Origin: Stachybotrys elegans
Taxonomy: Eukaryota > Ascomycota > Sordariomycetes > Hypocreales > Stachybotryaceae
DNA length: 64,000 nt
Direction of reading: 5' to 3'
Assembly (NCBI GenBank): GCA_020746835.1
Contig: JAGPNK010000007.1
Span: 2,031,501 to 2,095,500 of the forward strand
Below the pieces are notes generated by a model. The model was given only the letters and a program-made list of their open reading frames with translations, made no database searches and had not been told where the DNA came from. Positions 1-64,000 of the stretch are shown one piece after another (the stretch's first letter is position 1; each line of letters begins with the position of its first letter). The position numbers and the translations under genes are program-made.

Positions 1-175
1 CTCGGACTCTGAAGAGAAAGCCGTGGCAGCGACAGAAGCCAAGGAGGACTCGAAACCTACGAGACCCAAGAAGAAGAAGAAGAAGTTTCGCTACGAGTCC
101 AGGATTGAGCGGCAGTTATCAAACGTAAGGCAAAAGGCAAAGAACTCAAAGAGCAAGGCACGGAGAACAGGTTGA
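1..175 (+). CDS. Rrp17/Nol12-like nucleolar protein, 3' end (partial)
   Basis: An open frame enters at base 2 and stops with TGA at 173-175, giving the last 57 residues of a gene that starts outside the window. The tail is acidic, then a run of six lysines, then FRYESRIERQ and a basic end. As I remember the family, a K-rich stretch followed by FRYE(S/T)K.ER is typical of the C-terminus of the Rrp17/Nol12 (Nop25) family, nucleolar exonuclease-like proteins of rRNA maturation. The catalytic part is not in the window, so the family call rests on this motif alone. Other lysine-rich nucleolar proteins remain possible. The gene converges on tropomyosin. Confidence 0.5.
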   Translation, partial: SDSEEKAVAATEAKEDSKPTRPKKKKKKFRYESRIERQLSNVRQKAKNSKSKARRTG

Positions 176-440
176 GCAATTATAAAAGCGAAGGGTGTTT
201 TTTCCACAGGCGGTGCCACCGGCGTTCCATCTTAGATACCCCCACAGAATACCGCGTCCAAAGCTAGAGACGTAACATGCTGCTGTTGCCGCTGCTACAC
301 CGCTCACAGCCCTGGCAACACATTAACTCCTCGCATCAAGAAATCACAGCCACAATATCGGGTGCCTCGGTAGAGGATGGATGGATCGGCCGAGCCATGT
401 GACGCCCGAAAACCAGTCGTAGTATATTGGAGGTCGATGT
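176..440. other. Convergent intergenic spacer, Rrp17-like/tropomyosin
   Basis: A 265-bp stretch between two convergent stop codons. It should hold the 3' UTRs and polyadenylation signals of both genes. I see no gene or RNA in it. Confidence 0.5.
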
Positions 441-1162
441 TCAGATGGTTCCAATCTCCTGCTGAAGCTCCTCCAGCTCCTTCTGGAGAGCCTGGTACTT
501 CTTGGCCATCTCCTCGTACTTTTGCTCCCACTGGTCGCGCTCCTGCTCGAGGGCCTGCACCTTTCGCTCGAAGTGGCCAGCCTTGACATCGGTTTGACGC
601 AGCCTAGTTAATCAACGGTGTTAGTTGTGAAGAGTCCGAGTAGCGGCGTGGCATGTGGCAGTATTGATGGATAGAAAGGGCGACAGCACGGGCCGCCCGA
701 TCTAGATAGGGGGAGGGAATGGGAGGAAATGTCGTACTTCTCGTTGGTCTCGCGCAGGGTCTTATCGGCAGTCTCGGCCTCCTCCTCGAGCAGCTGCAGA
801 CGCCTTTGCAGGGTCTCGTTCTGGGTGCCGTGCTGCTGGCCCTCGTCGGCGGCCTTCTTGAAGTCCTTGATGGCGGTCTCGAGGTTCTCGACCTCTCCCT
901 CAAGGAGGTTGTTCTTGTGCTGAAGCGAGGTAATCTCCTGCTCCTTGGAAAGGTTCTCTTGCTCCAGCGTCTTGACCTTGGCCTTGAGCTCCTCGGACTT
1001 TGCGGTGGCCTCGTCGGCGTCCAGGCGGAGCTGGTTCATTTTCTATATGGCCTCCAGGCATCAGCAGGCGAACTCCAACGATTTAGGGAGCGTACCCCGC
1101 CAAGGGCTGTTGGAGGGGTACGGCAGTTGGGAGAGGAAACAGACCTCCTTGATGCGATCCAT
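441..1162 (-). CDS. TPM1: Tropomyosin
   Basis: Exons (minus strand) 1162-1145, 1042-738 and 603-441 give 161 residues. Introns are 102 and 134 bp with GT..AG ends. The first exon encodes only MDRIKE, which joins to KMNQLRLDADEA. The rest is one continuous heptad coiled coil ending QQEIGTI, the usual C-terminus of fungal tropomyosins. The length equals S. pombe Cdc8 and S. cerevisiae Tpm2. Tropomyosin dimers polymerise along formin-nucleated actin cables and contractile rings and tune myosin and cofilin access. The start is fixed by the conserved MDRIKEK. The gene is divergent from the securin-like gene across a 354-bp spacer. An exon-2-only model would miss both ends of the protein. Confidence 0.95.
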
Positions 1163-1516
1163 CTTGGGCGGTTGTGTGAAGTTGTTTAGGATTTAGGTCT
1201 GGAAGCTTGAATATCGAAGCGGTGAGCTGCAATTCTGGGATGCCAGGAGGATGATGTTCGTTGGTTCGTGGAAAGGGGATGATGGGGACAAGATCCCTCC
1301 ACGATGCTGTACGTACCTTAACTCTAGGTACCTATCTGTGGCTTTGTGGCGGCCCCGTCCCGCACTGGAATTTGGAACCGTGGCTGGTGGTTGCCCCGCC
1401 AGCAACATCCAAACAAGGTGTACCAATGATGTTCCCTATTACGCTCGACGCCTCCTTCATTTCGGTAAATCAACACGAGGAAATCAACGACGCCCGATCA
1501 ACGAACAGAAGCGAAA
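1163..1516. promoter_or_regulatory. Divergent promoter, tropomyosin/securin-like
   Basis: A 354-bp spacer between two start codons pointing away from each other. It holds a TAGGTA-type cluster around 1311-1336 (tacgtacctt...taggtaccta). I see no TATA box and no ACGCGT (MCB) cell-cycle element. Confidence 0.5.
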
Positions 1517-2883
1517 ATGCTGGCCGCGCACCGGGATCAAGAGAATCTGGTGCATGCACACCAGCAGGTGCAATCGAAGCAGCACCCCAAGACGCCAGGA
1601 GCGAGATTCCCAAAGACGCCGCACAAGTTCCCCGGCAATGACGAGAATGCGCCGACCATTTTTGCTGGAAAAAGTGGCATTAAAAACGTCATTAAACCTA
1701 GCGAGAATGATATCTTGATGACCAAAGGCAAAGGTGCCCGCCAGGCACTGATTACTCCGTCCGGTAAGGCTGTATTGCTCCCTGTGACGATTTTGGGTTA
1801 TCTAACAAGGCATCATTAGACAACCGAATGCGAGCGCCCTTGGGTAACAAGACGACGAACGCGAAAGCCAAGACCGGCCCTTCGAACGGCGTTAAGGATA
1901 TCGTCAAGGAGCTGGAAAAGGCGCAGAAGCCCACCACCATCCAGAAGCCCAAGCAGAAGCCCGTGGAGCTCGCACCAGTCGCATTCTCGGTCAAGGCAGA
2001 CTCGAGCGATGGAGGTGACGAGGAGGAGGAGCCCGAGTATGCGCCAGCAAACCCCGAGCCCCTTCCCTATCAATCGGATGTTTTGCCTCCTGGGGGTCTT
2101 ACCACCAAGGGACTGCGACGGGAGAATATGTTCAAGGGGTATTACGAGCATTTTTACAACCCAATCGACGACAACGGTGTTTCGCGCAAGGACAAGGAGT
2201 TTAGAAAGGAGATGGATCTCGTGATGAAGATGGCTGAGGAGCGCAATGCCAAGGAGATGGATGCACTGGACTGGAACGTTGAGGATGCCACTGAAACTGC
2301 GCAGCCTCGTCAAAAGAAGCAGGTGGCGGCTCAGTCCTCCGAGCTGGCTGTCAAGAAGACCCGCCAGAAGTACCCTGCAACCATCACTTCGCGCAGAGCA
2401 GCTTCGGCGCTCTCTGTGACGTCGGATACAGACAGGAGCACCAAGCCCAGGCCAGCATCCGCTGCCACGACAACTAGGAAGCCACCGAGCACTGCGCTCC
2501 GTACCAACGTCAAGTCTCGAGCTCCCCTGGCCAATGCTGGGCCTTCCAACAGCACGGCTGAGACTGCTTCTCGAACCACACTTGGGTACAACAAGGGCAG
2601 GTCTGCGTCTTCCCTGGTCCATGGCCGTCCCCAGCCGAAGCAGGCCGTCCCCAGCCGCACTACTAAGCCTGCTATAACGCCAGACAAGATGTCGGAGCTG
2701 ACTATTACTCCCGCTCGTGTCAGACAGGCAGCTCTGAGTCAGCAGGAGAGCAAGCCAGCACCTGCGTTTACATCCATCTTTGACCTTGACGGAGATGACG
2801 AAGACCTTCCTCCTATGCGCAAGCCGGCTTTTCTGATGGATGACGACGATGAGGAGGAGTTTGAGCTGAAGCTTGAGTTTTAG
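1517..2883 (+). CDS. Securin-like candidate (D-box, Ser/Lys-rich, acidic tail)
   Basis: Exons 1517-1763 and 1820-2883 (56-bp intron, GTAAGG..CATTAG) encode 436 residues. Splicing joins ITPS to DNRMRAPLGNKTTNAKAK, rebuilding a motif I recall as conserved in ascomycete homologues. Visible features: several TP sites near the N-terminus, an RAPL destruction-box-like element (about residues 86-89), the segment EYAPANPEPLPY (about 161-172), a conserved block GYYEHFYNPIDDNG (about 196-209), a disordered Ser/Arg middle, and an acidic end DDDDEEEFELKLEF. The AP..PEPLPY element resembles a piece of yeast Pds1. That plus the D-box and acidic C-terminus is why I suggest securin, the separase inhibitor. 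There is no clear KEN box, and the family could be an unnamed fungal nuclear protein. The reading frame is certain; the name is not. Confidence 0.5.
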
Positions 2884-4082
2884 AGCTTTGATGACGAGAT
2901 TGTATTCATGGCCATGGTTGTGCTTGCTGCTGAATATGGTGGCATGACGGTGTCTGGCGCTGCAGGGCATGGTGACGGCAAAGGCTGTCATCACATGTGA
3001 TTTTCCTAACGAGACTTGCTTTTTTCTAATTTGTATTTTTACTTTTGATTTGCCTGGCCATCCAACGTATTCTTCGCACTGACATGCTGCAAGATGCGCT
3101 TGGTTGTTTTTGTTTTAGAGAGCGACCTATTTAACAAGCAAAGCAAGATACGGCATTGGCCACAACTCTAAATGTAAACAAACATATTGTTTGGCCACGT
3201 GTGGTAGGCCGGCAGGTGAAGAAGCAAAGGCGGCCCACCAACTAAAGTATGATGTAGATGCTTATGTGTCAAGGGGGGATGGAGCACCAAGGATGCCAAA
3301 TATGGATATCCATTCTTATCATAGTTGCCCCTATCAACAAAGTGCTTCTCAAGACCACGGCATTGGGAGGTACGTACCGATCGTCTTAGAGCTTCAATTC
3401 GGAAGGAGCAGACGCGACATGGTGACGGATAAATCCAGCGCCGGGCCCCGAAAGTGCTTGGTGTCAGAGCGCGTCTGGGAGGTCTGAGAGGTGGGTTGGC
3501 GTAAATGGCTGGCCGGGGTAGGGGGTACGTGAATGCTGGCGGGCAGGTACTTCGATGACGGCAGAATGGCTGCGCACCCGCAAGGTACCCGAGGTACCGA
3601 CCACCTGCTAGAAAGCAAGCAGTGAAATCGCCCATCCCTGAAATCAAAAGTAACTTGGGCCTGGGCCGCAAACTTCCAACCTCATTCTCATCCTGCTCAC
3701 ACAACTTTATCCCTCCAGGCCTCGCCAATTCCTCTCCGCCGCCTGCCACGCATAGCGCCGCGGTCGCTGACGTGCTGCCTCTCATTCGCTCGCATTTCCT
3801 ACCCGCTTGCTGAGCTGCTGTCGCGCGCGCGGCCTGCACCCCCTTCTGTGGATGAGGCAGGCTTGGTGTCGTCACGCTGGGATTTTTCCAGCTGCTCGGT
3901 CGCGTGAACTCAACCTCCTCACGTGCCGCTGAGCTCCAGGCTCGCCCGCAACAAAGAGCTCTGCGGAAAGCGGCCTCGCCTCCCTCAACTCCCTCAACTC
4001 CCTCGTCAAAAGCCCCGTCGCGATTCCTACAGTCATGGTCAGAGTACGGCGGCACGGATAGCACAGAGAGCACATCGACACG
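2884..4082. other. Intergenic: securin-like 3' region and SET1 promoter/leader
   Basis: 1.2 kb without a supportable gene. The first ~300 bp look like 3' UTR. From about 3600 to 4082 the plus strand becomes C/T-rich, typical of a long fungal 5' leader for SET1, and includes a triple CCCTCAACT repeat near 3982-4005. Paired GGTACC sites lie at about 3584-3599. A long antisense reading frame here has no protein-like composition. Confidence 0.45.
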
Positions 4083-7000
4083 ATGACTCGCCCTCCCACC
4101 GGTCCGACCTTTGCGCAGTTCTTTCCCAACGCTCCCAAGGTCGCCACTGAAGGCACGGGTCGGGCTGAGCGAGACCGGCCCAGGCTAAAACAGCACGCCG
4201 CAGATTCTTCTCGAGAGGCCACGACCCCCCTTGAGTCCGACGCCAGTCTCAACCTTAATAATAATAATAGCCGTCCTGCATCGCGAGGTGCATCCACAGA
4301 ATATCCCCTCCATCACGTCGTCGATGACAACGAATCACCGCCGGTAGACATCCCGAGCACTGTGGGATCTGCGAGCTCTTATATCAGTTCCACATCCTCG
4401 GTCTTCAGTGGCTCACTGCGACCATCTGCCACGGCAGTCTCGTCGTCGCGAGCCTCAGCCATCACACCTCTCACCTCAAAGGATTCACCCTCCAACTCAT
4501 CCACTCCCTCACACTCGAAGTCAGACATGCCCCTCGTCCTCAACAACGATGTCGCCGCGGCACAATCGTCTCATAATACTTCAGCCGATGGTCACAATGG
4601 CTCGATATCGCTCACCCCCATGGGCGACGGACGCGTCTTCGCCCGGGACCCAATGCCGTCGGTCAAGGGCATGAAATGCGTTTATGACCCTCTCCTCGAT
4701 CGATCACGTAATAAGGCCGCGACTAAGAGTGCGAAGCCGATTCATCAAGAATTCGGTTTGGTACGTATAACTATATCTTCTTATATCAAAGGGGGGGGCG
4801 TCATCGCGGTGTGAGTACTCATGGCTAATATTTGGATAGGACGATGACGCCCCCCCAGCGGACCCCCGTATTGTCAAAGCGGGCAGCCGTTTGAATTACA
4901 TCAACACCGACTACTACCTACCCAGAGCTCGCTTGCGACCGGCTCCTGAAAACATCAAGCCGTACCCTTACGACCCAAAGACGTCGATCGGCCCAGGTCC
5001 CCCACTCAGATTGTCGTCACCAGGTACAACCCTCTGGTACCCTTTAGTAAAGTCACTGCCATATTCGCAACCTTTGGTGAGATCGCCGAAGCCAGCAATA
5101 AGATGCACCCAGACACGGGAAGCTATCTAGGCTTTGCGACAATCCGCTATGGCAACTCTACCCGCCATGGACGTCCCCCGGTCTCGGCCATTGACGCTGC
5201 GCGCAGGGCTGTCAGAGCCAGAGGGATCAAGGTCGACGCAGACTTGGTCAAGGTCGAATATGATCCGGGCGGTCGCAAGAGTGAGCGCATGTTGGAGGAG
5301 CATCTGAAAAGGGAAAGGGAGAAGATGAACAAGGAAAAGGCAGCTTCAACCGCCGCAGCACCCAAACCTCCCACAGGTCCCAAGTCCATCACCGCGCCTG
5401 GATTTCCGAGAGCACCCCCACAGCACCAAAAGGCCCAGCTGGGGTCAGGCCCTCTCCGGTCGCCTCATCCCAGCCTACTACGCCGTCGCGCTCCCAAGCT
5501 CCTCCCGCCGGCGAAATGCCGAACCTCGCCAAGCTGCTCGCGAACGAGCCATACCTCTTCGTAGCCAAGGAAAAGGTTCCGCTTCTTCCCAGCATCATCC
5601 CTCATATGAGAAAGCGTCTCAAGAACTACGCCTTCGACGAAATCCGCTTCGACAAAACCGGTTTCTTTATTGTCTTCCGCAATTCAGCAACAGGACGAGC
5701 TGAAACAGAACGTTGTTTTCGATCTGCCAACCACACTGAATTCTTCAACTATGACTTGGAAATGCAATTGTGTTTACCACGAGCGTCGGGCCCCTCAGAC
5801 AGCATCCGCGATCGAAGCCGAAGCCGCCGCCGAAGCCGTAGCCGACATCGCAGCCGCAGCGCCGACAGAGGCCGCCACGCCGAAAGTCGACGGGCTGATG
5901 CCGAAAAGGAACGATTGAGGCGAGAAGAAGAAGCGGACCTCGAAGAGGAGAAGAAGCAGAGGGCAAAGGATTTGGACCCGGTAAAGCAGGCAGCAGAGGT
6001 TGTCCGTCGAGAGTTGATGGAGCACCTGATCAGACACATCCGCACCCACGTCGCCGCCCCTGCCCTGTCTGAATACCTCGACCCAGCGAAGCACGTTGCC
6101 AAACGAAGAAGGCTTAACATTGATCAGTCCGATGATTTGGATAATGAGACTGGCGAGGAGGGTAACGAGTCGTCGAGAATGGGTACGCCAAACTCACGGG
6201 TTGATCCTATTGATCGGAGGAATGGGCGCTTCGATCCAATGGCCTTGCCCAGGATTCGAAAGAGCAAGGCGAGGGTGCAAGCCCAACGACAGAGTCTCGT
6301 CGATTCCTTGGGTCGAAAGCGCGTGGCTGCAGCTCGAACTGCAGTCCGCTCTTTGCATCACCGGCTCAAGAGTCCAGACAGCGATGTCGAGTCTGATGAT
6401 GACGCCGATGCTCACGCCTTGGCTGTACGTGACACGGAGGAGCTTGATTCGCGGCGCATGAGCACAGACGACGAGGCTTCCAAGGACGATTACAATTCCT
6501 GGAGCCGCATCGAGGATGACTCTATGACAGAGACCAGCCTTTCCAACAGAACCCCGTCGAAGAAGAAGCGAAAGCTAGAGGTCTCAATTGAGAAGGCCCT
6601 GAAGCGTCAAAAGAAATCCGATGAGGAGCTGTTTGGCGTGAGAGTGAGTCATATTGAGCCTGACTTCCGAGACCGTGAAGATTCCCAGGACGTCGACCGG
6701 GAGAGCACAGCCTTCGAGGAGCAAGACAGCAGTCTATCTCGTGCAGAAACCCCCGTATCGCAAACAGCCAAGGGAGCAAAGAAGAAGCCGACAAAGACTA
6801 AGAAGAAGACCAAGAAGCAATTATTCGAGGAGCGAGAAGCTTTGAAGTCACAGTTGCAAGAAGAGACGGAGTCACAGCGTGGCGAAGAGGAACCACCAGC
6901 TGCTCCGACGGACGTGAAGGAGGACGCCATCCCTCCTGAGCCGACTGTTGAAAAGTACGATGAGCGGCTCTTTGCTACAGAACCACTTACTCCCGCCTTC

Positions 7001-8020
7001 ACATTACCTGACGGCTTCAGACCTGACTTGGCTACACTCCAGAGCTTGGCCCTCGGTCTCAACGATAGCGCAGACATATCAAAGCTTGCCCGGAGGTTCT
7101 CGACGGCTGAGATTGGCGACGCTGAGATGTGGTTATGGAAACGCAACCGCATTCGTGAACTCAATGCCGATGATAAATCCACTGGCCAGGTCATTAGCAT
7201 CGGCGGCTACTACGTGCCAAACCCAACCGGCTGCGCACGCACTGAAGGGGTCAAGAAAATCCTCAACTCTGAGAAGTCCAAGTACCTCCCACACCACATC
7301 AAGGTTCAGAAGGCTCGTGAAGAGCGCGAAGCAAGCATCAAGAAGAATGGCAAGGATGCAGTCGCCACGGCCGCTGAGGCTGCCAAGATGGCTGCGGATA
7401 AGTTGATAGCGAAGGGCAGCTCCAGAGCCAATCGTGCAACGAACCGACGCTATGTTGCGGACTTGAACGATCAGAAGAAGACTCTGGGTCAGGACTCTGA
7501 TGTCTTCAAGTTCAACCAGCTGAAGAAGAGAAAGAAGCCTGTCAAGTTCGCTCGATCCGCAATCCACAACTGGGGGCTGTACGCCATGGAGAACATCGCC
7601 AAGGATGACATGATCATCGAGTACGTCGGCGAGGAGGTGAGGCAGCAGATTGCCGAGATTCGGGAGAAGCGATACCTGAAGAGCGGCATCGGCAGCAGTT
7701 ACCTCTTCCGCATTGACGACAACACGGTGGTCGACGCAACCAAAAAGGGAGGCATTGCACGGTTCATCAACCATAGCTGCATGCCCAACTGTACCGCCAA
7801 GATCATCAAGGTTGAGGGCAGCAAGCGTATCGTCATCTATGCCCTTCGCGATATTGCTCTCAGTAAGTTTATCCTCGTGGATACAAAGCAGGTGCTGGGT
7901 GCTAACATTGACGTAGACGAGGAGTTGACGTACGACTACAAATTCGAGCGAGAGATTGGCAGTCTTGACCGTATCCCCTGTCTCTGTGGCACAGCCGCAT
8001 GCAAAGGTTTCCTCAACTAA
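4083..8020 (+). CDS. SET1: SET1 histone H3-K4 methyltransferase (frame broken twice at C5 runs)
   Basis: Catalytic subunit of COMPASS, which methylates histone H3 lysine 4. Exons are 4083-4760, 4840-7862 and 7917-8020, with introns of 79 and 54 bp. The last intron (GCTAAC branch) rejoins IAL to [11 protein letters not shown]. Domain order: N-terminal ASFADFF-like start (here [11 protein letters not shown]), Set1 RRM near residues 265-365, SET-associated region from MPNLAKLL (about 453), an RS-rich patch and acidic linker, N-SET (about 940-1115), SET (about 1125-1250; [22 protein letters not shown]) and post-SET ([13 protein letters not shown]). The frame changes at 4999-5003 and again at 5415-5419. 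Both shifts equal one missing base, and both sites are runs of five C. Allowing for two bases, the length is 1268 residues; as printed it cannot be read through. I judge this an assembly error rather than a pseudogene because the rest of the gene is perfectly conserved. Confidence 0.95.
4999..5003 (+). other. Apparent one-base loss in SET1 RRM region (C5 run)
   Basis: Upstream the frame reads [13 protein letters not shown]; downstream the RRM reads [11 protein letters not shown] in the next frame. A single extra C in this run would join them. No GT..AG intron of the right length fits. Confidence 0.8.
5415..5419 (+). other. Apparent one-base loss in SET1 linker (C5 run)
   Basis: Upstream frame gives [11 protein letters not shown]; downstream frame gives [17 protein letters not shown] and then the conserved [15 protein letters not shown]. 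The old frame stops at 5562-5564. Again one C would restore continuity. Confidence 0.7.
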
Positions 8021-9275
8021 AATGGCCTTTTCATTTCCCTCATGTTTTGGTGGCTCGTCTCCCAGCCACAGGCTTATAACCTCACATACTCTCACAATAA
8101 CAACCCGAAGTGGCCGTCAGCTTATGATCATGTCACTACTAATTTTGCTGCCATCCTTCCCCTTCTTTTCCTATTTTCTTTCTCTCACTTGTCTTCTATA
8201 TCTACTTGTCCGCATCAGCACATACGATCCCTCCGCAATCCGCGTTCGGCGAGACGTTGCATGGCAATGGGGTAGGGCAGGCACCGCTTGGGTTGGTTAC
8301 ATTACAGGCGTTGGTAGGGCAAAGGGAGGCAGGCATCAAGGTCCATTGTTCAAGGACACAACAACGGCTGGTCACACACATAAGCATCAGGAGCAAGGCA
8401 GCACAACCCCACGTCCGACTCGGGCACTGCTGTGGCTCGAGTCCATCTCCTTCCCCTGGCGTGCGGAGACGTTTAGTGCAACAAAAAGGCAAAGGTCTTG
8501 ATATGGGCGTTTCCGTGGTCAAAACATGGTTTTTTCTTCTCCCTCTTCCTTCACTGCCGTTGGGTGTGGCGGAGGCGGTAATCCATACGTGTATATAAGT
8601 GCAAGGCCACAGGCCTGTTCAACAGAGGTGCATCCTGGGGAGGCGGTTAGACGGGCAGAGAGATTGACGTCGTACAAGTTGGAGCAGCCATGAAATAAGC
8701 TCTCTCCCCATCTCGGTTGCATGTCGTGTGATGTAGTACATGAAAGCGCCGGAATATTGCGAAAATGTTATGTGCAGTCCAATTGAGGTACCCGGGCTAC
8801 AGGATGTCAAAATGGAGCCAGGGCCACAACGCGGATAGACAACGATGGCAGATAATTGCTCTACAAAGACGTGACTTCTACCATTGCGGTTTCAAGAAGA
8901 GCATAGTAGAGAGCTCAAGGAATGTTGTGTCCTCCCGAGAGAGCGACACTCACGCTCAACCAATTACCCCCCCAGATCGGTTCCATCGCCTCTTCTTCCC
9001 GTGTGATTGCGGGGATATCATGAGGGAAGGCAAGAGTACACGGAGCATAGGAGTGCAGCAGATTTTGATCGTGTTTCGTGAATATACTGGCTATACAGCC
9101 TCTTCGTGTACGGAAGGCTTCTCCCCAAGTCTCGTGTTTCTGACTCGCATTCAAACCCCCTTCAAACTGCGTTGCCGACTTCCAGCACCCATAGTCCAAT
9201 AGACTATCATCAGTTAGAGGGTTTATAGTTTCCTGTGATTGGCCCAACAGATGTCATCATCTTGGCTGTTATCCG
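8021..9275. other. Convergent intergenic after SET1
   Basis: 1.26 kb between the stop codons of SET1 and the minus-strand unknown gene. It holds 3' UTR-like T-rich sequence up to about 8210 and an isolated TATATAAG at about 8592-8600. A 145-codon plus frame begins at 8765 but has no protein-like composition or splice support, so I do not call a gene. Confidence 0.4.
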
Positions 9276-9854
9276 TCAAGGCGCCTGACCAGTTCCTGCA
9301 ACTCCGGGGAGGGATCTTGGGCCTAGCATCCAGTCCTGGGCAAGCAGCCACTCACTCCATGCTGATTCGGCGTCCTGGATCTCTTCTTCGGCCACGTTCT
9401 GCGGGGGTCGCAGAAACGGTATTGTCTGGCCGTCCTCCATGTCGTAGTGGTTCTTCACTCTGAGCCAGTTGTCACTCTTGGAGGCAAATAGGTAGTTGCG
9501 CCGCTCGCTTTCGTGGAAGTGGCCGATGCCAGCGGGCCAGTCGTCGCCAAAGAAGGCATGGAGCACAGACGGTGAGTCGAACCCCGTAGCTACGAGTCGC
9601 CTAATATACGGGACGATCGTGACAGAAGAGTCGGACGCTTGCGGCGTTGTGCTGGGTGGTTCTGACGAATTTTGGGCAGGTAGGCGGATGTTGACGAAGG
9701 CGGCTACTGCTCGGACAGGTTCTTTAAATTGACCCTGCTTGAGGAAGTAGTTTAGACAGACTTGATACTTTGGATACCAGTCAAATATGTCGAACTGGGA
9801 TTCTTGCATCGGCTTATAGGAATGCATGTTAGCAGCAGAGTCTTGGAAAGGCAT
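9276..9854 (-). CDS. Conserved fungal protein of unknown function
   Basis: A single-exon frame of 192 residues from the ATG at 9854; in-frame ATGs also occur at 9908 and 9827. The segment from MHSYKPMQESQFDIFDWYPKY onward looks like the conserved body. Other ordered-looking motifs are PYIRRLVATGFDSP, GDDWPAGIGHFHESERRNY and WSEWLLAQDWMLGPR. I recognise this as a protein conserved across filamentous ascomycetes but know no function, and I see no signal peptide or membrane segment. It is rich in aromatic residues and looks like a compact soluble domain. A TATATATAAG box and a triple TGACGCAG-type repeat lie upstream (see separate entries), so it is probably inducible. Confidence 0.75.
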   Translation of the reverse strand: MPFQDSAANMHSYKPMQESQFDIFDWYPKYQVCLNYFLKQGQFKEPVRAVAAFVNIRLPAQNSSEPPSTTPQASDSSVTIVPYIRRLVATGFDSPSVLHAFFGDDWPAGIGHFHESERRNYLFASKSDNWLRVKNHYDMEDGQTIPFLRPPQNVAEEEIQDAESAWSEWLLAQDWMLGPRSLPGVAGTGQAP

Positions 9855-10011
9855 GTACGGCAACTGACGTGGTGGAAAGGTAAAGACATGTTGACAGTGA
9901 AGTTGCAAAAGCTATTGCAATGGGGCCAACGTCAACGCTTTACAGACCGCAGAGAGTCTGTGAGTAACATGCTCTCGGTACAGCAGACTGTAAACAGCGA
10001 GAGGGGTGGCT

Positions 10012-10020
10012 TATATATAT
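10012..10020 (-). promoter_or_regulatory. TATA box of the unknown gene
   Basis: On the minus strand the sequence reads TATATATAAG, 158 bp upstream of the ATG at 9854. The length and perfect match are unusual for the window; the only comparable case is the CaaX-repeat gene. Confidence 0.65.
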
Positions 10021-10042
10021 GAGTAGGAGATAAGGGAAGTGT

Positions 10043-10066
10043 CGCAGTGACGCAGTGACGCAGTGG
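10043..10066. promoter_or_regulatory. Triple 8-bp repeat CGCAGTGA (TGACGCAG motif)
   Basis: Three head-to-tail copies (CGCAGTGA, CGCAGTGA, CGCAGTGG) lie about 25 bp upstream of the TATA box. The junctions create two TGACGCAG sites, similar to CREB/ATF-class bZIP half-site extensions. Placement next to a strong TATA suggests a bZIP-responsive element; this is inference. Confidence 0.5.
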
Positions 10067-13000
10067 ACAGAAAGAGCTCGCAACCGATGCCCCAGATGGC
10101 GGTCTCAGCCTGTTGAGAAAACGTCAAGAGTCCAGATATGTTGGACGAGGTGCCAGTGACGCCTTCTGAGGCGGCAAGAAGTGTGTGTGTGTGGTATAAG
10201 GCTACGTGCTTGGGGACCCAGGTATGACTGACTGACAGCTTGAGTGGGGACGAGAGGCGCCAGAACTATCAGGATCCTTGACGTTCCGGGCATCCAACGG
10301 CATCGAGACCTTCTTGAAAAGCAAGAAACGGTCAAGAGGATGTCAGGCCAGAGGTGTCAAGATCCGTAGAAGTAACCGACCGGGTACTCGGGTGTGGAGA
10401 GGGTTGTTGGACAGGGTAAGGGCACCGGCTGAAGGTATGCGTGGGGGAAGGGGTCGCTTCGGGGAGATGAGGTCTGTGTGGGTAGGGCCAGCCTTGCTCG
10501 AAGCCAATATTCGGCTGAGACGAGACAAAGAACGGTGATAATGTGTCCAGGAAAGGATCGTAGGGGGTGGGATTTTGAAGGGGTTTGGATAAGGGTATAC
10601 AGGGGTAGTTGGAAACTTTGGAAAGGTGAGCTAAGAACAGACCAAGGCGGGTATCGTGAGTCCAAGCATGTCAGATCGATGCAGGAGGCGTATCTGGATG
10701 CAGATTTAGGCGGCTTAAAATAGGGTAGGCAAGCCTGTATGGCGGTCAGTAAGACACAACCTAGCATGGACGAGGAGGTGTTGATCGAGGAGATGCCTTG
10801 GCACAGACGACAGGGCAATCAGATCCTCCGGAGCAAGACTCTTGGGAGAGAAGAGGCGAGGTGTACCTGAGTAAAGACTGCGGCTTGTCGATGCTTGACG
10901 TGGGGGGGGGAGGGAGGTGGGTTATGGGAACTGGAGGTCAGGAAGATCGACTTTGCATATATGGAAGAGCCAGGTAAACCCGAATGCCTGCTGAATATTG
11001 TGAGATGATCAATCCAGATGTATTTATGTGGAGAAAGATCAGATATGCAAAGTGACGATGAGCGTAAGGCTAGTCATGGCTCATCACTTGAGGAGTCGAG
11101 GCGAGGGCCTCGATGGAGGTGCGGCCCGACCTAGCCCGGGCCCTTCAAAGCAAAGCAGGACGACGACGGGAACGATCCAGATCTCGCCAGATCAAAATGG
11201 AAACCGACAAATTGGTCCAAGATTGAGACAGCATGACACGGGTACCAATCCCAATCCCAAGAACCACAGTGCTTTGGTAAGGAAGAGGCAGGGAAGCGAG
11301 TGGCATCATGGTCTTTGAATAGAGACAGCGTCCATGCTTACCTGGATCTTGTACCCGTCGTACCCGTCCCCGTACCCAATGGGGCGGACCTTCTGTCAGC
11401 GGCGTTGGAGAGTGCAGGGGAACTGCTGGGCTGAAATCAGCAAAAGGTGATCCAGGATGAGAGCTCGAGAGAAGAGGTGGGATCAGGGAAGAGAGTAAAG
11501 GGAGATGCGCCATATGACACGAGCAACACATGGGCATCGGATGCCCTCCCTCCCTCCCTTAGCTACTTTACCTTGGACGCCTCGGGGTATGCGCGTGGTG
11601 AGTGGTGAGTAGCGAGTGGGTAGATGTAAGTGGGTAAGAGGAGTTCGCTTAGGGAACGGCTGTTTACCACAGCCAGCAGGAAGTTCGAGTAAGGGGCCAG
11701 GAGAATAAGCTGCGTCAATGACTAGTACTACTGATTGCGCGACTGCTTTCGAAAAGACGGGGTCGCTGGTGGTCACGCGCCTGCGTCTGTGTCGATTGCG
11801 GGAGCCACGACCTAGGATAGCTATCGTGGAGCGAGCACGGCAGCGCAGCATTGCCACGTCTCCGAACCCGACGACGGCGGCCGCTGTACGGAAGCAGACG
11901 ACGGGCGGTCCGACCTCTGCCCTGGTAGCATCCCGACCCGTTCAGTGGTCATGATGGCGGTCTTGGTTATTGAAACTCAAAACATGCACAGCCTTTGTCG
12001 CGGCGAGGCAATAAAAGATCCTTTTGAGCCTGGCCTGCTTGTCTCAGCAAAAAGAGGGCCACGACAGCGAGGTGTTGGCGGGGATGACAGGTCAGAAGAG
12101 TTGGGACGAGGCCCCCGTGGTCCGATCTAGGGGTCCGTCCGTCCAAACACCCAGACGCCCCGTACCGTACGATGCAAAGAGCGGTAGGTAGGTGATAAAA
12201 CGCTATTGTAGGCGGGCGGTGCGGGTGGATTCCCTCCATCAGGAACTCTCGGCCCCGGCCGGTTGGGAGCGAACCAGACCCCTTCCTCTTGGGTCCCCAA
12301 AAGCCCAGCCCTCCAGGGCTGCCCTGACCATGTCATGCTCGGAGATGCAGGATTCCAAGCCATATGTATGCTCGAGCAGCCTGACCATGGGCATGACTCG
12401 CAAAAGAAGAAGGTCAGATTTGCCCATGGTTTCGGTTCACCTACATCTTTCATCGCGACCGTTTGCAGAGTCGATGCTTGTGCCTCCTCCCAGTCTTGTC
12501 GGGAGCCACTCCATGTCTTAGATGTTCCCGCCGGATGGTCTCCCCTATGCAAGCAAACGGATCGGCGCCTTGCCAAGTACGTACAGTTGGGTGTCGGCTT
12601 GAATCCATGTATACACCCCAGCTGTTTGCTGCCAACAAACATCCAACCAGCCCAACATATGAACCGCAATAATAACTAGCAGACGCAGTTGTGTGGATGG
12701 AAGGGCCAGGAGTCCCTGCGGCTTCATTCCACGGGCCGTCCACTAAGAAGGCAAAGATGACGGCTCTCCTATCTGCAGCCATGCTGCAGGCGTTGCATTA
12801 GTACCTCACGTCACAGTTATAGTGTAAAGCAAGGAAGCCAATCAGCTTTGCCAACCGCCGGAGGTCTGGCGGAAATGCGGTATCTTGCATGATGCTTTGT
12901 TCTCGGATTCCCGCTTGGCTTATTAGAGCCCAGGGGCAGGGTATCACTACACCGCAATCGCACTTGCTGTGTACAGTGCATCCCTCCTTTCGATCCTGGT

Positions 13001-16000
13001 TTTTAACCCAGATCGCGCTGGTGGGAAGGATCACGGGCTGGACGGTTCTCGGCGGCAGTGGATCCTCCGAGGTGCTTCACGGACGCTGGCCCGGTGCTTG
13101 GGTCCGTGTCGATTGTGAGAGCTACCCCCCTCTGTGTCAAGCTTCTTTCTTTTCCGTCTTTCAGTTAGTGCCGCTGCGGTTGCCACTGAATAATTTACCC
13201 AGGGGCAGAAAATTGATATCTGAGTGCCATGGTCGTTGATTACCGGGGGGGGGGGCCGAGACTCAGCAGTGCGAAAGCTTCTTCGCCTTGGCTGACTTCT
13301 ACCTGAAAGGCGGAAGCTTGGGTAGGCCGGCACAGGCGCCACTCCTGCTTGTCAGCCTTACTAGTTCCGACAATTTGGAATTCCGCACATATAGGGGCAT
13401 ATTCTCCCCCCTCTCCCCTAGCGTGTCTCTGAGTGAAAGTGACCGGAAAAGCGCACACGGCCAAATTGTCTTCGTCATCTCGGCTGTGGCGCCCTTAACC
13501 TGTGCGCTCAGGGCGAGCTAATTGGTGATGGCGGTACGGTACGGCACACCCCCTGCGGACAGATGGGGAAATGACCAATGGATTCCTGGTGGGCTGGAGT
13601 CTGGAGTGGCCTTGGTGCAAGGTCTGGATTCTTCTCCCCGAGTGGCGTAAGCTTTCGGCTGGCCGGTTGGCTCCGGAGCAGGCCATTTCGAGCCAAGTGT
13701 TAGGCCCAGCTGCACTGGTGACACTGCATCTCCGATAGATAGGCCACCTACCTATCCATCCACAACGTGCTACATACGAGATGGAGAGCTTCCGGGTGGT
13801 GCTCAAAGCTATGGTGTGAGGTAAATAGCATGTGCGCAATAGCAGCTGATAGAGGGTCCTGGGCGGGTAAGGGTGGCAGCCGTCCGAGGATTCAATTAGC
13901 AAATCCTCCACTGGTAACCCCAGCCTGCCGCTGTTTGATTGGTTATACATTGTGTAAGTTCAGTTCGCCCGCCCTGCATAGCAATCAGGGCCCGATGGTT
14001 TTCGGGCACCTGGCTGTTGGCTTGCCGTAGAAACACTGAGGCTGATACCGCAGCTGGGGTGACAACAGGCAACCCCGGCTCGATGGCCTCGATCAGGGGA
14101 TTTCTTGCGAATCGACAATTATTGAAGCGATGGGTCGCCTGACCATACCCAGGGGAAGCCATTGCGGCTGAACCGCACATATCAAGACCCAGACTGTAGA
14201 CAGGTCAATGACTTTGCCAAGTCCATTGAACGGAGAAAGAGGCTGGGAACAGGGTCTATCCATGGCTCTGGTTCTGACTGGCAGGAGGCTGCCTCTGATC
14301 CGTGGGCGCCCTCGCTGCAAAGGAGTTTCCAGGCCAAAGAAGACCTCATGCGTAGGGAGGCATCTTGGATGCACAAAGATGGACTGTGGCTGGCTCCGAC
14401 GGTTTGGAACGGGGTGGTTGCCACGTGGAAGATGTTGCCGGCTAAACCAGCGCCTAGGGTAGACGGAGTGTGGGAGCAAGGTGATGAGCATCCGCGCGGC
14501 ATCATTGGCCAATCTGTCTCTCAGCTCAGCTTTGCAGGGAATTGGCCAACTTGCCATCGCCCTCAGACGACGAGACATGACGCACTTGTGCTGCATGCGG
14601 ACGTAGGGGTTCGGGGAATGGGCCGCTACTCTAATCAGTCAGGATAATTTTCTGCTTGCCTCTGTGCACTAATTAGCCAGTGAAGCCGTATGGGATCATC
14701 TCCGTAGCGTACTGCTATGCTGGTGAACAAAAGAACCTTTTTGTCGATCGGATGTGGAGAAGCAGACCGCCTGCCTAAGAAAGGAACAGCACAAGATGAT
14801 CATTTGATGGAGTCCCTGTGAGTCCCTGGGCAGATTAGCGAAGCGTCGATAGATTGTTCGTACTCGGTTCGCCTAAGCTGGGTCCTGGGGTGAGCGATGC
14901 GAGCAACCCTCCTCCTGGCGTTCGCATCAGCGAATGGGGCGGGGGGAGGGAGGCGTGTCGGGAAATGCGAAGACCGGGACAAAACACCCGCTTGCTCACC
15001 GCTTGGGGCGCATGTCTCGGACTTTGGAGAATTCTCCAAGACAGTTTACCACAACTGCCTAGCAGGTGGGCGCGACGGAGATTGCACAGGTGTGATTCAA
15101 GGTCATCGAGAACCTGGATGACGTAGGGGGCAATACTTGTCCCTTCCGCTCTTCGTTATTTAATTTAATTTAATTTTTTTTTGCCTTTGGCAGGAACCTT
15201 GGAGGGCAGGATGGGCCGAAGGAAAGAGAGGCCTCTGTGACAAAAAGTAGTCACCATTCTGTCCATGTAGAGGAAGGAGCTACGACAAGTATTGAGTTTC
15301 TTAGCTACCTTCCTGCCTTAATGAGCCGACTTTTACTTCCATTGTTCTTTCCCTGGTATTGTTACGCAGAGATGCTGGGAACCGTGGTAGGGGTAACTCG
15401 GGACCGTTCACAAGCCATGGGGACCCACCAAAAAACAGCCTCAAAACAGCGTTCACGCCATGGCGATTGGACTTCCTTCCATCATACATACACCTGCCCA
15501 TCTTCGGAGCACCGTCCTACCAAAACTGATACCGATTAATATTCCCCGCACACTAGGTGGAGAGAGGCAAGGCAGGTCCCTGGATTTAACGGGCAGGCAC
15601 AGCCAGGGTTCACTCGCCCAAACAGGCAAGACCTGGAGCCTCCATAGCTTCTTCGTTGTTTCCCCTCCCCTCTGGGATCAACCTAGCAAGTCTACCGTAG
15701 TTAGGCTGCCTCCCAAGTCACCCTTGTCTCTCTCCTCGCCGCTCTACGCATCCTGTTTCTCTTCCTCCAGGTTCTTGCTTTTGGGCCTTGATTTTTGCTC
15801 TTGAGTCTCTAAATTTAACTGTACATCGGCCATGGAAAGTTTTTATCGCCTGGTGAGCTGCACTAGCTGCTCAGGGTGATGGTTGGCCAGTGTCGACTGC
15901 CCGCCTGCGAGTCCTATGAATTCCATTCTCATCCAGGTGCATTTGACGCATATCACCACCTACCTCACCTGATGACATGCCGATGCATTGGGAAGAACGC

Positions 16001-17659
16001 GTCCCCATGTGGGGGATCTGCCACATCAACTATGCGAGGCATATTGGCGCTTACTATACCTCTCCCTGGTGGAGGCGTTCTCGACCGGTCTATCGGCGTG
16101 AGCGACGCTCCCTCCCCCAGGTTACGGGACCGTGACGCTACGCCACGAATTCCTTCGCGAAGGGTCCAGACTTTCAGCGATCTCCCTCCCGAAACCAAGG
16201 TTTGTTGTTAGGATGCTCGTCTCTTCTATTCCTTTCTCCGTCTGACCTGTCAATCTACGGAGGTGCCGTTGTTGACTCGGATGATGCCGAGATGCCATGC
16301 CAAGACTTGAACACCACTTGAAACTGTGATGGGTTTGGCGGCAAGAAATTTCCTATACGAGCCACACGGATCATTATTTGATCTCTTGTTCAGATCAAAG
16401 CCTGGAGAACGAGGGGGTCATCAATGCCCAGTTTCTACTAGCCTACCAAATATGCCATTCGCAATAGCTGCAGTTTCCGCAACAAATGATCCAATCAAGC
16501 AGCCACTGCTCCTCCTCACCAGTTCCTCCCACAACGCATCATTTTACCTAGCCAGGCAGATAGCATGGAGTTCCTTAGGTTCCAAGTTGATGGGCTCATC
16601 GCCTTGGGAATGTGGTCTCCCAAATCATGCCGTATAAAGCCTGACCAGGCCTGCTGCATATGTCACCGGGCACGGCAGTGTTCTAGACACCACCCGCAGG
16701 AATAAGCACTTCAGCTCGGAGCAAGCTCCATGGCTTCATATTGGCTACTCGCCGTTCATCCGTAAAAAAAAACGAAAAAAACAAATACATAGTATGGTTG
16801 CAGAGCACCAAGCTCGATACACACCTTGTCTGGGGACCCTGGACTCGCTGGCATCGTGTAATGACGCATCATGGCTTGAGCTGGGCATAGAACCCAGACC
16901 AGGCCGTAGATGGAACACCGCCGTATATTCGACCCCCTATGCCGGCGATGATGTCCATCTCCCCGAACAGAGTTGCATATTATCTTTCAGCTGGGATGAT
17001 GACTCGGTCTCAACCAATGACTCAGACAGCTGGGAGGGGCGCTGCACCGCAAGTCGACACAGATCACGGCATGGAGCCCAACATCTCACCATGAAGACCG
17101 GGCACAGGTTTCTACGAGACTGTCACTCTGGCGTCACACACCGGAAGCCGACAAGGACCACACCGCTGGGGCAGAGACAGGGCAATACGCAGTGGGCGGC
17201 GAATTTACCGTTCAGCTCAGCTCGTCCGGGGCACGGGGGGGTTGCTGATCATTACTCCCTACCCAGCGACCGGCAAGTCGGATCCCAGTGAATAGTCGGG
17301 GAAATCTTGCCGACATTACGTCGCGATGGGCCAGCTGTACGGTAGGTCCAACTCTGGTCGACTAGATTAGCTTCTACCAGAGCCAGCTGAACATGGAGAC
17401 ATGAAGCCGAGATGATTAATATTGTTCTGGACGACTTGCTCCAGGGTAACTCCGGCAGCTCGAATGGAGGAGGATATCGTACGCAGGGTGCAGATGGACC
17501 GGTTGACCTGATGTGGTTGCAAGGGGAAACTGTATGTACTGGGAAGATGTGAAGGATTCACTGAATCTCTATGACGGTCTACGTCCCTCTCCACCACCTA
17601 GTATATGCCCATCATACAGGTTGCCAAAGGAATGCATTCTACATCCAACCATACTGTTA
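10067..17659. other. Gene-poor stretch (7.6 kb)
   Basis: No reading frame here has protein-like composition, conserved motifs or a convincing chain of exons, and I found no tRNA or rRNA. From roughly 10.3 to 11.9 kb the minus strand is C/T-rich, as leaders of regulated fungal genes often are. Minor items: a CCCT tetranucleotide run near 11546-11561, GTACCCGT-type repeats near 11347-11376, a G11 run at 13245-13255, an ATTTA-type AT run near 15160-15181 and A-rich tracts near 16764-16790. It may hold long leaders or non-coding transcripts. Confidence 0.4.
13245..13255 (+). repeat. Poly-G run (G11)
   Basis: Eleven G in a row in non-coding DNA. Its exact length is uncertain in any assembly, and this matters here because C/G runs are suspected of length errors in two genes of this window. 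Confidence 0.8.
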
Positions 17660-18963
17660 TTACAGTCGACTTCTAGGCGGCGATGGACGGGGAATCAGAT
17701 GATCAACCGCAAGCGTATTCAGATACCCTGGATGCAGTTGGTCGAGACGGGTCACACCGCACATTTTCATCGTCGTCTCCAGTTCGTCTCTCAGAACTGC
17801 TCAGGTGTCAGCGAAGTGGTCGAGCACGGGGTAGGAGAAGATGTCTTACTCCCAATGTACTTCAAGACACCTTGGTATCCATAATTCAGAGCATAGAGGC
17901 ACCCACGGCCTATGCCAACCGCTTTTGCACCGAGACACAGCGCCTTGAAGATGTCTGTCCCGCGGGTTATCCCACCGTCGATGAGGACATCGAGTGACGT
18001 GAATATGTCTGGGCAGTTGCGGTGAATCTCGAGTAGCACGAGGATAGTAGATGGGGCAGTATCGAGGCTGCGCCCGCCGTGGTTCGATATCACGATGCCG
18101 TCGACGCCTGCGTCGCGGGCCATCATGGCATCTTCGCACGTCTGCACCCCCTTGAGCACGATTGGCAACCCGGGCACGCAGCTCCGTAGCCACGGGATAT
18201 CCTCCCATGTGACTGACGCGTCGATGTAGTTGCCCATGATACGCCCGATGCCTCCTCCCTTGGTGTCGACATCCGAGGCCGACGCCCCGGAGAGTGGAGA
18301 GGTGTATGTCTCACCAGTCTGCACTCTCTCGTCGGCCTCCCGCTTTCCTGGGATGGGCGCGTCTACCGTCACGAAGAGCGCCTTGATACCGCACTGGAGC
18401 GCCGCCTGCAGCAGCTTCCTTGAAGCCTCGCGGTCTCTGTTGATGTAGAGCTGGAAGAAGACGGGGACTTGAAAGGGTGGTTCTGGCGAGGGGTGGTTGT
18501 CGATGGCGGCTACGACGTCGGCCAGAGGGACGGATGCGCTGGTGGAAACACACTGCGCGATGCCAGCGACTTTGCAGGCCCGCCCTATGGCCCTCTCGCC
18601 GTCTGGATGGACAAGTCCCGCCATGGCTGTCGGGCTGCAGAAGATTGGCATGCGCATGTCATGTCCGAGGATAGCGGTGCTCATGTCAGTGGCGGCGACG
18701 TCACGCAGGATCCTGGGCCGGAGAGTGATGGCAGAGTACATGGCATCATTGCGCTGCTTCGTGTACGTGTCCGTCGCTGCAGAAGAGACAAAGGCCCATG
18801 CTTTGGGAGTCAATGTCCGGCTGGCGACGAGTTCAAAGTCATGAGTCGACAGCAGAGACGAGAGGCTGGGCTTGCCGTGAGCTGGAAGCTGGACGAGGGA
18901 GCGGCCTGGGGAGTGGAAATGCTGCTCCTCGGGAACGGCGGAGGGTTTTCTGGGCGAAGCCAT
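17660..18963 (-). CDS. FMN-dependent alpha-hydroxyacid oxidase/dehydrogenase, likely peroxisomal
   Basis: Exons 18963-17850 and 17796-17660 (53-bp intron with GCTGAC branch) encode 416 residues. The protein is a stand-alone FMN_dh TIM barrel with no cytochrome b5 domain. Family signatures: VPVFFQLYIN (substrate tyrosine), FVTVDAPIPGKREAD, VLKGV (catalytic lysine), ISNHGGRSLD (catalytic His/Arg) and DGGITRGTDIFKALCLGAKA with GIGR (FMN phosphate). The reaction is oxidation of an L-2-hydroxyacid (lactate, glycolate or similar) to the 2-oxoacid; the substrate cannot be read from sequence. Splicing restores ILRDELETTMKMCG and ends the protein in PPRSRL. SRL is a recognised variant of the PTS1 peroxisomal signal. 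Without the intron, translation stops early and the signal is lost. Confidence 0.9.
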
Positions 18964-19396
18964 GATGCCGATGCATCAGAGGAGGCTATCACGGGGAGCT
19001 GGGCTGTTTGTCCCAACGGAGAGACGGTTGGTTGCTGATCACGCAGCGAGTTTGTTGTACGTCGCGCGCGGCTGCTGCTCCCGCCCCTGCTGACGAGACG
19101 CGATGGGGTTTTGCATGGTGTCTTGGAGGAATGATTGACGGCGTGCTAGCTGAGAGGCGGACTGCAAGATCGGGGGGCTGTTCGCGGTGTTTTGTCCCGG
19201 GCACCGAGTTGCCGAGGGAGGAAAGTTAAAGTGCATGACTCTGGCACTGATGCAATTCTGTGCCTGCTTACCTGCTTACCCTACAGTGTTGAATCTCGCC
19301 AGACCCAGATACTTGAACTTCCAATGAAACGCAGTTTCTTCACGAGCCGGCACGTTTTCATCATCGGTCTCCAGCTTGTCTGGGAAACGACAGTCC
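18964..19396. promoter_or_regulatory. Promoter of the FMN oxidase / 3' region of the DUF4202 gene
   Basis: 433 bp between two minus-strand genes. It must hold the oxidase promoter and the 3' end of the upstream gene. Small ACC(T/C)-type steps near 19266-19285; no TATA box seen. Confidence 0.4.
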
Positions 19397-20192
19397 TTAT
19401 TTCGCTTCTGCAGGCTGCAGGGCCTTGCCTATCAACATCTTGGCCCGGTCCCCCAGCTCCATCTTCAGTGCAATCTCCCTCCCCTCATCCGTCATCTTGC
19501 CCCACGTCTTTCTCAGGATGCCAATGATCTTGTCCTCGTCAATGTCTGGCTTCTTCTCAAAGTCGTCGAACTGGTCGTCGAGGAAGACGAGGCAGGCCAC
19601 GTCCTCGAGGACCTGCGTCTCCGGGTCGGCGCCCAGGTTCTCCTTGCGGATGAGGGCGGCCACACGTTCTCGAGACGAGGCGGGGATGGCTGGCTGGATC
19701 GAGGATGCCGCGAGAAGCTCCGAGATGCGTGCAGCTGCCTGGGATTTCTGCTTGGATCGCCAGGTTAGGTAGCCTGGCCGGGTCATAGGGAAGCTGCTTC
19801 GCGGAATCTCCCATCTTTCACATGCCATGACATGGTCAGCCGTTGCTTGCGAGAGTGATGGAGAAATACTCATGTAAGAGCATATATGCCACGACAGCCG
19901 CCCGACACACAAACCGCCATCGTGCACATGCAACCAGACCAACAGAGAGACGACGAGGAGAAGCTTACCTCCTAAAGTGCTGAGCCCTACATGCCAGCTG
20001 CAGCTCCTGCGAAGCCGTGGGGCAGCGAGCCTGCAGCCATCGCGTCATCTTGCGGGCATAGTGCACCTCGTAGGGCAGCGTCCCAGGCCCGTCAGGCCCG
20101 TCAATCTTGTTGGGGTCCAGCGCATGGGCCTCGTCGATGAGCCGCAGCGCCTCGGCATACTCGGCGGACAGAGGGGGGAGAGCTTGAGCCAT
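19397..20192 (-). CDS. DUF4202 family protein
   Basis: Exons 20192-19969 and 19814-19397 (154-bp intron) encode 213 residues. Splicing joins CRAQHFRR to WEIPRSSFPMTRPGYLTWR. I recognise DUF4202 from the run of motifs: IDEAHALDPNK, ELHYA-like YEVHYARKMTRWL, the RAQHFRRW junction, WRSKQKSQA, VLEDVACLVFLDDQFDDF and LRKTWGKMTDEGRE. The many conserved His, Asp and Glu residues (H in RAQH, ED/DDQF) suggest a small helical metal-binding or hydrolase fold, but no function is established. The family also occurs in bacteria. The start at 20192 (MAQALPPLS) is chosen because the longer in-frame N-terminus has no family match. Divergent from the SANT-like gene. Confidence 0.85.
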
Positions 20193-21318
20193 GATGTACG
20201 GATGTTTATGATGAGTATCCGCGATGCTTGTTTCAACGAGAGCGAGACTTGGGAACAGCAACTCCGCGGAAATAGATACACGAAAGCCAATACCTACTAC
20301 TAAACAGAACGGCAATGATACGATGAGTCAGCAGCGCGCCACCTCACCTACCTCTGTCTCATTGCATCATGAGGATTGTCTGCAGCTTCATCTGAAGGGC
20401 CGAGGGCAGGTTGGCTGTTGTATCCAGGAGCCCGACGATGGCGAGGACTATTAATTTCCTCCTACAACACCATCAAGGCTGCAAGATACAGTTGTACTCC
20501 TAATCGGTTGTGAATGTGGAGGAAGAATCGCGAATTCATGCCATCGACAGTAATAAAGACCAATCAAGGCCAACCTCCTTGTTCCGTCTAGCCACTACCA
20601 TCGATTTATAGAACACTCTGATAGCCGTAAAGTCATGTAACAAGGCCGCTGGCTAGTATTTATTAAGTGACAGCTACTACCATCTCCTGGTCCGGCCGAT
20701 GAACATGCGCCCGTGAACAACTGACAACCAGTTGCGAACCGCTACCATCCAGTCACCTAATCCCTTTCTTCGCCTTTCCGCCCGTACACTGCCCTTGCAC
20801 TACCTCTAGTAACCTTTTCTCTCTTTTCCTCTTTTCCTCATTTGCGGAGCAACAACTTGACTCTGATCTCTTCACCAGCACCGTTAGCAGTTCTTCGCTG
20901 TGCGCCTCTATTTCCCCCCTCTCTTTGTCACCAACATACACATACAAAGTTCATCTCCCCATTCCTTGCGCATCTTATCCCTTCCCTACGAACTGCTCAA
21001 GCCACAGATCCCGTGTTTGTACGCTCCATCTACCGTCCCGCCGCAGAACATGCTGATCGCGTCTGTACATCCAGGGATTCACAGTACAGCACAACACCGA
21101 GAGGTCTCATAGCTCTTCAATAAAGAGTAGCGTGATATAACAACACCCATTCCCATCTATTTCCCTCACTCGCTGAGCTCTCAACTCCTCAAACCAAGAG
21201 CTTTGGGACACCTTCCACCTGTTGCTGCCTGTGAACTCCCCCTCAAAGCTTCTCTCACGCGTCACTCTCTATTTTTCCCATATGGCGGGAACTTTGAAAG
21301 AGACGGTCGGATCCGAAG
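20193..21318. promoter_or_regulatory. Divergent promoter region, DUF4202 / SANT-like gene
   Basis: 1.13 kb between two divergent start codons. From about 20760 to 21310 the plus strand is strongly C/T-rich, a typical long fungal leader for the SANT-like gene, with several upstream ATGs. No gene or RNA recognised. Confidence 0.45.
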
Positions 21319-22894
21319 ATGGGTTCACCCAACGAACAGGCCACTGCTTCAGATCCTGACACCTTCGAAATCTTCATGTCCGGAGCCTTGCTGGGTGACA
21401 GTCCAGTCGTTATCCGGGCCATGAAACCCGAAGAGCAGTCCACTTCGGGAGATGACCCTGAGACCACGTCTGATTCCGAGTCTGCCTCTGCTTCCGAGGC
21501 GTCTTCCAAATCGTCGCCCGAGCCGGAGGATAAACCTACTGAGAACCCCAAAACATCCGACTCTTCTGACTCAGGGTCAGCCACTGTAGACTCGGAAGCA
21601 ACTTCTACAGATTCCGAGCCGGCGTCTACTGATTCTGAAAAGCCATGCCTCAAAAAGCAGAGCAAGGGCGCGCCTCGCTGCCTCAAGGCCAACGAGAAGA
21701 CCTCCAAGCCCCCCAAGGCTGTGTGCAAGAAGAAAGCTGCCGCAAAGAATAAGGCTTGCAAGAAGAAAACCAAGCCTGCCCCTTGCAACGCAAGTGACTC
21801 GGGCGATGCTGATGAGTCTGCTGTCGAGTCCACCGATGAAGAGGGTAAGCAGGCATATGCTGATCCATGAACCACCTCCATCCTCTGACTTGCAAAGCCT
21901 CTGCGATTATTCAACCATCAGAAATTTCCAGCACATCTGAAGCTTCTACCGCACCTCAGAGCTCTGCGAGCGCATCCGACGTCGAGCCACAGTCCGAGTC
22001 CGACGTTGCCAACCTCGCCGGCGACGAAGCCAGCACCTCGGCCACAGATAATGGATTCACAACCACCGACGACGAAGCCGCCACTGAGGAAGTCGAGCAG
22101 GAAGCGCCGGCAGAGAAGAAAGTAGCCGAAGCTCCCGCCAAGCAAGCCGAAAAGACAAAGGAGGCTCCCTCCGGCTCCTCAACATGGACTCTCTCCGAGG
22201 ATGCCCTACTTACCACGATGAAGACGAGCAAGTCGCCGCTGTCTTGGGTTGAGATTAGCAAGGCCCTTGGACGGAGCAAGAAGGAGCTCAAGGCTCGTTG
22301 GGGGGAGATCAAAGACCGTCCCCGCAAGCCCGACTCCGACGATGAGGCACAAGACCAGCCCGAGGCCGCAAAACCTGCCAAGGTTGATGACGACGCTGTC
22401 AGTATGACCTCCAACAACGTTATTCCATCCAGGAAGAAGCATGAAGCCGAGAAGCGCGGCGGTAAGACACGCCAACCCATTCGCCCTCTATCTCCAGCTC
22501 AGCAAAACACTTGCCGGACAACGGCCCAGGCTGACACCTCCCAGGCCACGAATTAGCCATCTACGCACCCTCCTCGGCCAGCGACGCCGCCAACGAGCGG
22601 CGCCAGCAGGCTGAGTACCTGCGCGAGCACATCTGGAAGGAGCTGTACCCGCCCTCGGCGGCGGCCGAGGCGGACGACCACTTCACCCAGGCCATGTGCG
22701 ATTCGCTCGCCGCTGTGCATAGCAAGTACCAGCTGAGCAAGTGGCTGGAGATGCAGGCCAACTTCTACAACGCCACGGGCCTCCTCGTGCCCATTGAGGA
22801 TATCCGTCGCCGCTGCGAGACCAGTGACGAGGATCTCATGCTGGTGAAACGTGTCCGACAGTGGGTTGAGGAGACCGATAATACCAAGGCCTGA
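21319..22894 (+). CDS. Acidic Ser-rich protein with one SANT/Myb-like domain
   Basis: Exons 21319-21844, 21898-22461 and 22557-22894 (introns 53 and 95 bp, both with CTGAC branch points) encode 475 residues. The first ~250 residues are low complexity, with repeated Ser-Asp/Glu steps and a lysine-rich patch with regularly spaced cysteines (KPPKAVCKKKAAAKNKACKK). A SANT/Myb-like helix set follows at about residues 265-315 (STWTLSEDALL..WVEISKALGRSKKELKARWGEIK). The C-terminal exon is a well-ordered helical region (YLREHIWKELYPPSA..YQLSKWLEMQANFYNATG) ending in KA. The layout suggests a chromatin- or DNA-associated nuclear factor, but I do not recognise an orthologue with known function. Confidence 0.75.
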
Positions 22895-24080
22895 GAAGGC
22901 GGAGTCGACTCGAGTCGACATTCCTAGCCTCGGTAAGAGGCATAATCTTATGAAGAATAGCGAGACTGCGCTGCGAAGCTACGCTGTACGCTGCTGGGTC
23001 TTCGTTGCTTGTTTCTTCCTTTGCTCAGTTTTTATTCGAAGCCTTGAATCTCGGGACTCGTGGAAGAATTCTGCAAATTGCCAGGTCCCCGGTACCCCTT
23101 CGTTCAGCTTCATGGGCTGCTTCGGCTGATGGGACAGCTGATGTTGTCGAGGCCTTCTTACCTACTTAGTCAGAGATGAAGTGTCTGCCAGATAGAGGAG
23201 ACGTGCGCACGTTGTCATCAGGGTAGTTTATAGCCAGGCGGACCGACCATGTCGCTTTATGCAGATATAATCGGACGATACATTGATAATCGCTTCCCAT
23301 GTGACCTATAGGTTCCCAATGCTGATATTTATTCAAACAAACGCTGTAGTTTCAGGAAGGGCCCTCTCCAAATGGCGCCTTTCTTCGTCTAGACACAGGC
23401 AGTGCTCCTACACCGGCAAACCAGCCAGAGAAGATGCCAAACGTATTAACAAGGTAAACTTGAACTTCCAAGCCTACCAGCTGCAGCCTTGAATTAACAT
23501 CGGTTCTCGGCTGCAACCCACAGACGCAATGTCTCGCCATATTAGAGTTCCCTTTTCCGCCCAAGCCGGTTAACGCCAACAGCGCAGGATGCTGAACCTC
23601 ACCCGCTTCATAAGCGGCAGCTATGCAAAGTGAGGTACATAAGACGAACAAGGACATTAAAACAAAGCAATCCCAACTGCAGTAACCCCAACACAAGACC
23701 CTAGGATATGATACAAGGACAACATGTCCTGGAAGCGAAAGCAAAAATATGTAGAGGAAGAAGCAAGATGGGGGGGGAAAATCTGGGTATCAATAACAAG
23801 TTCGAAGGCATAACCAGGGTCTGGAGTCCTTGGGAATGAGAGAATTACAAGCTCGCGGCTGGCGAAACGATAGCCTCTGCGACTAACCGCGGGATAACGC
23901 GGAGCGACGCGCGCACCGCCTTGATCGGATAGATTGATGTCGCAGGCGTGACAAATGTAGGGAAGCGTCCAAGCTAGTAGGGAGTGGTGTCAAGATGCAT
24001 TGACCAGCGAGTCGGCCAACAGTGGGGGACGACGTCTTAGTCCAACATCGACGCTCCCGCTAATGGTAGCGGTCCGTCCG
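22895..24080. other. Convergent intergenic, SANT-like / 14-3-3-like
   Basis: 1.19 kb between two convergent stop codons. It contains 3' UTR-like DNA only. A G7 run lies near 23770. No gene, RNA or repeat family recognised. Confidence 0.4.
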
Positions 24081-25010
24081 TCATATCGCGTTCTCCATTC
24101 CGGGTGCCGGCGGAGTTGCAGTATTCGCAGTGTTTGGCAAGGCAGGATTAGAACCCTGTCCCTTGCTGCTTGACGCCAATCCCCGCTTCATCATCTTGCC
24201 CAGGACCGTGACGAGCTCACAGGCATCGTTGAACATGTCGTCGTCCATGCCCTCGGTAGCGTCGTAGACCTCAGCAATCGTCTCCTTGGCGAGTTTGCGG
24301 CTAGCTTCTGCGTCATGGACACATTCGTACAGGAAGGCGGCGTACTCTGTCTTGACCGAGAGTCTCAACGAGTGGGAACCCCAAAGCAGGCTGTCGGCGA
24401 GAGCCATTGCTTCCTGGAAATACTCGTGCGCCATGGGAAGGTAGTCGTTGGCGGCCAGAAGAAAGGTTGGTGGCAGCAAGGCTGACTGAGGTTCGAAGCC
24501 AGGTGGTGGGCCGACAGGTCCGCCCTCGAGGGCATGTGTCGGCTGAACCGAGGACGAGAGAGACATGGCATCGTCCTCACCAGCGATATTCTTACCCTTG
24601 TCGAGCCTGGGCGGTGTCATGACGGCGGCAACCGCCTCAGGAGTCCAATTGGCCATGTCGGAGACTGGAGGGTTGTTGTGGAAGAGGACAAAGATGTGAT
24701 AGAAGCTCGCGCGCAGCTTGTGGGCGAGGACTTTGAGCTCGACGTAGTTGCCCACCATCGGTATGACATACTGCTGCAGCATGACGAGTCCCTCACGAGA
24801 CAGCCATATTATGTGCAGAACGCGCTTGAGAAAGAAGGGAGAGGACTTGAGCTCGGGGCGGCGTTGTTTCTTGGCTGCAACAAGGAGCTGTGCGAGTTCA
24901 ATGGAGAGGCCTAGGATCTTGAAGAGCATGGAAGAGAGTAAGGGGTTGTCATTCTCGACAGCTCTAGCAAGCCTGCCGAGGAATTTCTGGTCTACCTCGG
25001 ACGAAGCCAT
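24081..25010 (-). CDS. Divergent 14-3-3-like protein
   Basis: A single-exon frame of 309 residues from MASSEVDQKFLGRLARAVENDNPLL. I chose the ATG at 25010 over the longer in-frame start at 25106 because the homologues I recall start MA(S/T)SEVDQK. It is all helical. The C-terminal third (RLSVKTEYAAFLYECVHDAEASRKLAKETIAEVYD) follows the 14-3-3 pattern of the last helices, where canonical proteins read NFSVFYYEI and ACRLAKAAFDDAI. It is not a canonical 14-3-3: there is a Pro/Gly-rich linker (GPVGPPPGFEP) in the middle and the classical phosphopeptide lysine/arginine pocket is not obvious. It may be a fungal-specific phosphoprotein-binding scaffold; function unknown. Confidence 0.7.
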   Translation of the reverse strand: MASSEVDQKFLGRLARAVENDNPLLSSMLFKILGLSIELAQLLVAAKKQRRPELKSSPFFLKRVLHIIWLSREGLVMLQQYVIPMVGNYVELKVLAHKLRASFYHIFVLFHNNPPVSDMANWTPEAVAAVMTPPRLDKGKNIAGEDDAMSLSSSVQPTHALEGGPVGPPPGFEPQSALLPPTFLLAANDYLPMAHEYFQEAMALADSLLWGSHSLRLSVKTEYAAFLYECVHDAEASRKLAKETIAEVYDATEGMDDDMFNDACELVTVLGKMMKRGLASSSKGQGSNPALPNTANTATPPAPGMENAI

Positions 25011-27335
25011 ACAGCCCAGGCGGATTTGGGCCAAGACAAACAGACGGCAGACAGTGTCTCGTGTCTTGGGCTGAGGCGACCAGAGGCTGGCGGCGATATG
25101 TGACAACTAGTAATGGTCAGAAAGTGAGATATGCAGGAGGATGGAGGAGCGAGGTATCGGCTGGGCGAGTGGCCAACGGGAGCCGGAAGAGCAGGAGCTG
25201 GCTGCATCAGGGTGCATGCTAGCCTCGCATGAGAGACATGCAGGAGGTGGGATCAGGCTGTGTCCATGACAAGCAGGAATGGGTGCAGGAGCAGCAGGTA
25301 GGCAGGCAGCAGATAGGCGAGGATGCAGAACGTGGAGCGTGGAGTAAGGGGTCGACAGCTGGCAAGCTGTGATTGGGCCTGAGATGACGATGGGGCAGCG
25401 ATGCGTGTAGGAGACAGGGCAATAAGCAGGCGTGGGAAGCATGTTGGCTAGGTAGGGAGTGAAATCAAAATGAGGTTCAGAGGATGACGGAGAGTCAGAT
25501 GAAGCAGGGCGCCACGGGCTTCCGCACATACTTGTATGTAGTAGAAGCTGCGCGGGATGAGGTGGGTTGTGAGCAATATAGGAACCATTGGATGAGCGCC
25601 AAGGACTCGAGTGGTGACCGAAATGCCGTGGAAAACATGGTGACGATAGCAATAGCTCGTCTTGTGAACTTACCCAACACCGATTAGATGGTAGACCTTG
25701 GACGAGGCAGTAAGAGGTAGCAAACGAGAGGACGCGTCGGTGAGAGGCCGGACGAGGGCGGAGGAAGGAGGAGGAGCGTCGAGAAGAGAGTGAAGACTAG
25801 GGGAGATGTAGACGTGGAGCCGATAGCATGGCGATGAAAGACGGCGAAGCAATCTTTAATAGGTGCAATTGGGCTCCGGAGGGATTGCTTTGTTGGATGA
25901 TCTGATGATCTTAAGCGAGAGGCGAGGCTGGGTGAGTTGGGCGTAGAAGCATTGAACTCAAGACGGACTGAACAGCAAATTCATGTGTCCGTGGAGGGAG
26001 TGTGTCCAACCAAGCGTGCGGTAGCGTGCCGTGTAGAGCAGCAAACGAGCGTGACAGGCGGCGGCCAGAGCTTAGGCACCTAGTCGTAGAGCTAGAAGGT
26101 CAAGTGGATCAGCCAATTGGACGACCGGACAATGCACGTCGGCCAGACTGCAGCTGCAGAGGCGTGCGAAGCGTGCGAGGCGTGCCAATTCGGCTGGTTT
26201 CGAACGTGGAGGTGGTGAGTGAGTGAGAGCCGCAATGACGGAGGTCCCTGGCCGAGACTTGGAGGCAATTGGGTGGTGAGCGGTGAGTGGCGCGTGGGAA
26301 AGAGGGTGTGCGTCGTGCGTGTTTGGTGTTTGGGCAGAGGACGGGGAGAGAAGAGGAGAGAGCAGAGATGACGAGGGCGGTGAGCGTCGAAACTTGGCCC
26401 TGAAAGCAACGGCCTGACCTGCTGGCTGGGCCTGGTGGATGGGCAGTGGACCGACAGACTGACCCTGCTTGCTTGGGCTTGCCTGGGCTCGCCATCATGG
26501 ATGGGGGGCGTGTGAATATCTATACAAGCAAGCTGGAGTTCCCCGAAGTGCGTACGTGGATATGAGATCGGTACCAGGGATTGCGAGATCAGAAATAAAA
26601 AAGAAATAAGCACATATAAACAAACACGATGAATAACCGATAGAATTGAGCGCCCAAGGACTGGCTTGACTGTTGGACCATGAGATGAGTGGGCCGAGGG
26701 ACGATGCGCACGAGCGAGGGGCGTGCGGCCATGAATTCTAGACCTGTAATACTTTATGCCCTGGACCATGAAAAGAAGGTTCGTCGCGTGCAACAACAAC
26801 CACAATGGCCTTAGTACCGTACGCGTGCGAGGCCCGGAGACGCGGCCGGGTGGGCGCGATCTCGACTCGGGAGAATTGTGTTGCGGGGAGAGAAATATCA
26901 ACAACACGCAAAGCAAGCGACCCAGAGGTCAAATCAAGATGGATGGGATCGATCTGCTCTTTTCTAATCTTCCTATTGGACGCGCCACGGAGAGAAGGGG
27001 AAAGGGGGAGGGGGAAGCAGGAGACGCGACGGTACCTACCGTATGTACTTGCAGGTAGGGCAAGTGCGATGGGATGGGAAGGAACCTAGGATGAATGTCT
27101 CTACCCTGCCTGCTACGTATCACCGTGTCCTTACCCAATACTCAGGTACCTCTCTCTTTACAGTGCTACAGCAAACTTAGTACTACTAAATGAATCCATT
27201 CATGCGTACAGTGTATGTGCGCAAACAGGGTGTGGCAAGGGTGTTTGATTGGTGAGGGCAGAATAAGGCAGACAGGCAGACAGTGAGCAGAAGACGGCTG
27301 CTGACATCCAGGAAGCAACTTCATGCAACTTCATG

Positions 27336-27358
27336 CAATGTAATGTAATGTAATGTAC
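27336..27358 (+). repeat. AATGT pentanucleotide microsatellite
   Basis: About four head-to-tail copies of AATGT (caatgtaatgtaatgtaatgta) directly before an ACCATGCAT stretch. Non-coding. Confidence 0.7.
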
Positions 27359-27399
27359 CATGCATATGCCGGCGTACGGGGCGCACCGTGCCATGTCGT

Positions 27400-27486
27400 G
27401 TTTTTCTTTCTTCTTCTCCTTCTTTTCTCTTCTTCTGTTTCTGTGTGAGACGATACAGAGAAAAAAAAAACAGAAAAAAAAAAAAG
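27400..27486 (+). repeat. Polypyrimidine tract followed by polypurine tract
   Basis: About 45 bp of almost pure T/C (ttttctttcttcttctcc...) is followed, after a short mixed spacer, by two A10-A12 tracts split by CAG. The two halves are partly complementary (TTCTGTTTCTGTG against CAGAGAAA..CAGAA), so the strand could fold back. No coding role seen. Confidence 0.6.
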
Positions 27487-28969
27487 ATCAGGTTAGGTTG
27501 GCACACGCCCTCGTCGCCACGAAACAAAATGGTGCTCTTAAGCAGAGAGACATGACTTGTATTTACATATTCGTGAGATTCCTTGGCGCGATACGTAACA
27601 TGGGCCATCCCGGGGTTTGCGCACCCGGCCAGGGATAATTCCTGCACAATAATCGACAGCCGGACTGCACATCATCGACAACTAGAGCCGTTTAGCCTAC
27701 GGAGAAAAAGGACATCTTTTCAGTATTACTTACCCCCTTGTCCTATAAGGGTATGGTATAATATAATTATGGCAAGATTATCTGAAGAACACAAGAGAAA
27801 GCAAAGGAAAAATCCACCTCACCTGTGTCGTTGCTCTTGCATCAGTGTTAAACAGGAATTCTCAATATGATCTGCACAATGTGCCCTTTCTCCGCGCCAC
27901 GTTGCACTAACATCCGCCACGGCCCTGGTTTTGCCTGCCTTGGTATTCGCTCGGAAAGTTCCCCAGCCTCTCTATTTTTTTCTTCTTCTCTCTGTCTCGT
28001 CCCTTTGTTTATTCGCGTGCTTGCTTTTTCATGCTGGATGCACCCTTGCTGTATTGAGCACGGCAACTTCCTTCCAAGCATCTATATGCCTTTGCATTCG
28101 TGTTTCCCATTGGTTCTGTTGAAGCCGCCAAAACCCCCGTTGATTCGTTCGTGACAATACTAAGGCACTCACTCCGCGTTCTGTCATAGGCTTCTTTCCC
28201 CTCTCTCACTCGCTACGGTATACCCCCACCTTTGCGTAGCCCGTCCTGAACCTTGTTCGCGCGCCCCGAGACACCGCTACTCTGGGCCGCTATTTTAGGC
28301 CGGCAAGCCCCCGTTCTCTGCCATGGACCGAGCTGCGCGGCCCACCAGAGCTTCGGCCATGGCCAGTTTTAATGCGGCCTGCTTCCACATCATCGTCACC
28401 ATCCTCATAACCAAACACTCGACAATGGCGGCATCGTCATCCTGCGAGCCCCTCCTCCGCGCCCCCCTCGCACATATTCTAGGCCTTGCGCGTGACCAGG
28501 GCTCTTCAACCCCTTTCTTTTATTGACTCGACCAGACAACTGGATCGAGAAACTTCCTAACAACAGTAAACTATCTCAAGGAATCAGAACCATCAAACTC
28601 AGCTTTCTCCGCAGTTCCCTGACTCTATCGGAACAATACCAAGACAGGTAGGTAGAGTGTATGCGCCGTTTGCGTATCGCCCAACCGTTGCCTCTGAGAT
28701 CGGCATGCAGTGAGTTGAGACATCGCATGTCAGCTGCATGGACGCAACAGGCACAAGTCATAAACCCCTGATAATCTCTCATATTATTCCTTTGGTCTTC
28801 TCTCCCTGTCGCTGCGTTGGCTATTTGTCGTACAGCCTTACCCGAGCTTCTTTGTCTTAGACATCTGTTTAGCCCGGCATCAATTCTCTGGGTCGAAATG
28901 CACCTCGTCTACCTTCGCCCCCTTTCCCCCCTGCTGCGCATAACCTACCATTTTCTGCCTGGCAAACGG

Positions 28970-29022
28970 AAAAAGAAGAAAAAGAAGAAAAAGAAGAAAA
29001 AGAAGAAAAAGAAGAAAAAGAA
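28970..29022 (+). repeat. AAAAAGAAG nonamer tandem repeat
   Basis: Nearly six perfect copies of the 9-bp unit AAAAAGAAG (homopurine on the plus strand), ending in AAATCG. Non-coding, about 270 bp beyond the 3' end of SCAP. Confidence 0.85.
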
Positions 29023-29293
29023 ATCGATACTGTCCACGTTGTACGCCTTTCTATACAGCATAACAAACAAATATAGACAGCCATAGCATGCCTTTCATAT
29101 GCATTTATGTTATCTCACTGACCAAGCAAACCCTGTTCTGAACGCCGAGCCCCCAGCCAGTAGTACCTTTTCGAAACAATTGGACAGGCCGTTTTCTCAT
29201 TCCGTTCGTCCAGACAAGAACCATTCCCATCTCCCTGTCTTCTCAGCCATGCGCCGTACCTGTAAACAAACTGCCAGCTTCTCAATGTCCGCA

Positions 29294-32200
29294 TTAACTC
29301 CACGCTCTTACCCGCAAGGATCCTCCGGGTCGACGTCGCCTGCTTCCTGCTTTAGGCATGTCCCCATTTGCTCCATCCTCGTCACATTCGAGCCGTTCGT
29401 GTCCCACGGTAATGAGTTTGATGACGTTGCCAAAGCCGAATGCCACTGAAACCTTTCCAATCCGGGCGCGGGGCCCCAGCTCAAAAGTGACCAAGTGCCC
29501 GCTCTGATCATCCTCCTGGAACAGTGGCCGTACCTCATCCGCTTCGTAACGCGCAGTCAATGTTGCAGTCCACACCTGCCAGCACCCAAACAGCTCCTGG
29601 CCTCGATCTGCGCTCTGGTGCCGTCGGCGAAGTTTTGTACTAATCTCATGTCCGGTCGCATGAGTCTCCTGTCCAGCCTGCACCGTTCGCCTGGTGCCCA
29701 CTACGCTGCCGTCTGACAAGAGATTCCATACCCCGGGGTTCGCTACTCGCTTCATGGCCTCTGTAGCATTTGACCACAAGCACCACTCAGAGTCGCTTGC
29801 TGGGGCAACGGGTCCTAGTCCAATGGCGCTCTTCTCTTCTGGGGGCGAATATGCCTGTATGACACAGGCGTCCGGGTTGGACGTTGCATAGCAGAGAGTA
29901 AAGGATGTTAGCCCTACCAGGTCAGGATATGACGCATGATGTCGGAAATAAACGCATTGGAGGGACCGAGGTTGCATCTCCTCTGTGACGAACGTGTGTA
30001 TCGCCTCACGATCGTCGCCGCTGACCAGATACACGCGATCACTGGCGGCTAGCAAGAAGGCTCTCAAACCTGGCAAAGGGACAACCTGGTGAATGCCCTG
30101 GCAAGCAGAGTCTTCCAGGAGAACCTTGTGTGAAACCCACGAAGCGCCTTCCAATGATGCAACGTGCACGCAACCTTTTCGTGATACTGTGACGATCTTG
30201 ATATGACCGGGAGAGGAGCCGTGCCCTGGTTTCATGCGCGTTAGTGTCAGCTGCTGTAGTCATATTGTACATTCAAATATCATTCGCATACCTTTGATAA
30301 TCAATTGTTGGGCACTGACCAGTGGGTATCGGCATATGGCAAAATCCTGCACAGCGTGGCCATCCGCGCCCACCTCGGCCAATGTTCCGTTCCGTCGTAC
30401 CAGAACCAGCCTTGGTATACCTGGACCTTTACTTGGAAGGAAGAAGAAGGCCTCGGGCCTCTGCCCACCGGTATTCACCGCCACGGCAGTGCCCCAACTG
30501 CAGTCCGTTAGGTTCCAGAAAACTACCCGGTATGGTGTAAGTAGCGCCAGCCACCTTGACCTCTCATCTATCGTCATGGCAAGGACGGGGAATAAATTTG
30601 CTCCCTCGCCAGTAGCGGAAAGGAGGTATGGTTTTTCTCCCGTCAGGACGTTCCATACACACACCAAACGATCCAAGCCTGCTGAAACCACATGGCCCCG
30701 AGTCGAGGTAGCCAGCATGGCTACATCAAGAGTATGGCCGCCAGTCAAGGATTTGACCACGAGGCTCGAATTATCCCCAGATTCATGTTCATCATCGGTA
30801 TTGGCTTCGTCCTCCCACAGCAAGTAGCTTGTCAGCAAGCGTAGCCCTGCAACGAGCACGACGATTATGACGCAGAATTGCACCAGCTGGTGATGAACGA
30901 AGTCGTAAGCGGCTGGTAAAAGGGATGGCTCCCGTGCATGTGGCATCCGATCCGAGTCTTTCAGGACAAATACCAAAGGTTCATATACTCTTGCCACGTA
31001 ACTGAAAGACGAGGGCTTTATGATGTTGATAACTTCGTGGGCCGTCTCATGGTCTTGAAGCCGCAGCCACGATGTCGGACTTCTCGCTTGGTGAACGTGA
31101 TCCAGCAGAGAGATTTTCGACGTAGAGGCGTGCGCCAATTCCGCGTTGCCATTGAATGCGAAGAGAGACCTCAAAAAGACGCGAACGTCGAAAAAATGCC
31201 ACTGCGCGATGAGCACAAACCCTATCATGACAATAGTTCCTGCGATGCGAGTCGACATGGCAGCCTTCCCCGAGACCACACCGTCGAACCACGTCGCGCG
31301 GGCGCGGGAGTGTGAAACCCCGCGGTTTTGACGCATTGATTCTTTAGCCAAAGCATCGCTGAGCTCTGTTCTTCGCACATCGACACTCAGGACGGCAAGG
31401 AAAAACGTGGACAGGAGGAAGAAGTCAAAGACGATGGCCACGGCAGCGAAGATGCAAAACGCACCTACGCCTGGCGAGACAACACGCCTGAGACCCAATA
31501 GGATGATGACATTTTGAATAATGCTCACAATGGCGACGTATGCCGTTTGACCGACCGCTTGACCAATCCGGGTGCTAGTATTGTCCTCAGGAGGCGTCAG
31601 AATGACGGCATTGATCAACCTGAAGATGTTCTCCAAGCTGGTGCATAGAATCGCCAGTGGATATGCGGCTCGAGGCATTCGAGAGAGATCAATGTTGAAG
31701 ACTGCGCATATAGTGAAGCTCGACATGATGGCAAGCGCCACCTGTGTCACCACGGTGACCATTAGGCCAATTTTTGACTTGAATGCACGTAGCTTGGATA
31801 GCGTGAGCAGAAAGTAGACGATGGTACAGCAGTAGGCCAGAGCCAAAATGACGGAGTCCTGCCATGACATAGGACGGAACTGAAACTCATAGAGCTGGCT
31901 GGCTGAGATGTGGCCATCGGCGGGATATATGTCCCATTTGTCTCCAACCGTGGATGGAAGCTCTGCGGCTCTCTTCTCCCATTGCGCTCCAACCGGAGAA
32001 TCACGAAGGTGCAGGAGAGTGATGACAAGCGCATCTGCTGCCAGGAGACGGCGGTCCTCGAAACGCTTTCCACTAAAAACAATAGAGTGCCTCAGGGTGA
32101 CGTTGACTGATGTTGACTGGTTCTTTCGATCATTGACAGTTGAAACGATATCGTCGTCGTCCAAGATGCGCTGGCGAGAACATTTCCAGTATAGCAGGGG

Positions 32201-32783
32201 CGAGTGGAAGAACCACGACTGATTTGTGAGTCCGTTGATAACATGCACCGAGTCGCGTTCTCCAGGCGAGAGGGTAACGCTGGGTTCCTCCTGGGATGTG
32301 GTTGGATGTGGGCGGTTGGGATCAAAGTTCTCTGTTGGGCCAAGAAGCTGATCCTGTAGGTCGAGCGCCGAGGAGAGTAGATCGGCGTCCAAAGCTTTCA
32401 TGTAGCTTCCGTGGACCCATATGGAACGCATGATAACATCGGGTTCAACTTTGGTGTCGTATGGCAGCGGTTGGGCCACGGTCCAGACATGATGGGGGAG
32501 ATTGGAGGCGCCATTGGTGAAATCCGTAGTGAAGAGAAACGGTATGGGATATATGAGGCTCGTCGCAATCGCAACAGATATCAAGAGGATGGTGACGGCA
32601 TGGCGGGCGGCGTAGCGACCATAACGAGTGAGGGCACTGCGAATCGGATTGGACGGGGCGAGGCACGGAGCCTCCGTTGTTCTAGGGAAACGGGCAGAGT
32701 TAGCCAGCTGTACGAAACGGCTTTTGAGTGCCGGAAAGCGTTCGGACCTACCCTCGCAAGGGATACAGCAGGTACCAAATCAT
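29294..32783 (-). CDS. SCP1: SREBP cleavage-activating protein (SCAP)
   Basis: Exons 32783-32752 (a 32-nt microexon), 32681-30292 and 30225-29294 encode 1117 residues; introns are 70 bp (CTAAC branch) and 66 bp. The microexon supplies the conserved start MIWYLLYPLRG. A membrane anchor follows, then a lumenal loop with N-glycosylation sites (NQS, NVT), then the sterol-sensing domain (about residues 284-445) with several hydrophobic helices and the INAVILTPPEDNTS..VGQTAYVAI block. A second membrane region comes next, then a cytosolic WD-repeat-like half (GHTLDVAMLATSTRGHVVSAGLDRLVCVWNV) and a basic tail with GNVIKLITVGHERL and SRRRR. SCAP escorts SREBP from ER to Golgi when sterols or oxygen fall. 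The SREBP partner is not in this window. Confidence 0.92.
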
Positions 32784-34468
32784 CGGAGTGGTACAGCAAG
32801 CGCCAGGCGGCAACCACGTATGTCGAAAGCTGTCGTCGATGGAAGGTAGGCGAAGATGAGCAGGAGGAGGGACATCGGGGGTATCGCTGGCACAGAGGCA
32901 CTAAATGGTCGTGATGCTGGGTGGTTGGATGTAAGAATGCCAGCCTGCGAGACAGCGCAGCAGACTTGAGACTAGCTGGAGGTGACAGGTTGAATGGGTG
33001 TATGTGCGCGTGGCGCCGGTATTAGTCAAGCGAGGCGTCAAGTAGCCGAAGCATCCAGAGCAGCGCGGCGTAGCGCAGTGTGATGCGATGCGGATGTGGA
33101 TGCGACGGCGCGTGGCGGGCAGGATGGAGGTTGAGACAAGGGCCAAAGCAGTGGTGGCGAGGCTCCAGGACGACATTCAGAATCACTAGTCGGCGACCAT
33201 GTTGCTACATGCTGGAGTGGGATGGATGTGGGACTGCCGAGACCGAGACCGAGACAGATGCTGGGCGGGCGAGCTGAGGATGCTGGCTTGGTCAATTGTT
33301 GGCATCGCTGGGCACCCGTCGGCGTCTCCAGAGTAGTCGTACGGTTGTTGCCGAGAATACGGGAGTCGAGATGGATTGGGAAGGGTGCAGGTTGCAGGTG
33401 GAATTTGGAGAGCAGCTCCAGTCCAGAGCGCAGGATTGAGGTATGTGCAGGTAAAACTTAAGGTGGGATATCGGGATCGGCACTTGCAGGTGGTACCAGG
33501 TACCTGATGTCACTACCTAGTACTAGTTAGGCGCTGGACCCGAGCCCATGTATGTACATACATACCTTGGTTGGGAGGGAAGGGAGGGAAGAGAGGGAAG
33601 AAGCTGTACTTAGGCCCTGGCCTAAGGGAATGGGCAGGGGCTGGAAAGGTTCTGGAAATGGATGCCGTGGACAGGTCGGGATTAACGAAGAACCCAACCT
33701 AGTTGTTTGAGCTACTGAGGGCGGATGTTTGCATCACGATGAGCGAGTGGTTGCAGAAAACTGACCACGAAAGGTATCTAGGCACTCCTATCAGTAGATT
33801 TCTTCGCGCTTTCTTGCAGCACATTTGCATCATTCTTCAGGTAGGCAGGTATGCCCCTATTTTAATGCAACCCAACACTGCCTGCCTAGTAGCTAGCGGC
33901 CTTGGTATTGGACGGAAAGAAAATGCGGCAGTCTGTGCAACATGCATTGCATCTACCAACAAACTTGGTACGGTGCTTTCAAGGATATTTTTGTTTCTGC
34001 CAGTCCAATAATAGCTATATTCGGGCACGTACAATACTAGCCAGTTAGGTTGATGGCTATCTACCAATTGACGACATAAGCATCACGCTGCCTACCTTTC
34101 TGGATGCTGCCTGACATATTCTATCCAGCAACGGTTGCGTATGCCTGCTTCTTGCAACACCAAGGTTCACAAGCTAGGCTCGCAGGCGTTTAACTTGCAA
34201 CGGCTTCGCTGACTTCCGCGCCCGCACTAGTTGGATGGCTCCTCGGAAACGTGTATATCCTCCGAGTCCGGCTCAAACTCTCGTCGCAGCGTGTGACTTG
34301 GTTCTGCGTTCCACTTCGATTCTCAATCAACAGCTGGTGGAGATGTGGGTTGGACGAGATGAGATACGCTGTAGGGCTGCCCCGCCAGACCAACGTTTCG
34401 ACTGATTTTGGCACCAAAGCCTGGTTCGACCACACTCTAGCCACAACCATCCGTAACACCGAGGCAGG
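32784..34468. promoter_or_regulatory. Divergent promoter region, SCAP / JMJD7-like
   Basis: 1.7 kb between divergent start codons. Next to SCAP the minus strand is C/T-rich (leader-like) to about 33450. A GGGA/GAGG purine tract lies near 33572-33602. TAGGTA-type sites cluster at 33492-33530 and 33838-33850. No gene or RNA recognised. Confidence 0.45.
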
Positions 34469-35709
34469 ATGACGCAGAATTCCGGCCAGCAGGCCTTGGA
34501 GGAACTCATCAACACTTTCAATGAACTCAACAGCCAAGTAGTGGAGGAGCTTCACCACGAGCCTAGCCCCCTCGAGTTTATGCGATATGTTGCTCGGAAC
34601 ACTCCATTCGTTATTCGTGGAGCAGCGTCCAGTTGGAAGGCGACCCAGGAATGGAATACAGCCTACCTCCTATCCGCTCTTCAAGGCCAATCCGTCAACG
34701 TCGCCGTGACTCCCTACGGGTACGTCGTGAAGCTGCTCTGCAGAGCCACGCTGACCTTGGACAAATGTGCAGAAATGCCGACTCGCCAACCTACTCTCCC
34801 GAGCACGACGCCACGCTCTTCGTAAAACCTCACCAAGATGAGCAGCAATTTGACGAGTTTCTCAAGCATGTCGTTGAGCAAGAAAATGACCCCGATTTCC
34901 CCCCGACGGTGAGGTGAGATATGCCCAAACTCGTGAGTTGCACGCTGCCGCCGTGTCCAAGTCTGTTCTACCTGCTAAGCCATGATGCATCTCTCCAGAG
35001 AATGACAACTTCCGCGATGAGTATTTGCCTTTGTTTCCGGATGCCTACAGGGACATTCCCTTCGCCCGCATAGCGCTTCAAAAACAGCCCGACGCGGTGA
35101 ATCTCTGGATCGGGAACTCCAAATCTGTCACGGCGATCCACAAGGACAATTATGAGAACATCTATGTCCAGATTGTTGGCCGCAAGCATTTCGTCCTTCT
35201 CCCATCCCTATGCTATCCTTGCATGAACGAGAAGCTTCTGCCACCGGCTACGTATTGTCGTCAGGGCCAAGACCTCGTCCTGTGCCTGGACGAAAACCCC
35301 GACCCGGTTCCGTTTGCAACTTGGGATCCAGATCAGCCAGACAAGAACAGAGACGTCCTGTCTCACCTTGCTAGACCACTTCGCGTCACACTGGAGCCCG
35401 GAGACATGCTTTACTTGCCAGCTATGTGGTTAGTTTTGACCCAAACTGCCACCAATTTGTCCGGCCCTGACACCATCTCCAGGTATCACAAGGTCACTCA
35501 GTCATGCGCAGAAGGCGATGAAGGTTTTGTAGCAGCCATCAATTATTGGTAAGTCCTCAGTTGCAGAATTACGCAGTGTCCTCCTGAATCTATTTTGGAA
35601 ACTCCTGACAATGCTCAGGTATGATATGGATTTTGCAGGCCCGTTATACCCTCTTGCTTCGTTTGCTCGGGCTGTTCATGTAGAGACCAACGGTAAATCA
35701 TCATCATAA
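34469..35709 (+). CDS. JMJD7-like JmjC protein (one-base break at a C6 run)
   Basis: Exons 34469-34719, 34773-34932, 34999-35428, 35483-35548 and 35619-35709, with introns of 53, 66, 54 and 70 bp. The JmjC fold carries the iron ligands H185 and D187 (TAIHKDNYENIYV) and H283 (YHKVTQ), numbering with one base restored. The family (human JMJD7) is a 2-oxoglutarate and iron dependent lysyl hydroxylase of the translation factors DRG1/2. Summed exons give 998 nt. One more C in the six-C run at 34899-34904 would give 999 nt, 332 residues, and the conserved GEVRYAQTQNDN across the second intron. As printed the frame stops at 34914-34916. The gene converges on SPB1 with 78 bp between stops. Confidence 0.88.
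34899..34904 (+). other. Apparent one-base loss in JMJD7-like gene (C6 run)
   Basis: Upstream frame ends QENDPDFPP. Read as printed it goes to TVR-stop. In the neighbouring frame the next bases give DGEVRYAQT, which then splices to QNDNFRDEY, the family motif. One extra C joins them. Confidence 0.8.
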
Positions 35710-35787
35710 AATCAACAACAACAACCACCTTGAACCAGTACCACACCTTCAAGCAAGTCACATATCTTAGCCCCCACACTCTCCCTT

Positions 35788-38391
35788 TTACCTCTTCTTC
35801 TTTTGGGATGCCCTCTTTTGTGCCCTCAGCTCCTTCTTCATTCTTGGATCCACGATTCTGTACCGTCCCTTGACGCCACTTGGGCGTCCCTTGATACCCT
35901 TGTTGACGCCCTTGGCCACGACAAGCTTTGCCGGCTGCTTCGTGGGCTTTCGCGCCGCCTTGCTGAGCAGCTTGTGAATGCTGTCGGCCTTCTCCTTCTC
36001 CGTCATGCCTTCGTCGTTTGCCAGCATCTCCGATTTCTTCTTCAGCTTTTCAAGCTTCTGGGCAGCCTTGAACTTCTTTCGTGCCTTGGCCTCCCGCACC
36101 TTCTTGATGGGCCTGGCGTTGAAAGCTCGCAGCTTTTCCCTAATCGCATTGGCCGCTGCTTTCGTTATCGGCTTCTGGGGCTTGTCGTGTTTTGACTCAT
36201 CATCCAAGAACCAGTCGGGCAGACCATCGCGGTCTCGGAAAGCACGCTTATTGAAGCCATCATCAATGAAGTCTTGCGACGTCTTCTGCCCAGTTGCAAG
36301 CTGGTGGGCCAATGTCATGGCCTCCGCAGTGATGATGTCAATATCTGCAAAGAAAAAGGGTGGTTAGTAAGTGTGGCTAGGAATGGGACGAGAAAGGTTG
36401 ACATACCAAGCGTGCCATCTGCTTTTCTCTTCTCCTTGCTCTCCCAGTCATCATCATCTGCTCGCTTCACTACTTCGAACTGACCCTCATCCCCATCATC
36501 ATCCGAGTCAAGGGCTGTAGAGACATTGGCTTCGGCTTTCTTCGATGCGCTCGACTGCAGCTCGGTGGTCTTCTTTGTCTGGTTCTTCTCAGGCGCTGAT
36601 TCGTCTGTAGCAGGTGCTACCGGATTGGTCAGTCCTTGGAAGATATCCTGGTTGAAGAAGGCAGCAGCTCTTTTAGAAAGACCGCCAGCCGCTGGTTTCG
36701 AGTTGTCCAGGTCAGTAAGCAAAGGCTTTGCAGGCCCATCCTCCTCGTCTTCATCAGCAGAATCGTCGTCCTCGTCAAGTTCACTCGAGTCGTCCTCTTC
36801 GTCCTCTTTTTCGCTTGCTGATAATCCCTCCCATTCGTCATCCTTGTGCTCTTCCCGAGCCTTCTTGGCCCGATACTTCGCATCAGCCTCCGACTTACGC
36901 TCCCTGTACTGATTGTACATGGAGTCGAGCTCTCGATCAAGCCGATCCTCCTCTGGATCGCTGTCTTCATCGCTATCAGGAGAAGAGCCCAAGCCACTGT
37001 CGCGTTCCTTGTTCTGGTTTGCAGACGTAACCGTGGACATCTTGCCTCGGCTTATTCTTTGGACGGCGTCCGTCTTGTCAAGAGTCTTGAGCGAGAACAT
37101 GGCATCCCGACCCTGAGGACCGGTCTCTTCCATGCCAATGTCCATCGGCGCAACCATGTTGAGCTGCATGCGAACAATTTCCTTTTGCTTTCGCTCATTC
37201 TCCTTGCGCCTCTCCTTCTTCCGTTTCGAGGACTCCTTGTCCTTTAATGCCTGAAGCTCCTCATGGATCTTGAGCTCCTCGTCCATGGACTCTACCTCAG
37301 CCACCTCCTCTGTGGCATCTGCTGCTGCCTCTTCCTTCTTCGTGCTGAAGCCAAATATATCTCTGACCTTCAGACGCCACTTGAGCAAAAGCTTGAAGTC
37401 TCTTCGGCCGAGCACCTTTAGGTCTGCGCAACAGGTCCGAATCTCGGGGGTCGTTTCCGGAAGCTTGTCCAGGGCAGCCAGAGCTACATCGCCGTTTGGA
37501 GGCTGGTCGAAAGTGAGCTTGTTGTACCCTCCGAGGATCGCGATTGGATCCGTGGTCTGTATGAACTCGCTGGCTGCGATTTCCTTGTACAGAGTGTAAT
37601 CACCCTCGTCATAACCATCTCGCTTTCGCTTCTTCACCTCGGGGTTGTACACCTTGGCTTCATTGTTGGGGGTGGCTCCTGCAAGTTCGGCAAAGACTGA
37701 TCGGGGGTCCAAGAATCGGGGATCAATGCGCTTGGGGGCCTTGAAGCCTCGGCAGACGACGAAGATTTCGGCGGACACGTTTCGGGACGAAGGAGGCTTG
37801 GTAGCCTCGACCTTGGTGAATAGCTGGTTCAAAACCCACAATAGCGGGTTATAATCTTTGGATCTGAAGACCTTGGTGACAAATGTACCGCCCTCGACCA
37901 GGAACTCGGTCGCCAGCTTCATGGCTTGCAGCGCAAGTTCTGCCTGGTTGAACGAATCCTGAGCCCACGCAGTACCGACATTGGGGGCACCATCGTGCAA
38001 GACAGTATCGGCCTTCCAGGTCTTAAAATGTTGTCGGATCGTAGCACGGCACTTCTCGGTCGTGATATCGCTCTGGAACGTGATGACCTTGGGGATAGGC
38101 TTGATCGGAGCCAAATCGACACCGACAATCAGACTGTTGACAGGCATAACCTCAGCGGCAACTTGACACCATGACTATAAATTGGTTAACAGCAGACCTC
38201 AAGTCTTGTTGGAGGCTACGTACTCCAGGCGCGGCGCAAAGATCCAGAAGGACCTTGCTCTTCTCCAGGAAGCCATATTTCTTGTTCAATTGGATGAGCT
38301 TGAAGGCAGCTCGGGCTCGATAGCCCTTCTCCTTAGCAAGCTTATACCACTTGTCCAAACGGCCTTTGCCGTGCTTCTTCTGGATCGCCAT
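35788..38391 (-). CDS. SPB1: Spb1 27S pre-rRNA 2'-O-methyltransferase
   Basis: Exons 38391-38224, 38174-36407 and 36344-35788 (introns 49 and 62 bp) encode 830 residues. The N-terminal FtsJ/RrmJ methyltransferase begins [20 protein letters not shown], with the SAM-binding motif [14 protein letters not shown] assembled across the first splice. Typical blocks follow ([34 protein letters not shown]), then the DUF3381 middle ([24 protein letters not shown]), a long acidic Ser/Asp/Glu linker, and the basic Spb1_C domain ([39 protein letters not shown]). The enzyme methylates the A-loop of 25S/28S rRNA (yeast G2922) in late nucleolar 60S precursors. Head-to-head with MGM1, tail-to-tail with the JMJD7-like gene. 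Confidence 0.97.
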
Positions 38392-38758
38392 GTCGGCGGT
38401 GTCGAGTGTATCGTCGCAAAAAGCGAATTTGCATATATAAGTCCGGTCTAAAGCGCCCCGCGAAACCAGAAATTTTGTCCTGGCAGGGTCCTGATAAGGC
38501 CTGTCACGTGGAGATTGCCAGCCACTCTCGGCTTGCCTTAGTCATCAGTGGATCATTCCCGAGTCGGGAGTTACATAACGTCTTGACTCCATACCATGCA
38601 TGCATGAGTGAGTGTTAGTTGCGGTCGATACCAAGTGAGGTGCTACACCTGACCTACACCTTTGAAGCAGCCGAAGCGTCAGATCAAACGACACCACCTG
38701 ATATCCTATGTGCATCCGAGAACCAGCATCAGGTTGCTAGTCGCATATCCAGCCCACG
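38392..38758. promoter_or_regulatory. Divergent promoter, SPB1/MGM1
   Basis: 367 bp between two start codons. It contains an E-box CACGTG at 38505-38510, about midway, and TATATAAG at 38434-38441, about 40 bp from the SPB1 start. The TATA-like core is palindromic, so its direction is uncertain. Confidence 0.55.
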
Positions 38759-41615
38759 ATGAGTGGCAGGATGCTCGCTGCCGGGCTTCGCCCAGTGGCG
38801 CGACGTGCCATCGCCGAACCAGCAAGATATATCCATCGATTTCCTACCGGCGGGCTTCTGCGAGCAGATGCATCGATCCGGGCAACTCGTATGCGGATGT
38901 GGTTCGGCGGAAATGCCTTTCATAATGCCGTCACCGTTCGGAATGCGTCTTTCGCCCGCATCTTGCCCAAACTCATGGTCAAGTTCCTGAGAGTACCCGC
39001 CATGTTTGGGGGTTTGGCCATCGGCGCCCTTGCCTGGGTTCAGTATCAAGCAAACCGTACGTCCGTTGAACCCCCTATTGAGTAGATGAAGCTTACAGAG
39101 AACAGAGGCTGGTACCTTCGCTGTCGAACTCTTCAATAACACCCGAGAAACCGTCACCGCCACCGCCTCGAGCATCTTCGACAGTGCGATGGACGTTGCG
39201 CAACAAACCCGCCAGGGGTGGGAGAATACTAAGGAACAGGTTGACTTACCTGATTGGATGAGGAAGCTGCTACGAATACATGAGGATATTGGGACTGGGG
39301 GCTCGGGTGGTCCCGGAGGCGACGGCGATCCAAAGCAAAGCAGGGCTGGTATTGCTACGGCAGTCGGTACCTCCGCCGCTGCATATGGTTACGAACAGTC
39401 GCCAGAAGACGATACGCGAGACGCCAACGAGATTGCCCAGGATGATCAGATGATGGTCCTCACCAAGAAGATGATCGAAATCAGGAACATTCTACAAAAG
39501 GTCGGGCAGTCCAGCTCGCTCACTCTCCCATCGATTGTTGTCATCGGTTCTCAGTCCTCGGGTAAAAGCTCCGTCCTTGAAGCTATCGTTGGGCACGAGT
39601 TCCTGCCAAAGGGAAGCAACATGGTCACCCGACGACCAATCGAGCTGACACTAGTCAACACGCCCAACACCAAGGAGGAATATGGAGAATTCCCGGATCT
39701 GGGCCTCAGGCGTATCACGGACTTCTCGTCGATTCAACGAACTCTTACCGAGCTCAACCTGGCTGTTCCGGACTCTGAGTGTGTCTCTGACGACCCCATC
39801 CATCTGACCGTCTACTCACCAAACGTCCCTGATCTTTCTCTCATCGACCTTCCAGGCTACATTCAGGTCGTAGGACACGACCAGCCTCTCCAACTAAAGC
39901 AGAAGATCACTGAGCTGTGCGACAAGTACATCCAGGCACCAAACGTCATCCTTGCTATTTCGGCCGCTGATGTAGATCTTGCCAACTCGACGGCTCTGCG
40001 CGCTTCTCGTCGGGTCGATCCTCGCGGTGAAAGAACTATTGGTGTCGTCACTAAGATGGATCTTGTCGACCCGATTCGAGGTGCGGCTATTCTCAACGAC
40101 AAGCAGTACCCTCTGAGGCTTGGCTATGTGGGTGTTGTGTCAAAGGTGCCACACACTGCAGGCTTGTTCAAGAAGGGACCGGCCAACCTGCACTCTGCGA
40201 TTGCACAAAACGAGCATTCCTATTTCTCGTCGCATCCTCTTGAGTTTGGTTCTGACGCCGACGTTCAAGTAGGCACCACAACACTCCGCAAGAAGTTGAT
40301 GCACGTGCTGGAACAGACAATGTCTTCAAGCTTGCAGAGCACCAGTAACGCTATCAAGCAAGAGCTTGAGGAAGCAACATATGAGTTCAAGGTGCAATAC
40401 AACGATCGCCCCTTGTCGGCAGAATCGTACCTTGCCGAAAGTCTCGATGCATTCAAGCACTCCTTCAAGCAGTTCACTGAGGAGTTTGGTAGACCACAGA
40501 TGCATGAGCTGCTGAAGAACGAGCTCGATCAAAAGGTCCTTGATCTGCTGGCAGCCAGGTACTGGAACAAACCGATCAGCGACTTATCTATGGCTCATCC
40601 TGAGCTTGATAATATCGCGGATCTTCCTAAAGCTGATCCCGACTCCATCTACTGGCATAGACAGCTGGACGCGTCGACTTCAGCCCTCACCAAGCTTGGT
40701 GTAGGCCGACTGGCAACGACAGTAGTGGCCTCGTCAATCCAATCTCACATTGAAAGGCTCTTGAGTGAATCGAGTTTCTCCAACCACCCTTTTGCACAGG
40801 GGGCCATTATGGATGCGGCCTCAATGATTCTGAACGAGCGATTCTACAGCACCAGCGATCAGGTTGAGAACTGCATCAAGCCCTACAAGTTCGAGATTGA
40901 TATCGAGGACAGGGAATGGGCTCAGGGTAGAGAGCACGTGGCTGGTACGTTGAAGAACGAGCTCCGGGATTGCGAATCGGCCCTCACCCAGCTTGAAACT
41001 TCTGTCGGCGGCCGTCGGAAACTGAGAGAAGTCATGGGCTTCGTGGACAAGGTCCGCAAAGGAGACATTGTTATTGATGGCGAGGGCAATAGCGGCGCTG
41101 GGGGCTTCAGCGCAGCTCTATTAAGCAAAGGTAAGAACCACGGTTCATAAGAATTGTGTGCGAGATGCTGACTTGGTATAGGACGAGAGGCTGTTTTCCT
41201 TCGAGATCGCGCCGACATCATCAAGATGCGCCTGATGGCTGTCAAGTCGAAGCAATGCGCCAACCTCAAGAATAAGTACTATTGCCCGGAAGTGTTCCTA
41301 GATGCTGCCGCTTCAAAACTGGCCTCCACGGCCGTCCTATTCCTCAACGTCGAGCTGTTGTCTGAGTTCTACTACAACTTCCCCAGGGAATTGGACCTCC
41401 GCCTGGGTCGACACCTCTCGCAAGATCAGGTTGAAAAGTTTGCTAAAGAGGACCCCAAGATCCGCCGTCATCTCGAAGTCATCCGAAGAAAGGAGTTGCT
41501 GGAGCTCGTTCTGGACAAGATGGAAAGCCTCAAGCAGCTTGAAGGCAGAGAGCGCGCTGTCAAGGGCGGCAAGTCAGACAAGGTCAAGGAGAGAGGCCGC
41601 TGGGGGCTGTTCTAA
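38759..41615 (+). CDS. MGM1: Mgm1/OPA1 dynamin-like GTPase of mitochondrial fusion
   Basis: Exons 38759-39056, 39106-41130 and 41182-41615 (introns 49 and 51 bp) encode 918 residues. Order: Arg-rich mitochondrial presequence; inner-membrane helix (about residues 82-97, MFGGLAIGALAWVQY); a second short hydrophobic patch (about 178-193, AGIATAVGTSAAAYGY) that could be the rhomboid (Pcp1) cleavage site; dynamin GTPase with G1 GSQSSGKSS (about 247), G3 DLPG (about 347) and G4 TKMD (about 415); middle and lipid-binding region; and GED-like end. In the first splice the downstream acceptor is preferred because it keeps frame and gives QANQAGTFAVELFN. The protein fuses inner membranes and shapes cristae. 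Confidence 0.97.
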
Positions 41616-41964
41616 GCGCTTCGAAAATAGGTCAGAGTTCCATGAGACATGAAGAGCTGGAGTTTACTGGAAGGATATATGTTTTCGAATTCCCTTTTGC
41701 TTTCTTTAGATCCGAGGAGAAGCAATACCTTACTCTCTTCTCTGTCTTACAAATGTATGATACTCAATATCATGTTACCTATAGATAACTTTCTGCGCCT
41801 TGGATTTACAATTTTCGTTGTATCCTGATATTCCACATTCCTTGGATAGGGTATCCTACATGGTCCGAAATCCCACTAATGGCAGTTAAAGCAGAAGAAA
41901 AGATGCGTGAATGGTGTGGTTAGAAGAAAAATGATATATGCCAGCAACCCACGCCCCGTGGGTT
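41616..41964. other. Convergent intergenic, MGM1/ZRG17-like
   Basis: 349 bp of 3' UTR-like, T-rich DNA between convergent stops. Nothing else recognised. Confidence 0.5.
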
Positions 41965-43393
41965 TCAAGAAGCAGGATCCGTGCTTGTTTGAAGGGTTAC
42001 TTCCCACCGAATATTCCCTCCATTGCCGTAACCCTCGCCCAGTCTGTTCTGGATCAAGGACGAGATTCGGCTGCGCATTTTTGCGATGGACGTTTCGTCG
42101 TAGCCTTTCGAGATGCTGAGCTTCAGGTTCGCCATGCACAGGCCGTAATGAACCTGCCAGAACTGAGCGTCCTCCACACGAGTAATAATCGACTCGGACT
42201 CGATCTCGCGTAGTACAGAGGCAACGTCGGCATTCCCGCCGTGCCCTCCATAGGACATGAGAAGCATCAGCCCTTGGGCAACGGCAACGCGCATTCCCAG
42301 GCCGAACATGGCCAGGGAGATTACCGTGCAGATCAAGCGATCCAACCATGTGTACATGGATATGGAAAGCAGCGGCATGAGGGCAATGAGAGCAGAAAGA
42401 GAAAGCGTCAGGAAGTGGAACGGGTTCGAAAGCACACTCGGCAGAGCTGCCAGGTATGAAACCCGCATAACCTTAGCGATTCGAGCATGGTTCTTCAAGC
42501 CATAGGCTGAGATTAGAGTGCTCACAATTGCAATTGCGGAGACCAGATCAATCGAGCTGGCGGGTAGGGGGCCGTGATGGTGCTCGTGGTGGGCCTCGTG
42601 GTTGCCCATCGACTCCAGCATGTCTTTCAAGTTGTGTGATATCAGATCAAAGCCTCCGAACAGCAAGAAGATGGACATGGCGAACCCGGCGAGAACTTCC
42701 GACCTCTCGAGACCAAAGGGGTGTCTGATGCTGCTGCGACGCCAGACTTCAAAGTTTCCTAAAACATCCACTACAACACAGACGGCTGCGCTGCCCGCAT
42801 CGAAGAAGACCAAGTGCGACAGCGCCATTGTTGCTGGGGACCCTTCGGACTGGAAGAAGATGAACATGGCAACGGCAACGTGGCACATACTCCAGTACAG
42901 GCGCCGCCTTTGGTCCTTGTGCATGCTCCTCCAGGCTTCTCTGATGGTGGGGATCGGTAGAGACGCGGGTAGAACGAGCGGTGGCCTCGGGGGTGGCTCT
43001 TGGAAGACCTGGTGCTGCGTCGAGATGCTGCTGTGCTTGTATCTGTGGCCACGTCGCTGACCAATGTTCTAGAGGAGGACCTGGTCAGATTCTATTCTTG
43101 TAATGCACGTAATTGCATCATCCATGGGCGGGTGGTGGACATACAGACTTGACAGGTGCTGTAGATATCACCTGCGTCTGGAAGTTGAAGGGGCTCGGAG
43201 CAGCGCTCCTGGTGCTGTCCTGAGCCTCATCTTCTACGCTCATGTTTGAGGGACGCAAGTAGTTTGCGCTCGGCGTACGTCTTTCGGAAATCTGCACTGG
43301 CCGGTCGTTGACAGGCAAGTCGGTGTCGTCAACAAGGACAGTTGGTGGAGAGACGAGGGGGGGAGGGTGGAGGGATGAGTGCCCCGGCTCCAT
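41965..43393 (-). CDS. ZRG17: Zrg17-type CDF zinc transporter subunit
   Basis: Exons 43393-43145 and 43068-41965 (76-bp intron) encode 450 residues. A Pro/Ser-rich cytosolic N-terminus leads, through the splice, into NIGQRRGHRYKHSSIS, a block I recall as conserved in fungal homologues. About six membrane helices follow, with the CDF core RHPFGLERSEVLAGFAMSIF and a His-rich cytosolic loop HEAHHEHHHG (about residue 240), then a C-terminal ferredoxin-like domain (VEDAQFWQVHYGLCMANLKLSI). In yeast and S. pombe, Zrg17 pairs with Msc2 (Cis4 pathway) to load zinc into the ER and Golgi. The usual CDF zinc ligands HxxxD in TM2 are replaced by FFDAGSAAVCVVVD, fitting a non-classical partner subunit rather than a stand-alone pump. 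Confidence 0.85.
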
Positions 43394-44047
43394 ACCACCG
43401 TGGTGCGTCGCGCAAGGATTTGAGGCGCAATTGCAAAATCAGACGGCTACTCTGGCCTTTTCCACCTTTGTCGAGGGAGGACACGGGGGGCCAGGGTTAG
43501 AGGCTGGCTGGCAATGCGCGCTCAATGCTGTTGAGAACGCGCCTAGATAGGCGAGAGAGGATATGGAAGGTGCGTTACCGGACCCCGTACTGGAAGTGTC
43601 GAGCGGCGGGATCCGTCAGCGGATGGATAAAGCCCCCCCATCTGTGCCTTATCACGAAGCCCACTTGCTCCAAGTAGCGCCATGTATTATTAGCCAGGAT
43701 CGCACTGACTTATTGGAACAAGGCTGTGTAGAGTACTTGAGGATACTTGTGCATCTAAAGCCTGGACACGTTGCTATGTCACCACTGTCAACAACAAGCT
43801 TCTACATACATACTACATAGTAGACTTGGAATTTCTTGAGTTGAAGTCGTCATCCCGGGTTCACTGGTCTGCAAACCTCATCGGTTCCTGGGCTATTTTC
43901 CCCAGTCGCTCTCATTCAATGGCTTGCGGTACTTCAACGTGTACTTCCTGAGTACCAACGAGCTGCCTTCATCAGTAGGCTTTCGATCTTCGTTGTCAAG
44001 CGGGCAGCCTCCTGTTGATCTAGGATCGGGCTACGAAATCCTCTGCC
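43394..44047. promoter_or_regulatory. Divergent promoter, ZRG17-like / two-TM protein
   Basis: 654 bp between divergent start codons. No TATA box, gene or RNA recognised. Confidence 0.4.
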
Positions 44048-45061
44048 ATGGACGAAGATGTAATGGAAACGCCCAAACCACAGCACGCCGTCTCGACCGG
44101 TTCCCCTCCATCGCATCGCAAAACGCCGTCCGGGTCCAGCCTCCTCTCCAAGCTATCCTTTATACGCCCATCGACCGATTCCAAGCCGTCTACACAGGGC
44201 CCCGAAGATGGAGAGCCCAGCATTCCAGGTCGCGCCATGGCGACGGCAGTCCAGCAGCAGAAGACACGCCGGCGGCGGGGTTCCCTTAGAAAGGTGGCAC
44301 TGCTCGGGCGAGGGGCGCAGCGCGACAAGAAGGATTCCAAACCATTGACCATTGACACCGCCCAAGCTGCCGCCTTCATGGTCGACTCGCCCAGCGTTGT
44401 CACTGCTACAGCACAGTTGAGACACGAGCACGATGCACTGGGCCTGAAACTATCCGACCTCACGCCGCGTCCCTCGATGGATGGCTACGCTAGCCGTACC
44501 AGCTTGACGAGCTCCTCGGTGTCCTCGACCAGTGCCACGCATCTGCCATACCGAGATGGCCACTCGAACTCATATACATCCACCACGGACGAGGAAGATG
44601 TGCTTCAGATACCCCACAGCACAACGCAGTTGCGCCCTGGTATGCCCCTGGCTTCGGGCTCAGAGTCATACTTCTCGTCAAGGGAGCCTACTGTTCGAAG
44701 GAGATCATTTCACCAAACAAAGTCCCCCTTGTCCTACAGCGGTCTCTCCTCCACGCCCAGGCCGCTACCCGAGTCGGATTACGATTATTCGGAGACAGAA
44801 TGGTGGGGGTGGGTTGTCCTTTCAGTCACATGGTTCGTCTTCGTCATCGGCATGGGCTCGTGTCTGGACGTCTGGAGTTGGGCGTGGGATGTGGGCAAAA
44901 CGCCGTATGCACCGCCTGAGCTCGAGGACGACCCTACACTTCCGATCGTAGGGTATTACCCTGCCCTCATGATTCTCACCTGCGTTATGGCTTGGGTCTG
45001 GGTGGTGGTTGCATGGGTAGGAATGAAGTATTTCCGACATGCCAAGATCAGTGGTGATTGA
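44048..45061 (+). CDS. Conserved fungal two-TM membrane protein, unknown function
   Basis: A single exon of 337 residues. The first ~245 residues are disordered, Ser/Thr-rich and basic, with KTRRRRGSLRKV near residues 73-84, many SP/TP sites and likely phosphorylation. The conserved part is at the C-terminus: SETEWWGWVVLSVTWFVFVIG (helix 1), an extracytosolic-looking loop with DVWSWAWDVGKTPYAPPELEDD, then LPIVGYYPALMILTCVMAWVWVVVAWVG (helix 2) and a basic end KYFRHAKISGD. I recall this module as conserved in filamentous ascomycetes without an assigned role. The two-helix-plus-loop plan faintly resembles PIG-P of GPI anchor synthesis, but the residues do not match well enough to claim it. Confidence 0.8.
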   Translation: MDEDVMETPKPQHAVSTGSPPSHRKTPSGSSLLSKLSFIRPSTDSKPSTQGPEDGEPSIPGRAMATAVQQQKTRRRRGSLRKVALLGRGAQRDKKDSKPLTIDTAQAAAFMVDSPSVVTATAQLRHEHDALGLKLSDLTPRPSMDGYASRTSLTSSSVSSTSATHLPYRDGHSNSYTSTTDEEDVLQIPHSTTQLRPGMPLASGSESYFSSREPTVRRRSFHQTKSPLSYSGLSSTPRPLPESDYDYSETEWWGWVVLSVTWFVFVIGMGSCLDVWSWAWDVGKTPYAPPELEDDPTLPIVGYYPALMILTCVMAWVWVVVAWVGMKYFRHAKISGD

Positions 45062-48000
45062 TAATACCGAGCCCCGGCATACTCACAGCTGAACGAGAGT
45101 TGATAACTCAAATAATATGGGGCCCGGTTGATCTTGTGACCAAACATATGGAACAGCATGATCTGATGCGACGCCTCCCAGAGAAACCCATGTTGAGCTG
45201 GCTGCAAGGTGGACGCCAGCATTCAATATGCAACCGACACGCACCAATACGAGATGTGGTGACGCTGGTTCGTACATCAGAGCTATTCTGGACAGCTCCG
45301 TCTGAGATGTGTATTCGTGGCTGGTTGGTAGCGACGACGGGACACTCGTAATGTCATCTAGTGGTGTATGACGGATCGCAATCAGTCCAGATCAACTCAT
45401 CAGGCACAGATTTCTTCGACATCTGTCAACCTTTAATCACAAGGTTCCCCAACAACGCCTCCGTATATCTAGCGCCCTACTAAGCAAAGAGGAGACATGG
45501 CAACAGATGCGAGAGCTGTTCAACATGAGTAATGTTGTCAAAAATGGCTTTTCCTGGTGGTAACAGCTGCCGATTCTAGCACCCTTTGTCAGCCTATTAC
45601 TAGAGATTCCAAATAAGCCATGTCTTAAGAGGTCCACGTGAACCATACATTATGTTTGTTTGGGTTATGGTTAGTTTCAGGTGTTGACATTCAGCCCTCA
45701 CTTTGGTGCGATAACTATGAAGATTCGGGCACCCCACACAGGAGTCCCGGCCGGTAAGAGCCAGAAACGAATATGGGGGAACCAAGACCACTGGTCATAT
45801 GTTGTAACAGACATGTTTTGACGGCACAGATACTATCGTTGCCTCTATTTCCTAGTCCGAGCATTTTCGTGACTGTTTCACGAGGAAGTTAGGTAGGTAG
45901 CTGTCAAGGTACAGCTACGGTTCAGGGGACCCCTTTGTCTGGTAAATGTTCTAGCAAATGATGGCATTGGAGCTAGACCGGAGCCGCTCGACACCGGCTG
46001 CCGAGGGCAGAGATCAGAGGTGAAATGCAAGCGCCACTACGTGACCAACACCCACCGGCTGGCCATCTAAGGGGTGGCCATACGTATGAGGCTGACGGCA
46101 ACCCCATGGCATGCAGGAATCGCCGAAGCCGATCTGCAGCCAACATGAGATACCCCGAATTCGTGGGCATGTTGATTAATCTCCTTGACACTGATGCAAA
46201 TCACTGTCTGCTGTGCAGCTAGCTAGTCCGTCGTTGGCCCGAGCTGCAGCCAACAACACTCCTAATCGTTCCGATCAAGTTGGTTTGGGATCTGAAGGGT
46301 CTTCCCGTGAGATGCCGAAGAGTGGAGGAAGTGCATGCTCCCTGGTCCATTTGCCTTGCCTCTCACGTGCGCACAGAGCGTGGATTCAGACAGATGGAGC
46401 TCCCAGTCGAGAATGACCGAGGGGTTTATTATATCGACGTCCTGGGCACCTAATTAGCCCTCGGAAAGTGACGATGCTTAAGCTGTTCCGTTCCGTCTAT
46501 ATCGGTAACGGCGGGTGGACTTTTGTTGCCAGAGCGCTGGAGAACGATCGATGTCAGGCATGCATGGGGCATGGCACACGGACTTTGCACAGACAGGGCG
46601 GTAGTACTACTAGTAGCTTTTGCGACCGTCGGTCGGCGTTCAAACAGAATGCTGTCAAGTGCTTCTCTGGCGTCGGCTCGCATGCATGCCTGGCTGGCTG
46701 CTACTCCCGTATCGACGGCGCCAGCGTCGGCAACGCGCGCTACCGTGCCACCTGCAATCTTGGCATGGCCCTGCCTGTAAATGCAGGATCGAGCAGAGAG
46801 GGAGGTCAGAGGGTCAGAGGGTCAGAGAGGGGAGACGAGGTCGGCAGACGATGTAAGGTAGCATGCGTCAAATTCTTTCCGAGCGGCAAAGTACTCACCC
46901 GTTTTCGGGCAGCTCCTTGGGGAGCTTCTGTCGTCGCCTCCTGCCCCCCTCCACTCAAGCGTCATTGGAGGAGCCATTTTCATTCGCCGCACTCCACGAC
47001 AAGGGAGATCAACGTCTGTGTGCGTGCAGACGAAGGGGGGGGAAGGTTCCTGAGGCATGGCAACACCTGGCTGGGTCTAGAGTCTCTGGGGTGGCCACAG
47101 TTGATGGGGCTCCAGCTCACAGACGCACACAAACACAGTTCAGGGCGGGACGAGTCCAGTGTTTTTGCCTCCTCATGATACTCTCAGATCTTGGCATTGT
47201 GCGAGCGCCGCCATCATGTACTACGACGAAGGAAAGCATAAGCATGGATGGGTGGGCTGTCGGACAATGTGCCTTAGCTCACGCTCCTGTCGCCTCACTC
47301 TTGTTCTCGGCTACCTTTGCTTGAATCACGTCCAACTTGGTTCCTGGAAAGCGGTGAGAGAGCAAAGAGGTCAGGCAGGCCAGTGCTGGCACTACCTAAA
47401 TTATCATATGTGCACACCGTAGGTGGTCCGTGTGCAGGCTTAATAATGGGGAAAAAGATGGGATGGATACGGACGTATGTAGAAGGATGAGGAAAGCTGA
47501 CGCAGAAGTCTGGTAACCTGGTAATCGACCACCTCTGATTTGGCGGGCTTGACGCATTCTAACTTACCACTTGGACCGCTGGTCCCCATCTGCCCACTGC
47601 TTCAATCCCCTTTGCGTCTGTACAGTGCGAGCAGATACGATTTCGGCGCACCGTTTCAAACCACCGTCGTCTGTCTTCTCCATAAGGTAACTGGGTAGCA
47701 TGGGGCAAAAATGGGGCCCTTTTCATCTGTGCCCACGCTGAGCGCTGCGATCGATGGATTTGCACCACGCTCGGCTGTTTGTCCAGGGCCATGGCACGGT
47801 GTGTGCATTCCAGGCAGAATGGCAAAAATAAATACCTACTCACCTATCCGTACTTACATATGTACTATATAGGTAGGTAGATAGGTACGCACCTAGGTAG
47901 GCGGCGTATCCGTGTCGGCCCAGGGTAGAAGAGCAGAGAAGAGGAATTCCAAACAGCCCGGAACTCGTGCAAGATACCAAAACGGGCGTTCTAGAAAGGT

Positions 48001-49165
48001 GTTGCAGAGGCCTGGCGTCTGAGCCCGCCGTCAGCGCAGCCCGATGCATCTTCTCCTTTTTCTCCTGCGTCAAGCCAGGACCGAGTAAAGGGTGGATGCT
48101 GGGAATGGATAGAATTTTAATGGTTGGGCTGCCCATTCTTACCCGCACCAAGCCGCCTGTACCTTGCCCGAGGGGCCCTGCCTGCATGCACTGTTTAGGC
48201 AAGGTACCTGCTGGACAGCCAGCCCAGACCCAGCAAATTCAGCGCGTCTAACTCTCCTGTCAGGCTGCCTACCTTACAACTGTGAGCTCCAGCCTCCCAC
48301 CCCAAGGCTCCAACCAGCCCCCAACCGTCTCCATCCACCGCCCATTGCTTTCCAATCTCTCCCCCGAGGCCCTAGCCAACCCGGGCTCCTCTCTCCCCTC
48401 GCCTCTCCCCACCCCCCATCCGCCTGCTGCTTTCATTGTCCATCTTGACCCTTACCACCCTTCACCTTTCATCGTTGGCTGTTGGTCGGGATTTTTCTTT
48501 CTTTCTTCTTCCCTTCTTTGCTCTGCTCTCTCGTACCTCTTCATGCCCTCGCATTCCGAATTGCTGCATGCCGTCCACTCTCCTCCCTTCTCGATCGACA
48601 TACCCAAGCCTGGCATCTCGTGCGCTCTCGAATAAACCCGGTTCCGGGTGCTGGTGTCGGTGGTCTGCCAACAGCCAGTTCTGTCGTAACCCAAGCCCTG
48701 CCTGAAACACCCATACTGGAGCGAACCACCCTCCCGCGCTCTCTGCGCTCTCCGCCCGCGCTTCGACTCTTGTCTTTGCATTCCACCACCAACATCATCA
48801 ATTTCTTCCTCCCACAGCCGTCCGCTGCCCATCGTAACGGCTGATTCGCCATCTCCTCGCTCGCTCGTTTGTCTTGCATCATCCGCGCCATACCGTCATC
48901 CACCCATCCCAAAATCGTTACCCTTTTTCGGTGCAAATCTAGAGCTCAGCGCGCCCCTACCCGTTCTTCAACCAGCCACTTCCCCTAATCGCCGGCCCGA
49001 GATTCCTCGTGTCTCTCGAGCAACAAACACGAGCTTCCATCGAGAACGGCATCCTCGCGCTTCCTCCGAGGGCTCGCTCTGGCACTCACCGTCAGACGTT
49101 GCCATCGATAATCTTCATCCATCATCCCTCATCGTCATCCTGCCCGCCGGGTACATTAGCCCAAC
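45062..49165. other. Gene-poor stretch and long MUB1 leader
   Basis: 4.1 kb without a supportable gene. 45.1-47.8 kb shows nothing recognisable apart from a triple GGTCAGAG-type repeat near 46804-46828 and TAGGTA clusters at 45890-45900 and 47833-47907. From about 48270 the plus strand is strongly C/T-rich up to the MUB1 start, an unusually long leader with several upstream ATGs (for example near 48543), so MUB1 is probably translationally buffered. A 236-codon plus frame at 46468-47178 lacks protein-like composition. Confidence 0.4.
46804..46828 (+). repeat. Triple GGTCAGAG-type tandem repeat
   Basis: Three head-to-tail copies (ggtcagagggtcagagggtcagag). Non-coding as far as I can tell. Confidence 0.6.
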
Positions 49166-51037
49166 ATGCGGGAGGTCAACTTTAGCATCCCAAACGTCAA
49201 CAAGGCGTCCGTGGGAATCACCACGGCCCTTTACGACCGCCGGGCTCTCGACTGCACCTCGACCCTGCCGCTCATCAACTCCCTCAACCACCTCGCCTAC
49301 CTCACCACGTCCTCAGCCCGTATCCGAGATATCCTCACGGTCGACGGAGGCATCGAACGACTTGTTTGCATACTCAAGCAAGGCCGCAGCAAGGATATGA
49401 TGGGCATGTGGAAGTGGAATCTTGCCTTCCAGTGTGTCGTCAATATCGGAGTTCGAGGCACGGAAAACGTGCGCACCCGCGTGGTCGAGGCTGACATGGT
49501 CCCTGTCATTGCCACCATTTTGGATAATTACATTAGAGTTGTCGAAAAATGTCGCGAAAAGGCCGAGGAAAGCAAGCAGAAGCAACTGCAGGATTCTCAT
49601 CACCGCCATCGTCACGACCATCGAAACTCGTCCAAGGCTTCCTCCTCCTTTACCAACCGCTCCTCGCGTCTCGATGCTGACCAAAGGTCATTCCGTCGAC
49701 AAGGGCCTCCGCCCTCCATCGACGTGTCTGCTACATATGCAGGCCCGTCCACAGCAGCCTCCCAACAGACTGTGGACCCTGCTCTGCAGTCCGCTCAGCA
49801 CAACCTCACCTCTCCCGAGCGATCAGCCGCAACGCCGAGCCGCCACCGATATAGCTTCCGAGGACCTGAGGGTCGCCACCCCTCCACGACCACGCCGAGG
49901 CAGACCATCCAGCCTTTGGCTTCGGCTGTCTCCAACGTCGAGGCTGCTGACGGATTCGTGCGACCGGTTCGTGATGTCGATCGCCTCGCATCCATGGCGC
50001 CGTTCGGGCCCAGCGATCTGATCTCGCAACCTACCTCCCCCACAACGCCGTTGCCTCCCCCTCAGCTGCGATCTCCTACCGTCCGCCCTGCTTCCATCCT
50101 AGCTCCGACCACCCGACCGCGACGAAGGCCATCTATCCGACATCAGAACTCGACGGCAGCTACTGAGCCAGAGGACCTCAACGTGGATAGCATGCCATCG
50201 GATGAATCCCCTGATGCAGAAATGACTGGTACTGCCGACATCCAGGCCGAGGTTGGGATCCAGGACATCACCATGGAGGATGGCGAGAGCATGCTTACTG
50301 GCACCACGCTTGATCTCGTCCCCCCTACGGTATCGGAGACTCATCCTGACGCTGGTACCTTCAACATCACGCACCGAGGTACTCTTGACGGTAGCCTGGT
50401 CAACACGGGCAACAACACACCCGTTGCCCCTATCAGTCTCTCCCCTAACCGTCCTGCGATTGTCACGCCCCCTCAGCCTACCGTGCCGACCACCTCCGTA
50501 CCCCGATACCTGCTGAACCACAACTTTGCTCCCAACTCCCGAACCATCGCTGCCATGCCGCGAGAAGAAGATGTCCTTATGTCTCTCCAGCTTCTCGCAT
50601 ACGTATCCAAGTACTGCGGTCTCAGGTCGTACTTCCAGAAGAGCCATCTCGTACCTAGACTGGCTATTGGTAAGGAACTGGGAATCGTGGAAGGACAGGA
50701 AGATACGTCGGAGATGGATGACTCGGCGGCTGTTGACCAGGAGTACCTTCTCCCGGACGACTTCAACCTCTTCCCCTTGGTCGAGAAGTTCACCGTGCGA
50801 TATCACAGTACTGATATGCAATACTGGGCTGGCGTTGTCATGCGAAACCTCTGCCGCAAGGACGACACTCGAGGAGGTATCCGCCAGTGCGCCTACTACC
50901 AGTGTGGCAAGTGGGAGGAGTACACGCGCCAGTTTGCCAAATGCCGCCGTTGCCGCCGGACGAAGTACTGCAGTAAGGAATGCCAGAAGAGCGCCTGGGC
51001 TTTCCACCGGCATTGGTGTGTCGCTGCAACGCAGTAA
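49166..51037 (+). CDS. MUB1: SamB/Mub1 MYND-finger protein
   Basis: A single exon of 623 residues. An armadillo-like N-terminal region (MREVNFSIPNVNKASVGITTALYDRRALDC..INSLNHLAYLT) is followed by a long disordered Pro/Ser/Thr-rich middle and a second conserved helical block (EEDVLMSLQLLAYVSKYCGLRSYFQKSHLVPRL). A C-terminal MYND zinc finger runs about residues 575-619 (CAYYQCGKW..CRRCRRTKYCSKECQKSAW..HRHWC). In yeast, Mub1 is the adaptor for the Ubr2 ubiquitin ligase acting on Rpn4. In Aspergillus nidulans SamB controls conidiophore and hyphal morphogenesis. Single-exon structure and the MREVNFSIPN start are typical. The leader is long and CT-rich. Confidence 0.95.
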   Translation: MREVNFSIPNVNKASVGITTALYDRRALDCTSTLPLINSLNHLAYLTTSSARIRDILTVDGGIERLVCILKQGRSKDMMGMWKWNLAFQCVVNIGVRGTENVRTRVVEADMVPVIATILDNYIRVVEKCREKAEESKQKQLQDSHHRHRHDHRNSSKASSSFTNRSSRLDADQRSFRRQGPPPSIDVSATYAGPSTAASQQTVDPALQSAQHNLTSPERSAATPSRHRYSFRGPEGRHPSTTTPRQTIQPLASAVSNVEAADGFVRPVRDVDRLASMAPFGPSDLISQPTSPTTPLPPPQLRSPTVRPASILAPTTRPRRRPSIRHQNSTAATEPEDLNVDSMPSDESPDAEMTGTADIQAEVGIQDITMEDGESMLTGTTLDLVPPTVSETHPDAGTFNITHRGTLDGSLVNTGNNTPVAPISLSPNRPAIVTPPQPTVPTTSVPRYLLNHNFAPNSRTIAAMPREEDVLMSLQLLAYVSKYCGLRSYFQKSHLVPRLAIGKELGIVEGQEDTSEMDDSAAVDQEYLLPDDFNLFPLVEKFTVRYHSTDMQYWAGVVMRNLCRKDDTRGGIRQCAYYQCGKWEEYTRQFAKCRRCRRTKYCSKECQKSAWAFHRHWCVAATQ

Positions 51038-52068
51038 AGTAGCCCGCAGGTACGCACCTGGCGCGCTCTTCGCTCGCTGCCAGGCGGCCTGATATGGGAT
51101 CTGTTTTTACGTTCACCCACGTTCTGTCTAACTCCAATTTGAATGCATTGCACGGCAAAGCGTTTGATCAAAACATGGCATTATCTTTCGATACCACGGG
51201 CTTCAAGGCGCAGGCTGGCGAAACTGGTCGTTTCAACTTGGTCATTTTCACGGGAGTCACATTTCTTTTACGCTATTCTCCTTTTCTTTTCTTCTCTTCT
51301 CTTTTGTTCTTCTTCTCTTGCATGCCGTCACCAGAGATGATCGGTTGAATGCGTTGATTCGTTGATGAACGCAACCGACTCGCTGTACCGGCGGCTCGAG
51401 CATAGTGAGACGAGGCTGGATTCGAGGAACACAAATCAAGGTTGTCAAACAGAGGAAGGAGGTTGATGTTGACAGGATGCGGCAGTGTGGGGGAGGGCTC
51501 GGGACTATATAATGGCATCCCGATCCAGGCGGAAGACGTGAGGTGTAGCTCGTCGTGTCAGCTACTCGCCATCTGGCGAGCGACACATGAGCTGCGACTT
51601 GGTGTCTTGGGGACGACTTGGAATATGCACCCGCGGGATTAGGAAAAAGGTTGTCTACATGTATGTGAGGTTATCGTTGTGGATGAAATATTTCTTAAGT
51701 CTTGTGCCGCACAGCCGCTATTCAGAACATTTTACACATTGCATTAGTGTTGGGCGCCAATTCACGATTGTCAACTACATAGGTATCCTTCGTCATGATA
51801 CGGTGACGGATTTCTTTCATGACATATCGCGCAATGGTCGCATGAAGAATCATAGCTCGCTCCCATTGCCATGATGAAAAGTTTCTCCGTATTGACATAT
51901 GTGGTGTATAAACGTAGATAACTCATTGCATTTATTTTTAAGAATAAGCCCAACGCCAATGCTCCGTGGTTCGGACCCTCTGAGGTGCTCTTCATCTTCA
52001 AGAGCTGGTCTAACAATCCTAACCATGACGGGTGGCAGACAGAGTCTTTGCTTTTCCCTTCCAACTTT
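51038..52068. other. Convergent intergenic, MUB1/EBP2
   Basis: 1.03 kb between convergent stop codons. A TTCT-rich pyrimidine tract lies at about 51275-51320, just after the MUB1 3' region. No gene or RNA recognised. Confidence 0.45.
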
Positions 52069-53437
52069 TTACCGGGAGGAGATGGCCTTTCTCCTATTCT
52101 TCCCGGGTCGGGTCGCCTTGCTCACACGGCCCTTGCCGCCGGCCTTCATGCGCTTGGGGTCGAAGCCGCTCAGGTCGCCGGCGCTCATGGCGTCCCCGGA
52201 CTTGGCGTGGCGCTTCTTGCCGCCGAAGCCGTACTTCTCATTCTTCTTCTGGCGCTTCGTGTTGGGGCCGCCGATCTGGCCGCGGCCCGAGCCCGAGCGG
52301 GATGTGTGCTTGGAGAGTTCCTTCTCGACGCCGACGTCGAAGAGGTCGGCTTCGGTGGTGGCTTCGCCGCTACCGTGTTCTTGACGCTCTGTAGTGATAA
52401 AAAGTTCATGATCAGCGGCTGCATAGACAGGTGAAGGTCAAGAGGAAGAGGGGGGGGGGGGTAGTTTTGACTTACTTCGCTTCAGCGTCTTAATCTTCTC
52501 AAGCGTCTCGCGCTTCTCCTTCTGGCGCTCCTGCAGCTTCGCAACCTGGACCTTCTTGCCAAACTTCTTGAGGTCGCGGAGCTTGCGGGCCTCGGCGGCG
52601 GCCTTCTTGTTGGAGGCTTCCTGGACGAGCTTGGCCTTGACCTTCTCCATGTGGGCGTCCTCCTTGACCATCTCGGCGAAGTAGTCCTTGGGGCGGGAGA
52701 AGGGGACACCCTCGGCGCGCAGCTTGGCGCGGCCCTGGCGCACGGCCTCGAGGCTCTGTGAGTAAAAGGACAGCTCGCGCTGCAGGTCATCCGACACGTC
52801 AGGGACGGCGCTGGCGGTCTCAGTGGTGGCGGTTATGGATTGGTGGAGCGCAAAGGGAGCGCTCTTGTCTGTGGGAAGGGCTATGCGGTTTAGGGAGGCG
52901 AGAAGGGCGGTTGTATTGTTTATCGTGAGGCGGGTGTGGGGGATGATGTCTTCTCTCTCCTCGGCGTCGAGGTCCTCGAGGTCGGACATGGGAATATCCT
53001 CCTCGTCCTCCTCGTCCTCCTCTTCGTCGTCTTCATCGTCTGCTTTTGGCGTCGCCTTGGTCTTGGGCTTCCGGCGGTCAATCTTCTCTTCGAGTTCGAG
53101 CTCGGACTCGGATGAATCGCTCTCATTGAGCGCATCGAGATCAAGCTGTACAGAGGGGTTAGCAGGCTGCCTCATTGATTTGTGGTGGGGGGAGGGATGT
53201 AGTGCGCACTTGTCGGGCCTCTTCTTCGTCATCTTCCTCCTCATCCTCTTCCTCCTCGCTAGCCTCCTCGTCCTTCATCTCGTCGTCCTCGCTCTCGCTC
53301 TCATTCTCAGATGCCCCGCCAGTCTTGGCTGCCTTCTTCTTCAGCGCAGCCTTTTCTTTCTTCTTCTGCTTCAGCTTCTTGAAGTCGACGCCCTTCTCGG
53401 CGGCGAGCGCCATGCGGAGCTTGCTCTTTGTGACCAT
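52069..53437 (-). CDS. EBP2: Ebp2 rRNA-processing protein
   Basis: Exons 53437-53210, 53145-52476 and 52388-52069 (introns 64 and 87 bp) encode 405 residues. The start MVTKSKLRMALAAEKG is followed by a lysine-rich coil, long Glu/Asp runs (nucleolar style) and the Ebp2 core (IPHTRLTINNTTALLASLNR, LQRELSFYSQSLEAVRQGR, GVPFSRPKDYFAEMVK, then a basic helix). The last exon has EADLFDVGVEKELS, KRQKKNEKYGFGGKKRHAKS, GDLSGFDPKRMKAGGK and RPGKNRRK, all diagnostic. Ebp2 acts in 27S pre-rRNA processing and 60S assembly and binds Rrs1. The second intron carries a G12 run (plus strand 52450-52461) just past its donor, an unusual place that could disturb short-read assembly. Confidence 0.96.
52450..52461 (+). 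repeat. Poly-G run inside EBP2 intron 2
   Basis: Twelve G (C12 on the coding strand), starting 13 bp inside the 87-bp intron, after its GTAAGT donor. It does not affect the coding frame. Confidence 0.8.
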
Positions 53438-54334
53438 GGTGGCGGATTGGTGACAGAATTTGCTTGAGAGGCCTGTATAAAACCTGTCGTTGCTGGGCCT
53501 GGCGGGCTGGTAGTTTTTTGCAGAAAAAAAGTTCGGGATTGAGAGTCCACTTTGATTCTGCCAGCCGCTAAGTCTTGACCGCCTTGGCCCTGATCCACCC
53601 ACCGCCCACCCATTTGAGCATCGATGGATGTCTTCAACTTACAAGCCCAGTCGTGAGACATTCCCTCACTCGACGGCGGGTGCAGCGGAGTGGCAGAATA
53701 ACCATCCGCTAATTGCCGGGTGTCTTAGTTTTGTTTTGTTTTGTTTTTATCCATAGCCTCCTCGGCATCTGCCCGCTCCTATATGGCAGAGGATTGGCCT
53801 CTGTCGCAAGAGTCCAACATCCCATGGCTTTTCCACGCTGCGCCTGAGAGAGTCAGTCCCATCAACTTGGTTTCAGCACAAATGCTTGTCTTCCTACGCA
53901 AACCAGGATAAAGGGTCTTTCAACTACGTACTTGTGACTGCTAACTCATCTAGAACAATGGCTATCCATAACAATGAGCATGCACTTTCACCGCACCAAT
54001 GTCTTTCGAGAACAATATAGTGTCCACGGCTTATTTATTGAATTTAAACATGAGGTTGATACAGTAGCCAAGCCATCCAATCAAATCCCCAAAGACCCAG
54101 ATTTGAGAAATGACACTTTCTCCTCTGCACTAACAAAAATAAAGAACACCAGACGGAAATCTCCATCTATACTCGGGTGCCATAATTCGAAATATGTACC
54201 AAGCCGTGAACAGTTGCCATATCCAGACAGTTCTCACATGTACTTCCATCCAAACATAATTCCCAGGCGATTTCGTGGCCGGCCGATCAGCCCATTGTCA
54301 TGGCCACGGCACTAGGTGGGCAGTATTCGAGGCT
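53438..54334. promoter_or_regulatory. EBP2 promoter / 3' region of the CaaX-repeat gene
   Basis: 0.9 kb between two minus-strand genes. A TTTTG pentamer repeat lies near 53730-53746. Small plus frames (for example 53974-54315) have no protein-like composition. A 3' UTR for the short gene at 54335 should lie at its right end. Confidence 0.4.
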
Positions 54335-54514
54335 TTACATTATGCTGCAGCCGGTGTGCTGGGATCGAACGTCTGGCTTAGCCATGACAGAGCATCCAGT
54401 GTGTTGAGACTTGACGTCGGGTCTAGCCATGATGGAGCAGCCGGTGTGCTGGGACTTGATATCAGGCTGAGCGCCCTTGATGTTGGTGTTTGAGGTGGCA
54501 GTGTTGGAAGGCAT
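54335..54514 (-). CDS. 59-residue CaaX-repeat protein, multicopy pheromone-precursor-like
   Basis: An ATG at 54514 in the context CAAAATGCC opens 59 residues with no intron and no signal peptide. The head MPSNTATSNTNIKGA is followed by three 15-residue repeats, QPDIKSQHTGCSIMA, RPDVKSQHTGCSVMA and KPDVRSQHTGCSIM, then TAA. At DNA level these are 45-bp tandem units at 54425-54469, 54380-54424 and 54335-54379. The protein ends in CSIM, a CaaX box with X = Met (farnesyl type). Each internal copy repeats GCS[IV]M. Ascomycete a-factor-type precursors are short, start MPST-like and end in CaaX. A hybrid type with repeated GC[TS]VM-like motifs has been described in Trichoderma. A clean TATA box and a CA-rich leader imply strong expression. 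Another small farnesylated protein is possible; pheromone is inference. Confidence 0.8.
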   Translation of the reverse strand: MPSNTATSNTNIKGAQPDIKSQHTGCSIMARPDVKSQHTGCSVMAKPDVRSQHTGCSIM

Positions 54515-54654
54515 TTTGTAGGTTTTGTTGGGTAGTTGGTGAGCGGAGTAGAGAGTTTGTATGAGTGGTTTGTGATTGTAATCCTTGTTGTCTTTTGCTG
54601 ATGATGCTGAGATGAGAAGGGATCTGCTCGGAGAGGGACGGGATGGCATCGACC

Positions 54655-54662
54655 TATATATA
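54655..54662 (-). promoter_or_regulatory. TATA box of the CaaX-repeat gene
   Basis: The minus strand reads GTATATATAGG, 141 bp upstream of the ATG. The sequence between is a CA/CT-rich leader (CATCATCAGCAAAAGACAAC, ACAAAACCTACAAAATG) typical of highly expressed fungal genes. Confidence 0.75.
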
Positions 54663-55140
54663 CGTTGAGCAGTGCAGAGACAGCTTGGCACTGCACATAT
54701 CGCCCGACGCTCCGTGGCTGTACACGACAAAGAAGCATCTAGCAAGCCTCGAGTCTGTTTACATTGTTCGAGTCCATTGTATTGGGAGCATGGACGAGGC
54801 TAGGTCAAGGATGGCATCTTACGGCTCACATCATCGTGCCGAGATCGATGAACACGGCAGAGTCTTGGGATTTCTAATCTGTCATCAGCGAGGGAACAGG
54901 AAGAAGTGGAAATGTGGCGGAAGGTTGGACCCAGGGACGATCCTGGCGAGGAATCTGGACCATATTGGTCGGCCATTGTGCAAAGAACATGGTTGTGCTG
55001 CTGGATGATGGTGTGCGAATTCTCAAGTGATGAATATAGTTTGCTTAATATTGTTCTTGTACGCTAGGGCTACAACATGGCACGCCCTTAATCATATGTC
55101 CCCGAATGATGGGACCTACATGTCATAGAATCGTTGGGTT
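54663..55140. promoter_or_regulatory. Upstream region of CaaX-repeat gene / 3' end of cyanase
   Basis: About 0.48 kb between the TATA box and the cyanase stop. A 121-codon plus frame (54643-55008) with several Cys/His runs through it and over the TATA box. I see no homology for it and read this stretch as promoter. Confidence 0.4.
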
Positions 55141-55763
55141 TTAGAAGCGGGAAAAGGGAAGCCTGTTGCACCGTATGAGATCGTCAGCGATTGATGATGG
55201 GTGGCCTCATCGACGTTGCGCATCATGTCTGAAGTGAGGACTTACCATTTTCCTCGGAGCGTAATGACGACCCAAGAGGCGCCAGTGTCATCAACCTCCT
55301 TATCCACCTTGGTCGAGAAGCAAATTGCACTCATGATTCCATCTCCAAACTTCTCATTCATGATGGCCTTGTACGCATAGCCGTAGTTCTGGACAACCTC
55401 ATAGAGGCGGTAGATCAGAGGCTCGACTGGAGGCATCGGACCAGCACGGCCCCGGTCGGGGAACGAGGTCAATTGTCGCTCCAAGGCCTCTTTGGGGAGC
55501 TCCAAGAGCGCGGATAGACGCTCCATATCTTCGGGGGATGCCGTGGCTTGGCCGTAGAACATGGCAGCACACGCCACTTCACTACGGTCTAGATGCTTCG
55601 CAATGGCCTCGAAACTGAGGTTCTTGGTCGCCTTAGCCTCAAAGAGCGTGGCGCAGTGAGGTGGAAGCCTCTCGGCAATGGTAGGCTGGCACAATTAGAA
55701 TCAAAGTGACATGAGAATCGTCACACGTACATCAAGAGTGGCAATACGGCCTTCGGACGCCAT
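55141..55763 (-). CDS. CYN1: Cyanate hydratase (cyanase)
   Basis: Exons 55763-55731 (33 nt), 55685-55246 and 55162-55141 (22 nt) encode 164 residues; introns are 45 and 83 bp. The tiny first exon gives [11 protein letters not shown] and the tiny last exon completes RGKWLPFSRF, the canonical C-terminus. Cyanase converts cyanate and bicarbonate to ammonia and CO2 via carbamate. Catalytic residues R104 and E107 (IYRLYE) and S130 (GIMSAICFS) have the same spacing as Arg96, Glu99 and Ser122 of E. coli CynS. The N-terminal helical domain ([25 protein letters not shown]) is the usual HTH-like fold of the decamer. A model without the 22-nt exon would stop one codon after RGKW. Confidence 0.96.
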
Positions 55764-56631
55764 GGTGGGTGAGGAGGTTGGGAATGCTAATAGTGCAGGC
55801 TGTGAGAAACAATGGCCGACGGACTTGTCTGCCAGATTTGACTTTGCGATTGTTCTACTCGAGAATATGCGCCAGTGTGGTTGGTGGCGTTATGTCAGGG
55901 ATCCGAGGAAGATGGTGAGAAGGGAGATGCACGCAAGGGCAAGCTAGGTATTAATACCACCAAGAAGAGTAGGGCCTTTGGGTCCAACCATCTCCGAGCA
56001 TGTACCTTTCCCTATTATCTATTACGTGCAGACAAAGTTGATCCTACAACGCCTCCTATCGCTTGGTGGGAACAACGTCTGCATCTCACTGCGGGGTTCC
56101 GGCATCGTGACGTCCTCGGTCCCCATATCCTGCGGCGATATACCGGGTTTTCGGAAATTGGTGAAGATATGTGTCATGCCTGTAGTTTCATGGCTGAGAT
56201 GCTACTCTAGAGCCAATCAAGACGGAGTCGAGCGTGAACATCCTGCCCAAGGCAATGCCATCCAGTATCACTGCTTCGGTGGGAGACGACAAATAATTGG
56301 GTCATCGGTTTTGTAGGAGGTGGAAGAGCACGCAGAATGCGCCCATTGAATACATCTGTCTCGCATTCACAAGGAAATACAGGATCTAGAGGAATGCTTA
56401 ATGGGTAATTCCATCCTCAAATGCGAGATGCACCGACATACAAGAACCCCACCTCGGCATGATCGACCCCCTCGCTGCGTTCTCTCTTATCTTATCGGGA
56501 ATCCACAGCAAGAAAAAAAAAGATGAGCATGTTGATGTTAGCTCCTCCTACTGTACAATTTGCGACTACACTTGGAACAACAGAGTATCCATTTGCCTGT
56601 CATCCGCCCGCCACGACCATATTTTACAGTC
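55764..56631. promoter_or_regulatory. Divergent promoter, cyanase / Lys-rich protein
   Basis: 0.87 kb between divergent start codons. An A9 run lies at about 56512-56520. No TATA box, gene or RNA recognised. Confidence 0.4.
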
Positions 56632-57585
56632 ATGCCTCACAAGCATAAGAGAAAGGGAGGGGAGACGGATGAGTAAAGAATCCTCACGGAAACGAGCAAT
56701 CTTCAAATGCTAACACCATGGTTCAGCTTCGACCTTCCTCCCACACAGCGAGCACGTCCGCTTCCTGTAGCACCATCGAAACGAGGTGCATCGCAATCCG
56801 TCGGTATCTCGAAGAAGCGATCTGGTCGTCGAGGCAAGGATGATGACGCTCCTCGGGCCTTCAAGCGTCTGATGGCATTGGCCAGCGGCAAAAAAACCAG
56901 GTCTGGCCTGGACGACGGCTCAAAAGCTCCAGCGCAAGCTGCGCCCGCAGAAACCGCAGCGGAGATACCTAAGATTCGACCGGGCGAAGACCTCAGATCG
57001 TACGCCGCTCGAGTAGATGCTGCACTCCCTGTGTCAGGCCTCACCCGGAAGACGGTCGTCAAGGACGGCAAAGATGAGCATGGCTTCAAGGTGGTTCGAA
57101 CACGCAAGGAGAGGAAGATGCACAAGCTATACGACCAATGGAGGGCAGAAGACCTCAAGATTAAGGAGCAGAGAGAGGAGGAGATGGAGCTGGCAGCGGA
57201 GCGTGAACTCGAAAACGACGCAGCAGGACTGGCCAACTCAGCAATGACTCTGCTAGATGAGGGCAGCAAAAAGAAGAAGAAGAAGAAATCCAAGGGCGGC
57301 GCTGACGATGATGATCCTTGGCTCGAGCTGAAGCGGAAGAGAGCCGAAGGCAAGATTCATCTCCACGACGTGGCGCAGGCACCGCCGCAGCTTCACAAAC
57401 AGACTACGCGGCAGCTCAAGGTCAGAGGCGCTGCAGTCGATGTCGGCACCATTCCCAAGGCAGCGGGAAGTCTACGGCGACGCGAGGAACTCCAGGTGGT
57501 TAGGAATGATGTGCTGGATGCATATAGGAAGATAAAGCAGCATGAGCAAGCGAAGCTCGACGCACAAAGGGCAAAGAACTCATAG
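56632..57585 (+). CDS. Conserved Lys/Glu-rich fungal protein, probably nucleolar
   Basis: Exons 56632-56672 (41 nt) and 56727-57585 (54-bp intron with a perfect TGCTAACA branch) encode 299 residues. The small first exon supplies MPHKHKRKGGETD, joined to FDLPPTQRARPLPV. Conserved-looking segments: IRPGEDLRSYAARVDAALPVSGL (about residues 88-110), RKERKMHKLYDQWR, a run of KKKKKK near 190-200, DDDDPWLELKRKR, and VPKAAGSLRRREEL-like TIPKAAGSLRRREELQ. I recall this order in uncharacterised proteins of most filamentous ascomycetes. Composition and K-runs point to the nucleolus and ribosome assembly, which is inference. An alternative unspliced start at 56707 would replace the conserved N-terminus. 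Confidence 0.8.
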
Positions 57586-57935
57586 ATTCTGCGATTCTGC
57601 GTCAATACACTTGCATCACAAATCTAAACAATACTCTACCCCGTAAAGCACATGAAGGCGTATTGATGCGATACTCTCTCCATTGGGTGATTATGTCATC
57701 ACAGTCGGTACAAATTCATTGTCCCCACCAACGGGAAGGTGGAGGCGGCCGTGATACTTTGAGGTGGGGTTCATGCAAACTCGGAGTGCGTTAATTGCGA
57801 CTGGAGTTCAAATTTGCATCGCTTGGCTCCTCGTTCGACTCCGTCGTCTCGTCGTTTCACGAAACTCTTTTTTTTCTCCTTTCTTTTTTTCACCTACCTC
57901 AATTCTGCCATGAGGATACCGGCAGGCTGTCAATC
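57586..57935. promoter_or_regulatory. TFC3 promoter
   Basis: 350 bp between two plus-strand genes. T/C-rich leader sequence (CTTTTTTTTCTCC, CTTTTTTTCACC) lies at about 57868-57895, 40-70 bp before the start. Confidence 0.5.
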
Positions 57936-60900
57936 ATGGCCCTGGAGCTCGAGGAGTTGATTGCAAGTCTACTTGTCTTCATTTCCTGCGCAGGCGAGCA
58001 AGGCAAGTTCACCACCACCATTGCGCCTGCGAAGCTCTCATTCATAACGGCTGCCGGGCTGTACTTGGAGGCCGTAGCATCTTTCTACATCTTCAAGGGC
58101 TAACAATTCCTACAGGATGCACGGTGTTGGCGCTCCTCGATGCTATCGAGAAAGCATTGGCGCCATCTGAAGATTCCCCAGAAGCTCAAGCACAGGCACA
58201 GGCACCGGCTCACATATTCCAGCCACCTGAGCTCCTGGGCAACACGTCCTCACAACACTCTGCAGCAAGTACTATATGGAGATGGCTGGTTGAGAGAGAT
58301 GATCTGTCAGTTGGCAATGACAGAGAATACAATCATCTCAGCTTAGATGATGTACTTGCTCTGTCACAATCCGGTTCCGCCAACCATCCTGCAACCACGC
58401 AAACCTCGCAGGGAGGTGGTTCGACTTCAGCAACACCTGTTGCTGATTCTCGCCATGCTTCTACGGCTGCTAAAGCCGCCAGGGGTACGCCTGAGGTGAC
58501 TGTTCGTGTGTCTGAAAGGACCATGTGGGAATCCATCACTGGACATTCTGTGGACTACAGACGGGTGCCCAGGTCAGAGTGGCTCCTGCTTCTTGGTATC
58601 GCATCGACTAGGCGTGATGGTATCTTGCAGGGTGATCTCGGCCGTCTTGTCGACCAAGATAAGCGATCTGTACCGAAACGAACAGATGCGCTCGTCAGCA
58701 AAGGATACATTATCAAGAGAACAACACTGGTCAGGCGAACAAAAACCAGCAAGCTCTGGCTCAAGTCGTTTGCACCTCCCCTTCCCAGAGAATCCGAAAC
58801 CGCAGACGATTCTCTCGATACCGATATGAACCTATCAAGGCAGGTTCTAGTCTCCAACCTCGATGCGGTGCCGTGGCACAGCCGATGGACTGGAGACTCG
58901 ATAGACTTTACCGCCCTTGCTAAAACTATCATGGCCCTCGCAAAGGAATGGGATGTCATCCGTATTCACGACCTCAAGATGAAGCTGGGCGTCCTTGGCA
59001 TGCGGTGGCAGATGAAAGTATTGGCCAAGGTCTGCAGATTCCTCAACGAAAGGGGCGCCACTCAGTATGTGGCTGCAATGCTCGAGGGGAAGGTGTTCAA
59101 GGATTGCATCAAATATCAGAGAGCTCTCACCCCCAAGGACTGGTCCAGCTTTCTAGCCACAGGCAAGCGAGCCAGCCGCCCGTATCGGCTGATGGAGGTT
59201 AGCTCGAACATCAACACAGAAGGCCAGGAGGACCTCGTCAGTACCCATGCGGATATCTCCCGTATAAGCATGCCGCCGCCTTGGTCGCTTGACACTCCAA
59301 TGTCCGCCACTATAGCACAAGCTGTTACTCTATCAGGGTCAGCAGGGCTAACAAATCCTGATCTTTATGGCCTGACTCTTGGTCCCTTGTTTAGCAGATA
59401 CATCTCATCATGGACAATGTTGATGTCTTCATCCAGTCAGCAACATCAACATCTGAGACACATGCAACTCAGGAGCGAACACATTCGAGCAGGAAAGGTG
59501 GCTTCCTATCGATACTTTTCTCTTCCTGACCCGTTCATGGGCCCAGCTGAGAATAACGACACGAGCTCATCGGCACCGGTTGACGAGCAATCATCTCCTG
59601 CCTGGGGGGCCAATGCTTATGGCTTCCCATCCTCTGCCTCGTTGCCTCCGACGACAGGGGCCAGTACGACTTTAACAGAGCTTTGCAAGAGTGCACGTTC
59701 AATCCATAAATTTCGAAGGCATCCTCAGGAGGGAGCGCCTGTGAAGTCCAAGCCAGTATCAAAGGACAGGGTTCGACGTCCCGCACGACGAGTCTCACAG
59801 CGAGCCCCTAAAGTGCCATCAGAGGAATTACCGGTGGCATCCTCTCCTCGGTCCGTTGTTCAGGCTTCCCGAGCACCTTCTCCGCTAGAAACAACCGAGA
59901 AGCCAAGTCTTCCATCACAAGAAACAGGTGACGTGACAGTGACACTGAAAGCCCAGCCAGGTCAGTTGAAAACTACATTAGAGACTGCGCAAGAAGCGGA
60001 AACAGTACCTCTGCAATCACTCTCGACGTCAGCCGAGACAGTAGAAGCAGGCCGAAAATCCCCAACACACGTACCAGATGGTACAGGAACTGCGAGCCAT
60101 GCGCACGAAAATGGCCGGGAAAGTGACCCCGACGTCGCTTCTCATCCCAAGACCATCAGCCATGAGATGGAAGATAGTATTGTTACTGAAGAACAAGACT
60201 CGCTCTCGCAGCATGAAACATCGATAACACAAAGCCCTGCACGAGGTCGTGGCCGAGGCCGGGGCCGTGGCCGCAGCCAAGGTCAAACTCGCGGACGAGG
60301 ACGAGGACGAGGACGAGCCTCGATTGGCCGGCCAAAGGCTGAAGACGCAGGCGGCCGGCGCTGGGTCTGCGAAAAGTGTGGGGGGACATGGAAAAACGAC
60401 ATTGGGCTCAAATATCATTTGGAGAAGTCGAGGACGCCATGTAACCCTTCATTCGACCCAACGACCGTCGAGCCGGTACGGCGTCCAAGGAGACCAAGGA
60501 TACAAGTCTCGACTTCCAGAGAGCCAAGTCCTACATCTCCAGATGACAACAATAACATAACCTCAGCAAATTCGGCGAATGACGATGCAGCAAACACGCC
60601 CGTGGAAGCTAAGGCAGCCGATCCAGAGACTGAGGCTGAAGAGGAGAAGGAGGCAGAGTCCGAGACAGAGCTCCCGGTGTCAGCTCAGAGCACTCCGAAG
60701 TCCTCATCGGTTTCCAATTGGCGAAGACCTCCCGCTGCCGATTTTAGGAAAAGGTTGTCATCGGGGTCAGTGGTTAAGAACCAAGGTGCCCTTTTATCCC
60801 CCAAAGCCACCCAGTCACGTCAGGTTGTGCTTCCTCCTCATCGACCTCACCCAGTAAAAGAGACGCCATCACGTAGGCGCGAGTCCTCAACCGTCGATCC

Positions 60901-63900
60901 GGCTCCACAAACTGGCGATGATGCTGCCAGCGCTGCGATACCAGAAGCTGTTCACGATACAATGCCAGGTTCTCCCGGTCGTCGAGTGATCATCGCCTCC
61001 GCTCAAGGAGAAATGATCGATGACAGCTTGATCCATCCTGCACTTCATTCAATGGCCAATGGTTCCACCGCTTCACCTATGCCATCCCATGTCACACCTG
61101 ATAAGAGAGTCAAGAATGACTCTCCTCAAACACTGTCACGAGCTGAGTTCCGGAGCAGACTTTGCGAAGTCATTGAGAATCAACTTGCTAGCTCAGAGGG
61201 CATTATGCCCGGTGGCGACTTCTTGCACCGAACTGTCAGTGAGATTTGGGAATCCCGTTATCATCATCTCAAGGCACCGTCTACGAAGGAAGTAAGACTT
61301 GCCTTGAAATGGTTGGTTGAGCGAAAAATGGTGTCGGAACACTGGCATGCATACAGAGCCCGCGACGGCACTTTTGCTAAATGCCAAATAATCACAACGC
61401 CGGGCATTGGCGCCTTCTCCCCTGGGTGCCTTCAGTTGGTAGAAACCATCAAGGCTGGCAATGCAGATGCCCTGGAGGCTGACGGGGATGAGGATGTATA
61501 CACAGAGCAGACTCCAACTCGGGGTAAGGGCGCCCGTCGTGGCCGTCGACTTCTCGCGAGAGAGGTGGCAGTACTCAACGCTCCGGTATACGTTCAGCAG
61601 ATCGCTGCCAAAAATGACCCTTCCAGCAACTATTCGAATCGTGGGCGGAAGAGATATCCGCAGAGCGACAAGACCAAGAGCAAGGACATCGCGCTGGCCG
61701 GCCAAGTCGACGCGGCCGGTCAGTTTGAGATAATCTTGAACGAGATGACGGATCTGTCTCCCAAATTGCAGCCGGCTCCCCAAATCACGTTTCTTGATCC
61801 AAACACTTTCCTGGGTCCTGAAAGTGCGGATCCCATCGCCGAATTAGACCTGGGTATTCTGGACGAGCCGGAAACCTGGAACTCGGTCGCAAACACTCGG
61901 TCGAAGAAGAGGAAGCGGGCGGACTCCTTGTCCTGCGAAATTCGGGGCCCAGAGGAATCCGTACCAATGGATGTTATCCATGGCGCCAGTGGTGTATGGC
62001 CGTACTTGGACATCCAATACTTTGAGCAACAGGACTCGAGTCATACATTGCAAGGCTGGATTCCAGATATGGACTGGTTCAGCTGGGCAACGATTGAATC
62101 AGAGATCGACAAGGAAGCCGCGTCGCTCAGAAGCAAAAGACGAGATCGAGAATTGCCTGCCGAGGCAAGCTACGTTCGTTTCCTAGACAGGTTGCGCGCA
62201 AGTCATGTCATTGAGATGCGACGGTCTCACGATTTTGTCAACCCAGCTTCTCGCGCTGTGGTTCCTTACAACATCTACATCCCCTTCTTCCCCGAGCAAG
62301 ATACCCACTACCTGGATGTGCCAAGCATCGAGTGGTCAGAAAGTGCGCAACTTACGCCTGGATCATCCGCGCTGGTGGATGAGTTGAATATTCTGTCGGG
62401 CGATTCCAGCGGTGAGGATGACGAAGTGGAATGGAACATAGGGTACAACATTCCGCCACCTCTGCCCCGTTCCAAGCTCGATCAACCACGATCAGAGCCA
62501 AAGGAGCGGGGTTCTATCAAGCGTGTCCCTCTGATGAGTCGAGCCCTTACCTCCCTTCCTCCACAGCAGCAACCTGTCGAGGCAGCTCCAGAGAGCAAGC
62601 CCGCTTCGGGCGAGGCGAATACGGTGGAAGACTCTCCAGATATCATGGCTGCCTTTGTAGCAGTACGTGTGCTGCTTGGTGGCACAGACAAGTCCATCGA
62701 TTGGGGTCTTCTCCTTCACATCTTCCCTGACATGACGATAGCAGATCTACGCAGATCGTGGGTTCATATACGTAAGCAAAAGGGGCCCCAGATTTCCAGC
62801 CTCACCCGAGAGTTCCAAGACAAGTTCCTCGTCGCATACGAGAATGATGAGATACCAGTGATCGACTACGAGGATATCATGAACTACGATTGGGCTCGGC
62901 TCATCGAATGGACAGTCCAACTTACGCGCAAGCCGGACACCAGTGTTCTTCCCTCCAAGACCAAGTTGGATGGGGGCTTCACGTTGGAGGATGCCGAGAC
63001 GACTGCTGAGGATTGGCGTGAAAAGTACTACCATGTCCAATCCTCTGTTCAATCTCGCCTTGACGCGGCCACCTCTGAGCCGGGAGCTGTATCACTCAAT
63101 ACACTCAGAGAGGGACCACAAGCAGATATTCACGTAACAGATCACGACGTGGCAAGATCGTGGATCAGATCGCTCTGTCAAACGCCCGAGGACAAGTATT
63201 CTGTGCAGGAGATCAAGGCCAGATTTGTGGAGCTATCACGCGGGAATCAAGCCAAGCTTTCAAGTCTCCTGACGGAGGTGATCGACCAGCTTACGCAGCA
63301 GCGAATCATCCGCAGGATCCAGAAGCCGGCACTCAGAGGACGACCTTACGGCTTCAGCGAGTGGTACGCGTATAGTTTGAGCAAGTTGGCTCAGAGGAGC
63401 AAATACCACGAGGCAGTGGCGTACAAGGAGAAGCTCGACGACACGTTCCGTCGAGGCGAAACGATGACAATATCCTATACTCTTACCGATGGTGCCACGA
63501 TGGCGTTGATGAATCTAAGTGCGCATGGGAGGATCAAATTGGTCCCTGTGGACGTGCCACATATACCCTTTGGCTTTGAGCCGGGTAATTACGAAAGTCG
63601 AAAGTTCCCGAAGTCGTACTATCATTTCGGGCTTGCGGCTGTCCCGACAGAGACATATCACTACAATGAGGACATCGACGTGTTGACCAAAAGCATTCAG
63701 GGAGGCCTGCCATCCAAGAGTCAGAAGCGCGAGGTTCCACAATGGATTGATTTTCTCGGAGAAGCCAATCACAAGATATGGGCGGATATACTGGGCTCCG
63801 TTTGCTTTGCGTGTGCGACCCGTGGGCTTCTTACTGTGGAGGCGATATGCGGTGCCCTTACACCAGTCCTGGAGCCGTTTGAAGCGCAGTTGATCATAGA

Positions 63901-64000
63901 ATGGGGGCACGAGAGGGGTATTTTGAGAGAGCTCAGGCCTGGTCTGGGAGTCACGGTTGGCGAATGGTGGTGGCTGGCGGTCCCCTGGCAAAACAAACGG
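57936..64000 (+). CDS. TFC3: TFIIIC B-block-binding subunit Tfc3 (3' end beyond window)
   Basis: Exon 1 57936-58002, exon 2 58116 to past the end; 1984 codons are present and the frame is open to base 64000. The 113-bp intron has a GC donor (AAG|GCAAGT), branch GGCTAAC and CTACAG acceptor. Splicing gives LVFISCAGEQG-CTVLALLDAIE, the typical fungal Tfc3 start, then IWRWLVERDDLSVG..YNHLSL. Other features: winged-helix-like blocks (SEWLLLLGIASTRRDGILQGDL, KGYIIKRT), an Arg/Gly tract (about residues 731-760), a single CEKC..H..C finger at about 772-798 (WVCEKCGGTWKNDIGLKYHLEK), long disordered linkers, and C-terminal helical repeats. In yeast tau138 binds the B box of tRNA genes and recruits TFIIIB for RNA polymerase III. 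Only a short C-terminus should be missing. Confidence 0.88.

Follow-up and report, generated by a model that had tools for sequence, protein, structure and literature searches.

A small gene on the minus strand of the window, that is, of the whole stretch of 64,000 nucleotides analyzed here, very probably encodes an a-type (lipopeptide) mating pheromone precursor of the repeated-CpaX, h-type-like form; we assign a probability of about 0.92 to this reading. The assignment is based on the locus, the form of the precursor, the partner genes detected in the assembly, and the synonymous bias between the repeat units. Multi-CpaX a-type precursors are already known, and the gene adds a further example. 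The gene and its surroundings comprise the following features (positions within the window):

54335..54514, minus strand: probable a-type pheromone precursor gene, 59 codons plus TAA, single copy found
54473..54514, minus strand: 14-residue Ser/Thr/Asn-rich head MPSNTATSNTNIKG, by eye without a signal peptide
54428..54472, minus strand: repeat unit 1 AQPDIKSQHTGCSIM
54383..54427, minus strand: repeat unit 2 ARPDVKSQHTGCSVM
54338..54382, minus strand: repeat unit 3 AKPDVRSQHTGCSIM, the end of which is the C-terminal CpaX/CaaX box CSIM
54655..54662, minus strand: TATA box TATATATA, about 148 bases upstream of the ATG
55242..55763, minus strand: cyanate lyase gene, upstream neighbor; C-terminal exon 55242–55562 (PF02560, E 2.2e-30), 5′ exon and intron by eye
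52438..53437, minus strand: EBP2 rRNA-processing homologue, downstream neighbor; main exon 52438–53244 (PF05890, E 1.6e-63)
49166..51037, plus strand: MYND zinc finger protein (PF01753), with relatives annotated as samB or MYND protein

Open reading frame and repeat structure

The open reading frame consists of 59 codons followed by TAA, runs from 54514 down to 54335, and needs no intron. A sequence-only reading had proposed the frame without naming a strand; it lies on the minus strand, and the corresponding plus-strand frame is interrupted by a stop. The length of 59 residues holds, whereas the head comprises 14 residues instead of 15 (14 + 3 × 15 = 59). The three proposed 15-residue repeats, each with SQHTGCS[IV]M, and the protein end exactly at CSIM were confirmed from the translation. 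The units fit the pattern A[QRK]PD[IV][KR]SQHTGCS[IV]M, with SQHTGCS[IV]M at residues 21–29, 36–44, and 51–59, and the terminal CSIM is directly followed by TAA. The TATA box claimed upstream of the frame is present as well. The ATG context of the pheromone frame is CTACAAAATGCC. A second in-frame ATG at 54649 would extend the protein to 104 amino acids; since it adjoins the TATA box, translation more likely starts at 54514.

With 59 amino acids, no signal peptide visible by eye, and CSIM as a C-terminal CaaX/CpaX box, the protein has the features of ascomycete a-type precursors, which are smaller than 100 amino acids and free of a signal peptide. The head is hydrophilic and starts with MPSNTATSNTN. 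An S/T-rich N-terminus is common in Sordariomycete a-factors according to the available sections of a Leotiomycete paper (PMC10569646), in which most a-factors end in CTVM and CSIM and CSVM are among the other ends. A hydrophobic N-terminus is asked of a-factors in PMC13037118, whereas the head of the protein described here does not look hydrophobic. Tyrosine is absent from the 59 amino acids, and thus the Gly-Tyr motif conserved near the C-terminus of Sordariomycete a-factors (PMC10569646, available sections) is lacking; this motif is outside the h-type consensus GC[TS]VM. Reading through the 59-aa protein revealed no dibasic pair (KR, RR, or KK). In the 1 kb upstream, which partly overlaps the cyanate lyase gene, CAAAG pheromone response elements of the U. 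maydis type were counted once in forward and twice in reverse orientation, which is uninformative as a raw count. A 113-codon frame on the plus strand (53974–54315) overlaps the likely 3′ UTR of the pheromone gene and is probably fortuitous.

The frequency of comparable frames was determined in the window, in randomized sequence, and in the assembly. The window contains 647 ATG-started frames of 20–120 amino acids. A loose CaaX end was found in two of them, and the last six residues are repeated internally in a single one, which is the pheromone frame (in its 104-aa form). The only other CaaX-ended frame of this size lies approximately 30 kb from the pheromone gene. Forty copies of the window resampled with a first-order Markov model yielded 28,889 frames, of which 73 had a CaaX end and none had such internal repeats. 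The pattern GGNTGYNNNRTNATGTRR occurred at 30 places in the whole assembly compared to 10 for the control read backward. A true stop codon was present at 16 of the 30 places, and nine of these 16 belonged to an ATG-started frame of no more than 100 codons (two just MM). Judged by eye, only the pheromone gene contains repeats among these places, and DNA and protein searches detected one copy of it in the 43.4 Mb assembly. A 19-codon frame ending in CSVM (MKIQNAGLETLLDVGCSVM; L044, contig C45:1909190–1909207, minus strand) is probably a chance occurrence.

The 59-aa protein has no Pfam match, and a protein database search with it yielded no entry sharing three words. A further protein search with an alignment (the 59-aa protein and two rows of the h-type motif) gave no match either; T. 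reesei HPP1 was likewise not returned, and because HPP1-like proteins were not recovered, the motif-based search is uninformative on absence. The available sections of PMC10569646 state that a-factor genes are commonly left unannotated, which would explain the empty protein database searches. In the running text of the literature, strings of the peptide core matched a single paper, an unrelated one on rice. GC[TS][IV]M strings combined with "pheromone" gave no hit in literature full text, where the motif is often printed in bracket notation and much is therefore missed. A literature search for Stachybotrys mating type and pheromone returned nothing related, as judged by title and the start of the abstract. 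The lack of a Pfam match and of a database homologue would be in accordance with an unrelated small prenylated or low-complexity protein, or with a chance frame. We consider this highly improbable in view of the a-factor neighborhood, the repeat structure that did not occur in any random frame, and the synonymous bias between the units.

Locus and relation to known precursors

The neighborhood of the gene, which corresponds in gene content to a published a-factor locus, is the strongest evidence for the putative function. The genes for the MYND zinc finger protein, EBP2, the pheromone precursor, and cyanate lyase are all located within 6.6 kb. The 5′ piece of EBP2 (53159–53437) has no Pfam match and was taken by eye as the first exon. 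Among the best 120 of 1448 matches, the MYND protein is 85% identical to that of Stachybotrys chartarum, 81% to that of Paramyrothecium foliicola, and at most 79% to those of other named Hypocreales; outside the Hypocreales, Pleurostoma (75%) is the best named fungus recognized among these 120 matches, many of which are nameless. This one protein points to the Hypocreales and probably to the Stachybotryaceae.

Schmoll et al. (2010; PMC3068285) place the a-factor gene of N. crassa, M. grisea, and G. zeae close to cyanate lyase. As landmarks of the locus in Fusarium, Epichloe, and Neurospora, they use EBP2, MYND, and two hypothetical genes. Since order and orientation vary at the published locus, synteny refers to gene content only; the landmarks compared were MYND, EBP2, and cyanate lyase. 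By gene content, the S. elegans gene lies at the locus found in many Sordariomycetes, and not in Trichoderma or Ceratocystidaceae. It is located downstream of cyanate lyase, as are the candidate pheromone genes of M. grisea and C. globosum, and in the same source the F. solani precursor is placed between cyanate lyase and EBP2 and those of other Fusarium species within the syntenic area (PMC3068285). This published neighborhood strengthens the earlier proposal of a multicopy CaaX pheromone precursor, which is still the best reading.

In T. reesei, the neighbors of hpp1 are sec23 and the gene for an "uncharacterized 14-3-3 domain protein" (PMC3068285). A Trichoderma-type locus (sec23, hpp1, 14-3-3) adjoining the S. 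elegans gene is not supported, because all six Sec23_trunk matches fall on contigs other than that of the window (C23, C5, and C34 instead of C59). A divergent 14-3-3-like protein is encoded about 30 kb away at 24081–25010 on the minus strand (PF00244, E 4.2e-7, below the Pfam cut-off). With the Sec23-family matches on other contigs, its tie to the Trichoderma hpp1 locus is unproven.

According to Schmoll et al. (2010; PMC3068285), h-type precursors contain three copies of (LI)GC(TS)VM, the last of which is located at the C-terminus. The protein described here has three motif copies and the last one forms the C-terminal CaaX box, whereas the strict motif [LI]GC[TS]VM is absent; the units read TGCSIM, TGCSVM, and TGCSIM. 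GCS and the final M fit the h-type motif, the L/I position is occupied by T in all three units, and the V position by I in two of them. The previous classification as a hybrid (h-type) precursor is thus borne out for the architecture and not for the motif. The same authors thought h-type members with inexact motifs possible (PMC3068285, accessible text). Among the h-type precursors covered there, Kex2 sites occur only in T. reesei HPP1, where changing them did not abolish function; one is also present in a single-motif protein of T. atroviride. Kex2 sites, which the S. elegans gene lacks, are therefore not a defining feature of h-type precursors. The sequence-only reading had correctly noted their absence and deduced an unusual processing from it, but such an absence is not unusual in this class.

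Similar to T. reesei HPP1, the protein is small, lacks a signal sequence, has three near-identical GC[ST]VM-type motifs with the last one as CaaX box, and is encoded by a single copy. It differs from HPP1 in its motif (TGCS[IV]M instead of [LI]GC[TS]VM), the lack of Kex2 sites, its length (59 vs. 48 amino acids), and its locus, which is characterized by cyanate lyase and EBP2, whereas hpp1 is located between sec23 and the 14-3-3 gene. The precursors of Fusarium (F. verticillioides, F. oxysporum, and F. solani), compared by description and not by alignment, are likewise from Hypocreales and have a repeated motif and a terminal CaaX box. In contrast to the S. elegans locus, where the other CaaX frame of the window is about 30 kb away, F. 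solani has a second CaaX frame at its locus. The precursor of rhodotorucine A from the basidiomycete Rhodosporidium toruloides was likened by description.

Each repeat of the S. elegans protein contains the conserved peptide and its own CpaX, which is the feature of multi-CpaX a-factors. Such repeated CpaX precursors are reported for Fusarium, Verticillium, and Huntiella (PMC10182648). In Ceratocystidaceae, one gene encodes one to five mature peptides of 7–10 amino acids, and a separate CpaX follows each of them (PMC13037118). The form of the S. elegans protein, with 59 amino acids, an S/T-rich MPS head, a terminal CpaX, and repeats that each have a CpaX, agrees with both descriptions. The repeats of Huntiella begin with arginine, and a K/R-SQHTGC peptide would likewise start with a basic residue. 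However, the peptide sequences and the loci in Huntiella and Ceratocystidaceae are different, and up to seven a-factor genes are present per Huntiella genome. The Ceratocystidaceae belong to another order.

Codon differences and proposed processing

The repeat units differ by 12 (units 1/2), 11 (1/3), and 16 (2/3) bases. These correspond to 7, 4, and 7 synonymous versus 3, 3, and 3 non-synonymous codon differences. In a simulated neutral null, defined as random mutation of equal extent and ignoring codon bias and gene conversion between repeats, so few non-synonymous differences were obtained in fractions of 0.001, 0.0012, and 0 (1/2, 1/3, and 2/3; 5000 runs each). Within the nine-codon core, the ratio of synonymous to non-synonymous differences was 5:1 (1/2), 2:0 (1/3), and 5:1 (2/3), with fractions of 0.0042, 0.0122, and 0 under the neutral null, and the only amino acid change is between I and V. 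NG86 estimates of dN were 0.11, 0.17, and 0.18 (1/2, 1/3, and 2/3); dS was 1.07 for units 1/3 and not estimable for the other two pairs. All copies therefore appear to preserve the peptide, internal CS[IV]M included, and the mostly synonymous codon differences favor a function of each of them.

In the a-factor pathway, terminal farnesylation is accompanied by removal of the last three residues, methylation, and N-terminal cleavage. Following this pathway, the C-terminal CSIM would be farnesylated, SIM would be trimmed by CaaX proteases, and the end would be methylated, while the N-terminal part of the precursor would be cut off. A basic residue precedes SQ in all three units. The residue before PD is basic in two of three units and then followed by proline, and a basic residue followed by proline is a poor cleavage context. 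This comparison points to SQHTGC or [KR]SQHTGC as the likeliest peptide, so that the mature lipopeptide would most likely be SQHTGC(farnesyl)-OMe or a slightly longer K/R-SQHTGC form. Export may occur through a Ste6-type pump, and the STE3 receptor of the partner would sense the peptide.

The most uncertain part of this explanation is the release of the two internal copies, which would need an endoprotease cut after CS[IV]M (or at A[RK] with trimming) and another at the single [KR] before SQ. For h-type precursors, the protease of internal release is unknown according to Schmoll et al. (PMC3068285, accessible text). All three copies might be released as farnesylated SQHTGC by cuts after each CS[IV]M before prenylation and at [KR], a Kex2-independent and rhodotorucine-like route that we regard as tentative, at somewhat less than even odds. 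It is also conceivable, again with a chance below one half, that the C-terminal copy alone is processed and the internal repeats are a spacer resulting from tandem duplication. Farnesyltransferase needs a C-terminal CaaX, and the units have no dibasic sites between them, both of which are in accordance with such a spacer. The dispensable Kex2 sites of T. reesei HPP1 (PMC3068285) and the canonical ascomycete a-factor, which carries only a terminal CAAX (PMC10182648), point in the same direction. Yet the internal copies retain C, S, [IV], and M despite diverged codons, with I/V as the only change in the core, and precursors of Fusarium, Trichoderma, and Ceratocystidaceae likewise have a CpaX in each repeat (papers cited above), which argues against a mere spacer.

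Mating system of the strain and significance

The assembly also contains other components of the mating system. A STE3-family receptor is encoded on contig C1 (E 3.6e-61 for the translated gene) and a STE2 receptor on C61 (E 6.7e-89). The alpha-pheromone precursor on contig C2 (L051:754–1446, minus strand) has 230 amino acids with five identical copies of WCMRPGQSCW and KR sites; the string WCMRPGQ had no match in the running text of the literature. Genes of the Prenyltrans family are present at three places, among which the farnesyltransferase beta subunit was not singled out, and the best of three matches to the ICMT methyltransferase reached 102 bits.

Eight HMG-box matches were detected in the assembly, two of which (L017 and L018, contig C6) are the halves of one intron-split HMG box. 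This MAT1-2-1 candidate (L064:4772–5482, minus strand) has the intron inside the HMG box and adjoins an Exo_endo_phos gene, which we take to be APN2, encoding an Apn2-like endonuclease. With an intron-split HMG box beside an Apn2-like gene, the strain looks MAT1-2. The top HMG match (L011) was rejected as a MAT gene, since it reads NHP6-like by eye. A profile search with MATalpha_HMGbox gave no match in the assembly; it was run without a positive control and does not show absence. Male fertility of a T. reesei MAT1-2 strain requires hpp1, the transcription of which is not strictly mating-type dependent (PMC3068285).

Both pheromone genes and both receptors are thus present in the genome, which would also suit a pheromone with a predominantly non-sexual role in autocrine density signaling, as reported for Fusarium oxysporum, in a fungus where mating is rare or absent. 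However, mating heterothallic ascomycetes carry the same four genes, and the set does not discriminate between the two uses. F. oxysporum co-expresses both pheromones and both receptors in one mating type, according to the available text of PMC13097639. We regard predominantly autocrine signaling as rather unlikely; it is compatible with the explanation as a mating pheromone.

As a mating pheromone precursor, the gene adds a multi-CpaX a-pheromone from the Stachybotryaceae, located at the cyanate lyase/EBP2 locus. This is consistent with repeat-bearing precursors having evolved in place from an ordinary a-factor gene. The diverged codons, the nearly identical peptides, and the unit-specific residues outside the core make it a convenient case for mass spectrometry, which could address the question of whether internal CpaX copies are ever prenylated.
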